DNA from: Cyanobacteria bacterium MAG CAR3_bin_5
GTDB lineage: Bacteria; Cyanobacteriota; Cyanobacteriia; PCC-6307; Cyanobiaceae
Assembly: GCA_026709085.1 (NCBI GenBank)
Contig: JAPOTR010000066.1
Span: 1-36,701, forward strand
Direction: 5' to 3'
DNA: 36,701 nt
Shown: piece after piece, positions 1-36,701 of the stretch
Layout of the letters: each line of letters starts with the position of its first letter
How positions within the stretch are numbered: the stretch's first letter is position 1
The notes under the pieces: model-generated
Told to the model about the DNA's origin: nothing
The model's database searches: none
The model's input: only the letters and a program-made list of their open reading frames with translations
Position numbers and translations under genes: made by a program

Positions 1-1280
1 CCCACTTGGGGATTGGCGCTGAAGCGCCCTTGCACCGCAGCCACCACCTGCTGGGCCACGGTGCGGCCAAAACGCACCTGCCAACCCGCTGTAGCACTGG
101 CATCCGTCTGTGACCTGGCCACCACCGCCACCCTGATCGCCGCCGTCAACCCCTCGTAGTCCCCACCACTGGCATTGATGGTGACAGTGGCGACGCCTGC
201 CTCCTGCCCCGAGGTGACCATCACCTCCTGCTCAGTGTTCCAGTTATCAGGGGTGAAGAGCAGGGTGTTTTGATTACCCGCCCGCAGCGGGTCCGTATCC
301 ACCATCAACCCACTGTCGTCAGACACCGCCACTGTCACTGTCACCGGGGCGGTGGGCACGGTATCCAGCTTGAGGGAGAAGCCGCCCTGCCCACCCCTGG
401 CCACTGCCAGGCTGACGGCAGAGAGCGCTAGCCCCGGCTCCACTGGCTCCACTGGCTCCACTGGCTCCACTGGCTCCACTGGCGTGGCGGTCACGGTGGC
501 CGATGCCGGCTGAGCCGTTGACCCCAGAAAGGCCCGCACCTGGAAGCTGTACTCCGTACCGTTGCTCAGGCCCGTCACCGTATAGCTCGTTGTGGTGGCA
601 GTGCTGGTGAAGCTGGACCAGCTTCCCCACGCCAGAGGCGAGCCCGTGCCCCGGCGGTACTGGTACTGGGTGATGTTGCTGTTACTCGGATCACTCCAAC
701 TCAGGACCACCTGCCCGTTTCCCGCCGTGGCAGTCAACCCCGTGATGTTCACCGATTCTTCTTCCACAAGAATTGTGTATTGGGAGTCTGATGGTATAGA
801 AGAACGAGTGTAACCAGTACCATCAACAAGCGTCAGGATAATGGTCTCACCACCGTCCGAGGCACTGTCTGCAAGGACACGTACAGTGAAAGCTTCCTGG
901 GCAAGACCCGATCTCCCCGCCGGGATGGTGAAGTTGCCGGTGTTCGCAGCGCAGTCGGCGTTGATGATGGTGTAGTCTGTCCCGCAGGTGGCTGTGCCGC
1001 TTATCGTATAGTCAACCACAACCTCATTACTGGTTGCTGGACTGATGTTTATAGGAACAACATGATCAGTGTTTTCTGTTATGTTGCGGGTAACTTGAGC
1101 AGAATAGAAGGCGACCAACGGCACAGTCTGTGCAGTGGCTTCACTTGTTAGAGTGAAGAGCAGCGGCAGGCTGAGGGCTGCCGCTGCAAAGCCTTGCCTT
1201 GCCTTGCCGCCTGCTGAGCCGCTGAGCCGCTGAGCCGCTGAGCCGCTGAGCCGCTGAGCCGCTGAGCCGATTATAGCCAC
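1..1280 (-). CDS. Secreted Calx-beta/Fn3 surface protein, N-terminal part (runs off the window)
   Basis: An open frame runs from a GTG at 1280 off the left edge (426 codons visible). Residues about 5-30 come from an 8-bp tandem repeat. A positively charged stretch and a hydrophobic core (AAAALSLPLLF) ending near SEATAQ then look like a Sec signal peptide. Residues about 60-170 resemble a Calx-beta domain (VDYTISGTATCGTDY, DGGETIILTL). Residues about 177-262 form an Fn3 domain (VVLSWSDP, YTVTGLSNGTEYSFQVRA). Five VEP tripeptides follow, then a second beta-rich domain with the phrase FTPDNWNTEQEVMVTSG. The last visible part (WQVRFGRTVAQQVV) is the type I associate with autotransporter-like surface proteins. 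No ATG is available in frame and the ribosome-binding site is weak; TTG at 1310 is the alternative start. The domain calls come from reading the translation, not from a profile search. Confidence 0.75.
   Translation of the reverse strand, partial: MAIIGSAAQRLSGSAAQRLSGSAGGKARQGFAAAALSLPLLFTLTSEATAQTVPLVAFYSAQVTRNITENTDHVVPINISPATSNEVVVDYTISGTATCGTDYTIINADCAANTGNFTIPAGRSGLAQEAFTVRVLADSASDGGETIILTLVDGTGYTRSSIPSDSQYTILVEEESVNITGLTATAGNGQVVLSWSDPSNSNITQYQYRRGTGSPLAWGSWSSFTSTATTTSYTVTGLSNGTEYSFQVRAFLGSTAQPASATVTATPVEPVEPVEPVEPVEPGLALSAVSLAVARGGQGGFSLKLDTVPTAPVTVTVAVSDDSGLMVDTDPLRAGNQNTLLFTPDNWNTEQEVMVTSGQEAGVATVTINASGGDYEGLTAAIRVAVVARSQTDASATAGWQVRFGRTVAQQVVAAVQGRFSANPQV
436..480 (-). repeat. 9-bp in-frame tandem repeat encoding (VEP)5
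   Basis: Five copies of GGCTCCACT (plus strand) encode a Val-Glu-Pro linker between the Fn3 domain and the next beta-rich domain of the surface protein. The unit is a multiple of three, so copy-number change would alter spacer length but not the frame. Confidence 0.9.
1191..1208 (-). repeat. Pentanucleotide repeat GCCTT, 3.6 copies
   Basis: Plus-strand GCCTT is repeated three times and followed by GCC, just upstream of the hydrophobic core of the signal peptide. The 5-bp unit is not a multiple of three, so slippage here would also shift the frame of the surface protein. Confidence 0.75.
1213..1268 (-). repeat. Octanucleotide tandem repeat, 7 perfect copies
   Basis: Seven perfect copies of GCTGAGCC (plus strand) start 10 bases inside the proposed GTG start of the surface protein. 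Three units encode the 8-residue repeat GSAAQRLS. Seven copies connect the GTG at 1280 in frame with the signal-peptide core and all downstream domains. Gain or loss of one unit changes length by 8 bp and breaks the frame, which is the usual arrangement of a slipped-strand phase-variation switch. Confidence 0.9.
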
Positions 1281-1654
1281 CCTGGCGCTAACGTGATCGC
1301 TTGTTGTCAATTTATGACGGGGTATTAGCGCCAGGGCTTCCCCCTTCCCCGGCAACCAGAGGCGGGCCGCTCTCATCCACCTGTGCGCCCCACCCGGAAC
1401 AGTGACCCCCTCCTGGTTGTTGTCCATGCTCAACTCTCCCTCACCCTTGAAAGGAAACCATCCTGCGGGGGGGGGGGGTACAATAGTACCTTTGTTCGGG
1501 ATCATGAGGGTGGCCGGCAGGCAGAGGGTGACACCATCTTATCTTAGCCAGGTCCGCAGCAGCCGGCAACAAGTAGCCGGGGAGCGCCCCCTTGATAAGG
1601 CTGGATGCCGTGCGGTGCGCTTTTTCGTTGCTGCGGGGTTCTCCCCACCCTGCT
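1281..1654. other. Intergenic region with a G12 tract
   Basis: I see no convincing gene between the surface protein and cbiD; frames here lack a start with a ribosome-binding site and resemble no family. The region lies upstream of the surface-protein gene and downstream of cbiD, both on the minus strand. It holds twelve Gs at 1467-1478 followed directly by TACAAT (1479-1484), which resembles a plus-strand -10 box, but no matching -35 lies at 16-18 bp. Confidence 0.5.
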
Positions 1655-2818
1655 TTATGGGTCCTTGCCTTGGGGAGGTGCGCTGTCCCCCTCCGATGGG
1701 TGCAGCATGGCGAGCAAACGCCGGCCATGGGGTCCGGCGCCGCGCACCTGACGTTGGCCGTCAAAGACCACCACGCCCACCGTTGGGCTGCCCTCGCTGT
1801 GGCGGGCCACATAGGCCCGGGCCTGTTGCTCCGCTTCCGCCAGGAGGCGAGCCTCAAGGCGACTTGACAGGCCCGGATTGTCGTGGCGGAGGTGGTTCAG
1901 GGCAGCCTCCATGGTGGGTGCGCTGTGCAACTGCTCCAGGGCGGCCCCCCTGAGACCTTCCAGAGCGGCGAAGGCGGTGAGCACGGCGGCGCGGCCGTCG
2001 GCCACGTGATGGTGGGTGTGGAAGATGCCGCCGGCCAGCTTCAGCAGCTTGCCGTGGTACCCCCAGAGCAACACATGGCGGCACCGCTGCTCCGCCGCCG
2101 CCGCCAACAGGGGGCCGATCCAGTTGCCCACCTTCACCAGGGCGGCCTCGGGTAAGCCATGGCGGCGGGCCAGATCCCAGCCGTTGGCCCCCAACACCAG
2201 CACCACGGGGTCACGGGGGCGGGCCCCCACAACCTGGGCCAACCGCTGCCGGGCGGCGGCCAACTGATCCGGGGCTGCCGATGGCTGCACCCAGGCGCCC
2301 ATGCCCAGCAGGGCCAGGCCATCCACCACCCCGAAAGCCCGGTTGCTGGTGCGTTCCGCCAGGCGGCCGCCGGTGGGGAAGACGAGGGTGAGACGCAGGG
2401 TTGTCCGGGGGGGCAACAGGGGCTCCAGGTTCCGGCGCAGCAACTCCAGGGCAAAGTTGGAGGCGCAGATCCTGCCGCCCTCGGCGTGAACACCGACGCC
2501 GGCCCCCGGCAGCAGTTGCAGGGGAGGATAATCACGCCCACGAGGAGGCCCCCATTCCGCCAGCACCCAGATGGGCAGATTCCGGGTCAGATCCAGGTGA
2601 TCGCCGGGCTGACAGCGCCCCATGGCCAGGGCGGCGTTCGCACCGAGGGGGGCTGCCTGTTGCACCGGCAGCAGGTGGCTTGTGGTCTCCTGGGGCAGGT
2701 CCACGGACACCGGAGAAACAAAAGGTTCACCCCGCAGGCAGTGGAAGGCCGCCGTGGCCACGGCGGTTACCCAGACCGGCAGGCTGTAGCCCGCGCTTGT
2801 TTCCGAGGGGTTGGACAC
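1655..2818 (-). CDS. cbiD: Cobalt-precorrin-5B C1-methyltransferase CbiD
   Basis: This encodes a CbiD-type enzyme, which in anaerobic cobalamin (or pseudocobalamin) biosynthesis methylates C-1 of cobalt-precorrin-5B using S-adenosylmethionine. The N-terminus contains GYSLPVWVTAVATAA. The middle has VVLVLGANGWDLARRHGLP, and GYHGKLLKLAGGIFHTH followed by VADGRAAVL matches the family's glycine- and histidine-rich signature. With GTG at 2818 it has 387 residues, a normal length. The frame stays open to 2986, but that extension is unlike CbiD and would overlap the divergent aminotransferase. The GTG lacks a strong Shine-Dalgarno sequence, so the exact start is uncertain. Confidence 0.88.
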   Translation of the reverse strand: MSNPSETSAGYSLPVWVTAVATAAFHCLRGEPFVSPVSVDLPQETTSHLLPVQQAAPLGANAALAMGRCQPGDHLDLTRNLPIWVLAEWGPPRGRDYPPLQLLPGAGVGVHAEGGRICASNFALELLRRNLEPLLPPRTTLRLTLVFPTGGRLAERTSNRAFGVVDGLALLGMGAWVQPSAAPDQLAAARQRLAQVVGARPRDPVVLVLGANGWDLARRHGLPEAALVKVGNWIGPLLAAAAEQRCRHVLLWGYHGKLLKLAGGIFHTHHHVADGRAAVLTAFAALEGLRGAALEQLHSAPTMEAALNHLRHDNPGLSSRLEARLLAEAEQQARAYVARHSEGSPTVGVVVFDGQRQVRGAGPHGRRLLAMLHPSEGDSAPPQGKDP

Positions 2819-2918
2819 TGGCTTGAACAGGGGAGTGATGTTCCGGTGACGGGTTGCGGGAAATCCGGGAAGCAGGTTCCTATAGTGATTGGCTGTTCCC
2901 GTCCTGTCTGCTGCCGCC

Positions 2919-4067
2919 ATGGAGGACAAACTCACCCTGATGATCCCTGGTCCCACGCCAGTTCCGGAACGGGTGCTGCAGGCCATGGCCCGTCACCCCA
3001 TCGGCCACCGCAGCGGCGCCTTCAGCGCCACCTTGGAGCGAGTGCAGCAGCAGTTGCAATGGCTCCACCAGACCCGCAATGCCGTCCTGCTGCTCACCGG
3101 CAGTGGCACCGCGGCCATGGAGGCAGGCATCATCAACACCCTCAGCCGCGGGGATCGGGTGCTCTGCGGTGAAAACGGCAAGTTCGGGGAGCGTTGGGTG
3201 AAGCTGGCCCGGGCCTACGGTCTGCAGGTGGAGGTGATTCAGGCGCCATGGGGTCAGCCCCTGGATCCGGCCGCCTTTGCCGCTGCCCTGGAGGCGGATG
3301 GGGACAAAACCATCCGCGCCGTCATCCTCACCCACTCGGAAACCTCCACCGGGGTGCTCAACGACTTGCAGTCCATCGCCGGCCATGTGAAGGCCCACGG
3401 CAAGGCCCTCACCATCGTGGACTGTGTCACCAGCCTGGGGGCCACAGCGGTGCCCATGGACAGTTGGGGGTTGGACGTGGTGGCCTCCGGTTCCCAGAAG
3501 GGCTACATGATGCCCCCCGGCCTGTCCTTTGTCAGCCTGTCCACCCGGGCCTGGCAGGCTTACGAACGCTCCGACCTGCCCAAGTTCTACCTGGATCTGG
3601 GCCGCTATCGCAAAGCCACCGCCGATAAAAGCACCCCCTTCACCCCTGCCGTGAATCTGGTGTTTGCCCTGGAGGCCGCCCTGGCCATGTTGGAGCGGGA
3701 AGGGTTGGCGGCGGTCTTTGCCCGCCATGAACGCCACCGGGCCGCCACCCAGGCCGGCGTCAAGGCCATGGGCCTCAAACTCCTGGCCAAGGAGGGGTAT
3801 GGCAGCCCCGCCATCACCGCCGTGATCCCCGGTGGCGATGCCGAGCGCATCCGCCAGCACATGAAGAAACGCTTTGATGTCCTGCTGGCCGGAGGCCAGG
3901 ATCACCTCAAGGGCCAGATTATCCGCATGGGCCATCTGGGCTTTGTCTGTGATCGGGACGTTCTCACCGCCATTGCCGCTCTTGAAGCAGTGCTCATGGA
4001 ACTGGGGGAGGGTCACATCAAGCCCGGCGCCGGCGTTGCCGCCGCCGCTGCTAAGCTGTGGCCGTAG
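2919..4067 (+). CDS. Class-V aminotransferase (serine-pyruvate/alanine-glyoxylate type)
   Basis: A PLP-dependent fold-type I aminotransferase of 382 residues. It opens with the family phrase LMIPGPTPVPERVL and has LLTGSGTAAMEA near the phosphate-binding region. The aspartate in IVDCVTSLGA contacts the cofactor ring, and the lysine in SGSQKGYMMPPG should form the Schiff base. This group transfers amino groups between serine or alanine and glyoxylate or pyruvate, which fits photorespiratory glycine/serine metabolism. Cyanobacterial members are sometimes annotated as a soluble hydrogenase small subunit. The ATG at 2919 is chosen because MEDKLTLMIPGP is the usual N-terminus; an upstream start at 2889 adds ten unconserved residues. 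It is divergent from cbiD and followed closely by a tRNA gene. Confidence 0.9.
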   Translation: MEDKLTLMIPGPTPVPERVLQAMARHPIGHRSGAFSATLERVQQQLQWLHQTRNAVLLLTGSGTAAMEAGIINTLSRGDRVLCGENGKFGERWVKLARAYGLQVEVIQAPWGQPLDPAAFAAALEADGDKTIRAVILTHSETSTGVLNDLQSIAGHVKAHGKALTIVDCVTSLGATAVPMDSWGLDVVASGSQKGYMMPPGLSFVSLSTRAWQAYERSDLPKFYLDLGRYRKATADKSTPFTPAVNLVFALEAALAMLEREGLAAVFARHERHRAATQAGVKAMGLKLLAKEGYGSPAITAVIPGGDAERIRQHMKKRFDVLLAGGQDHLKGQIIRMGHLGFVCDRDVLTAIAALEAVLMELGEGHIKPGAGVAAAAAKLWP

Positions 4068-4091
4068 GCGGCCCCCTGGGTGGCCATGGAT

Positions 4092-4163
4092 GCGGGTGTA
4101 ATTCAGTGGTAGAATGTCAGCTTCCCAAGCTGAACGTCGCCGGTTCGAGTCCGGTCACCCGCT
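4092..4163 (+). tRNA. tRNA-Gly (anticodon CCC)
   Basis: A 72-nt cloverleaf. The acceptor arms GCGGGTG (4092-4098) and CACCCGC (4156-4162) pair. The D-arm contains TTCAGTGGTAGAAT, and the anticodon stem TCAGC/GCTGA encloses the loop TTCCCAA with anticodon CCC. The T-arm is GCCGG-TTCGAGT-CCGGT. The discriminator base is T, usual for bacterial tRNA-Gly. CCA is not encoded. Confidence 0.93.
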
Positions 4164-4308
4164 TTTCATTCCAGGTTGGCTGTGTCTTGGGTTGACAAGG
4201 GGCCACCTGTTGCCCGTGACCCCCCCAATTCCGGCCAGACCTTGCCGGCGGTATCCCGTGGCTAGGGGGATCAGGCACAGACAACTTCCTCCCTTTTCTC
4301 TCTTAAAG

Positions 4309-4938
4309 ATGCGTGTTACCTTCTCTCTGTTCTCTCTTCTTGTTGCGCTTTCGTCTTCTCCTGTTTTTGCGAGGCCTTGGGAGCCTTTCTTGGAGACAGA
4401 CGATTTTGGCGAGCATGTTGTTGTGAGCATTGAGACTACAAGCATCAGGACTACGGAAGGCCGGACACCTTCACCATTGGCAATCTCTTGCCCAAGTGAG
4501 TCATGGTTTGACATATATCCTTTTCTGGTGATGTGATTACCTTATCAACCATCTTTACGTGATTATGCAGCGGAATCAGACTTTAGGCGTATCATGGATA
4601 TGATTCTGAATGGCGGTTTAAGTGATCTCCCGGGTGACATACCCACCACCACCGAGGAGATAGAGATGATAAAGGCCTTCTTGGAAGACATGAAGATAAT
4701 CAATTTACATGTTAGAATTGACAGAAAGCGTGAAACTTTAACTGGGATTTTATTGGATGACTCCTATTTCTCTTTTGAATTTTATCTGATTTCCATATTA
4801 GGAGTTGGAGATAATTTATATAATCTGGACAACCCCATTGCACCATGGACAAGAGAAGTTACTGTTGGAAATGAAGGAACTCCTGTGACTTTTGATGTTT
4901 CTGGTTGGGAAGACGCGCTAAGAGAACACTGCCGCTGA
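4309..4938 (+). pseudogene. Putative secreted hypothetical protein interrupted by an in-frame TGA
   Basis: A start ATG at 4309 opens a frame with a clear signal peptide (hydrophobic FSLFSLLVALSSS, cleavage probably after VFA). The frame meets TGA at 4534-4536 and then stays open in the same phase to a stop at 4936-4938, about 209 codons in all. The parts before and after the stop share a lower GC content than their neighbours, so they look like one gene with a nonsense change, possibly TGG to TGA. Alternatively there are two genes: a 75-residue secreted peptide and a 114-residue protein starting at 4594. I recognise no family. The composition suggests recent acquisition. Confidence 0.5.
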
Positions 4939-5025
4939 AGAAAAGGCCCTCAGCGCCCCTGGCGTGATGCCGGAACCGCCATTGTTATCATTGTTGTAGA
5001 TGGGGATGGGTCTGGCCTGTGGCTT

Positions 5026-5445
5026 GACCAAGTTCTTGAATCCATCCACTTCAAACCGGGTCAGCATGGTCGCCTCCACACAAAGCGGGTACGGGCGTTG
5101 ATCCCAATTCAAGCATTGATTCACTGTGGAAGATTCACCATCGTCCCCACACTCTACAGCAGAGTATCAATATCCCGGGCAAAGTCTTTCTCAGTACTGC
5201 CCACTCTGGCGGTGTCCTGGTCGGGGTAGAGGTTCAGATTCACGTAGGCGCGGCGCGGCAAAAGCTGAGGTCGGGATATCGTTGACGCTGCTCACAGAGG
5301 CTCCATCCGCTCCCATGCAGTAGTCTTGGTTCGCGCTCTGCCGGACCGGATCATCCAGGGGATGGGGCATGGCGCCGGGCTCCGTTGGTGACGTGGATTC
5401 CCCCTGCTGGCTTCGGTACGGTTTCCCCTGATCGTAGTCCCACAA
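5026..5445 (-). pseudogene. Decayed duplicate of the chpX / acRAF / ATPase junction
   Basis: This stretch carries short, degraded copies of three neighbouring genes in the same order and strand as the intact 7513-8000 region. 5310-5420 matches the chpX 3' end (MPHPLDDP, SANQDYCMG). 5150-5310 matches the acRAF 3' half (EQRQRYPDLSF, then YVNLNLYPDQD in a shifted frame). 5026-5067 matches the ATPase start (MLTRFEVDGFKNLV). A deletion has joined chpX codons straight to the middle of acRAF, and frames change within the segment, so it cannot encode intact products. It sits downstream of the TOPRIM-like gene at 5488. The best explanation is an old segmental duplication followed by deletion. Confidence 0.75.
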
Positions 5446-5487
5446 GTGGCAAGCGTTGACGGATCCGGCTGCTTGATAACGATGCTC

Positions 5488-6105
5488 CTAATCTCCCAAT
5501 GCCTGTAAGGCCGCGATGGTATCGTCACGAAACCGCACCCACGAATCCAGAGAGTCCAATGGGCCTCCTACTGGCAGATTTTCTATCAACTGACGACGAT
5601 GCTCTCCAAAATTATTTTTGAAATTCTTTTTGCGGCGTATACCTTTAGGTGATCCTGCTCGTAATAAAATATCTTCCAATAATCTCTTGGGATCCGCAAT
5701 ATTTTCTATGTTTTGCACTGCTGGCAAGTCGAGATCGTCTCGACCACTAGGCTTGCCAGCTACGCGACGTATTTCGCACTCGTTGAGCAGCAGCCAGGCT
5801 TCCGTCATGCGGACGGGAATAATCCTCACATATGGTCCATCGTGATTGAGTGACTGCACAGCAATCGTAATCTCTTCATAACGCCTCGCAGCGCCCGCGG
5901 CAGGGGTGTTAAGATGATGATCCGCATCGCGCTGAATGAAAAGTAGGTCTGGCTCAGCAGACAGATCCAAGCCTTGCTTCACTTTCTCAGTCAAGGAAGT
6001 TCCGAAGTGAGAAGAAATGCCGTCTGCCTCCGTGGCGCCATGCTGAATCAGCAACCGCTGAATATGATGCACTAGCGCATCATCAGACGACCCTTCGCAG
6101 ATCAA
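5488..6105 (-). CDS. TOPRIM/DUF4276-like protein, partner of the adjacent AAA ATPase (module 1)
   Basis: About 205 residues. The N-terminal LLICEGSSDDALV provides the TOPRIM-type glutamate, and LLFIQRDADHH provides an acidic DxD motif after a beta strand; both are metal-binding features of TOPRIM nuclease folds. Further on, RMTEAWLLL resembles a conserved E-A-W segment of DUF4276-like proteins. It directly follows the ATPase, as in two-gene OLD-like or PARIS-like defence modules, where the ATPase senses and the TOPRIM protein cleaves nucleic acid. The start is uncertain. TTG at 6105 cuts into the first beta strand, whereas the frame extends through VRFLL to an ATT at 6120 that overlaps the ATPase stop and follows AGGAGGTG. 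Function is inferred from motifs and context. Confidence 0.65.
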   Translation of the reverse strand: MICEGSSDDALVHHIQRLLIQHGATEADGISSHFGTSLTEKVKQGLDLSAEPDLLFIQRDADHHLNTPAAGAARRYEEITIAVQSLNHDGPYVRIIPVRMTEAWLLLNECEIRRVAGKPSGRDDLDLPAVQNIENIADPKRLLEDILLRAGSPKGIRRKKNFKNNFGEHRRQLIENLPVGGPLDSLDSWVRFRDDTIAALQALGD

Positions 6106-6119
6106 CAGGAATCGGACAA

Positions 6120-7555
6120 TTATTTCACCTCCTCAAAAGTTGTGGGGAAAGTGAGTTGTACATATTCTGGTGGTGCTATGTAGGACTGCAAGTCCAGCTT
6201 TCCTACTACCGAAGATTGTCTTTCTCCATCATTGCCGTTCTGATCACGCCAGGAACCCAATATGGAACAGCACTTGAGGGGGAAGATCACATCCCCCTCA
6301 GAACTTCTCACTGCCGGATTTTTGGCCAGGACCAAATCGTCTTTGTCTTGAAGTTGCACGAAATACGGTGAGTGGGTTGCCACGATCACTTGCCGCAGTG
6401 GATTGTCGTGATCGACGGCTTCCTCCGCATCCACGGCTATGTCATGGAGCAATCGGTTCATAGCGTTGAGTTTTGCCGGATGGATGCCGTTTTCCGGTTC
6501 TTCCATGCAGAGGACCATACTTTCATCGACGGTCTCGGAAAGCGCCGCCAAGGCCAGGAACCGCAGTGTGCCGTCCGAGATGGAGTTGGCATGGAGTTTC
6601 AGGCCCGAACGTTCCACGATCTCCAAAGCCAGTTGCTGGCGCTGCTTGTCTTCGTCAACGCTCACGCCCTGTACCGGTACCAACTCCGACAAGCGGCTCG
6701 ACACCTGGGCATAGACGTCGTATTCAGGATTGTCTTGCGCTGCTGCCTGGGCCAAGTGCTGCAACGTTGCCGGAATATGGGCGCCGGGCGGCGATGCCAG
6801 GCAGTTGCGTGGTGTGGTCCGGGCGGCGCATGGCGGCTGGATCAAGGGCCAGAACACGCCAACTGCGCATCTCGTTCCGGGCAGCCAGGATGGTGGGGGT
6901 GAACGAGGTGTTTTCCGTGCCAATGATGGTCTTCGCCTCCATTTTGGCGGGCGATGGACGTTCCCGGCCTCTTGAGCCCCCATCCTGGTGGACAAGTATA
7001 GCTGCTTGCCCGGTTGTGGGATCCGGTTTGGTTGAAATAAAGCCAGCCCCCCTGCGGCTGTTGTGTACGACACTATCCAGGAATTTATTTTTTCTGTTGG
7101 GGAATTTTAAGCGACGGATCACCTTCTGTTGAGTGATGTGTTTCAGCTCTTCTTTTTCCAACCGCAAGCCACAACCCGGTCATGGGAGAAGGTTCCGCAT
7201 ACCGGAAAGCAATTTCATACCGCAGAAATGAAGACGATGCTTCAGCTTCACGACCGAAATCATCGCGTACCTTTTTATCAACAATCATTTCTGCTGAAAA
7301 TCGCATACAGGAGATGCGTTCTCCAGCGCCCAGGAACAGCAAGTCTTGTATATTCCCCGTCTCTTCTCCTACATTCCGTGTTTGCAGTGCTGCCTCGTTG
7401 ATGGTGTGGTCCGTGAGTAAAGATAGAAAGCGAATGGCGTCGAAGATATTGGACTTGCCGGCTCCATTGGGGCCGGCAATGCAAGTATACGGCCCGAAAT
7501 CCAGGGAAAAATTCACCAGGTTTTTGAAGCCGTCCACTTCCAACCGGGTTAGCAT
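6120..7555 (-). pseudogene. AAA ATPase (SMC/OLD-like, AAA15/AAA21 type) with two frameshifts (module 1)
   Basis: The gene begins MLTRLEVDGFKNLVNF with Walker A AGPNGAGKSN (residues about 28-37). The frame then changes near 7153-7157 in an A-rich run and again near 6785-6795 in a GCC-rich run. The last part holds SISDGTLRFLAL (signature-like), Walker B VLCMEEPENGIHP and the switch histidine in VATHSPYFV. Pieced together it is about 475 residues, normal for the family. It starts 6 bases after the acRAF stop, so it could be read from the carboxysome operon, and it ends at the TOPRIM-like partner. The two shifts may be real decay or base-call errors; the decayed copy nearby favours decay. Confidence 0.75.
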
Positions 7556-7561
7556 GATCTC

Positions 7562-7828
7562 TTAACCCCCGCCCAGCCCGTCAATGGCCCGGGCAAAGTC
7601 TTCCTCGGCACTGCCCACGGTGGCGGCGTCCTGGTCCGGGTAGATGGTCAGATTCACGTAGGTGCGGCCAAAGCTGAGGTCGGGATACCGCTGACGTTGC
7701 TCACAGAGACGCTCCAGCCGCTCAAGGAAATCGCGCACCTGGGGGTAGTCGGCAAAGGCAAGGCGCCGCTCCAGCCGGGGGGGACGTTGGCGCCGGCTCC
7801 AGGCGGGGTCAAGGGTCGGTTTGTCCAT
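7562..7828 (-). CDS. acRAF-like RuBisCO assembly factor (PCD-like fold)
   Basis: This is an 88-residue protein related to pterin-4a-carbinolamine dehydratase. The core RLAFADYPQVRDFLERLE, RYPDLSFGRTYVNLTI and AEEDFARAID matches the PCD-like proteins found at the end of alpha-carboxysome clusters. There they act as the assembly factor acRAF for form IA RuBisCO rather than as pterin enzymes. The ATG at 7828 lies 4 bases after the chpX stop, so translation is probably coupled. The stop is 6 bases before the start of a frameshifted ATPase. A degraded second copy of its 3' half lies at 5150-5310. Confidence 0.85.
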   Translation of the reverse strand: MDKPTLDPAWSRRQRPPRLERRLAFADYPQVRDFLERLERLCEQRQRYPDLSFGRTYVNLTIYPDQDAATVGSAEEDFARAIDGLGGG

Positions 7829-7832
7829 GGGT

Positions 7833-8990
7833 TCAATGGTGGCCGGGGGTGCGGATCCTCTCGGGACCGCTGGCGACCAGCGCCGTGAGCTGGGCTTGGC
7901 GCAAACGCTCCAGCCACCCCATGCAGTGGTCCCGGTTGGCGCTCTGGCGCCGGGGATCCGGGTCATCCAGGGGATGGGGCATGGTGCCGTTGATGGCCCC
8001 GTTGGTGACGCAGAACATGGCTTTCTGGAAACTCATGCAGATTTTCACGTGGATATCCACCACACCCCGCCCCTGGCTCCGGTATGCAGCCTCCAGGTGG
8101 GCGGGGAGATGACGGTACATGTCTTGCATCAGCAGGCTGGGGGGGATGCCGGCTCCCATGGTGGGCAAGGGGTCGGCAAACAGGGCTCCATAGCCGAATT
8201 GCCCCTGGTCGTGGGGGATTTGCGTGGCCTGGGCATTGAACGAGAGGGTGCCCAGGAAGGGCATTCCCCGCAGAAATACGGCCTCCACGTAGGGAACCGC
8301 CACATCCATGAGGAAGGTGAGTTGGGCGTCTTCCGGCAGGATGGCCACCGTGGCGCCGTGGAGTTGCACCGCATAGCGAATGGGCAGGCCGGCGGCGGCC
8401 ACAAGTCCCGTCTTCACAAACTCCACCACGTCGGCGATGGAGGTGATCCGCCCCTCCCGATGGGCCAGGGCCAAATCCAGGAACAGGTCACTCATGACCC
8501 GCCAGAACTGCCCCAGGGCGTGGGTGGTGGCGGCGGAGCGGATCAACTCCGGCAGGAACTGGGGGAAGAGACCGCTCAATAGCCCCAGCAGGGGATCATG
8601 GCGTCGCTTGAGGCGGGCCACCTGCTGGCAGATACCGGCAAAACGCCCACTTTCCAGAAAGGCGTCCAGCCCGCCGGTGCCATGCCAGAGCATGGCCTTC
8701 TGACAATACTCCGCATATTCAAAGTTAATACGATCATGGTTGAGATGACGCCACAATCTTTCCCAGTTAAGTTCACCGTTGAAGAACCGGAACACAGGGA
8801 AGGGATTCAGGAATTGCTGCTCCCCCTGATAGATCAGGTTGCGGCTGTAGGCATCCAGCACCTCCCCGTAGCTCTCCAGCACACCCACCACCTCCAGCAC
8901 GTGGGTGGGGGACTCCGCCAGCAACGGCACACCGCTCAGCAGCCGCTGCAGCAGGGGGGAGAGGGGATCGGAAGACGGGTCAGCCGCCAT
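7833..8990 (-). CDS. chpX: CO2 hydration protein ChpX (CupB type)
   Basis: A 385-residue CO2 hydration subunit of the NDH-1 CO2-uptake complex (CupA/CupB family). With NdhD4 and NdhF4 it converts CO2 to bicarbonate at the thylakoid membrane. Family phrases include LNPFPVFRFFNGELN, HDRINFEYAEYCQKAM, AVPYVEAVFLRGMPFLG and ADPLPTMGAGIPP. The ATG at 8990 (MAADPSSD) overlaps the ndhD4 3' end by 11 bases, which supports this start; an upstream start at 9050 would lie deep inside ndhD4. The adjacent ndhD4/ndhF4 set is the arrangement of the constitutive CupB-type system in alpha-cyanobacteria. Confidence 0.92.
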   Translation of the reverse strand: MAADPSSDPLSPLLQRLLSGVPLLAESPTHVLEVVGVLESYGEVLDAYSRNLIYQGEQQFLNPFPVFRFFNGELNWERLWRHLNHDRINFEYAEYCQKAMLWHGTGGLDAFLESGRFAGICQQVARLKRRHDPLLGLLSGLFPQFLPELIRSAATTHALGQFWRVMSDLFLDLALAHREGRITSIADVVEFVKTGLVAAAGLPIRYAVQLHGATVAILPEDAQLTFLMDVAVPYVEAVFLRGMPFLGTLSFNAQATQIPHDQGQFGYGALFADPLPTMGAGIPPSLLMQDMYRHLPAHLEAAYRSQGRGVVDIHVKICMSFQKAMFCVTNGAINGTMPHPLDDPDPRRQSANRDHCMGWLERLRQAQLTALVASGPERIRTPGHH

Positions 8991-10557
8991 GGACCAGCAC
9001 CTTCTGGAGGACGTCACTTGCTGCTGGCTGGCTGGCGCCGGCCATGGCAACGGCGGTGAAGGCGCCGCTGGCGGGCTGACCCAGGGCCGACGTGCTGGCC
9101 ACCGCCAGATTTGTCAATCCCTGGGGCCAGAGACCCACCAACACCACCCCTGCCGCCAGTACCACTGCTGGCGCCTGTCGCGCCAGCCCCGCCAGGGGGA
9201 GGAGGGCTGGTGGTTTTCCGTCGGGTTCCGTGGCCAGGCGGCCGAAGAAAGCCCGGTTCACCAGCAGCAGGAAGTAGACGGCTGTCAAACCGGAGCCCAC
9301 CATGCTCAGCAGTGTGGCCAGCGGGAAGGTAAGGAGGCTACCACGAAACACCATCAGTTCCGCCACGAAACCAGCCATCCCCGGAATCCCGGCACTGGCC
9401 ATTGCCGCCAGAATCATCAGCCCCCCTGTGAGGGGAAGGCCCCGCTGAGGATTCAGCAGGCCCCGCAACACCGTCAGATCCCGGGTGCCCGTTGCCTGAT
9501 AGATCACCCCCACCAGCAGAAACATCAGACCGGAAATCAAGCCATGGGCCAACATCTGCAGCAGAGATCCCAACAGACTGACGGGGGTGGCGGCAGCAGC
9601 GGCCAGGAGCACGTAACCCATATGCCCTACGGAACTGTAGGCCACCATGCGCTTCATGTCGGTCTGGGCAATGGCGGCGAGGGAGCCAAAGAGCACCGAC
9701 ACCGCCGCCCAGCCGGCCAGACCGGGGGACAGCAGCCCCCAGGCCTGGGGGAAGAGACTCAGGCAGAAGCGCAGCAGGCCGTAGGTGCCCAGTTTGAGCA
9801 GCACCCCCGCCAACAGCACGGAGATGGGGGTGGAGGCCTCGGTGTGGGCATCCGGTAGCCAGCTATGGAAAGGGAACAGGGGGATTTTGATCCCGAAACC
9901 CACCAGCAGCGCCCCCATGAGCAGCAGTTGGGTTCCCAGGCCCAGTTGCTGGCTCAAAACGGGGTTGATGCTGAAATCCAGGCTACCGGTGGCCAACGCC
10001 AATCCCAGGAAGCCCACCAGGATCAGCACGCCGGACACCGCTGTGAAGATCAGAAATTTCGTGGCCGCATAGGCGCGCCGCCGTCCGCCCCAGATGGCAA
10101 TGAGCAACCAGAGGGGGATCAGTTCCAGCTCGTAGAACAAGAAGAACAGCAGCAGGTTCTGGGCCAGAAAGGCGCCGTTGACCGCGCCGCTGATCAACAG
10201 CAGGAGAGGGAAGTAGCTGCGGGGGCGGGGTGTGGTGAGCGGTGAGATGGCCACCGCCACCAGGGAGAGGATCCCGTTGATCAGCAGCAGGGGAAGGGAC
10301 AGACCGTCCACCCCCAGCCGGTAGTCCAGACCCAGCGCCCCCAGCCAGGAGGCCTGTTCCAGGAGTTGCATCTGTCCTCTGGCAGGGTCGAACCGGAACA
10401 GCACCGCCACCATCAGCAGCAACTGCGCCGTCAGCACCGCCAGGGAGAGGCGCCGCAACCAGACAGGGGACGCGCCAGGCAACAGGGTCAACCCCAGAGC
10501 GCCCAGGAAGGGCGTCAGGAGCACCAGGGAGAGAATGGAAGGCGCCGCCGCGATCAT
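8980..10557 (-). CDS. ndhD4: NAD(P)H dehydrogenase-1 subunit NdhD4
   Basis: A proton-pumping antiporter-like (MrpD/NuoM) subunit of 525 residues with about 14 predicted membrane helices. The central helices carry the glutamate in LFYELELIPLWLL and a lysine/histidine-rich part (KIPLFPFHSWLPDAHTEA) typical of NdhD/NuoM. Its position between ndhF4 and chpX identifies it as the NdhD4 paralogue of the CO2-uptake NDH-1 complex rather than a respiratory NdhD1. The ATG at 10557 overlaps the ndhF4 stop as TGATG, indicating coupled translation. Confidence 0.93.
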   Translation of the reverse strand: MIAAAPSILSLVLLTPFLGALGLTLLPGASPVWLRRLSLAVLTAQLLLMVAVLFRFDPARGQMQLLEQASWLGALGLDYRLGVDGLSLPLLLINGILSLVAVAISPLTTPRPRSYFPLLLLISGAVNGAFLAQNLLLFFLFYELELIPLWLLIAIWGGRRRAYAATKFLIFTAVSGVLILVGFLGLALATGSLDFSINPVLSQQLGLGTQLLLMGALLVGFGIKIPLFPFHSWLPDAHTEASTPISVLLAGVLLKLGTYGLLRFCLSLFPQAWGLLSPGLAGWAAVSVLFGSLAAIAQTDMKRMVAYSSVGHMGYVLLAAAAATPVSLLGSLLQMLAHGLISGLMFLLVGVIYQATGTRDLTVLRGLLNPQRGLPLTGGLMILAAMASAGIPGMAGFVAELMVFRGSLLTFPLATLLSMVGSGLTAVYFLLLVNRAFFGRLATEPDGKPPALLPLAGLARQAPAVVLAAGVVLVGLWPQGLTNLAVASTSALGQPASGAFTAVAMAGASQPAASDVLQKVLVHGG

Positions 10558-12446
10558 CACCCCAGCCCCCACGCCCCGGCAAGCACCGTCAGCAGCAACA
10601 GCACCACTGCCACCACGACCGTCAGGACATAGGTCTGGGAGGCGCCGCTCACCCCCAGCTTGAGCCCTTCGGCAGACGCCAGGGAGAAGCGCCCCACCCC
10701 GTTGGCCATACCGTTCACCACAATGCGATCAAGCCAGTCTGCCGCCTGGGCCAGGGAGGAGACCAGCCGCACAATGGAAAACCGATAGACCCGATCAGTG
10801 TAAAAGTCGTAGGCCAGTAGATCCTGCATCAGTCGCACCGGTTGCACGATGGAACGGGACATGGATTTGCGCAGCGGCTGGAGACAGCCAATCACCACGC
10901 CCAGCGCTCCACTGGCCGCCACCAGGGCGGCCGCAGGGGCGGGGAAGGCGGCGATGCCGGGGACGGGATAGAGCCGTTGCATCAGCAGCGGGCTCACCAG
11001 CACGATGACGGTCAAGGCCACCATGGGTAACGCCATGAGCCAGTTCACCTCGGGGGCCCGACGGGTTTTGGGCAGGGGAGATCCCAGGAAAATATGGCGG
11101 AATTGCCGCAGAAGATTCCAGACCGTCAGCGTATTGGTGGCCAGCACAACGGCCGCCAGCCACGGCTGTGGGGCCAAGCCGTGGGTGGCCAGCCCGAAAC
11201 ACCAGAAGCAACCCAGGGGCAGCAGGCCCGTCATGCCCAGGGCCCCCACCACGTAGGCGGTGGTGGTGGCTGGCGTGCGTGGCCCGAAACCGCCCAACTC
11301 GGTGAGATCCTGGCTGTTGCTGATGAGAATCACGCTGCCGATGCTCATGCTGAGCAGGGCTTTGGAGAGGGCATGGGCCAGCAAGAGCAGCAGGGCGGTG
11401 GCCGGAAGCTTCAGGGAGATGAGAATGAACACCAGGCCCAGATAGGCGGTGGTGGTGTAGGAGAGGGCCCGCTTGATGTCCACCTGGGCCAGGGCCACCA
11501 GGGAGCCGCCAATGGCGCTGATGCCCCCAACCACTTGCAGGGCCGCCATGGCCACAGGCGAAATGGTGACGATGGGCATCAGCTTCAGCAACACGATGGC
11601 CCCACAGGTGACAACCACGGAATTGCGCAGGATGGAGGCGGGATTCGGCCCCTCCATGGCTTCATCCAGCCAGAGATGCATGGGGAACTGGGCACACTTG
11701 CCCGTCGGTCCGGCAATGAGGGCCAGGGGCATCAGGGTGGAGGCCACCGGCCCCAGGGGATGGTCATGGAACCAGGCGTTCAGATTGTCGAAATCCAGGG
11801 ATCCGGCCCAGCTTGAGACCGCCACAATTCCCATCAGCATCAGCACGTCCCCCACCCGCTTGGTCAGAAAGGCATCGCGGGCGGCCGTCACCACCAGGGG
11901 CTGGGCATACCAGAAGCCCACCAGCAGGTAGGTGGAGAGGGTGAGCATCTCCAGGAGGAAGTAGCTCATGAACAGGGAACGGCTGAGCACCACGCCGCAC
12001 ATGGCCCCCTCGAAAAAACCCAGCAGGGCAAAGAACCGGGCCAGGGACCATTCCTTGTCCAGATAGCCCAGGGCATAGACCTGCCCCAGAAAACTGAGTC
12101 CCGTCACCAGTTCCAGGGCCCCCAGATTGAACCGGGACAGACGAAAATCCCAGTCGAACCGCAGATCCAGCACATGGAGCCAGGGCAGGGACAGGTCATA
12201 GGACCCATGACCCCACACCCAGACCAATGCCAGGCTGCCGTGGAGAAAGGCCAGCAGGGTGACCAGGAGGTTCAGGTAGGCGGCGGGGCGGGGGCCGTTG
12301 CGTCGAATCCAGCCCGCTGCCCAGGGCAGGGACAGCAGCATCCCGGCAAAGCCGTAGACGGGGATCAGCCAGGCCAGGCGGACCCAGGCAAACGCCAGAT
12401 CCTCCGGCGTCAGCAGGAACGGTGTGGGGAGAATCTCAGCAGACAT
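10557..12446 (-). CDS. ndhF4: NAD(P)H dehydrogenase-1 subunit NdhF4
   Basis: A 629-residue polytopic antiporter-like (NuoL/NdhF) subunit. Diagnostic stretches include SYFLLEMLTLSTYLLVGFWYA, KCAQFPMHLWLDEAMEGPNP and ALAQVDIKRALSYTTTAYLG, the last holding family-conserved lysine and acidic residues. It lacks the very long C-terminal arm of respiratory NdhF1, consistent with CO2-uptake NdhF3/F4. With NdhD4 and ChpX it forms the CupB-type NDH-1MS' module supplying bicarbonate to the carboxysome. It follows the ferritin-like gene by 48 bases on the same strand. Confidence 0.92.
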   Translation of the reverse strand: MSAEILPTPFLLTPEDLAFAWVRLAWLIPVYGFAGMLLSLPWAAGWIRRNGPRPAAYLNLLVTLLAFLHGSLALVWVWGHGSYDLSLPWLHVLDLRFDWDFRLSRFNLGALELVTGLSFLGQVYALGYLDKEWSLARFFALLGFFEGAMCGVVLSRSLFMSYFLLEMLTLSTYLLVGFWYAQPLVVTAARDAFLTKRVGDVLMLMGIVAVSSWAGSLDFDNLNAWFHDHPLGPVASTLMPLALIAGPTGKCAQFPMHLWLDEAMEGPNPASILRNSVVVTCGAIVLLKLMPIVTISPVAMAALQVVGGISAIGGSLVALAQVDIKRALSYTTTAYLGLVFILISLKLPATALLLLLAHALSKALLSMSIGSVILISNSQDLTELGGFGPRTPATTTAYVVGALGMTGLLPLGCFWCFGLATHGLAPQPWLAAVVLATNTLTVWNLLRQFRHIFLGSPLPKTRRAPEVNWLMALPMVALTVIVLVSPLLMQRLYPVPGIAAFPAPAAALVAASGALGVVIGCLQPLRKSMSRSIVQPVRLMQDLLAYDFYTDRVYRFSIVRLVSSLAQAADWLDRIVVNGMANGVGRFSLASAEGLKLGVSGASQTYVLTVVVAVVLLLLTVLAGAWGLG

Positions 12447-12494
12447 GGGCAGCAGCCAGCACGTTGGCAGGGGCTCCGGAAGGCCGTGGTCGCC

Positions 12495-12941
12495 TCAATG
12501 GCCCGAGGGGGGCGTCAACTCCGCAAGCCACTGGAGCACCTCCTGTCCATGGGTCTGTTCCTCGGCCAGGAGGCCACGGAAAAAGTCGGCGTTCTCCGTA
12601 TCGCCAATGCGGACACAGAAGTCGGTAGCAGCAGCGTAATGGTCCACAAGGCTCTGTTCAAGACGAGTGTTGCCCCGCAGCAACTCTTCCAGACTTCCCG
12701 CGGTCACCACAGGCTGGAGTTGGGACGATCCCGGCGCCACTCCCAGCTTCAGCATGTGCTGGACAATGCGCTCGGCATGTTGCATTTCTTCCACAACTTC
12801 ATGGCGGAAGCGGTCGGCGCTGGTCTGGTCTCCCCATTGGGCGAGAAGACCGGCCTGGGTCATATATTGCTGCACAGCGGAGAGTTCCAGGCTCAGGGCG
12901 CGGCCTAGATCAGCAAGAACGCGGTAATGAAGGCTGGCCAT
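12495..12941 (-). CDS. Ferritin-like / bacterioferritin-family protein of the cso cluster
   Basis: A 148-residue all-helical protein of the ferritin-like superfamily. Candidate diiron ligands occur in four helices: the glutamate in LSLELSAVQQYM, the E-x-x-H in EVVEEMQHAERI, the region around EQSLVDHYAAATDF, and the E-x-x-H in LLAEEQTHGQEV. Such genes often sit between csoS1E-type shell genes and ndhF4 in alpha-cyanobacteria. The role there is unproven; iron storage or redox protection is plausible. The ATG at 12941 (MASLHYRVLADLG) is preferred over upstream starts that extend into csoS1E with unconserved sequence. Confidence 0.85.
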   Translation of the reverse strand: MASLHYRVLADLGRALSLELSAVQQYMTQAGLLAQWGDQTSADRFRHEVVEEMQHAERIVQHMLKLGVAPGSSQLQPVVTAGSLEELLRGNTRLEQSLVDHYAAATDFCVRIGDTENADFFRGLLAEEQTHGQEVLQWLAELTPPSGH

Positions 12942-12972
12942 GGTGAGCAGAAACAGACGGATAAATCGGAAA

Positions 12973-13500
12973 TCAACTGCGCCGGCGGGCGCCACTGAAG
13001 ACAAGGATGGATTCCACCTCCCCATGGGGGCGGGCAATGATGTGGGCCGCCACAAGGCCGTCCCCCACCCGTTCACAGGCATCCGCACCGGCCCGCACGG
13101 CGGCATTGACCGCGCCGGTTTCTCCCCGCACCATCACGGTGACGTAGCCGCCACCCACCAACTCCCGCACCCGCAGGGTCACCTCGGCGGCCTTGGTCAT
13201 GGCATCCGCCGCCTCAATGGCGGGCGCCAGACCACGGGTTTCAATCATGCCCAGGGCAATGCCGCTGACGGGTGGCTCCCCCGCTGCGGCGGAGGACCTG
13301 GCCGCTGCTGGCGCTGGCGGCGGGGAGGAGGAACGCCCCCGGTTCCCCTGCCGGGGCATGGATGCGGAGGCCCGGGTCGCTGCCGCCTGGGCTTGACGGG
13401 TAGCGGGCGGCGGAGCCGCTGCACTGCCGGAAGCCGTGGCCTTGGCCGTGCCGGAAGGTGGGGTTGTCCTGGGTTTGGGCCGGGGCGTGGAGTTGGGCAT
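12973..13500 (-). CDS. csoS1E: Carboxysome shell protein CsoS1E (BMC domain with P/A-rich N-terminal extension)
   Basis: The C-terminal ~95 residues are a single BMC domain almost identical in layout to CsoS1A (GIALGMIETRGLAPAIEAAD, YVTVMVRGETGAV, VGDGLVAAHIIARPH). The first ~80 residues are low complexity and rich in Ala, Pro, Ser, Thr and Arg, and are probably disordered. This layout is characteristic of CsoS1E in marine picocyanobacteria. The hexameric domain should tile into shell facets, and the tail may contact the lumen or other shell parts. The gene follows csoS4B by 51 bases. Confidence 0.87.
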   Translation of the reverse strand: MPNSTPRPKPRTTPPSGTAKATASGSAAAPPPATRQAQAAATRASASMPRQGNRGRSSSPPPAPAAARSSAAAGEPPVSGIALGMIETRGLAPAIEAADAMTKAAEVTLRVRELVGGGYVTVMVRGETGAVNAAVRAGADACERVGDGLVAAHIIARPHGEVESILVFSGARRRS

Positions 13501-13551
13501 GGCTGATCATGGGAGGGGGTGGTGGCGCAGGGCCGGGGCGCTGGGGCAGGC

Positions 13552-13803
13552 TCAGCCGTCGGGGGACCAGAAGTCAATGATCCCGCCGATGGTGAGATCG
13601 GTGAGCACTTCGGGGTTGGGGCAGGCAAAGCGGGCTGCCGAGCCGCTGGCGGTGAACACCCAGTTGCCCACAGAGACGCCGACGGGATCCACGGCCACGT
13701 TGATTTTCCCCTTGCTGGTGCGCAGCACCCGCAGATAGCAGTGATCCAGACCGGCCACCCGCTGGGTACACACCAGAGATCCAATCACCTGCATGATTTC
13801 CAT
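13552..13803 (-). CDS. csoS4B: Carboxysome vertex protein CsoS4B
   Basis: An 83-residue BMC-P (CcmL/EutN) pentamer subunit that caps shell vertices. The fold is visible as MQVIGSLVCTQRVAG, LRVLRTSKGKINVAVDPVG, VGNWVFTASGSAAR and DLTIGGIIDFW. The ATG at 13803 shares bases with the csoS4A stop (TGATG), so the two paralogues are probably translationally coupled. Its normal length contrasts with the extended CsoS4A upstream. Confidence 0.93.
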   Translation of the reverse strand: MEIMQVIGSLVCTQRVAGLDHCYLRVLRTSKGKINVAVDPVGVSVGNWVFTASGSAARFACPNPEVLTDLTIGGIIDFWSPDG

Positions 13804-14189
13804 CAACCGGCCCCTCCGCCGGACCCGCCGGTCTGGTGGTCCGGTGTCTGAATCGAGCTCGGGGCCGGGGCGCCGGCCGCCTGGGACGTTGCTGAGGACG
13901 AGGCCGAAGCCTGGGCCGAAGCGGAGGACGAGGCCGGGGGTTTCTGGGGGGGATCCCAGTGGTCGATGATCCCCACGATGGTCAGGTCGCTGGGGTAGGA
14001 CTTGCTGCCGGCCGCTTCACGGGCGGCGGAACTGCCCACGCAGATCACCCAGTCCCCGTCCCGGCACCCCACGGCATCCACGGCAACCAGGTGGGAACTG
14101 CCGTCCTGCACCACCTTCAGATGTTTGTGCTCGAAGCCGGGGATGCGGTTGGTGGACACGAGCGGCTTGATCACCTTGCAGATTCTCAT
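13803..14189 (-). CDS. csoS4A: Carboxysome vertex protein CsoS4A with extended C-terminus
   Basis: Residues 1-83 are a BMC-P pentamer domain (MRICKVIKPLVSTNRIPGFE, VAVDAVGCRDGDWVICVGSS, SDLTIVGIIDHWDPP). About 45 further residues follow, made almost only of Ser, Ala, Gln, Gly and Pro, giving 128 in total against roughly 80-95 for the family. The tail is probably disordered. The start ATG at 14189 directly abuts the csoSCA stop (14190-14192). The frame is clean to its stop, which overlaps csoS4B, so the extension is not an obvious frameshift. Confidence 0.92.
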   Translation of the reverse strand: MRICKVIKPLVSTNRIPGFEHKHLKVVQDGSSHLVAVDAVGCRDGDWVICVGSSAAREAAGSKSYPSDLTIVGIIDHWDPPQKPPASSSASAQASASSSATSQAAGAPAPSSIQTPDHQTGGSGGGAG

Positions 14190-15737
14190 TCAGTGCCCCT
14201 CCTCCGCTGGCGGTTCCAGGGAAGAACCCAGGACCTCGGGCGGCTTGTGGTGGTCCCCATCCCGCACCGTCAGCAGGGTATGCAGCAAGCCCTGGCGGGA
14301 TAAGTCCCGGTAGCGCCCATGGACGGCGGCGGCAATGCGCTCACAGGAGCGCACAGCCCGCTCCCGGGAGCCCGGCACGCTGGAGTGGAAGTCATAACGG
14401 ATCACCACGGGCGCCGGCAGGCCGCGGCTGATGTTCAGGCCCTTGAAGATCTTGATGCCCACGTCCAGGTCGGCGGCCCCCTCCTCCACGGTTTCCATGT
14501 GGGCGAAGTAGGTGAGGTTGCGCAGATGGATTTCCTTGAAGCCGATGCCCACGCCAATGAAGCGCTCCGCATGGCCGGCATCCCTGTAAGCCCCGTGGTG
14601 GAACTGACGCACGAAGTCAATCTGGGAGATGTTGTTCTCCAGCAGGTGGGAGATGAAGCGCACCATGCCCTCTTCAATGCCCCCCCCTGCCTCCTGCCGC
14701 ACCCGTTCGCCAATGGCCGCTCGGGCAGCCTCGGGATTCATGGCCGCGGTCTGGCTGTACACCTCCCGGGCATCCAGCCAGCGGTTCAGGTTGGTGGCGC
14801 CGTCCGCTGTAGGCACGTGGATGCGGATGGCGTCCGTGTCCGTATCCAGCCCCAGCAGCAGCAGAGTGACAGAGGCGCCACAGCAGAAGCTGTTTTCCAC
14901 CGCTTGGCGAAAATCATGGAGGCGGTTCAGGCCGGAGCGGGCCGCCAGGGTATCATCGGAGCCGTGGGCCGCACAGCCCTGGTGGTGTGGATCCAGGGAG
15001 CTGAAGTGGTAGACCACCACTTTCAGGTAGCGGGTGTCTTCATGGGCCTGGTTGGGCACCCCTTCCCGGTGGCGACGGTGTTCGGTCTTGATCCAGCGGG
15101 TGACGGTGCGCTCCACGTCAAACATGGCGCCGGCGTAGGGGCGGCGGCGGACGGAACTGAAGGGCAACCGCAATGCATAACTGATGGCATGGGCCAAGCG
15201 TCCGTCCGCACAGGGGCTCACGTCCAGCAGGTGAAAGCCACAGTCCATGAAAAAGGCGTCAAAGGCCGGATCCTCCGGCCCGCCCAGGGGATCATTGGTG
15301 AAAAAGGCCGCACTGGTGCGCTTGTAGGTCTCGAACACGCACCAAGCGAACAGGCTGCGCATATCCAACTGGGTTACCCAGGCCCGGGCCAGGATGTGCT
15401 CCGGCAGAGGGAAACCCAGTTCATCCAGGGCCAGGGTTTGGGCCTTCTGCTCAAAATCCGGCTCATGCTGGAGTGCGGAGATTCGCTTGAGCACCTCGAC
15501 GATCTTGTCAAAGCTGCCCTTGACCTGGCTGTCGTAGGTTCGCAACTGTTGATTGCGCTCCCCGTTGGCGAGGGGGTGGAGCGGCCCCGTAGCGGCCACC
15601 GGGTCTTGGGGCCGAGGAGTACCGACGAGACCGGGCGACGACGGTTGCCCCACCGGTGTGCGGCCGTCAGGGCGGGGTGGCCGACGCCGGGGCGCTGTCG
15701 GCCCCAGGGACTGGTAGGGATCGCGACGGGCAAGCAT
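14190..15737 (-). CDS. csoSCA: Carboxysomal carbonic anhydrase CsoSCA (CsoS3)
   Basis: A 515-residue member of the CsoSCA group, a divergent beta-carbonic anhydrase that converts bicarbonate to CO2 inside the carboxysome. Likely catalytic and zinc-site elements are the cysteine and Asp-Arg in VSPCADGRLAH, the histidine in YHFSSLDPHHQGC and the cysteine after it. A disordered Pro/Arg-rich N-terminus (residues about 8-50) precedes a helical domain, followed by the catalytic domain and a C-terminal domain with FHHGAYRDAGHAERFIGVG. The N-terminal segment in this family binds RuBisCO. The gene starts 4 bases after the csoS2 stop. Confidence 0.94.
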   Translation of the reverse strand: MLARRDPYQSLGPTAPRRRPPRPDGRTPVGQPSSPGLVGTPRPQDPVAATGPLHPLANGERNQQLRTYDSQVKGSFDKIVEVLKRISALQHEPDFEQKAQTLALDELGFPLPEHILARAWVTQLDMRSLFAWCVFETYKRTSAAFFTNDPLGGPEDPAFDAFFMDCGFHLLDVSPCADGRLAHAISYALRLPFSSVRRRPYAGAMFDVERTVTRWIKTEHRRHREGVPNQAHEDTRYLKVVVYHFSSLDPHHQGCAAHGSDDTLAARSGLNRLHDFRQAVENSFCCGASVTLLLLGLDTDTDAIRIHVPTADGATNLNRWLDAREVYSQTAAMNPEAARAAIGERVRQEAGGGIEEGMVRFISHLLENNISQIDFVRQFHHGAYRDAGHAERFIGVGIGFKEIHLRNLTYFAHMETVEEGAADLDVGIKIFKGLNISRGLPAPVVIRYDFHSSVPGSRERAVRSCERIAAAVHGRYRDLSRQGLLHTLLTVRDGDHHKPPEVLGSSLEPPAEEGH

Positions 15738-15740
15738 GAA

Positions 15741-18206
15741 TCAGCCGCGAGCTCCGCCGGAGAAGGTCACCAGAGCCCCCTTGTCGGTGTTGCCGCTGGA
15801 GCCGGTAATGGGACTGAGGGGAACCTCGGTCTCCCCATTGCGCTTGGGTTGGAAGGGGGCCATGGCGGACATGGGTCCAGGACGGGAGGGGTTACGCCGG
15901 CGGGACGAGGGGCCTTCCGTGCCCGTCACCCGTTCATTGCGGGACCAATCGTCTCCGGAAATCCGCACCCCCTGGGCCATGCCTTCACCCGTGACCCGGG
16001 ATGGGGCCGGTGGCGTGACCGGGGCCGGGCTGGTGGGGCCAGCGGCGCCGGCCCTGGCCGCCAGGGGCTGGAGTGGGTTCCGTGACGGCAGTGCCGTGTT
16101 GGGACCACGCTGGTCAAAGCGGAACTCTTCCGTGCCCGTCACCCGGCCCCCCGCCATCCCGAAAGGGCCGGTGATGCGGGTTCCCCCTCCCCGTTCATAG
16201 AGGGTACCCGTCACCCCTGTAACCTGCCGCCGTTTCTGCTCCGTGTGGGCCGCCCGAAACGGAGAGGTGATGGTAAAGCGGGTCCAGGGGGCGCCTTCCA
16301 GGGGCTGGGGCAGATCTGCCGGAACTCCGTCTCCCTGGCCACAGGCGCTCTGGAACTGGTCGGCCCCTACGTAGGGGGTGCCGCTGACGGGCTCGCAGGC
16401 CCCCCGTTCCGCCCCCGTCATCACGCCACCGATGCCCGGCTGCAGACCGGTCATGGGCTGACCGGGGGTGCCGGGACCTACGGGCGTGCGGGCCACAATG
16501 GCGTTCTGCTCGGGCTCGCTGCAGAAGTTGCCGGACTGCTCCAGGCCCGCATAGGGGGTGCCGGTGACAGCCTTGCAGGCGCCGGGCTCGTCACCCGTGA
16601 CCAGGGGAGAACGGCCCGTGCTGGCGCCGGACACGATCTGGCTGCGGTTGGTGGTGCTCAGCCCCACCTTGGCCGCCTCCGGGGCGGGGCGGCTCCCACA
16701 GAATGCGTCGTATTGCTGGCGACCCACGTAGTCGTCACCGGTAACGTTCTTGCAGGTCCCCGGTTCATCGCCGGTGACCTTGGCGGAACGGCCCACCTCG
16801 TTGCCGGTGACCGCTGATCCCCGCAGTGTGGAGAAGGTGCGCACCTTGGCGGGAGCCGGTCCACGGCCAATCTCCGGAGCGGGGTTCGTGTATTGGGAGC
16901 CGGTAAGCTGGTGGCCACTGCCGGGCTCGTCCCCGGTGACCTTGGCGGAACGCCCCACCATGACGCCGGACACCCGCTGCTCTGCCTGGGTGCGGGCCTG
17001 ACCCACCTTGGCGGGTTGGGGCTGGGTGGGGCTGCCGCACCAGGTTTCTCCATGGTTGCCGGAGAGGTACTGGGTGCCGGTGATGGATTTGCAGGCGCCC
17101 GGCTCGTCCCCCGTAACTTTCATCGAGCGGCCCACTTCCGTCCCGGTGACCGTGTTGCCATAGCCGGTGGGGGTAACCGCGACTTTGCGGGGGCGGGACG
17201 GAACCTGGCTTTGGCAATAGGCCTGGAACACGTCAGCCCCCATGTATTCCGTCCCGGTGATGGTGCGGCAGGTGCTGGCTTCGTTGCCGGTGGTCTTGAC
17301 GGAGCGGTCCGTGCGGGTGCCGGTCACGGTCTGCCCCGACGGGGTGGTGCTGGCGCCCACTTTCCAATGGGCATCATCGGCAGCCAGGCCAGGCTGGTCC
17401 TTGTCCTTGGGCCGATTCATGCCGCGGCGGGGACCGCAGGGGCGCTTGTTGTTGCCTTTCACGCACTGGCCGGCGGATCCGGAGCGAGCCTTCAGTTCCC
17501 GGACCCGTTGCGCCAACTCCCGGCCGGAGAGTTCCGGGTTGCCCTGACGGGCCACCGCGGCGCTGGAGGCGCTGGTGGGGGCATTGGCGGATTTGCCGTG
17601 CTTGGCCATGGCCAGCCGGCGGGCCAGCACCAGGGCACGGCTGGGGCTTGTGGCGGTCTTCGCCTTGGGCGTCTTGAGGCGGGCTTCAGCGGCGCTGCGG
17701 CGATCCGTTGCTGGGGCCGTCAGATGCAACGACAATGATCTACCCAGTGTTCCCGCTTCCTTCTTACGGCGTTTCTGGCAGTCACAGGCGTGGGTTCCAT
17801 CCTGACGGTCAGTGGCGGCCGGTTGGGGCGTGGTGCGGGAAGGACGACGCACCGCAGTGCGAATCCGGTTGTTGCCGGGGTCGTTGCGTTTGCCCTGCCT
17901 GGAGAGGGACCGGCGCCGGGCCAGGGCCAGGTCACGGGTGGGATTGGAGATTTTGCGGGTATTCAGGTTCCGGGCCGTGGGGGGGGCTGCCGGGGCAACG
18001 GCAGCAGGCTGGGAGATGACCGTGGGCCGGGGGCGGGGCGGTGCTGCAACAACAGTTCTGGCGCCGGCGCGGCCGCGCTTGGAGCTTTGGTCGTCGGAAA
18101 TATTCCGCTGGCGTGTTTTTGCGTAGCGCGAGGCGGCGGCCTTCCCTCCTGTGGAGAGGGCTTTGCGGCGCTCAAGTGCTGATTGACGGCTTGCCGTAGT
18201 AACCAT
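15741..18206 (-). CDS. csoS2: Carboxysome assembly scaffold CsoS2
   Basis: An 821-residue repetitive, mostly disordered scaffold. N-terminal RuBisCO-binding repeats appear as LERRKALSTGGKAAAS, LALARRRSLSRQGKR, LVLARRLAMAKHGKS and a fourth weaker copy (ELAQRVRELKARSG). About six middle repeats share a VTGxxxGRSxxVTGDEPGxC core ending in a (V/I)TGxxY segment with a cysteine; these contact the shell. A C-terminal part has further VTG/ITG motifs and ends in the conserved TFSGGARG anchor. The ATG at 18206 (MVTTASRQSALERR) is chosen because the first N-repeat follows directly; an upstream start at 18260 falls inside a hairpin. I did not confirm a programmed frameshift like that known in some proteobacterial CsoS2. 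Confidence 0.94.
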   Translation of the reverse strand: MVTTASRQSALERRKALSTGGKAAASRYAKTRQRNISDDQSSKRGRAGARTVVAAPPRPRPTVISQPAAVAPAAPPTARNLNTRKISNPTRDLALARRRSLSRQGKRNDPGNNRIRTAVRRPSRTTPQPAATDRQDGTHACDCQKRRKKEAGTLGRSLSLHLTAPATDRRSAAEARLKTPKAKTATSPSRALVLARRLAMAKHGKSANAPTSASSAAVARQGNPELSGRELAQRVRELKARSGSAGQCVKGNNKRPCGPRRGMNRPKDKDQPGLAADDAHWKVGASTTPSGQTVTGTRTDRSVKTTGNEASTCRTITGTEYMGADVFQAYCQSQVPSRPRKVAVTPTGYGNTVTGTEVGRSMKVTGDEPGACKSITGTQYLSGNHGETWCGSPTQPQPAKVGQARTQAEQRVSGVMVGRSAKVTGDEPGSGHQLTGSQYTNPAPEIGRGPAPAKVRTFSTLRGSAVTGNEVGRSAKVTGDEPGTCKNVTGDDYVGRQQYDAFCGSRPAPEAAKVGLSTTNRSQIVSGASTGRSPLVTGDEPGACKAVTGTPYAGLEQSGNFCSEPEQNAIVARTPVGPGTPGQPMTGLQPGIGGVMTGAERGACEPVSGTPYVGADQFQSACGQGDGVPADLPQPLEGAPWTRFTITSPFRAAHTEQKRRQVTGVTGTLYERGGGTRITGPFGMAGGRVTGTEEFRFDQRGPNTALPSRNPLQPLAARAGAAGPTSPAPVTPPAPSRVTGEGMAQGVRISGDDWSRNERVTGTEGPSSRRRNPSRPGPMSAMAPFQPKRNGETEVPLSPITGSSGNTDKGALVTFSGGARG

Positions 18207-18256
18207 GTCCGCCTCGGTGTGCTCGGTGTTGGTAGGGGGGATCAGGCAATGAAAGG

Positions 18257-18290
18257 TCACCGTGGGGCCGGATCGCCGGCCCCACGGTGA
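18257..18290 (-). terminator. Perfect 15-bp hairpin between cbbS and csoS2
   Basis: Bases 18257-18271 and 18276-18290 are perfectly complementary, with a 4-base loop (ATCG). The stem is very GC-rich and begins 6 bases after the cbbS stop. Downstream in the direction of transcription there is only a short T run (TTTCATTG). It is therefore better read as a partial terminator or an RNA-stabilising/processing element that lets RuBisCO mRNA exceed csoS2 mRNA. The pairing is seen directly; the role is inference. Confidence 0.7.
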
Positions 18291-18296
18291 ACAGGG

Positions 18297-18638
18297 TCAG
18301 GCGCGGCCTTCAAAGACCACGAAGGCTGTGCCCTGTGTCTGGGTGTAGGCGTCGTAGCCCGTCAGGCGAACGTGGTGATCGGGATAGGCGCGATGGCAGG
18401 CCTCAAGCTCTGCAACAATTGCACCCAGTTCAGCTTCGCCGAAGAAGGGGAGCTTCCAGAGAGACCAGTAGTTGCGCATGGAAGCGCTGGGTTGGACATG
18501 CTCAATGCAGGGTGTCCAACCCTGGGCGATGACGTAGGCGATCTGTTCGTAGATCTCCTCCTGGGTCATCGCCGGCAGGAAACCAAAGGTTTCCAGTGTG
18601 GCGACGGTTTGATAGTCGACCACCGAGCTGAAAGGCAT
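18297..18638 (-). CDS. cbbS: RuBisCO small subunit, form IA
   Basis: A 113-residue small subunit starting MPFSSVVDYQTVATLETFGF, with the conserved QIAYVIAQGWTPCIEH and YWSLWKLPFFG segments and the C-terminal AYTQTQGTAFVVF. The ATG at 18638 is chosen because upstream residues from a start at 18713 are unlike any small subunit. It lies 102 bases after cbbL and ends 6 bases before a strong hairpin. The protein completes the L8S8 enzyme packaged in the carboxysome. Confidence 0.96.
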   Translation of the reverse strand: MPFSSVVDYQTVATLETFGFLPAMTQEEIYEQIAYVIAQGWTPCIEHVQPSASMRNYWSLWKLPFFGEAELGAIVAELEACHRAYPDHHVRLTGYDAYTQTQGTAFVVFEGRA

Positions 18639-18740
18639 GGATCCGTTTGAGCGAGTGGTTGGGGTGATGGGGCGGCGGCTGGGGTATGAACCGCTTGCGG
18701 TCAGCCGCCACAAGGGGCAAAGGTCCCTTCAGGTCTGGAA

Positions 18741-20150
18741 TCAGAGGTCAAGCTTGTCGATGGTGTCGAACTCGAACTTGATTTCCTTCCAGGTGTCCAG
18801 GGCGATGGCCAGTTCAGGGCTGCTCTTGGCCGCCTCGGTGAGGATATCCCGGCTCTCCTTCTCAAGCTCGCGACCGGCGTTGCGGGCCTTGACGCAGGCT
18901 TCCAGGGCCACCCGGTTCGCGGCGGCGCCAGCGGCGGATCCCCAGGGATGACCGTGGGTGCCGCCACCGAACTGCAGCACCGAGTCGTCCCCGAAGATGG
19001 TGACGAGGGCGGGCATGTGCCAGACATGGATACCGCCGGAGGCCACGGCGAACACGCCGGGCATGGAGGCCCAGTCCTGATCAAAGAAGTTGCCCCGGGT
19101 GCGGTCCTCCGGCACGTAGGACTCCCGCAACTGATCAATGAAGCCCAGGGTGGTTTGACGGTCCCCTTCCAGCTTGCCCACCACGGTGCCCGTGTGCAGG
19201 TGGTCGCCACCGGAGAGACGCAGGCACTTGGCCAGCACACGGAAGTGGATCCCGTGCTTGGGATGGCGGTCGATCACCGCGTGCATGGCCCGGTGGATGT
19301 GCAGCAACATGCCGTTACGGCGGCACCACTTGGCCAGGCCGGTGTTGGCCGTAAAGCCGCCGGTGAGGTAGTCGTGCATGATGATGGGCATGCCCAACTG
19401 CTTGGCGTGCTCGGCCCGGGCATACATGTCTTCCGGGGTTGCCGCGGTGCAGTTGAGGTAGTGCCCCTTGCGTTCGCCGGTCTCCTGCTCCGCGGTTCTC
19501 ACCGCCTCGGCCACAAAGTCAAAGCGATCCTGCCACCGCTGGAACGGCTGGGAGTTGATGTTCTCGTCGTCCTTGGTGAAGTCCAGGCCGCCCCGGAGGC
19601 ACTCGTAGACCACCCGGCCATAGTTCTTGCCGGACAGACCCAGTTTGGGCTTGATGGTGCAGCCCAGCAGCGGCCGGCCGTACTTGTTCATGCGGTCCCG
19701 CTCCACGGCAATGCCGTTGGGGGGGCCCATGCAGGTCTTGATGAAAGCCAGGGGGAAACGGATGTCCTCCAGGCGCAGGTGGCGGAGGGCCTTGAAGCCG
19801 AACACGTTGCCCACCAGCGAGGTGAGCACGTTGGTGACGGAGCCCTCCTCGAACAGGTCGAGGGGATAGGCAACGAAGGCGTAGAAGGACTCGGGGTCCG
19901 CGGGCACGTCTTCGATGCGGTAGGCGCGGCCCTTGTAGAATTCCAGGTCCGTCAGAAGTTCGGACCAGACGGTGGACCAGGTGCCGGTGGAGGATTCAGC
20001 CGCCACCGCGGCGGCCACTTCTTCCCGGGGCACCCCTTCCTGACCTGTGCATTTGAAGCAGGCCAGAATATCGGTGTCGAGGGGGACGTAGTCGGGAGTC
20101 CAGTAGGTATCCCGGTACTCCTTCACACCAGCGTCATACTTTTTGCTCAT
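18741..20150 (-). CDS. cbbL: RuBisCO large subunit, form IA
   Basis: A 469-residue large subunit that carboxylates ribulose-1,5-bisphosphate in the Calvin cycle. [17 protein letters not shown] contains the lysine that is carbamylated and the Mg-binding acidic residues. The flexible loop 6 is visible as [15 protein letters not shown] with its catalytic lysine, and [11 protein letters not shown] carries active-site residues. The N-terminus [17 protein letters not shown] and the cso context mark it as form IA, the alpha-carboxysomal type. It starts 38 bases after csoS1A and leads into cbbS. Confidence 0.97.
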
Positions 20151-20188
20151 GGGCTTGTGATGAAAGGGGACGTGAGGTGGGAGTTAGC

Positions 20189-20509
20189 TCAGTCCTTCAT
20201 GCCGGAACCGGAGGGTGTCGGTCCATTGCCGAGAACGGGTTCAACTTCACGATGAGGGCGGGCGATGATGTGGGCCGCAACCAGGCCATCACCGACCCGC
20301 TCACAGGCATCCGCACCGGCCCGCACAGCAGCGTTGACGGCGCCGGTCTCACCGCGGACCAGAACAGTCACGTAGCCGCCGCCAACAAATTCGCGACCGA
20401 TGAGGCGCACCTCTGCGGCCTTGGTCATGGCATCGGCTGCCTCAATGGCAGGGACGAGGCCGCGGGTTTCAATCATGCCTAGGGCGATGCCCATGGTTTC
20501 ATTGGCCAT
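20189..20509 (-). CDS. csoS1A: Major carboxysome shell protein CsoS1A
   Basis: A 106-residue single-BMC-domain protein forming the hexagonal facets of the alpha-carboxysome. The sequence GIALGMIETRGLVPAIEAAD, the strand YVTVLVRGETGAV and the C-terminal GDGLVAAHIIARPH are canonical. The pore-loop region lies around VRLIGREFVGGG. A weak Shine-Dalgarno (GGA about 8 bases upstream) precedes the ATG at 20509. It heads the tight block csoS1A-cbbL-cbbS-csoS2 and is separated from csoS1D by a 256-base leader/promoter region. Confidence 0.95.
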   Translation of the reverse strand: MANETMGIALGMIETRGLVPAIEAADAMTKAAEVRLIGREFVGGGYVTVLVRGETGAVNAAVRAGADACERVGDGLVAAHIIARPHREVEPVLGNGPTPSGSGMKD

Positions 20510-20765
20510 TGCCGAATTCCGTGGGGGGAATGTTCATTGCTGACTTTCTCTGCTGAAGTCTCCATCCGTCAAGGGATTTGCGGCCGTTTTGGCATCAGGA
20601 GTTCTTGACAAAGTGATTAGCATTACTTATAGGTCTCTCGGCAACTAAGAAGTTGTACTTAGCAAGATGGGGGAATCCACACAGGTTTCCGTGGCAACCG
20701 TCACCAAAGTCCATGTCTCTCCCCCAACGGGTCGCTCCGTGTGACGAGACTCTGATGGACTCTGA
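20510..20765. promoter_or_regulatory. Control region between csoS1D and the main cso operon, with two opposed promoter-like signals
   Basis: No gene is seen here. On the minus strand TTGCCG (20644-20639), a 17-base spacer and GCTAAT (20621-20616) form a modest sigma-70-type candidate that would give a csoS1A leader of about 100 bases. On the plus strand TTGACA (20605-20610), a 17-base spacer and TATAGG (20628-20633) form a stronger match that points into the 3' end of csoS1D, opposite to the operon. The region is less GC-rich than its surroundings. Both assignments are by eye. Confidence 0.45.
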
Positions 20766-21473
20766 TCAGCTTCTGCGGCTGCGGGCGTTGATGGCGGTAA
20801 TGGCCCGCATGGCCGCTATTGCCGCTTCTTCCACGTCCCCCTCCCGCCCCGCCATGGTGAGCCGGCCAAAGGCGCCCACAGCCTTCACGTCCACCAGGGT
20901 GATGTTGGAGGCTTTCTCCGCCTCGTTGGCGGCGTACAGCACATACCCCGCCGGTTCCGTCTCCAGGATGAACATGCTCATGCCCGCCTCGATCATGGAT
21001 CCACGGCGGTTCTGGCGGTTGATCAGCACTGCGTGGTCCGGGGTGATGGCGCGGATCACCTCGTACCAGGTGACGTCACAGTGGGTGCGATCCTCCACCC
21101 GGCTGCCAATGGCCCCCAGCACCGCGTCACCGGAGTGGAGCACGTTGCTTTGATCCAGGTGATAGAGAGCCAGGGAGCCAAAGGCCCGCTCTACCACCAT
21201 CTGCCCCAATCGCACGGTGCTGGCCTTCAGGGCAATATCCGTCATGCGATGCACCGCCAACCCTGGCGACACCTCCAACCAGAGGCAGGCGTCCCCGGGA
21301 ATGGGCAGAAATCCCCCGGACACCGTGCCTGCATAGGCCGCCAGTTGGGGCTGCAGGGAATCCAGAAACACGTAGCTGCGCAACTCGATCCGCTCGGCCG
21401 ACTGGGGGGTGAGTCCAGAAGGAATGCTGCCGCTCAGTCCCGTAATTCTTGGCTTTGGCCGCGAAGGCGCCAT
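20766..21473 (-). CDS. csoS1D: Tandem-BMC carboxysome shell protein CsoS1D
   Basis: A 235-residue protein with two fused BMC domains that forms pseudohexameric trimers, which can stack and have a gated large pore. The first domain contains [18 protein letters not shown] and [20 protein letters not shown]. The second contains [20 protein letters not shown], a run of family-specific residues ([24 protein letters not shown], here split over two helices) and [15 protein letters not shown]. The ATG at 21473 gives a short disordered N-terminus; a longer start at 21539 reads into a sequence that is repeated near 30.3 kb. It is expressed from upstream of the csoS1A leader. Fragmentary copies lie at 26736-26904 and 30268-30410. 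Confidence 0.92.
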
Positions 21474-21560
21474 GCTGTTGCCGGAAGGGTGGACCGGCCT
21501 GGACTCCAGGCCCCATTCCCCCACGGAACAGGCAAGCACAGGAGATGGACAAACACTAAC
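21474..21560 (-). repeat. csoS1D upstream segment, copy A of a dispersed repeat
   Basis: The segment from the csoS1D start into its upstream flank (core GTTGCCGGAAGGGTGGACCG) recurs with only a few mismatches over about 80 bases at 30317-30397. Similarity fades beyond the AACACTAACA / AGTACTAACA end. The repeat probably reflects duplication of the csoS1D locus rather than a mobile element, since no terminal inverted repeats or transposase are seen. Confidence 0.8.
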
Positions 21561-21641
21561 ATGGGTCCACTTGTGGCGGTGGGGGGAGAATTGGCTTGAC
21601 CAGATCGAAGCCCTTCAGCGGGCAGTCACCCTGTGGAAAAC

Positions 21642-22097
21642 TCAGTCAAGAGTCTTCCACACGAAGCGTGAGGATGCCGTGTACTTCCAGATGAAGTCCA
21701 CCACGATGCCCGCCACCAGCGCCCCAAGCCCCAGGCCCTGGCGGCTCGTGTTGGCGTAGGTGGCTGTGGAGACGAGGATATTGGCCATGAGGCCGGGAGA
21801 GCAGACCAGCAGGAACTTGATCAGGCCAAGGAACAACGCCCTGCCCCGCAAACGGCGGGAGCGGACGGTGAGGCGATTGTTGACCCAGTAGTTGGAACTG
21901 GCCCCTGCGGCAACGGCCACGCTCTGACTGTGGAGAAAGCTCCAGCCCCAAGCCCTGAGGATCAGAAAGAGGCTGGCGTGGACAACCGTCCCCGAGAGCC
22001 CCACCAGAGCGAAGCTGATGACGCGCCTGGGCGCCCTGCCACCTGTGATTCGCGCCAGGAGCGACACCAACTGATCCCAGAGGACAGCGTTCCCCAT
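21642..22097 (-). CDS. GtrA-family membrane protein
   Basis: A 151-residue protein with four predicted membrane helices (ISFALVGLSGTVVHASLFLI, then a helix after FLHSQSVAVAAGASSNYWVNN, then FLLVCSPGLMANILVS, then GALVAGIVVDFIWKYT) and the family's N-N-R and F-x-W endings (NYWVNNRLTV, SSRFVWKT). GtrA proteins are thought to flip or hand over lipid-linked sugars in surface-glycan synthesis. The ATG at 22097 overlaps the 3' end of the glycosyltransferase frame (22108), and the pair fits the usual GT2-GtrA unit. The partner glycosyltransferase is broken here. Confidence 0.85.
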   Translation of the reverse strand: MGNAVLWDQLVSLLARITGGRAPRRVISFALVGLSGTVVHASLFLILRAWGWSFLHSQSVAVAAGASSNYWVNNRLTVRSRRLRGRALFLGLIKFLLVCSPGLMANILVSTATYANTSRQGLGLGALVAGIVVDFIWKYTASSRFVWKTLD

Positions 22098-22107
22098 CCT
22101 TGGGTGT

Positions 22108-23072
22108 CTAATTCCCGGCCATGGCGTTGTGTGCAGGAAAGCCAAGCCGTTCCCGCACCAGATACAGAGGCCGCCCCTTCACTTCACGGTAGATGCGCCC
22201 CAGGTATTCGCCAAAGATCCCCAGCACCGTGAGTTGGACCCCACCGAGGAACATGACGCCAATGAGCAACAGCGCCCAGCCCCTCACCCATTCCTCCGTG
22301 AAGAGCCGCCCACCAGGGCGTAGATAATGCCCAGCAGGGACAGCCCAGAGGCTGTGAGGCCCACCCACGTGGCCACCCGCAGGGGCACGGTGGAAAAGGA
22401 GAAAATGCCGGAGACGGCAAGGGAGACCATCTTCTTCATGGTGTAGCCGGTCTCCCCGGCAAGGCGGGCCTGCCGGTCGTAGAGTACGGGCTCCTGTCGA
22501 AACCCGGTCCAGGCCACCATGCCTCGCACAAATCTATCTCTCTCCGGCATGGCCAGGAAGGCGTCCACCACCCGACGATCCATCAACCGGAAATCCCCCG
22601 TGTCCAGGGAGATAGCTGTATCGGAGAGCGCCGCCATGAGGCGATAAAAGAGCCCGGCGCTCCAGCGCTTGAACACGGATTCTCCATGGCGTTTGCGGCG
22701 CATCCCGTAGGCCACGTCAATCCCGTCGCGCCAGCGCTCCAGCATCCGGGGGATGATCTCGGGCGGATCCTGAAGGTCGGCATCCATGACCGCTACCCCA
22801 TGGCCGGCGGCATGTTCCAGGCCGGCGGTCACGGCGATTTGATGGCCGAAGTTCCTGGAGAGGGCCACAACCCGCACCCGGGGTTCAGCCGCCTGGAAAT
22901 CTTGCAACAGGGCAAAGGTGCCGTCCCGGCTGCCGTCATCCACGTAGAGGACTTCAAAGCGGCAGGAGGTTTCCCTGTCCATGACGTTCAGCAGCCGTTC
23001 ATGGGTCTTACGGATGACCGCTTCCTCGTTGAAGCAGGGAACGACGATGGAGCAGAGAGGAGAGGGATGCTT
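22108..23072 (-). pseudogene. DPM1-like family-2 glycosyltransferase, start removed by a poly-C phase and frameshifted near its 3' end
   Basis: The product resembles polyprenyl-phosphate glycosyltransferases. It has SIVVPCFNEEAV, VLYVDDGSRDGTFALLQD, LSRNFGHQIAVTAGLEHA, the metal-binding VMDADLQDPPE, TGDFRLMDRRVV, and two C-terminal membrane helices. Two lesions are visible. First, the domain begins after a C13 tract (23086-23074, minus sense) and no start codon is in frame across it; the first in-frame ATG is at 22982, inside the domain. Second, near 22310 the frame shifts between IIYALV and RLFTEEWVRGWALLLIGV, so helix 2 is in another frame. It may be a decayed gene or a phase-variable gene in an OFF state. 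Confidence 0.8.
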
Positions 23073-23073
23073 C

Positions 23074-23086
23074 GGGGGGGGGGGGG
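23074..23086. repeat. G13 homopolymer tract (C13 in the glycosyltransferase sense)
   Basis: Thirteen Gs on the plus strand lie just upstream of the conserved SIVVPCFNEE segment of the glycosyltransferase. With 13 bases no start codon is in frame. With 14 the GTG at 23089 would be in frame, and with 12 the TTG at 23091 would be. This is a contingency-locus-like arrangement, although homopolymers this long are also prone to assembly error. Confidence 0.85.
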
Positions 23087-23217
23087 CACAAGTGTGAAGG
23101 GAGGCCTTGACGGCAGGGCGACGGAGTCAGCTTAAGTCATTGGCAATGGACTGCTGTCCTGGGTTTCCCTCATCTACTTGGAAGACTTGTCCAGAGGCGC
23201 CCTGGCTTGTTGGCATC

Positions 23218-23775
23218 TCAACCGTCCCTGACCATCCCTTGAATGCTGTCAACGAAGACCTGAAAACTTTTGGATGTATTGGAGCCGAGCGACAATTTAG
23301 AACCAATTTCCCTTGATCCAGAAACTTTCTGGTAGGCGCCTTGGGTGATCTTTTTCAGTTCCTTGGCTGGCGAACCAATCCTATCCGGTATGCGATAGTT
23401 TCTCTTATTTTTGTACTGATTCGCTAAGCCAGTCATATTGAGACCATCCTCAACCGCAGTAAGATCACCAAAATACCAGCTTTCCAACTCGCGGCAGATA
23501 ATTCTGACAATCACGTGATCCTGCTTCGCCTCGGGACACTTCTCAATAAGTTCCGTTTTTAAGTTCCGGCAGTCCGAACTATCCTGATCGCACATGACGA
23601 CAAAAGTTGTCTCCGGTGGCCAGTGGCGCAGGCGGCGCGTCATCTGGCGCTTCAGATCCTGCTTGCCCTCAAAGACCACGTACTTTACCGCCACACCAGG
23701 GGGCAGCAGGCGTGGAAGCAGTCCCTTCAGCATCTCCTTTGCGGACTGCTCCTCCAGCAAAAACGCAAGAATCAT
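23218..23775 (-). CDS. DUF4276/TOPRIM-like protein, partner of the adjacent AAA ATPase (module 2)
   Basis: A 185-residue protein starting MILAFLLEEQSAKEML, where a glutamate follows the first beta strand. VVFEGKQDL and the acidic FVVMCDQDSSDC follow, consistent with a TOPRIM-like metal site. IICRELESWYFGDLTAVE matches the E-x-E-x-W-(F/L)-x-x-D segment typical of DUF4276. The ATG at 23775 overlaps the ATPase stop as ATGA, so the two are translated together. In known two-gene systems of this layout the small protein is the effector nuclease. The C-terminal third is lysine- and serine-rich. GC is lower than in surrounding genes, suggesting transfer. Function is inferred. Confidence 0.75.
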   Translation of the reverse strand: MILAFLLEEQSAKEMLKGLLPRLLPPGVAVKYVVFEGKQDLKRQMTRRLRHWPPETTFVVMCDQDSSDCRNLKTELIEKCPEAKQDHVIVRIICRELESWYFGDLTAVEDGLNMTGLANQYKNKRNYRIPDRIGSPAKELKKITQGAYQKVSGSREIGSKLSLGSNTSKSFQVFVDSIQGMVRDG

Positions 23776-24977
23776 CCTTCCGGGTCCACCCCCTCGAAGG
23801 AGCCCTGTTTCCACAAGCGCCCCATCTTGTCGCCATCCTCCATCCAGGCCTTCAACTGAGCGTTGTCGCTTGCCCTGTGAATCGTGGTGTAGCCCCCCTG
23901 CTTTTGCAGCCAGAACACCTCTTCCACTTGCGCAGCGTTGAGGAAATCCGGTGAATGGGTGGAGATCAACACTTGCCCTCCCCGTTGGGCATAGGCGCGA
24001 AACTCTTCAGCCAACTCCTCCAGAAGGCTGGGATAAAGTTGATTCTCCGGCTCCTCAACGCACAGAAGAGGATGGGGGTCAGGGTCATGGAGCAAGGTCA
24101 GATAGGCCAGCATCTTGATGGTGCCGTCAGAAACATGGCGGGCCAGAAACGGGTCTGCAAACGCCCCGTCCTGGAATTTGAGCAAGACTCGCCCCTCCTC
24201 CGTCTGCCTGGATTCCACCTGGGTGATGCCGGGAACCCGCCGCTGGAGGGCATTTTTGATGGTGGAGAAGACCTGGGGATGGTTGTCGTGAAGGTATTCG
24301 ATCACAAGGGCGAGATTCTCCCCCTCCCGGGACAGGTGTTCCCCATAGCCGGCCTCCGGCTCGTTGCGGGCGCGGCTGACGTGGAAATCGGACACGTGCC
24401 AGCGTTCGATCAGGTCACCCAGGGCAACCACGGCAGGGAAGCGCTCGAACTGGGCCAGCCCCTTAATGGCCAGCAGATCGGGAGATTTCAAGGTCTGCTC
24501 CTCACGCTCAAGCTCGGCTGCCGTCTTCACCTCTGTGATCTCGTTGGTGACGGCAGAGCCTTTGCCCTGCTTGAAGTCCAGGAAATGCCATGGTGCGCCG
24601 TATTGTCCACGACGATAGCGCAGGACTTCCCGCTCCACCACCGGTTTACCGCGCTGATCAGCATTGATGGAGATGGCGTAGCTGATCAGTGGCGGCTTCT
24701 CATGCTTCTCAGACTGGATGCGATAGGCAACCTCAATCTTGATTGGCCCGTCACTATTGCGGCTGCGCACCTCGTGGAAGCCGCGGCGGCCGCCCAGCTT
24801 GGCCAACGCCGTGCCCACGTTGGCGTTCATGGCATCCCGCAGGAAGCCGAACACCGCGAAGAGGCTGGACTTACCCGTGCCGTTAGCGCCAACCAACACC
24901 GCAAGCCGGGGAATGTGCAGCATCTCCACATGGCGGAAGGCGCGGAAGTTGCGGATGCGGATGCGCTCAATCTGCAT
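23772..24977 (-). CDS. AAA ATPase (SMC/OLD-like, AAA21 type), module 2
   Basis: A 401-residue intact ATPase beginning MQIERIRIRNFRAFRHVEM, typical of RecF/OLD-like proteins. Walker A is VGANGTGKSS (residues about 32-41) and the signature-like HVSDGTIKMLAYL lies at about 285. Walker B is LLCVEEPENQLYP, and the switch histidine is in ISTHSPDFLNAA. The segment between Walker A and the signature should form the arm and coiled-coil insert. It overlaps its DUF4276-like partner by four bases, forming a two-gene operon divergent from the DUF2079 gene. A role in anti-phage defence is suggested by architecture only. Confidence 0.85.
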   Translation of the reverse strand: MQIERIRIRNFRAFRHVEMLHIPRLAVLVGANGTGKSSLFAVFGFLRDAMNANVGTALAKLGGRRGFHEVRSRNSDGPIKIEVAYRIQSEKHEKPPLISYAISINADQRGKPVVEREVLRYRRGQYGAPWHFLDFKQGKGSAVTNEITEVKTAAELEREEQTLKSPDLLAIKGLAQFERFPAVVALGDLIERWHVSDFHVSRARNEPEAGYGEHLSREGENLALVIEYLHDNHPQVFSTIKNALQRRVPGITQVESRQTEEGRVLLKFQDGAFADPFLARHVSDGTIKMLAYLTLLHDPDPHPLLCVEEPENQLYPSLLEELAEEFRAYAQRGGQVLISTHSPDFLNAAQVEEVFWLQKQGGYTTIHRASDNAQLKAWMEDGDKMGRLWKQGSFEGVDPEG

Positions 24978-25157
24978 GGCCGGAAACGGGTTGGGTCAAG
25001 TCGTTGGTGATGTCAGGGCGCCCTTGTGTGGGGCAAGATTAATGGGGAGACCCCCATGGCGAATCTGTGCCAGCCGTCAGGGACCTGGGGAAAAGCTCCT
25101 CTCCATCAAGGCTTAAACTCCTCAATAAGCCAGCAGCTTCTGCTGGATCTGCCTAAC

Positions 25158-26693
25158 ATGTCAATGAAAAGTCCTGCCACCGTACGCTTCCAAGGTCCAC
25201 CCCGCTTATTCTGGCTCGTCTCTGCACTACTGGTTGCCCTGTTCTGGGGCTTGGCCGCCCTCAAACACGCCTTATTGCAGAGCAGCGGGTTTGATCTGGG
25301 TATCTATGACCAAGTGGCATGGCAAATGAGCCAAGGGCTGGAACCCCGCTCCACTCTCCTTGGTCTCCACCACATGGGCAACCATGGCGCCTGGATGTTC
25401 TATGCCATTGCGCCGCTCTACTGGCTGGCTCCTTCGGTGCATTGGTTGTTTTTTACCCAGGCTCTGGGGCTCATCATCACGGCCTGGCCCCTGTGGCATC
25501 TGGGGGCGCAGGCCGGGCTTAAACCACGGGAGCGGTGGCTGATCTGTGGCTTGTGGTGGCTCCAGCCCGTGGCGTTCAACGTGAATCTGTTTGATTTCCA
25601 CCCTGAGACCTGGGCCATGCCCTTCTTGGCCCTGGCCATTTGGGCCAACCGTGCTGAGCGGCGCTGGCTCTGGCGCATGGCCCTCTTTGCCGCCATGGGC
25701 TGTCGGGATGGATTGACGCTTATTGTGATGGGTTTGGCCCTGGAGCAGATCTTACGCCGTCGCTGGCGTTGGGGCGCAGAAGCGCTGTTGTCAGGGGGGG
25801 GGTGGCTCCTGTTGCTGGCGGCGGGCCTCTATTCAATCCTCAATAACGGCGGCGGGGTCGCTGCAGTGATTCGCTACAATCACCTTTGTGAGGGTGGGTG
25901 TGAAGGTGTCGGTCATATTATTCGCAGCGTCCTACTTGACCCCATTCATTTGTTCGGCGCTTTGGACTGGGCAAGCATTCTCTTCTACCTGTTCCTGGTC
26001 AGCCTACCCCTGGCTTTCTACTGGCGACGCTCTTCATTACCCCTCCTTGCAGCAACTCTGCCTTTGCTGGCTGTCAATATCCTCTCGTCGTTGTCATCTC
26101 AGCAAGATCTCATCCATCAGTACAATCTTCCTATCGCTATCCTCCTGGTTGTGGCCAGCATGGACGGTTTGGCGGCGGACCTGCGCCAAGGTCGTCTCTG
26201 GCTGACGCAGCGGCTCTGGTTCTGCTGTTTCTGGGCATCTCTATGCTTTGTTGTTCTGGTAAATCGAGGCCATATTTTAGGTTATCATCTAGTCTCAAGA
26301 TTTGATGATGTACAGCCAGTTGAAACTATGATTCGGTTTCTTCCTACTGGTGATCGAGCTAAGCATGATCATGTTCCGTCCCTGAATGAACTGAGCCAGG
26401 CTCAAGATCTGATTCATCGCATTCCCGCTGATGCCGCTGTGCTTACACACAACAATCTGGCCCCTCACGTCAGCCACCGCCCCGTGGTCAAGCTATTAAG
26501 CGCTGATGCGCATCCATTATCAGATTTTGCCGAATTTGATGTGGCATTCCTGGATCGCAAGAACCCATGGTATGGTTTGAGCCATTCTGCGACTGCCCCC
26601 CAGCACACTGCCGCCACCATCGAGCGGTTAAAAAATCTGGGCTGGACTTGTGACGAGAAGGGTCGATTTGCGCTCTGCCAGAGGCCGGAGTGA
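25158..26693 (+). CDS. DUF2079 polytopic membrane protein
   Basis: A 511-residue integral membrane protein with about ten hydrophobic helices, beginning MSMKSPATVRF. The phrase SSGFDLGIYDQVAWQMSQG, the HHMGNHGAWMF loop and NLFDFHPETWAMPFL are characteristic of DUF2079, a family with a glycosyltransferase-C-like membrane fold and no proven substrate. The C-terminal ~130 residues (from DDVQPVET) look like a soluble domain outside the membrane. A G9 tract at 25794-25802 encodes GGG in a helix and is in frame here. The ATG at 25158 is preferred; a longer start at 25026 adds residues lacking a membrane anchor. The last ~75 bases recur at 30122-30196. Confidence 0.85.
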   Translation: MSMKSPATVRFQGPPRLFWLVSALLVALFWGLAALKHALLQSSGFDLGIYDQVAWQMSQGLEPRSTLLGLHHMGNHGAWMFYAIAPLYWLAPSVHWLFFTQALGLIITAWPLWHLGAQAGLKPRERWLICGLWWLQPVAFNVNLFDFHPETWAMPFLALAIWANRAERRWLWRMALFAAMGCRDGLTLIVMGLALEQILRRRWRWGAEALLSGGGWLLLLAAGLYSILNNGGGVAAVIRYNHLCEGGCEGVGHIIRSVLLDPIHLFGALDWASILFYLFLVSLPLAFYWRRSSLPLLAATLPLLAVNILSSLSSQQDLIHQYNLPIAILLVVASMDGLAADLRQGRLWLTQRLWFCCFWASLCFVVLVNRGHILGYHLVSRFDDVQPVETMIRFLPTGDRAKHDHVPSLNELSQAQDLIHRIPADAAVLTHNNLAPHVSHRPVVKLLSADAHPLSDFAEFDVAFLDRKNPWYGLSHSATAPQHTAATIERLKNLGWTCDEKGRFALCQRPE

Positions 26694-26733
26694 TATGGAA
26701 TTACTGCAAGAGGTCAGGGCGGATGTCAGGGCT
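26658..26733 (+). repeat. DUF2079 3' end, copy 1 of a direct repeat
   Basis: The end of the DUF2079 gene and its flank (GGTCGATTTGCGCTCTGCCA and on to the GGGCGGATGTCAG segment) reappear in the same orientation at 30122-30196 with scattered mismatches. Confidence 0.8.
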
Positions 26734-26735
26734 GA

Positions 26736-26904
26736 CGGTGCTGGCCTTGAGGGCAATATCCGTGATGCGATGTACCGCCAGGCCGGGGGCCACTTCCAAC
26801 CAGAGGCAGGTGTCGCGGGGATGGGGAGAAATCCCCTGGACACGGCGCCTGCATAGGCGGCCAGTTGGGATTGCAGGGAATCCAGGAACACGTAGTGCGC
26901 AACT
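26736..26904 (-). pseudogene. Internal fragment of csoS1D
   Basis: About 170 bases match csoS1D 21214-21382. The minus-strand reading [18 protein letters not shown] and GFLPIP corresponds to the first BMC domain, and a further stretch in another frame corresponds to the VHRMTD/ALKAST segment. There is no start and the frame is broken, so it is a remnant. It sits directly between the DUF2079 3' end and a PMT-type fragment. Confidence 0.85.
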
Positions 26905-27077
26905 GTCCATGGCGCCGTCGTGGCGGTGGCGGGTGAATTGCCGGTGCCGGATCAGGCAAACTGGGCCTTGGCCCTCTGGAATGGCCTGCTGTTGCTGGCG
27001 CTGGATGGTTGGGACGACAACTCCATTCCCCTCGCCTGGCGATCCTGGGGTTGATCCTGGCCGCCATTGCTCCAAGG
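26904..27077 (+). repeat. PMT fragment, copy 1 of a ~170-bp direct repeat
   Basis: The 174-base segment running from TGTCCATGGCGCCGTC to GCCATTGCTCCAAGG matches 29954-30121 in the same orientation, with a 6-base length difference (an extra GTGCCG) and a few substitutions. The two copies flank ATPase/TOPRIM module 3. Confidence 0.88.
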
Positions 27078-27406
27078 TTGGTCTCCCTGCGGGTAAATTT
27101 TACCCTGGATCTTGCCCTCACCGCAGTCATCACACTGGCCCTGTGGCAACTCTCTGGCGCTGGCAGTGGCACGCGCCCCATGGAGGGCATTGGCTTTCAG
27201 GCATGCTTGCGGCATTTGGCCTGGCGGCAGCACTGTTGGTGAAGCAAAGCGCCGTTCTGGTTTTGGCGGCTCCCACTCTCTGGACGGTGGCGACCGGCAT
27301 GGGGGAACACCGGCGGCGGCGGCCGCAACGGCGCTGGCTTGATCCTGCCCTGGCTGCACCAGAACTGGATCACCGCCATTGGCGGCGCCCATCGGCAGTG
27401 GGGATG
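26904..27406 (+). pseudogene. Remnant of a PMT-type (family 39) membrane glycosyltransferase, middle part
   Basis: Hydrophobic stretches typical of dolichyl-phosphate-mannose-protein-mannosyltransferase-like proteins can be followed only by switching frames: [56 protein letters not shown] and finally WLHQNWITAIGGAHRQWG before a stop. Both the 5' end and the C-terminus are missing. The 5' part of what looks like the same gene lies at 29735-30121. It is broken on one side by the csoS1D fragment and on the other by an oppositely oriented fragment. Confidence 0.75.
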
Positions 27407-27471
27407 AAGCGCCCCGCCAGTGGCGATGCATCCCCACGGTTCCAGGGTGAGAGTCCCATCCGGCCCGCAGG

Positions 27472-27563
27472 GCCGTGAACACAGGGGCGGTAATCCGGTC
27501 TTCCCCGTGACCGTTGCTGAGCACCAGCAGGAGAGGGGTAGGGGGTTTACTAGAGTGGGGCAT
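27472..27563 (-). pseudogene. N-terminal fragment of a lipid-A-disaccharide-synthase-like gene
   Basis: An ATG at 27563, 10 bases after the module-3 TOPRIM stop, opens with PLLLVLSNGHGEDRITAPVF. That is the N-terminal signature of cyanobacterial lipid-A-disaccharide-synthase-like glycosyltransferases. Similarity ends after about 30 residues at ALRAG, where the sequence becomes the antisense of the PMT remnant. It appears truncated by rearrangement. Confidence 0.65.
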
Positions 27564-27572
27564 GTCCCTTCT

Positions 27573-28298
27573 TCAATGCCTGTCTACATGAATTGCATGA
27601 AGAAACTCTTCTTGAAAGCGTGCTGCTTCTGTGAGTGTACCGGATACTCTTGGCCATGCTTGACTGATTTCTTGGTTTCTTTCACGATAGTCACGTATTT
27701 TCTTGGAGAAACGTTGCCCTTGGGGTAAAGCCTTGAGTTGCCCTGCAGGATCGGGGTGGCATTCCCAATTCTGTTGCTGAAAGATGGCGTTGTCTGGAAA
27801 GATAGCGGTCAGCACCCAGGCATCCATGGTTTTGGAAGGAGTGCAGAGGATGGTCTGTGGCGGGCAGCTCTCCTCCCCCAGCCAACCGAGGAGAACCTTT
27901 CGTAATGCATCCGTTGTGTGGTGGGATGGCGGGCAGGGCTTTGCGCACGGGAGATCATTCTGTGGTGGGGATTGGATCCCTGTGCTAGCGTATGTCTTGT
28001 CTGCAACATCGGCATCTACATGAATAATTAAGAGGTCCCATTTGGATGGGGACAGTTTTGAAAAGCTAGACAGAGAACCGTCACCTTTCTCAGTCGCCTG
28101 ACGGCTCCAATGATACACCCCACCCCATCCAGGTCCATGTAGCCTAAAGTTTGCTCCAAAGACAGCGGAGTCCTCCGCCGGCTGCAGGGTATCAAACTCA
28201 AACTCAGCACCAGCCAGCAAGGAACGGACAATTGCTTCAAGGACAATGCTGTCGGTTGGACCTTCAACAACAACCGCGATTCGCAACGGCTCAGACAT
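27573..28298 (-). CDS. TOPRIM-like protein, partner of the adjacent AAA ATPase (module 3)
   Basis: A 241-residue protein. RIAVVVEGPTDSIVLEAIV carries the TOPRIM glutamate right after the first beta strand. WDLLIIHVDADVADKTY carries the D-x-D motif. LCTPSKTMDAWVLTAIFPD is the counterpart of the E-A-W segment in modules 1 and 2. The ATG at 28298 overlaps the ATPase 3' end by 8 bases; a GTG at 28307 is an alternative. By analogy with two-gene OLD/PARIS-like systems it would be the nucleic-acid-cleaving effector. I cannot assign a named family with certainty. Confidence 0.75.
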   Translation of the reverse strand: MSEPLRIAVVVEGPTDSIVLEAIVRSLLAGAEFEFDTLQPAEDSAVFGANFRLHGPGWGGVYHWSRQATEKGDGSLSSFSKLSPSKWDLLIIHVDADVADKTYASTGIQSPPQNDLPCAKPCPPSHHTTDALRKVLLGWLGEESCPPQTILCTPSKTMDAWVLTAIFPDNAIFQQQNWECHPDPAGQLKALPQGQRFSKKIRDYRERNQEISQAWPRVSGTLTEAARFQEEFLHAIHVDRH

Positions 28299-29481
28299 TG
28301 GGAACACCTCCCAGGTGTCCCATCACCCACAGCCGAGATAAGGACAGACCGTGCTTTGCTGCTTTTCCCAACAGGTCTTGGTCAACAACTACACGGCGAA
28401 TGGATGTGCGGCCTGAGGAGGTGCGTGATACCGTGAACAGACGCACACGATCATCTTGCAGGAGAAGGCCATCCAGAATCAACGGGTTGTGGGTGGTCAG
28501 CAGAATCTGGCGCGGCTCATCCATGGCCATATGCCATCGACACAAGCACTCCATCAGCGCCCGGGCCAATCTGGGGTTCAGGCCATGGTCTGCATTGTCC
28601 ACTGCACAGAGAGGTGGACTGTCTTTTTGTCCAGTGATGACCGCTAAAAAGAGGGCATATAAGGCCCCTTCAGAAGCTTCATAGGCAGATAGAACGTTTC
28701 GTCCCTCTTCCATGAAACGATCACGAAATTCGATTGTAGTCTTTACAGAGGATTTGATTGGAGACAACGGCTGTTGAACCTCTGACGTTAATTTGATTTC
28801 CTTAGCCCAATCAATGAGATCCAGAACATCTTCACAAATCGTCCTGATCTTGTCATCCTCATAACCCTGTATTACCAGATTGTGAACCGCCCTCAAAAGA
28901 CCACCTCCCGATAAGCCCAACGGCGTTTTGGGCTGTGTTTCTGGCATAACGCCGCGCAACACAGCCGTGGTTGGGGAAAAGATGACGTAGCGTTGCAAAG
29001 ACTCCAAGAGGGAGAGGGTGGGTCCTTCAGCAACTTCAACAGCTTTCAGGGCGGCCAGGCCCCGTTCCTTGTTCCACTCCTTGCTTGCGGGCGAGCGCCC
29101 AGCCAGTTGGACGCCATTCTCTTTCCAGGACTCACTCTTGAACGTCCAGGCCGGATCCGGATCCTCCGGGTTGTTCCATAGGGATACTCCGTATTCTGCT
29201 GACGCGCCATGGGCTTCAAAACGCAGATGGCCAGGGGTTTTTACTCCAGGCTTAGCGGGGAAGGCGGACTTGTAGAGCTTGGGAACACCAGGGCGAACTC
29301 CTCTTGCCCGCAATGCCTCCTCATCAACCTTGCCGTTGGCAGCAGCAGAAAGTACCCCCAGAGCTTCCAGCAGATTACTCTTGCCGCTGCCGTTGGCGCC
29401 AATGAAGACGTTCACCTGCCCCAGCTCAACTGTCACATCCTCCAGGGACTTGAACGTCTTGACCGAAAACCTTTCAATCAC
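28291..29481 (-). CDS. AAA ATPase (SMC/OLD-like, AAA15 type) with atypical Walker B, module 3
   Basis: A 396-residue ATPase beginning MIERFSVKTFKSLEDVTVEL, with Walker A GANGSGKSNLLEAL at residues about 28-41. A signature-like element, SAYEASEGALYALFLA, lies at about 265. The Walker B position reads PPLCAVDNADHGLNPRLARA, so the usual E-E-P-E is D-N-A-D, with asparagine where the catalytic glutamate is expected. The switch histidine is kept in LTTHNPLILDG. It forms a two-gene operon with the TOPRIM-like gene. The module lies between direct repeats of a PMT-type remnant. Other ATPases with a D-N-x-D-x-x-L-N-P variant exist to my knowledge, so it may still be active. Confidence 0.83.
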   Translation of the reverse strand: MIERFSVKTFKSLEDVTVELGQVNVFIGANGSGKSNLLEALGVLSAAANGKVDEEALRARGVRPGVPKLYKSAFPAKPGVKTPGHLRFEAHGASAEYGVSLWNNPEDPDPAWTFKSESWKENGVQLAGRSPASKEWNKERGLAALKAVEVAEGPTLSLLESLQRYVIFSPTTAVLRGVMPETQPKTPLGLSGGGLLRAVHNLVIQGYEDDKIRTICEDVLDLIDWAKEIKLTSEVQQPLSPIKSSVKTTIEFRDRFMEEGRNVLSAYEASEGALYALFLAVITGQKDSPPLCAVDNADHGLNPRLARALMECLCRWHMAMDEPRQILLTTHNPLILDGLLLQDDRVRLFTVSRTSSGRTSIRRVVVDQDLLGKAAKHGLSLSRLWVMGHLGGVPNV

Positions 29482-29734
29482 GTCCGGCTATGCTCCCATG
29501 GACTCTCATAAAAGCATAGGGCGCCTCTGAACAGGCCTCCTGCCAAGTGGTTAGGATTGTGGGATGAACGGAGTTTTGTGGGGATGGGGAGCATGGAGAG
29601 GAGCTTTTCCGCCCTCCCCGCAAGCGACCGGGGACAGCCCTCTCTCTGCTGTAGCCTCCGCCCGATGGGCTTACCGACCACGGGAGAAGGCGGATGATCG
29701 GCACCTCGTCCTGACTGGGGGCCGTCTATTGGTT

Positions 29735-30121
29735 ACGGCGCTGGTTGCCCCTGCTGCTGATCTGACTGGTGGCCACGGTGGCGGATCGGGTGTACTTGGC
29801 GGCGGATCAGACGGTTCCCGCTTGGGATCAGGCTGACTACCTGAATAGCGCAGTGGACCATGGCCGGGATCTGTTTCTGCTTCCGGGTGGTGGATGGCCG
29901 GGCTGGCGGGAGTTGCTCTTGCTGTCTCCCAAGATTCCGCCCTTGGTCTCCCTTGTCCATGGCGCCGTCATGGCGGTGGCGGGTGAATTGCCGGATCAGC
30001 CAAGCTGGGCCTTGGCCCTCTGGAATGGCCTGCTGTTGCTGGCGCTGGATGGTTGGGGCGACAACTCCATTCCCCTCGCCTGGCGATCCTGGCGTTGATC
30101 CTGGCCGCCATTGCCCCAAGG
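29735..30121 (+). pseudogene. Remnant of a PMT-type membrane glycosyltransferase, 5' part
   Basis: Reading plus strand from RRWLPLLLI, an in-frame TGA at 29763-29765 is followed by [29 protein letters not shown]. That is the first periplasmic loop motif (W-D-x-A-x-Y) of PMT-like glycosyltransferases. Then come [20 protein letters not shown] and [20 protein letters not shown]. The frame ends at 30098 and similarity stops at 30121, where a copy of the DUF2079 3' end begins. It appears to be the missing 5' part of the remnant at 26904-27406. Confidence 0.75.
29954..30121 (+). repeat. PMT fragment, copy 2 of a ~170-bp direct repeat
   Basis: This is the same-orientation partner of 26904-27077. 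It lies downstream of module 3, while copy 1 lies upstream. Confidence 0.88.
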
Positions 30122-30196
30122 AAGGATCGATTTGCACTCTGCCAGAGGCCGCAGTGATATAGAATTACTGCTGGATGCCAGGGCGGATGTCAGAGG
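30122..30196 (+). repeat. DUF2079 3' end, copy 2 of a direct repeat
   Basis: About 75 bases match 26658-26733, including the stop-codon region of DUF2079. This copy abuts the PMT repeat directly, whereas copy 1 is separated from it by the csoS1D fragment, so the blocks are permuted between the two places. Confidence 0.8.
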
Positions 30197-30267
30197 CCTG
30201 GGGGCAAATATCCTCTCCATATTCTCCATCAAAGCTTAAGCAGATTCTCAACTTGAGCTAACAATCC

Positions 30268-30410
30268 CCAGGAAATGGGCAGAAATCCCCTGGACTTGTG
30301 CATGTTAAAGACGTCATGCTGTTGCCGGAAGGGTGGACCGGCCTGGACTCCAGGCCCCATTCCCCCACGGAACAGGCAAGCATAGGAGATGAACAAAGTA
30401 CTAACACGGA
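30268..30410 (-). pseudogene. csoS1D remnant with upstream flank, internally deleted
   Basis: 30268-30300 matches csoS1D around 21299-21330 (GGGCAGAAATCCCC). The sequence then jumps to a near-copy of the csoS1D start and upstream flank (30317-30397, compare 21474-21560). The BMC domains are missing, so no shell protein can be made. It is the second csoS1D remnant in the window. Confidence 0.75.
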
Positions 30411-30851
30411 GCCCGGTATGGCGTCGGGGGTGACGCCTCAGCGTGGTGCTGGCCACCTGCAGCCAAGCGGAAGCCGTTGGCCCCATGGTCCGGCAGTTGC
30501 TCAGCCAAGTGGCTGGCGCGGCGGCGTCTGGCGCCGGCCCATGGGAGCCTGAACGACCTGATGAGTAGCTTTATGGTATTGCCCCTGGTCACAGTATTGT
30601 CCCTGTCACCGTGAAGGCCATGGCCGCTACTCCGAGAGGAAAGGTCTTCCCTGATCAGGGCTACCTTCCAAGGCGCTGCTGCCCCGTCCATGCCCTGGTC
30701 CATATTTTCTCCCGCCTGGCTGCAACCACCCTGGCCCAGCCAAGGTCAGTATCGGCAAGATCGGCATCCCCACTCCCATGCCCACCAGCCCACCCACACC
30801 CTGACCTGTTCCACGACCGGGGTGACCTGGGCGCCCGGCCCGCCCGGTCCG
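30411..30851. other. Region without a recognisable intact gene
   Basis: I found no frame here with both a plausible start and family resemblance. A plus-strand frame at about 30438-30566 reads SVVLATCSQAEAVGPMVRQL and ends in a TAG. It looks protein-like and may be the tail of another broken gene, but I cannot identify it. No tRNA, terminator or inverted repeat was seen. Confidence 0.4.
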
Positions 30852-31052
30852 TCAACCGGATTCCGTCCGGGCTTCGCAGAACTCCAGCAACTGGCCCAAC
30901 TCTCGTTCCAGGGCGGCAAGGTCCAGGCGGAACGCGCTCCAGCGCCCCTCGTCCAGGTGGCGCAGCAACCAGCGGCGGTCCTCCTGCAGGGCCTGGATGA
31001 GGGCAGCGATGCGCTCCGGTCCTTGGTCTGGAACGGGGTTCGGGGTGGCCAT
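30852..31052 (-). CDS. Small hypothetical helical protein
   Basis: A 66-residue protein starting MATPNPVPDQGPERIAAL and continuing with ALQEDRRWLLRHLDEGRWSA and LAALERELGQLLEFCEA. The heptad-like spacing of leucines suggests one or two amphipathic helices, possibly a coiled coil. It is divergent from the DUF2854 gene. The start at 31052 was chosen because upstream residues (from 31175) look non-protein-like. I do not recognise a family. Confidence 0.55.
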   Translation of the reverse strand: MATPNPVPDQGPERIAALIQALQEDRRWLLRHLDEGRWSAFRLDLAALERELGQLLEFCEARTESG

Positions 31053-31140
31053 AGGGTGGTGATCGACGTTGAACAGCGGAGTGGAAGCACAATGACCGCC
31101 ATCATCCACCATGCTGAACGACGGCTTTTGCAATTGCTCC

Positions 31141-31683
31141 ATGGGTTTCCTCTTTTCTCCGGGAAGTTGGATCACCGTCTCGGGCGCGTCCCTGGCCGTG
31201 TTTGGCCTGATTGCCTATGGTACGGATCACCCCATCCTCAACCTGGTGGGACTTTTCTCCGGCATCCCCGTGCTCCTGGGCGGCCTGGCCTTGAAGTCGT
31301 CGGAGTTACCCCCTGTCCCCTGGTTGCGCCCGCCGGATGCCCGGAGCAAGGGGATGCGCCAAACTGTTGCGACCAAGGTGCAGCAGCGTGTGGTAAGGGA
31401 CGTGCAGCGCTGGTGCTACGGCCAGAAGGCCCATCTGGAGAGTTCCCTGGAGGCCCTCAAGCTTTGGCGGGAGGATAAGCCGCCGCAACTGATCGGGCTC
31501 AGGGAAGATGATGTGCAGGGCCGCTATCAACTCACCATGCGCTTTCAACTGGGTTCCGATGAGGATAGTCAGACCTGGCTTGACAAGAGGGATCGTCTGG
31601 CCCGCTTCTTCGGCCCAGGACTGGAGGCGGCCGTGGTGGTGATTGACCCCCGCCGGGTTGATGTGCAACTGCTCAGTTGCTGA
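31141..31683 (+). CDS. DUF2854 family protein
   Basis: A 180-residue protein with two N-terminal membrane helices ([18 protein letters not shown] and [18 protein letters not shown]). A short SSELPPVPW linker follows, then a soluble domain with [17 protein letters not shown] and [18 protein letters not shown]. This layout matches DUF2854, a family shared by cyanobacteria and plastids with no firm function. The ATG at 31141 is preferred because [10 protein letters not shown] precedes the first helix. Its stop is 11 bases before argB, so the two may be co-transcribed. Confidence 0.82.
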
Positions 31684-31694
31684 ACAGGTTGTCC

Positions 31695-32567
31695 ATGGAA
31701 CCGTCCCCGCCCATCACCCCTGACCTCACCCGGGTGCAGGTGTTGTCCGAGGCCCTGCCCTACATCCAGCGCTTTGCCGGCCGCACGGTGGTGATCAAGT
31801 ACGGCGGCGCCGCCATGGCGCAGGAGAACCTGCGCCAGGCCGTATTCCGCGACGTCACCCTCCTGGCCTGTGTGGGCCTCCGTCCCGTGATGATCCATGG
31901 GGGCGGCCCGGAGATCAACACCTGGCTGGCCAAGTTGGCCATTGAGCCGGAGTTCCACGCCGGCCTGCGGGTCACCAGCGCCGAGACCATGGAGGTGGTG
32001 GAGATGGTGCTGGTGGGCCGGGTCAATAAGCAGATTGTCAACGGCATCAACCATCAAGGCGGCCTGGCGGTGGGGCTTTCCGGCAGTGACGGCCAACTGG
32101 TGCAGGCCCGCACCTATGACAACGGCTCCATGGGGCTGGTGGGGGAAGTGGAGCGGGTAAAGCCCGATCTGCTGCTGCCCCTGCTGGAGCAGGGTTATAT
32201 CCCGGTGATTTCCAGTGTGGCCGCGGATCCTTCCGGCGTATCCCACAATATCAACGCCGACATCGTGGCCGGGGAGATTGCCGCGGCGCTCCATGCGGAA
32301 AAGCTGATCCTGCTCACCGATACGCCCGGGGTGCTGCGCCAGCCGGGGGAGGTAAGCACCTTGCTGGAACATCTCACCATTGGCGAGGCCCGCGCCCTCA
32401 TGGCTGACGGTGTGGTGAGTGGAGGCATGGCTCCCAAAACGGAGTGCTGTATCCGCGCCCTGGCCCAGGGGGTGCGCTCCGCCCATATCGTGGACGGCCG
32501 GGTTCCCCATGCCCTGTTGCAGGAAATTTTCACTGATTCCGGCATTGGCACCATGATCTCGGGCTAA
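31695..32567 (+). CDS. argB: Acetylglutamate kinase
   Basis: A 290-residue amino-acid-kinase-family enzyme that phosphorylates N-acetyl-L-glutamate with ATP in arginine synthesis. In cyanobacteria it is the target of PII relief from arginine inhibition. The ATP-binding lysine lies in [10 protein letters not shown], with the glycine-rich loop in MIHGGGPEI and the substrate site in [33 protein letters not shown] is split over a turn, and the C-terminal [12 protein letters not shown] contains the second catalytic lysine. The ATG at 31695 gives the usual short N-terminal arm ([17 protein letters not shown]), which in hexameric arginine-sensitive enzymes forms the interlacing helix. Confidence 0.96.
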
Positions 32568-32623
32568 GCAACCGGAAATCGCCGCCCCAATCACCGCGTC
32601 AGCATTCCAGGAAACCGAACCCC

Positions 32624-32926
32624 ATGGCTCACGTCAAGCTCCACCTCCTCACGGCCCTTGTGGCGGCAGCGGGCCTTGCAACTCCGGCAACACCACAGGA
32701 GATTGACGTTCTGTCCGGCTTGGACTGGCTGGAGCGGTTCGACTGCACCGTAGCGGTAGCAGGCTTGACACCCCACACTCCCCAAACCCGGAAGGCATTG
32801 AATGCCCTCAAGGAAATTACCGGCCGCGAGACCGTGTTTGTTGCCGTCTGCCGTGATCCCGAGACTGGTGGAGACGTGATTGTCGGAGCGGATCCAGCCA
32901 CGTTGAACTCTCTCCTGCAGCAATAA
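32624..32926 (+). CDS. Hypothetical protein (100 aa)
   Basis: A 100-residue protein starting MAHVKLHLLTALVAAAGLAT, followed by DVLSGLDWLERFDCTVAV and TVFVAVCRDPETGGDVIVG. The alternation of strands and helices suggests a small alpha/beta fold, and the N-terminal hydrophobic stretch could be a signal or membrane anchor. It lies 57 bases after argB on the same strand. I do not recognise a family. Confidence 0.6.
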   Translation: MAHVKLHLLTALVAAAGLATPATPQEIDVLSGLDWLERFDCTVAVAGLTPHTPQTRKALNALKEITGRETVFVAVCRDPETGGDVIVGADPATLNSLLQQ

Positions 32927-32965
32927 GCCCCGCCCAATAACGACGCCATGCTCGGAGGTGCAGTC

Positions 32966-35260
32966 TCAGAGATGCACGGGATCGGGGTCGATGGTCAGAT
33001 CCACCCCACGGGGTAGCACTGCCCGCAGATTCTGCCCCGGTGAAAACGGCAGGGGGCCTTCCGGGCCGTGGAGCAACAACTGCCAGCGGCTGCGCTGGGC
33101 CACCCGGGCTACGGGGGCGGGCGCCGGACCCACCACGGTCCATCCCCGACGACCCAGATCGGGACTCAGGTGGGCTGCCAGGAGCGCCGCCCCGTTGGCC
33201 GTGGCGCGGGCACTGGGGCCGCTGAGGCGCAGCAGGCAGGCGCGCACGTAGGGCGCCAGCCCATGGCGCCGCCGGTTTTCCATCTCCTGGTTGAGGAAAC
33301 GGTCATAGGAGCCCTCCACCAGGCTGCGCACCACCACGTGCTCCGGGGCATAGGTCTGCACCAGCACCTCGCCGGGTTTGGCGCCCCGCCCCGCCCGCCC
33401 GGCCAACTGGAAAAACACCTGCAACGCCTGTTCCTGGGCCCGGAGATCCGGCCGATACATCAGGCCGTCCGCCGCCAGCACCACCGCCATGGTCACGTTG
33501 GGAAGATCCATGCCCTTGGCCAGCATCTGGGTGCCCACCAGCACGTCCGCCTGATGCCGGGCAAATTGCTCCAGGATGCGCCGGTGGCCATCCTTGCCCC
33601 GGGTGGTGTCGTGGTCGTAGCGCAACAGGCGCAGATCGGGGAGTTGTTGTTGCAGCAGTTCCACCACCCGCTGGGTGCCGATCCCGAAGGGTTTGAACGC
33701 TGTGGAGCCACAGTGGTTGCAGCGGGTCTGCAACGGTTGCCGATGGTTACACCAATGGCAGCGCAGTACGTCCTGGCGGCCGCCGGGGCTGTGGCGGCGA
33801 TGCACTGTGAGAGGCACAGCGCAGTGGGGACACATCACCGCTTCCCCGCAACTGCGGCAATTCAGAAACGGGCTGTATCCCCGCCGCGGCACAAACAGCA
33901 CCGCCTGCTCACCGCGACCACAGACGGTCTCCAGCCGATCCCGCAAGGGTCTGCTGATGGCTGTGCGTTGCCCCCTGGCCAACTCCTGCCGCATGTCCAC
34001 CACCCGAATCGGTGGCAGCCGGCCACCGGCCAGCCGTTCCTTGAGCCGTAGAAGCTGGCAGGCCCCGTCCTGGCAGCGGCGCCAACTCTCCAGGCTGGGG
34101 GTGGCGCTGCCCAGCAGCAGGGACGCCCCATCCTGCCGGGCCCGGTAACGGGCCACGTCCCGGGCGTGGTAGCAGGGCATGGGGGCCTCCTGCTTGTAGG
34201 ACGGGTCGTGCTCTTCGTCCAGCACCACCAGGCCCGGCAGCGCCAGGGGCAGAAACACGGCGGAGCGGGTGCCCACCACCAGCCAGGGGCCGCCATGACG
34301 GCAGCGCTCCCAGGTCTGGCGCCGCTCCCCGTCGCTCAGATGGCTGGAATAGGAGAGAGCCCGGTCCGGGAAGCGGCGGCGGCAGCGATCCAGAAGCTGG
34401 GGGATCAGGCCGATTTCCGGGCACAACAGGAGCACGTCCCGTCCCTGGGCCAACCAGAAGGCTGCTGCCTGGAGATAGATCTCGGTCTTGCCTGAACCGG
34501 TGACCCCCCACAGCAGAGCTTCCCGCCCCCGTCCGGGGGATGCGGTCAAGGAGGCCAGCACCCGGGCTTGGTCAGGGGTGAGTTGGCGCGGGGTTTCCGG
34601 TGGGGGGCCAGAGTCGGATGGCTGGAGTCGGGGCTGCTCCGGATCTTGATCGTGGCGGCTTTCCAGCCTCAGCACACCGGCTCTGGAAAGATTCTCCACC
34701 GGTACGCGGCTACAGCCGCTGTCCTGCAACAGGTCCTTCAGCCAGCAGCCCTGTGGGCCATGGCGATCCAGATACTGGAGCAGGTGCTGTTGACGTTTTG
34801 TCACGTCCTGCCCGCCTGCAAGGTGGGGCTGGCGTTGCACCCAGACTCGCCGCCGACCCTTGCGGGGGTTGGGGCCTCCAGCCCGTTGACCCAGTACCCC
34901 TGGCGGCAGGGCCGTACGTAGAACCTGCAGCAGGGAGGTGTGGGTTTGCTCAGCACACCAGCCGACAAGCTGGCGCCAAGCCCTGGTGAAGGCCCCCTTC
35001 AGAATCAGGTTTTCAACGGTTTGCAACTGCTCCCTGGCAATCCCGGCGGGGGGTTCCAGGCGCTCTGCCGTCACCAGGCCCGCATGGAGCCGTTGCCGCA
35101 CAGGCGCCCACACCAGGTCACCGGGCTCTGCGGGTTCAGTGGGGTGATTGGCATAGGTGAGCAGCAGAGTCCCCTGGCCAACCTCCACCAACACGTCCAA
35201 CAAACTGGGAGAATCGGACGCCAGAAGGGAGTTGCAGACACGTAGGGATCTGTCTAGCAT
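32966..35260 (-). CDS. priA: Primosomal protein N' (replication restart helicase PriA)
   Basis: A 764-residue superfamily-2 helicase that reloads the replisome at collapsed forks. Walker A is GVTGSGKTEIY, the DEAH-like box is VVLDEEHDPSYKQE, and helicase motifs V/VI appear as VLVGTQMLAKGMDLPNVT and QLAGRAGRGAKPG. Eight cysteines in CRSCGEAVMCPHC and CHWCNHRQPLQTRCNHCGS bind the two structural zincs. The N-terminal DNA-binding part (EVGQGTLLLTY, PGDLVWAPVRQR) is present, so the gene is full length. It is divergent from rpoD and convergent with the 100-residue hypothetical gene. Confidence 0.96.
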   Translation of the reverse strand: MLDRSLRVCNSLLASDSPSLLDVLVEVGQGTLLLTYANHPTEPAEPGDLVWAPVRQRLHAGLVTAERLEPPAGIAREQLQTVENLILKGAFTRAWRQLVGWCAEQTHTSLLQVLRTALPPGVLGQRAGGPNPRKGRRRVWVQRQPHLAGGQDVTKRQQHLLQYLDRHGPQGCWLKDLLQDSGCSRVPVENLSRAGVLRLESRHDQDPEQPRLQPSDSGPPPETPRQLTPDQARVLASLTASPGRGREALLWGVTGSGKTEIYLQAAAFWLAQGRDVLLLCPEIGLIPQLLDRCRRRFPDRALSYSSHLSDGERRQTWERCRHGGPWLVVGTRSAVFLPLALPGLVVLDEEHDPSYKQEAPMPCYHARDVARYRARQDGASLLLGSATPSLESWRRCQDGACQLLRLKERLAGGRLPPIRVVDMRQELARGQRTAISRPLRDRLETVCGRGEQAVLFVPRRGYSPFLNCRSCGEAVMCPHCAVPLTVHRRHSPGGRQDVLRCHWCNHRQPLQTRCNHCGSTAFKPFGIGTQRVVELLQQQLPDLRLLRYDHDTTRGKDGHRRILEQFARHQADVLVGTQMLAKGMDLPNVTMAVVLAADGLMYRPDLRAQEQALQVFFQLAGRAGRGAKPGEVLVQTYAPEHVVVRSLVEGSYDRFLNQEMENRRRHGLAPYVRACLLRLSGPSARATANGAALLAAHLSPDLGRRGWTVVGPAPAPVARVAQRSRWQLLLHGPEGPLPFSPGQNLRAVLPRGVDLTIDPDPVHL

Positions 35261-35563
35261 CGTGACATCTGGCTCTTGCCAAATCAGGTGGAGCGTGGTC
35301 AGTCGCTTGCCTCAGGAGAGAGGAGACCCTGGTCTGTCCTCTGGAAGCCCTTCCTGACTCTTGAACTGACTTCCCACGTCGCCCCGTGCTGACGTTGATC
35401 ACCTAAAGCCTCTGGTCCGACAAATCAGCCGGTCAACCCAACACGCCATCCTCACCACGCCATGCCTTCCTTGTCCTGATGGGGCAACAAGCAATCTCGG
35501 TTGAAGACGATTGGCCGGCTGGATGCTGTTGCGGTTTGTTCACTCCCCCCCAGGTTTCTGCCC
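35261..35563. promoter_or_regulatory. Divergent intergenic region between priA and rpoD
   Basis: About 300 bases separate the divergent priA and rpoD starts, so promoters for both should lie here. I see no clear -35/-10 pair, no convincing ribosome-binding site before the rpoD ATG, and no small gene. Confidence 0.4.
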
Positions 35564-36701
35564 ATGAGTCCACTTGTTGCTGCCAAAGTAGACTGTGTCG
35601 AATTCACAGCCAGCAGTCAGCAGAAATCCATACAGCCCTTGTCGGACCCACTGTCCCAGGGGTCCATCAACATCCGGTGCCGGGTCACCAGTTGGCGGGC
35701 GCCCGTTTGTCTACCCTCCACGATAAAACCGTCACCGTCAGAGGTTCCCGTCCATCGCAACGGCGCTCGGCCGTCATCGCCGCGGGTGACGCGCCTCAAG
35801 GCAATTCTTCGCAGACTTAAGGCCAGCGCCCGAGTCAATGGCGCCAGGGTCAGAATCCGCCTCACAGCCGAAGCGCTGGACCGGGCAAAAGCTACTCTGT
35901 CGAAGGCCGGGTCAGGGCAACAGATCCCAGTGGGAGGCGTCCCCCAAACCGCAGCGCCCCAAGGGCGCTCCACCATCCAACAACAGCCCGCGCCTGGACC
36001 ACGGGCCACGTCCTTGCCCAACAAGCCCGGGCGGCCACAACCGGAATCCCCAGCCCCTGGTGGGACCGTCACCACCAGGGCCACAACCGGGGACCGGGGA
36101 TCCGTAGCGCCACAATCCGCCGCGATTCAGTCCAAAGCTTCCGGGAAGACCAGGGCCACCGCTACGGCCGCCAAATCCCCCGCCGGGCACCCGGCCGGCA
36201 AAGGCGCCCCGGACGCCAGGACAACCCAGGGAATACAAAAGCGGTCCCGCCATGGGGCCCAGTCCCCCCGGACCGGGACAAAGGGGGTGTACACGGAAGA
36301 CTCCATTCGCGTCTATCTCCAGGAAATCGGCCGCATTCGCCTGCTGCGGGCGGACGAGGAGATTGAGTTGGCGCGAAAAATTGCGGACCTGCTCTACCTG
36401 GAGCAGGAAGCGGAGACCTATTCCCATGAAAACGGGGGTCGCCACCCCTCCATGAGCGAGTGGGCCGAACAGGTGGCCATGCCCTACCGGAGCTTCAAGA
36501 GGCGTCTGAAGCTGGGACGGCGGGCCAAGGAAAAAATGGTGCAATCCAACCTGCGCCTGGTGGTGTCCATTGCCAAAAAGTACATGAACCGCGGCCTTTC
36601 CTTCCAGGACCTGATTCAGGAAGGAAGTCTGGGTCTGGTGCGGGCGGCGGAAAAATTCGACCATGAAAAGGGGTACAAGTTTTCCACCTACGCCACTTGG
36701 T
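35564..36701 (+). CDS. rpoD: Principal RNA polymerase sigma factor RpoD (N-terminal part, runs off the window)
   Basis: The frame opens at ATG 35564 ([14 protein letters not shown]) and is open to the right edge (379 codons). From residue 242 it reads [20 protein letters not shown] (region 1.2) and [18 protein letters not shown]. Residues about 325-379 hold region 2 ([50 protein letters not shown]), which contacts core polymerase and the -10 element. This is the RpoD1/SigA type of alpha-cyanobacteria. The first 241 residues are low complexity and rich in Ala, Pro, Arg, Gly and Thr; this pre-1.2 part looks long, so the true start could be further downstream, for example at an internal GTG. Regions 3 and 4 are outside the window. 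Confidence 0.93.

What the first reader, a model, noticed from the sequence alone, without database searches (positions are those of the whole stretch)
1213..1280. Octanucleotide repeat in a signal-peptide region: candidate phase-variable surface protein
Seven perfect 8-bp units sit 10 bases inside the proposed GTG start. With seven copies the GTG, the signal peptide and all Calx-beta/Fn3 codons are in one frame; any gain or loss of one or two units breaks it. A 5-bp repeat lies next to it. Slipped-strand switching of surface proteins is well known in host-associated bacteria but, to my knowledge, not established for cyanobacterial symbionts.
Basis: partly seen in the sequence, partly recalled or inferred. 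Interest (0 to 1): 0.8.

Follow-up and report, generated by a model that had tools for sequence, protein, structure and literature searches.

The report
Octamer on/off switches before surface proteins
A sponge-dwelling cyanobacterium appears to carry a whole family of cell-surface protein genes, each with a stuttering 8-letter DNA repeat at its start that can knock the gene in or out of reading frame, so cells could randomly switch surface proteins on and off; the switching itself has not yet been observed.

Summary
The repeat is real: 57 bp, 7.1 perfect GCTGAGCC units at 1213-1269, just upstream of the signal peptide, in frame with leader and passenger. It is not unique. The genome has at least 13 loci with the same layout: sigma70-like promoter, poly-C tract, Shine-Dalgarno, short leader ORF, TATAAT-like hexamer, octamer array, signal peptide, variable passenger. 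Unit sequence differs between loci. Arrays at the same site occur in congeneric species, one being Ca. Synechococcus spongiarum SH4. A 400-kb background sample has no 6-12-bp array. The leader ORF is open in nearly every leader tested while its other frames carry stops. Five readable loci are in frame (ON), eight out of frame (OFF, open passenger); two more are decayed. One OFF gene has no start codon at all in its own frame. This is what an Opa-like contingency family looks like. Not shown: copy-number variation among cells, and expression switching. A rival reading, that the array is a promoter-proximal 5'UTR, remains open because a -10-like box abuts most arrays.

The parts
1541..1569 (-). 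Putative promoter P1: -35 TTGCCG (1564-1569), 17-bp spacer, -10 TAAGAT (1541-1546)
   Evidence: coordinates; a -35/-10 pair with 16-17 bp spacing lies 55-65 bp before the poly-C tract in most paralogues with an intact tract; no transcript data
1467..1478 (-). Poly-C tract (C12) in the inferred 5' leader; a second simple repeat, C11-C14 in the paralogues with an intact tract
   Evidence: shared element GAACAAAGRTACTAYTG..C9-14..GCAGG
1434..1440 (-). Shine-Dalgarno-like GGGAGAG
   Evidence: GGAG or similar motif before nearly every paralogous leader ATG
1276..1427 (-). Leader ORF from the preferred start ATG (1425-1427), MDNNQEGVTVPGGAHRWMRAARLWLPGKGEALALIPRHKLTTSDHVSARV..., running into the array
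   Evidence: open frame conserved among paralogues while the other two frames carry stops
1278..1280 (-).
1270..1275 (-). TATAAT hexamer abutting the array
   Evidence: 5/6 or 6/6 match next to the array in 14 of 18 loci versus 1.8% of control windows; lies in two different codon phases
1213..1269 (-). Octanucleotide array, 7.1 perfect units (coding strand GGCTCAGC), encoding (GSAAQRLS)n
1191..1208 (-). 5-bp repeat (coding strand AAGGC x3.6)
   Evidence: identical in C4L
1131..1211 (-). Signal peptide: basic n-region GGKARQG, h-region FAAAALSLPLLF (1155-1190), probable cleavage SEATA|QTVP
   Evidence: Reading of the translation; no signal-peptide predictor was available
3..1130 (-). Secreted passenger, truncated by the contig start; Fn3 at 486-743; from about position 90 down, the conserved start of the C-terminal barrel-like domain (GWQVRFGRTVAQQVV...)

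Best explanation
The window holds one member of a multi-locus contingency family. Transcription starts at P1, upstream of the poly-C tract (inferred). Translation starts at the leader ATG (1427) and passes through the leader and the octamer array into the signal peptide, passenger and C-terminal barrel-like domain. Because 8 is not a multiple of 3, gain or loss of units by slipped-strand mispairing (inferred) moves the ribosome into or out of the signal-peptide frame, so each locus is ON for one copy number in three and OFF otherwise. Independent switching at a dozen or more loci would give a mixed population of surface types inside the sponge, working like Neisseria opa genes. Shown by sequence: the array, its coding position, the open leader, both in-frame and out-of-frame states among relatives with otherwise open passengers, recurrence with different units at the same site, and near absence of such arrays elsewhere in the sampled genome. 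Inferred: slippage in vivo, switching of expression, surface display, role in host, phage or grazer encounters.
For: Array real and not chance. At least 13 arrays in G000 at the same place (two degenerate), units GGCTCAGC, GCAGGAGC, TCAGAAGA, TCAGAAGG and variants; none of 6-12 bp in 400 kb of background. Arrays before signal peptides in G003, G004, G007 (= Ca. S. spongiarum SH4; 7-bp unit x16.9) and G009; in G005 an array follows a TATAAT but the contig ends in it. Leader frame has no stop in 12 aligned leaders plus C27, C4L, two G003 leaders and G009:C19, while the other frames carry 1-5. In frame: C27, C4L, SH4 C25, G003:C145, G009:C51. Out of frame with open passenger: C8, C4s, C16, C65, G003:C43, G004:C47, G004:C71, G009:C19. 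G009:C19 has no ATG/GTG/TTG in the passenger frame, and G003:C43 only TTG before the signal peptide, so at the assembled copy number they should be OFF. C27 and C4L have no in-frame start between array and passenger. G004 paralogues with 93% identical upstream flanks carry 38- and 62-nt arrays. Several contigs end inside or within about 40 bp of arrays.
Against: No reads and no second strain of the species were available, so no copy-number change was seen. C27 and C4L both have 7.1 units, although the 156-nt block from TATAAT through the signal peptide is 100% identical while the leader is 89% and the passengers unrelated, so the block was probably copied recently. Some loci have a possible start between array and signal peptide (C8 ATG +25, C16 ATG +26, G003:C145 ATG +26, SH4 GTG +31). 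The TATAAT-like box at the array edge suggests transcription may begin inside the array. In G005:C164 no leader ORF runs open into the array and the unit itself contains ATG. dN/dS in the leader is only weakly below 1 (0.3-0.96). A long N-terminal extension before a signal peptide is unusual. ON/OFF calls rest on assembled consensus sequence.
Confidence: 0.68

Rival explanations
1. Promoter-proximal rheostat: the TATAAT-like box is a real -10 element, transcription starts in the first repeat unit, and the array is a variable-length 5'UTR that tunes expression, as the 7-bp repeats before Haemophilus hmw1A/hmw2A do. The reading frame would not matter.
For: Hexamer with 5/6 or 6/6 match to TATAAT abuts the array in 14 of 18 loci (1.8% of control windows), often as extended -10 (TGnTATAAT), in two codon phases, so DNA rather than protein is conserved. 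Several units contain AGGAG or GAAGG, which could act as ribosome-binding sites, and C8, C16 and SH4 have a start 25-31 nt after the array.
Against: C27 and C4L have no in-frame start after the array, C65 only starts upstream of it, and G009:C19 none at all. The leader is kept open in every G000, G003, G009:C19 and SH4 leader tested, which this model does not need. TTGACA upstream of the hexamer is at 23 bp or more, and the G004 arrays lack an abutting hexamer.
Confidence: 0.17
2. Static or decaying repeats: the arrays are relics of duplication of a signal-peptide cassette, coding but not switching; out-of-frame copies are pseudogenes.
For: C63 and C64 have degenerate arrays and broken passengers; leader dN/dS is weakly constrained; C27 and C4L have equal counts.
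Against: Most out-of-frame loci keep long open passengers; units are perfect, differ between loci yet keep length 8 (7 once), and sit at one site in several species; no comparable arrays in 400 kb of background.
Confidence: 0.11
3. Assembly artefact: copy numbers, or the arrays themselves, are products of short-read assembly.
For: Draft genome of 67 contigs; many contigs end at arrays.
Against: The window array (57 bp) is shorter than typical reads and occurs with identical flanks in two contigs; similar arrays occur in independently assembled congeners.
Confidence: 0.04

Closest known systems
Neisseria opa genes (CTCTT repeats in the leader-peptide region; PMC3960869)
   Same: Coding repeat at the 5' end of many paralogous outer-membrane protein genes; unit not a multiple of 3; frame-shift on/off logic; loci in different states in one genome.
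   Different: 8-bp (7-bp in SH4) units that differ between loci; array lies upstream of the hydrophobic core and after a separate leader ORF; poly-C tract and TATAAT box at the locus; unrelated protein family; cyanobacterium; switching not shown.
Haemophilus influenzae hmw1A/hmw2A promoter repeats (7-, 8- and 9-bp tracts; PMC2651432)
   Same: Tandem 7-9-bp arrays next to promoter elements of large adhesins; unit differs between strains.
   Different: There the arrays lie in the promoter region about 70-200 bp before the gene; here the array is traversed by an open frame continuous with the signal peptide in C27, C4L and SH4.
Frame-shift SSR contingency loci in general (frame-shift versus promoter control discussed in PMC2791445)
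   Same: Iterated unit at the 5' end of surface genes, both frame states present.
   Different: Octamers are rare as units; no such family found for cyanobacteria or sponge symbionts in the held literature.
Cyanobacterial heptamer repeats (e.g. GGGGA(C/T)T in Nostoc; PMC4692102)
   Same: Short tandem repeats in cyanobacteria with variable unit number.
   Different: Those are one heptamer dispersed mostly in intergenic DNA; these are octamers of different sequence confined to one position in one gene family.

Membership tests
SSR contingency locus (slipped-strand phase variation) | Perfect tandem repeat, unit not a multiple of 3, at the 5' end of an ORF so that unit changes shift frame | tested here: met
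SSR contingency locus (slipped-strand phase variation) | Relatives of the gene occur in both in-frame and out-of-frame states with otherwise open ORFs | tested here: met
   5 in frame, 8 out of frame with open passengers
SSR contingency locus (slipped-strand phase variation) | Unit number varies within a strain or population | not testable with these tools
   No reads, one genome per species; only paralogue variation seen
SSR contingency locus (slipped-strand phase variation) | Expression switches with unit number | not testable with these tools
   Needs wet-lab work
Neisseria opa family | CTCTT pentamers encoding the leader (signal) peptide | tested here: not met
   8-bp GGCTCAGC units upstream of the h-region; the nearby 5-bp repeat is AAGGC
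Neisseria opa family | Opa-type outer-membrane barrel | tested here: not met
   No Opa family hit; Fn3 passenger and a separate C-terminal domain
Promoter-region repeat (hmw1A type) | Array lies outside the CDS and acts on transcript level | tested here: inconclusive
   TATAAT-like box abuts the array, but the frame through the array is open and continuous with the passenger in C27, C4L and SH4
Classical autotransporter (type Va) | Signal peptide, passenger and C-terminal beta-barrel ending in an aromatic residue | tested here: inconclusive
   C8 member has signal peptide, passenger and a 468-aa C-terminal domain ending in F, but only a sub-threshold OMP_b-brl match (E 0.0046), no Autotransporter Pfam hit and no PDB relative; the window copy is cut before this domain
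Cyanobacterial dispersed heptamer repeats | One heptamer dispersed in intergenic DNA | tested here: not met
   Octamers of different sequence, none in 400 kb of background

The most novel reading that the evidence does not exclude
A surface-protein repertoire of a sponge-symbiotic cyanobacterium is diversified by a dual switch: an octamer array that sits at the start of an internal promoter transcript and at the same time inside a translated leader, plus an upstream poly-C tract. Unit number would set both transcription and reading frame, while recombination in the shared 5' block swaps passengers.
Probability: 0.2. Interest if true: 0.88.

Novelty: new variant of a known kind. Interest (0 to 1): 0.72.

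Why it matters
Opa-like contingency families are known from host-adapted, mostly pathogenic bacteria. A dozen or more octamer-switched surface genes in an animal-cyanobacterium symbiosis would mean that a photosymbiont diversifies its surface at random, perhaps to avoid digestion, immune recognition or phage. It would give sponge-symbiont recognition a testable genetic handle in existing metagenomes: count units per read at each locus. It also explains why these genomes break at such genes in short-read assemblies.

Tried and rejected
(1) GTG at 1280 as start: not conserved in C4L. (2) TTGACA...TATAAT before the array as a standard promoter: spacing 23 bp or more. (3) Start codons only downstream of the array: none in C27, C4L, C65 or G009:C19. 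(4) Same-species strain comparison: own records are withheld in genome contigs; viral contigs gave nothing. (5) Orthologous site in congeners: cbiD is followed by guaA in G001, G003, G005, G009, so no orthologous array to compare. (6) Poly-C tract as equally specific: C or G runs of 9 or more are common in the background (11 in 400 kb, about the chance number by my own estimate), so the tract alone proves little. (7) Conserved hairpin between poly-C and leader ATG: predicted, but almost no covariation. (10) Two genome papers (Gao 2014, Burgsdorf 2015) are not held.

Full report
Observation. Minus-strand gene; the window is a complete contig (G000:C27) of a 2.37-Mb, 67-contig draft. TRF finds 7.1 perfect 8-bp units at 1213-1269 and a 5-bp repeat at 1191-1208. 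The frame is open from ATG 1505 through a leader, the array, a signal peptide and an Fn3-containing passenger to the contig start, where the first ~30 residues of a conserved C-terminal domain are visible. Seven units keep leader and passenger in frame; a change of one or two breaks it.

Not alone. The same 24-mer occurs in contig 4 at C4:182192-182247, also 7.1 units, in a paralogue with a different passenger. From TATAAT through the signal peptide (156 nt) the two are 100% identical, the leader before it is 88.6% identical, and the passengers are unrelated. This pattern suggests recent copying of the block, so equal unit numbers say little about stability.

A dispersed cassette. Searching with the 5' region and then with a second leader type found about 16 loci in G000 sharing a poly-C element and leader, most within a few hundred bases of contig ends. 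Layout: sigma70-like -35/-10 with 16-17 bp spacing in most; 55-65 bp; poly-C (C11-C14 where uninterrupted); in one leader type a possible hairpin; Shine-Dalgarno; leader ATG; leader ORF of about 120-185 nt; TATAAT-like hexamer; tandem array; signal peptide. Thirteen of these loci show an array, two of them degenerate. Units differ: GGCTCAGC, GCAGGAGC, TCAGAAGA, TCAGAAGG, and a mixed array in C17. In 400 kb sampled from twenty interior stretches there is no array of 6-12-bp units with three perfect copies.

The leader is translated, by inference. In 12 aligned leaders from G000 and SH4 the leader frame has no stop while the other two have 1-5 each; the same holds for C27, C4L, two G003 leaders and G009:C19. 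Within the aligned leader types length differences are multiples of three. dN/dS is only weakly below one, so what is preserved is mainly openness, as expected if the leader is a runway into the array.

States. In frame: C27, C4L, SH4 C25 (16.9 x 7 bp), G003:C145 (a 2111-aa frame reaching the barrel domain), G009:C51. Out of frame with open passenger: C8, C4s, C16, C65, G003:C43, G004:C47, G009:C19 (all one unit short of in-frame) and G004:C71. C63 and C64 look decayed. G009:C19 has no possible start codon in the passenger frame; G003:C43 has a stop directly before the array and, before the signal peptide, only TTG after it. These are hard to explain except as OFF states. Two G004 paralogues with 92.7% identical upstream flanks have arrays of 38 and 62 nt.

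Promoter puzzle. A TATAAT-like hexamer abuts the array in 14 of 18 loci, against 1.8% of control windows, and sits in two different codon phases, so the DNA rather than the peptide seems conserved. It may be an extended -10 promoter starting transcripts inside the array, which would make the array a 5'UTR as in the hmw promoters. But several genes then lack any start codon. Dual control cannot be excluded. G005:C164, with ATG in its unit and no leader open into the array, shows that the theme is not uniform.

Protein family. The C8 member can be read to its end: signal peptide, passenger, and a 468-aa C-terminal domain ending in F. This domain gives 68 matches in G000, 80 in G003 and fewer in other congeners; in 151 genomes of the family it was found only in this genus and one other (7 genomes). 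It has only a sub-threshold OMP_b-brl match and no PDB relative, so 'autotransporter barrel' is an inference. Not all family members have arrays.

Organism and site. One congener is Ca. Synechococcus spongiarum SH4, so the window very likely comes from a sponge-symbiont relative. In G001, G003, G005 and G009 cbiD is followed by guaA, so the array gene next to cbiD is an insertion in this lineage.

Known ground. Opa genes use CTCTT repeats in the leader region (PMC3960869); Haemophilus hmw genes use 7-9-bp promoter repeats (PMC2651432); Nostoc has intergenic heptamers (PMC4692102). Searches for phase variation in Ca. S. spongiarum or sponge symbionts found no such report in the held library; two key genome papers are not held, so priority is not settled.

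Verdict. Observation confirmed. Best explanation: frame-shift contingency locus, one of a family, confidence 0.68; main rival a promoter-proximal rheostat. Switching in vivo remains to be shown.

Noticed in passing
window 23074-23086 (minus strand C13): A 13-C tract at the 5' end of a family-2 glycosyltransferase gene (Pfam PF00535). In the glycosyltransferase frame no ATG/GTG/TTG lies between the upstream stop and the conserved start of the domain, so this may be a second, homopolymer-type switch. The part of the G001 homologue that was read shows no long proline (poly-C) run just before the domain.
   Followed up: partly
window 1467-1478 and paralogous loci: Poly-C tract of C11-C14, interrupted in some copies, 55-65 bp after the P1 -10 box at the same loci that carry octamer arrays; a possible second variable tract.
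   Followed up: partly
window 1119-1275 versus L009 (G000:C4:182k): Block from TATAAT through signal peptide 100% identical between paralogues with unrelated passengers: shared 5' cassette, swapped passengers.
   Followed up: partly
loci C8, C4s, C16, C65, G003:C43, G004:C47, G009:C19: Seven of eight out-of-frame loci are exactly one unit short of in-frame (offset +1); not all are independent.
   Followed up: no
L030 (G000:C2:9200): Long C tract with a similar flanking motif upstream of what looks like an SLH/porin gene; another candidate homopolymer switch.
   Followed up: no
L036 (G005:C164:1-71): Octamer array CCGGATGG x8.9 right after TATAAT, running to the contig end; the unit contains ATG, so starts occur in all three frames.
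   Followed up: no
window 436-483: 9-bp repeat GGCTCCACT x5.3, in frame (PVE)n linker after the Fn3 domain; length changes would not shift frame.
   Followed up: no
window 1655-2986: cbiD; in four congeners it is followed by guaA, so the array gene downstream is an insertion in this genome.
   Followed up: yes
L015 (G000:C67:17181): A leader-like MDNHQGVVTVPGGAQ ORF copy without array or signal peptide, near repeated coiled-coil-like reading frames.
   Followed up: no

What the first reader, a model, noticed from the sequence alone, without database searches (positions are those of the whole stretch)
6120..7828. Defence-like ATPase fused to the 3' end of the carboxysome/CO2-uptake operon, and decaying
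The ATPase start is only 6 bases after the acRAF stop, on the same strand, so it would be carried on carbon-fixation transcripts. It has two frameshifts. High constitutive expression from this operon could have selected for its inactivation.
Basis: partly seen in the sequence, partly recalled or inferred. Interest (0 to 1): 0.6.

Follow-up and report, generated by a model that had tools for sequence, protein, structure and literature searches.

The report
Broken defence module after carboxysome operon
In a cyanobacterium that lives in sponges, a two-gene module resembling antiviral defence systems sits at the end of the carbon-fixation operon, in the place where relatives keep a Rubisco-activating gene, and it has been broken there, as in several related strains.

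Summary
On the minus strand the ATPase starts 6 bases after the acRAF stop and is split by two frameshifts: 5- and 2-base deletions relative to open relatives. It matches one PADLOC family, HEC-01A, in three consecutive pieces; the next gene matches HEC-01B and has lost a usual start codon. The genus is the sponge symbiont Ca. Synechococcus spongiarum. The same ATPase occupies the same slot in 4 of 8 other genus loci: open in 2 (one to its contig end), riddled with shifts in 1, a 28-codon stub in 1. Lesions differ. In 0 of 4 judgeable loci is the two-gene module intact. Outside the genus the slot holds cbbX (Rubisco activase) in 66 of 69 loci; CbbX is missing from all 10 genus genomes. A degraded second cupA-acRAF-ATPase junction lies at 5015-5393. 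This strain's ATPase shows no excess of amino-acid changes, so the breakage is young. That high operon expression selected for it is untested: the ATPase is open in two relatives at the same slot, although related modules elsewhere in these genomes are intact more often (8 of 9). Known kind of module, unusual address, ordinary decay.

The parts
7833..9050 (-). cupA (ChpXY CO2 hydration protein); the likely start is at 8990
   Evidence: Pfam ChpXY 1.1e-153; 88-93% identical in 7 genus contigs and 83% in L011
7562..7828 (-). [quoted passage not shown]
   Evidence: Pfam Pterin_4a 4.2e-06; an acRAF match was found in 78 of the 80 cupA loci
7556..7561 (-). 6-base gap between acRAF stop and ATPase ATG
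   Evidence: no terminator-like site there
6120..7555 (-). broken HEC-01A-type ATPase gene in three frames
   Evidence: PADLOC PDLC04184 in three consecutive pieces; 83%, 84% and 73% identity to the open L006 protein
7165..7172 (-). frameshift 1: 5-base deletion relative to relatives (approximate place)
6785..6790 (-). frameshift 2: 2-base deletion relative to relatives (approximate place)
5488..6117 (-). partner gene, HEC-01B-type; open frame, but no ATG, GTG or TTG at the place where relatives start
   Evidence: PADLOC PDLC04210 4.5e-18; start context; ORF from an internal TTG at 6105
5015..5393 (-). degraded second copy of cupA 3' part, acRAF 3' part, long spacer and first bases of the ATPase
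   Evidence: 5024-5071, 5167-5312 and 5299-5393 match 7512-7559, 7581-7723 and 7907-8010 at 83, 84 and 79%; spacer like that of L005
23218..24977 (-). a second, open HEC-01-type pair on the other side of the carboxysome genes (for comparison, not part of the finding)
   Evidence: PADLOC HEC-01 models 2e-191 and 4.2e-73

Best explanation
A two-gene HEC-01-type module (SMC/OLD-like ATPase plus a small partner) settled directly after acRAF in an ancestor within the Ca. Synechococcus spongiarum genus, in the slot where other alpha-cyanobacteria have cbbX, which this genus lacks. If intact, it would probably work like other ATPase plus small-effector defence pairs: the ATPase senses infection and releases or activates the partner, which stops the cell (inferred from family resemblance, not shown). 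With no promoter-like or terminator-like site at the junction, it would ride on the cupA-acRAF transcript (inferred). In this strain it was disabled recently by two small deletions in the ATPase and loss of the partner's start codon (shown in sequence); other lineages lost it by other lesions or lack it (shown). The likeliest reason for the loss is that the module is dispensable or costly in genomes that hold several similar pairs (inferred). A tandem duplication or recombination at this junction, now degraded, came earlier.
For: Three pieces of one HEC-01A model in order, HEC-01B next door. Same slot in L005, L006, L010 and a stub in L008. Lesions not shared: window 2; L010 seven frame-breaking indels and 2 stops; L006 partner cut by a repeat of about 130 bases with 9 matches in its genome; L008 ATPase ends after 28 codons. 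Pair adjacent in all 6 loci fetched from outside the genus. Young loss: changes on the window branch 41 synonymous / 24 not, on its sister L005 42 / 20; sister pair support 98/98. cbbX next to acRAF in 66 of 69 non-genus loci, named by TIGR02880 at 1.5e-159; CbbX found in 0 of 10 genus genomes at E up to 1e-3, while a clean CbbX query matched 62 of 149 relatives and none of the 10. Redundancy: an open HEC-01 pair and a PDC-M31 pair in the same window.
Against: No transcript data and no reads. L011 and L009 have neither cbbX nor the ATPase, so the module did not necessarily displace cbbX; some near-complete relatives outside the genus (G012, G018, G025) also gave no CbbX match. The tree of the genus is mostly unresolved, so one gain with losses and several gains are not separated. 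Partner fold match to PARIS/OLD chains is weak and tied with unrelated rows. Defence function was not tested here.
Confidence: 0.72

Rival explanations
1. High, constant expression from the carbon-fixation operon made the module harmful at this address and selected for its inactivation.
For: 0 of 4 judgeable modules at the slot intact against 8 of 9 related pairs elsewhere; different lesions in each lineage.
Against: ATPase open at the slot in L006 and L005 with dN/dS near 0.10; comparison made after the fact, small, of related genomes and different subfamilies; with ATPase frames alone 2 of 5 against 8 of 9, p 0.095; no expression data.
Confidence: 0.2
2. The frameshifts are assembly or sequencing errors and the gene is intact.
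For: No reads available; only two small deletions, no stop in register, amino-acid changes not in excess.
Against: Neighbouring genes are in single frames; the deletions are 5 and 2 bases long; the partner's start is also lost; relatives show independent breakage.
Confidence: 0.07
3. The ATPase has taken over the job of CbbX as a Rubisco activase at this slot.
For: It occupies the cbbX slot and the genus lacks CbbX.
Against: It belongs to the SMC/RecF/OLD class, not the AAA+ class of CbbX; it travels with HEC-01B outside this operon; it is broken or absent in most of the genus loci.
Confidence: 0.02
4. The frames are joined by programmed ribosomal frameshifting.
For: Both breaks leave the downstream frame coding.
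Against: Two shifts in one gene, both explained by deletions absent from open relatives.
Confidence: 0.01

Closest known systems
HEC-01 (PADLOC-DB, Hma-embedded candidate 01)
   Same: ATPase matches HEC-01A and the adjacent gene matches HEC-01B, same order and strand
   Different: Both genes are damaged here, and the pair lies at the end of a carbon-fixation operon
PARIS (AriA/AriB)
   Same: SMC-type ATPase plus small partner; AriA models match the ATPase weakly; the top VIA-align row for the partner model is the PARIS complex, Z 6.7 over 181 residues
   Different: HEC-01A scores far above AriA (123 against 36 bits for the first piece); the partner has no AriB match; Z is under 8 and tied with unrelated rows
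OLD family nucleases
   Same: An OLD entry is the best solved-structure sequence match of the ATPase profile, 2e-09 over the first 43 positions; OLD C-terminal chains at Z 5.7-6.0 for the partner
   Different: Two separate genes here; weak fold match
CbbX Rubisco activase
   Same: Same place after acRAF
   Different: A different class of ATPase; see membership test

Membership tests
HEC-01 | ATPase matching a HEC-01A profile along its length | tested here: met
   PDLC04184, positions 1-116, 127-239, 244-397 of 464 over three frames
HEC-01 | adjacent partner matching a HEC-01B profile | tested here: met
   PDLC04210 4.5e-18; partner next to ATPase in all 6 outside loci examined
HEC-01 | both genes able to be translated whole | tested here: not met
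   two frameshifts in the ATPase and no usual start codon for the partner: remains of a member, not a working one
HEC-01 | antiviral activity | not testable with these tools
   needs phage challenge
PARIS | AriB-type partner | tested here: not met
   no AriB match up to E 0.1
PARIS | partner with TOPRIM fold like AriB | tested here: inconclusive
   Z 6.7, rmsd 5.5, 181 aligned, tied with unrelated rows; Foldseek none at E up to 0.001
MADS (MAD3) | score above the NCBIfam cut-off of 420 | tested here: not met
   124.4 bits for the open L006 protein
CbbX | homology to CbbX | tested here: not met
   CbbX queries found no match in the window's genome or the genus; CbbX is not among the 25 of 27 NCBIfam rows shown for the open L006 protein

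The most novel reading that the evidence does not exclude
Loss of the Rubisco activase gene opened a slot at the end of the carboxysome/CO2-uptake operon; a defence module used it, was expressed with carbon fixation, and has been disabled independently in each lineage because that address makes it costly: a case of operon position deciding the fate of a defence system.
Probability: 0.15. Interest if true: 0.6.

Novelty: new member of a known kind. Interest (0 to 1): 0.36.

Why it matters
It gives a small natural series (open, newly broken, long broken, stub, absent) of one defence-type module at one defined address in a core metabolic operon, so that the cost of position can be tested. The genus-wide absence of CbbX, the Rubisco activase that the literature calls typical of most alpha-cyanobacteria (passage of PMC9477826), also matters for how carbon fixation is kept going in sponge symbionts.

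Tried and rejected
Programmed frameshifting, assembly error and CbbX replacement were considered and set low (see rivals). The ATPase structure model was poor (mean pLDDT 54.1) and was not searched. The partner model (pLDDT 77.4) gave no Foldseek match at E up to 0.001 and only weak VIA-align rows; sequence search of solved structures with the partner gave nothing of use. Promoter and terminator scans found no more than shuffles give. In one search the cupA dN/dS rows that pair L004 or L008 with another locus are invalid (a stop in the upstream extension shifted the codons; only the L004-L008 row looks sound) and were dropped; one search was run with a shorter cupA. NCBIfam and Pfam gave no family for the partner. 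Literature: one paper holds 'hma-embedded candidate' (passages read); no paper holds both 'carboxysome operon' and 'anti-phage'; 4 hold CbbX and sponge, seen as a listing, with passages of one read.

Full report
Setting. The window is from a 2.37 Mb, 67-contig genome of the sponge-symbiont genus: the best cupA matches are Ca. Synechococcus spongiarum and sponge MAGs at 83-93% (that the MAGs are from sponges is recalled for some of them). On the minus strand it holds carboxysome genes (rbcL, csoS2, csoSCA, csoS4), then ndhF, ndhD and cupA, then acRAF, the ATPase and its partner.

Observation. The ATPase ATG lies 6 bases past the acRAF stop. The gene is in three frames. One HEC-01A model covers them in order, 1-116, 127-239 and 244-397. 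Relative to the open L006 gene there are a 5-base and a 2-base deletion. Walker-type motifs are present but divided between pieces (seen in the translations; motif names recalled). The partner, 205-209 residues, matches HEC-01B and is open, but where L006 and L010 have ATG the window has no ATG, GTG or TTG.

Relatives. Nine genus loci including the window could be read after acRAF. ATPase sequence is present in 5 of 9: window, L005 (SH4), L006 (jk18x22bins.40), L010 (isolate 1) and, as a 28-codon stub, L008 (SB0662_bin_14). It is not seen in L004, L009 and L011; L007 keeps only a spacer-like stretch before the sequence diverges, and L004 and L007 have only about 600 bases after acRAF. L006 is open over 480 codons, L005 to its contig end; L010 has seven frame-breaking indels and two stops. 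The partner is cut short in L006 (by a repeat with 9 matches in that genome and 7 in G003) and in L010. The whole module can be judged in four loci (window, L006, L008, L010) and is intact in none; L005 cannot be judged. One of the ten genus genomes (G003) gave no cupA match.

Age. Pairwise dN/dS of the ATPase is 0.104 (L005-L006) and 0.144 (window-L005); cupA window-L005 is 0.140. Changes on the window branch are 41 synonymous and 24 not, on L005 42 and 20. The window's copy was therefore probably kept in use until lately. L010 has 69 and 57, fitting older decay.

The slot. Of 72 non-genus loci, 69 have acRAF and at least 1000 bases after it; 66 of these have cbbX next, at a median 58 bases from the end of the acRAF match. 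The gene is CbbX by NCBIfam (two examples). None of 10 genus genomes matches CbbX (the same query as matched 62 of 149 genomes). [quoted passage not shown] Because L009 and L011 have neither gene, loss of cbbX may have come first.

Spacer and duplication. The acRAF-ATPase gap is 83 (L005), 47 (L006), 6 (window) and -7 (L008, L010). A degraded second junction at 5015-5393 carries the long spacer; that stretch is identical to L005 at 152 of 182 aligned bases. So the tight window junction is probably derived from a longer one, and the locus was once duplicated or recombined. Among the nine genus loci only the window shows this second copy, but most contigs end too soon to tell.

Distribution and kind. 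The L006 ATPase matches 5 of 400 family genomes at E up to 1e-30, 4 of them in the genus, and 6 of 386 across the phylum, the window's included. In all 6 outside loci fetched the partner is adjacent. The partner's predicted fold resembles PARIS and OLD chains weakly. PARIS AriB is a Toprim nuclease that cleaves tRNA (title and abstract of PMC12409363 in the listing), so a nuclease-type effector is a fair but unproven guess.

Cause of decay. Nine related HEC-01-type hits in genus genomes away from this slot (E up to 1e-60, the window's own second pair included) served as a rough yardstick: 8 of 9 have the ATPase in one stretch over nearly its whole length and a partner match beside it, 1 is cut. 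Against 0 of 4 at the acRAF slot Fisher gives 0.007; for ATPase frames alone, 8 of 9 against 2 of 5, 0.095. This leans towards a position effect but is after the fact, with related genomes and a different subfamily. Sponge symbionts in general are enriched in defence genes (abstract and passages of PMC5649159), so redundancy is an equally good reason.

Verdict. Real observation, sound naming as defence-like, ordinary decay of a known kind of module at an unusual address; the selection story is open.

Noticed in passing
window 23218-24977 (-): A second HEC-01-type pair, open in both genes, on the far side of the carboxysome genes.
   Followed up: partly
window 27573-29481 (-): A PDC-M31 A/B pair, another ATPase plus small-partner module (E 5.7e-143 and 1.6e-67); three such modules lie within about 24 kb of this window.
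   Followed up: no
genus-wide: CbbX, the Rubisco activase typical of alpha-cyanobacteria, has no match in any of the 10 genus genomes.
   Followed up: partly
window 5015-5393: Degraded second copy of the cupA-acRAF-ATPase junction with a long spacer.
   Followed up: partly
window 3000-4166: This flank is conserved in 8 other genus genomes but on contigs other than the acRAF one where both are known; in G009 the acRAF contig runs on for more than 60 kb, so gene order beyond the module differs there.
   Followed up: no
L006:9345-9480: A repeat of about 130 bases that cuts the partner gene; 9 matches in G009 and 7 in G003, none in the other 8 genus genomes.
   Followed up: partly
L016:7453-8406: In Aphanocapsa feldmannii, outside the genus, cbbX is in the slot; part of its sequence reads as masked.
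   Followed up: no
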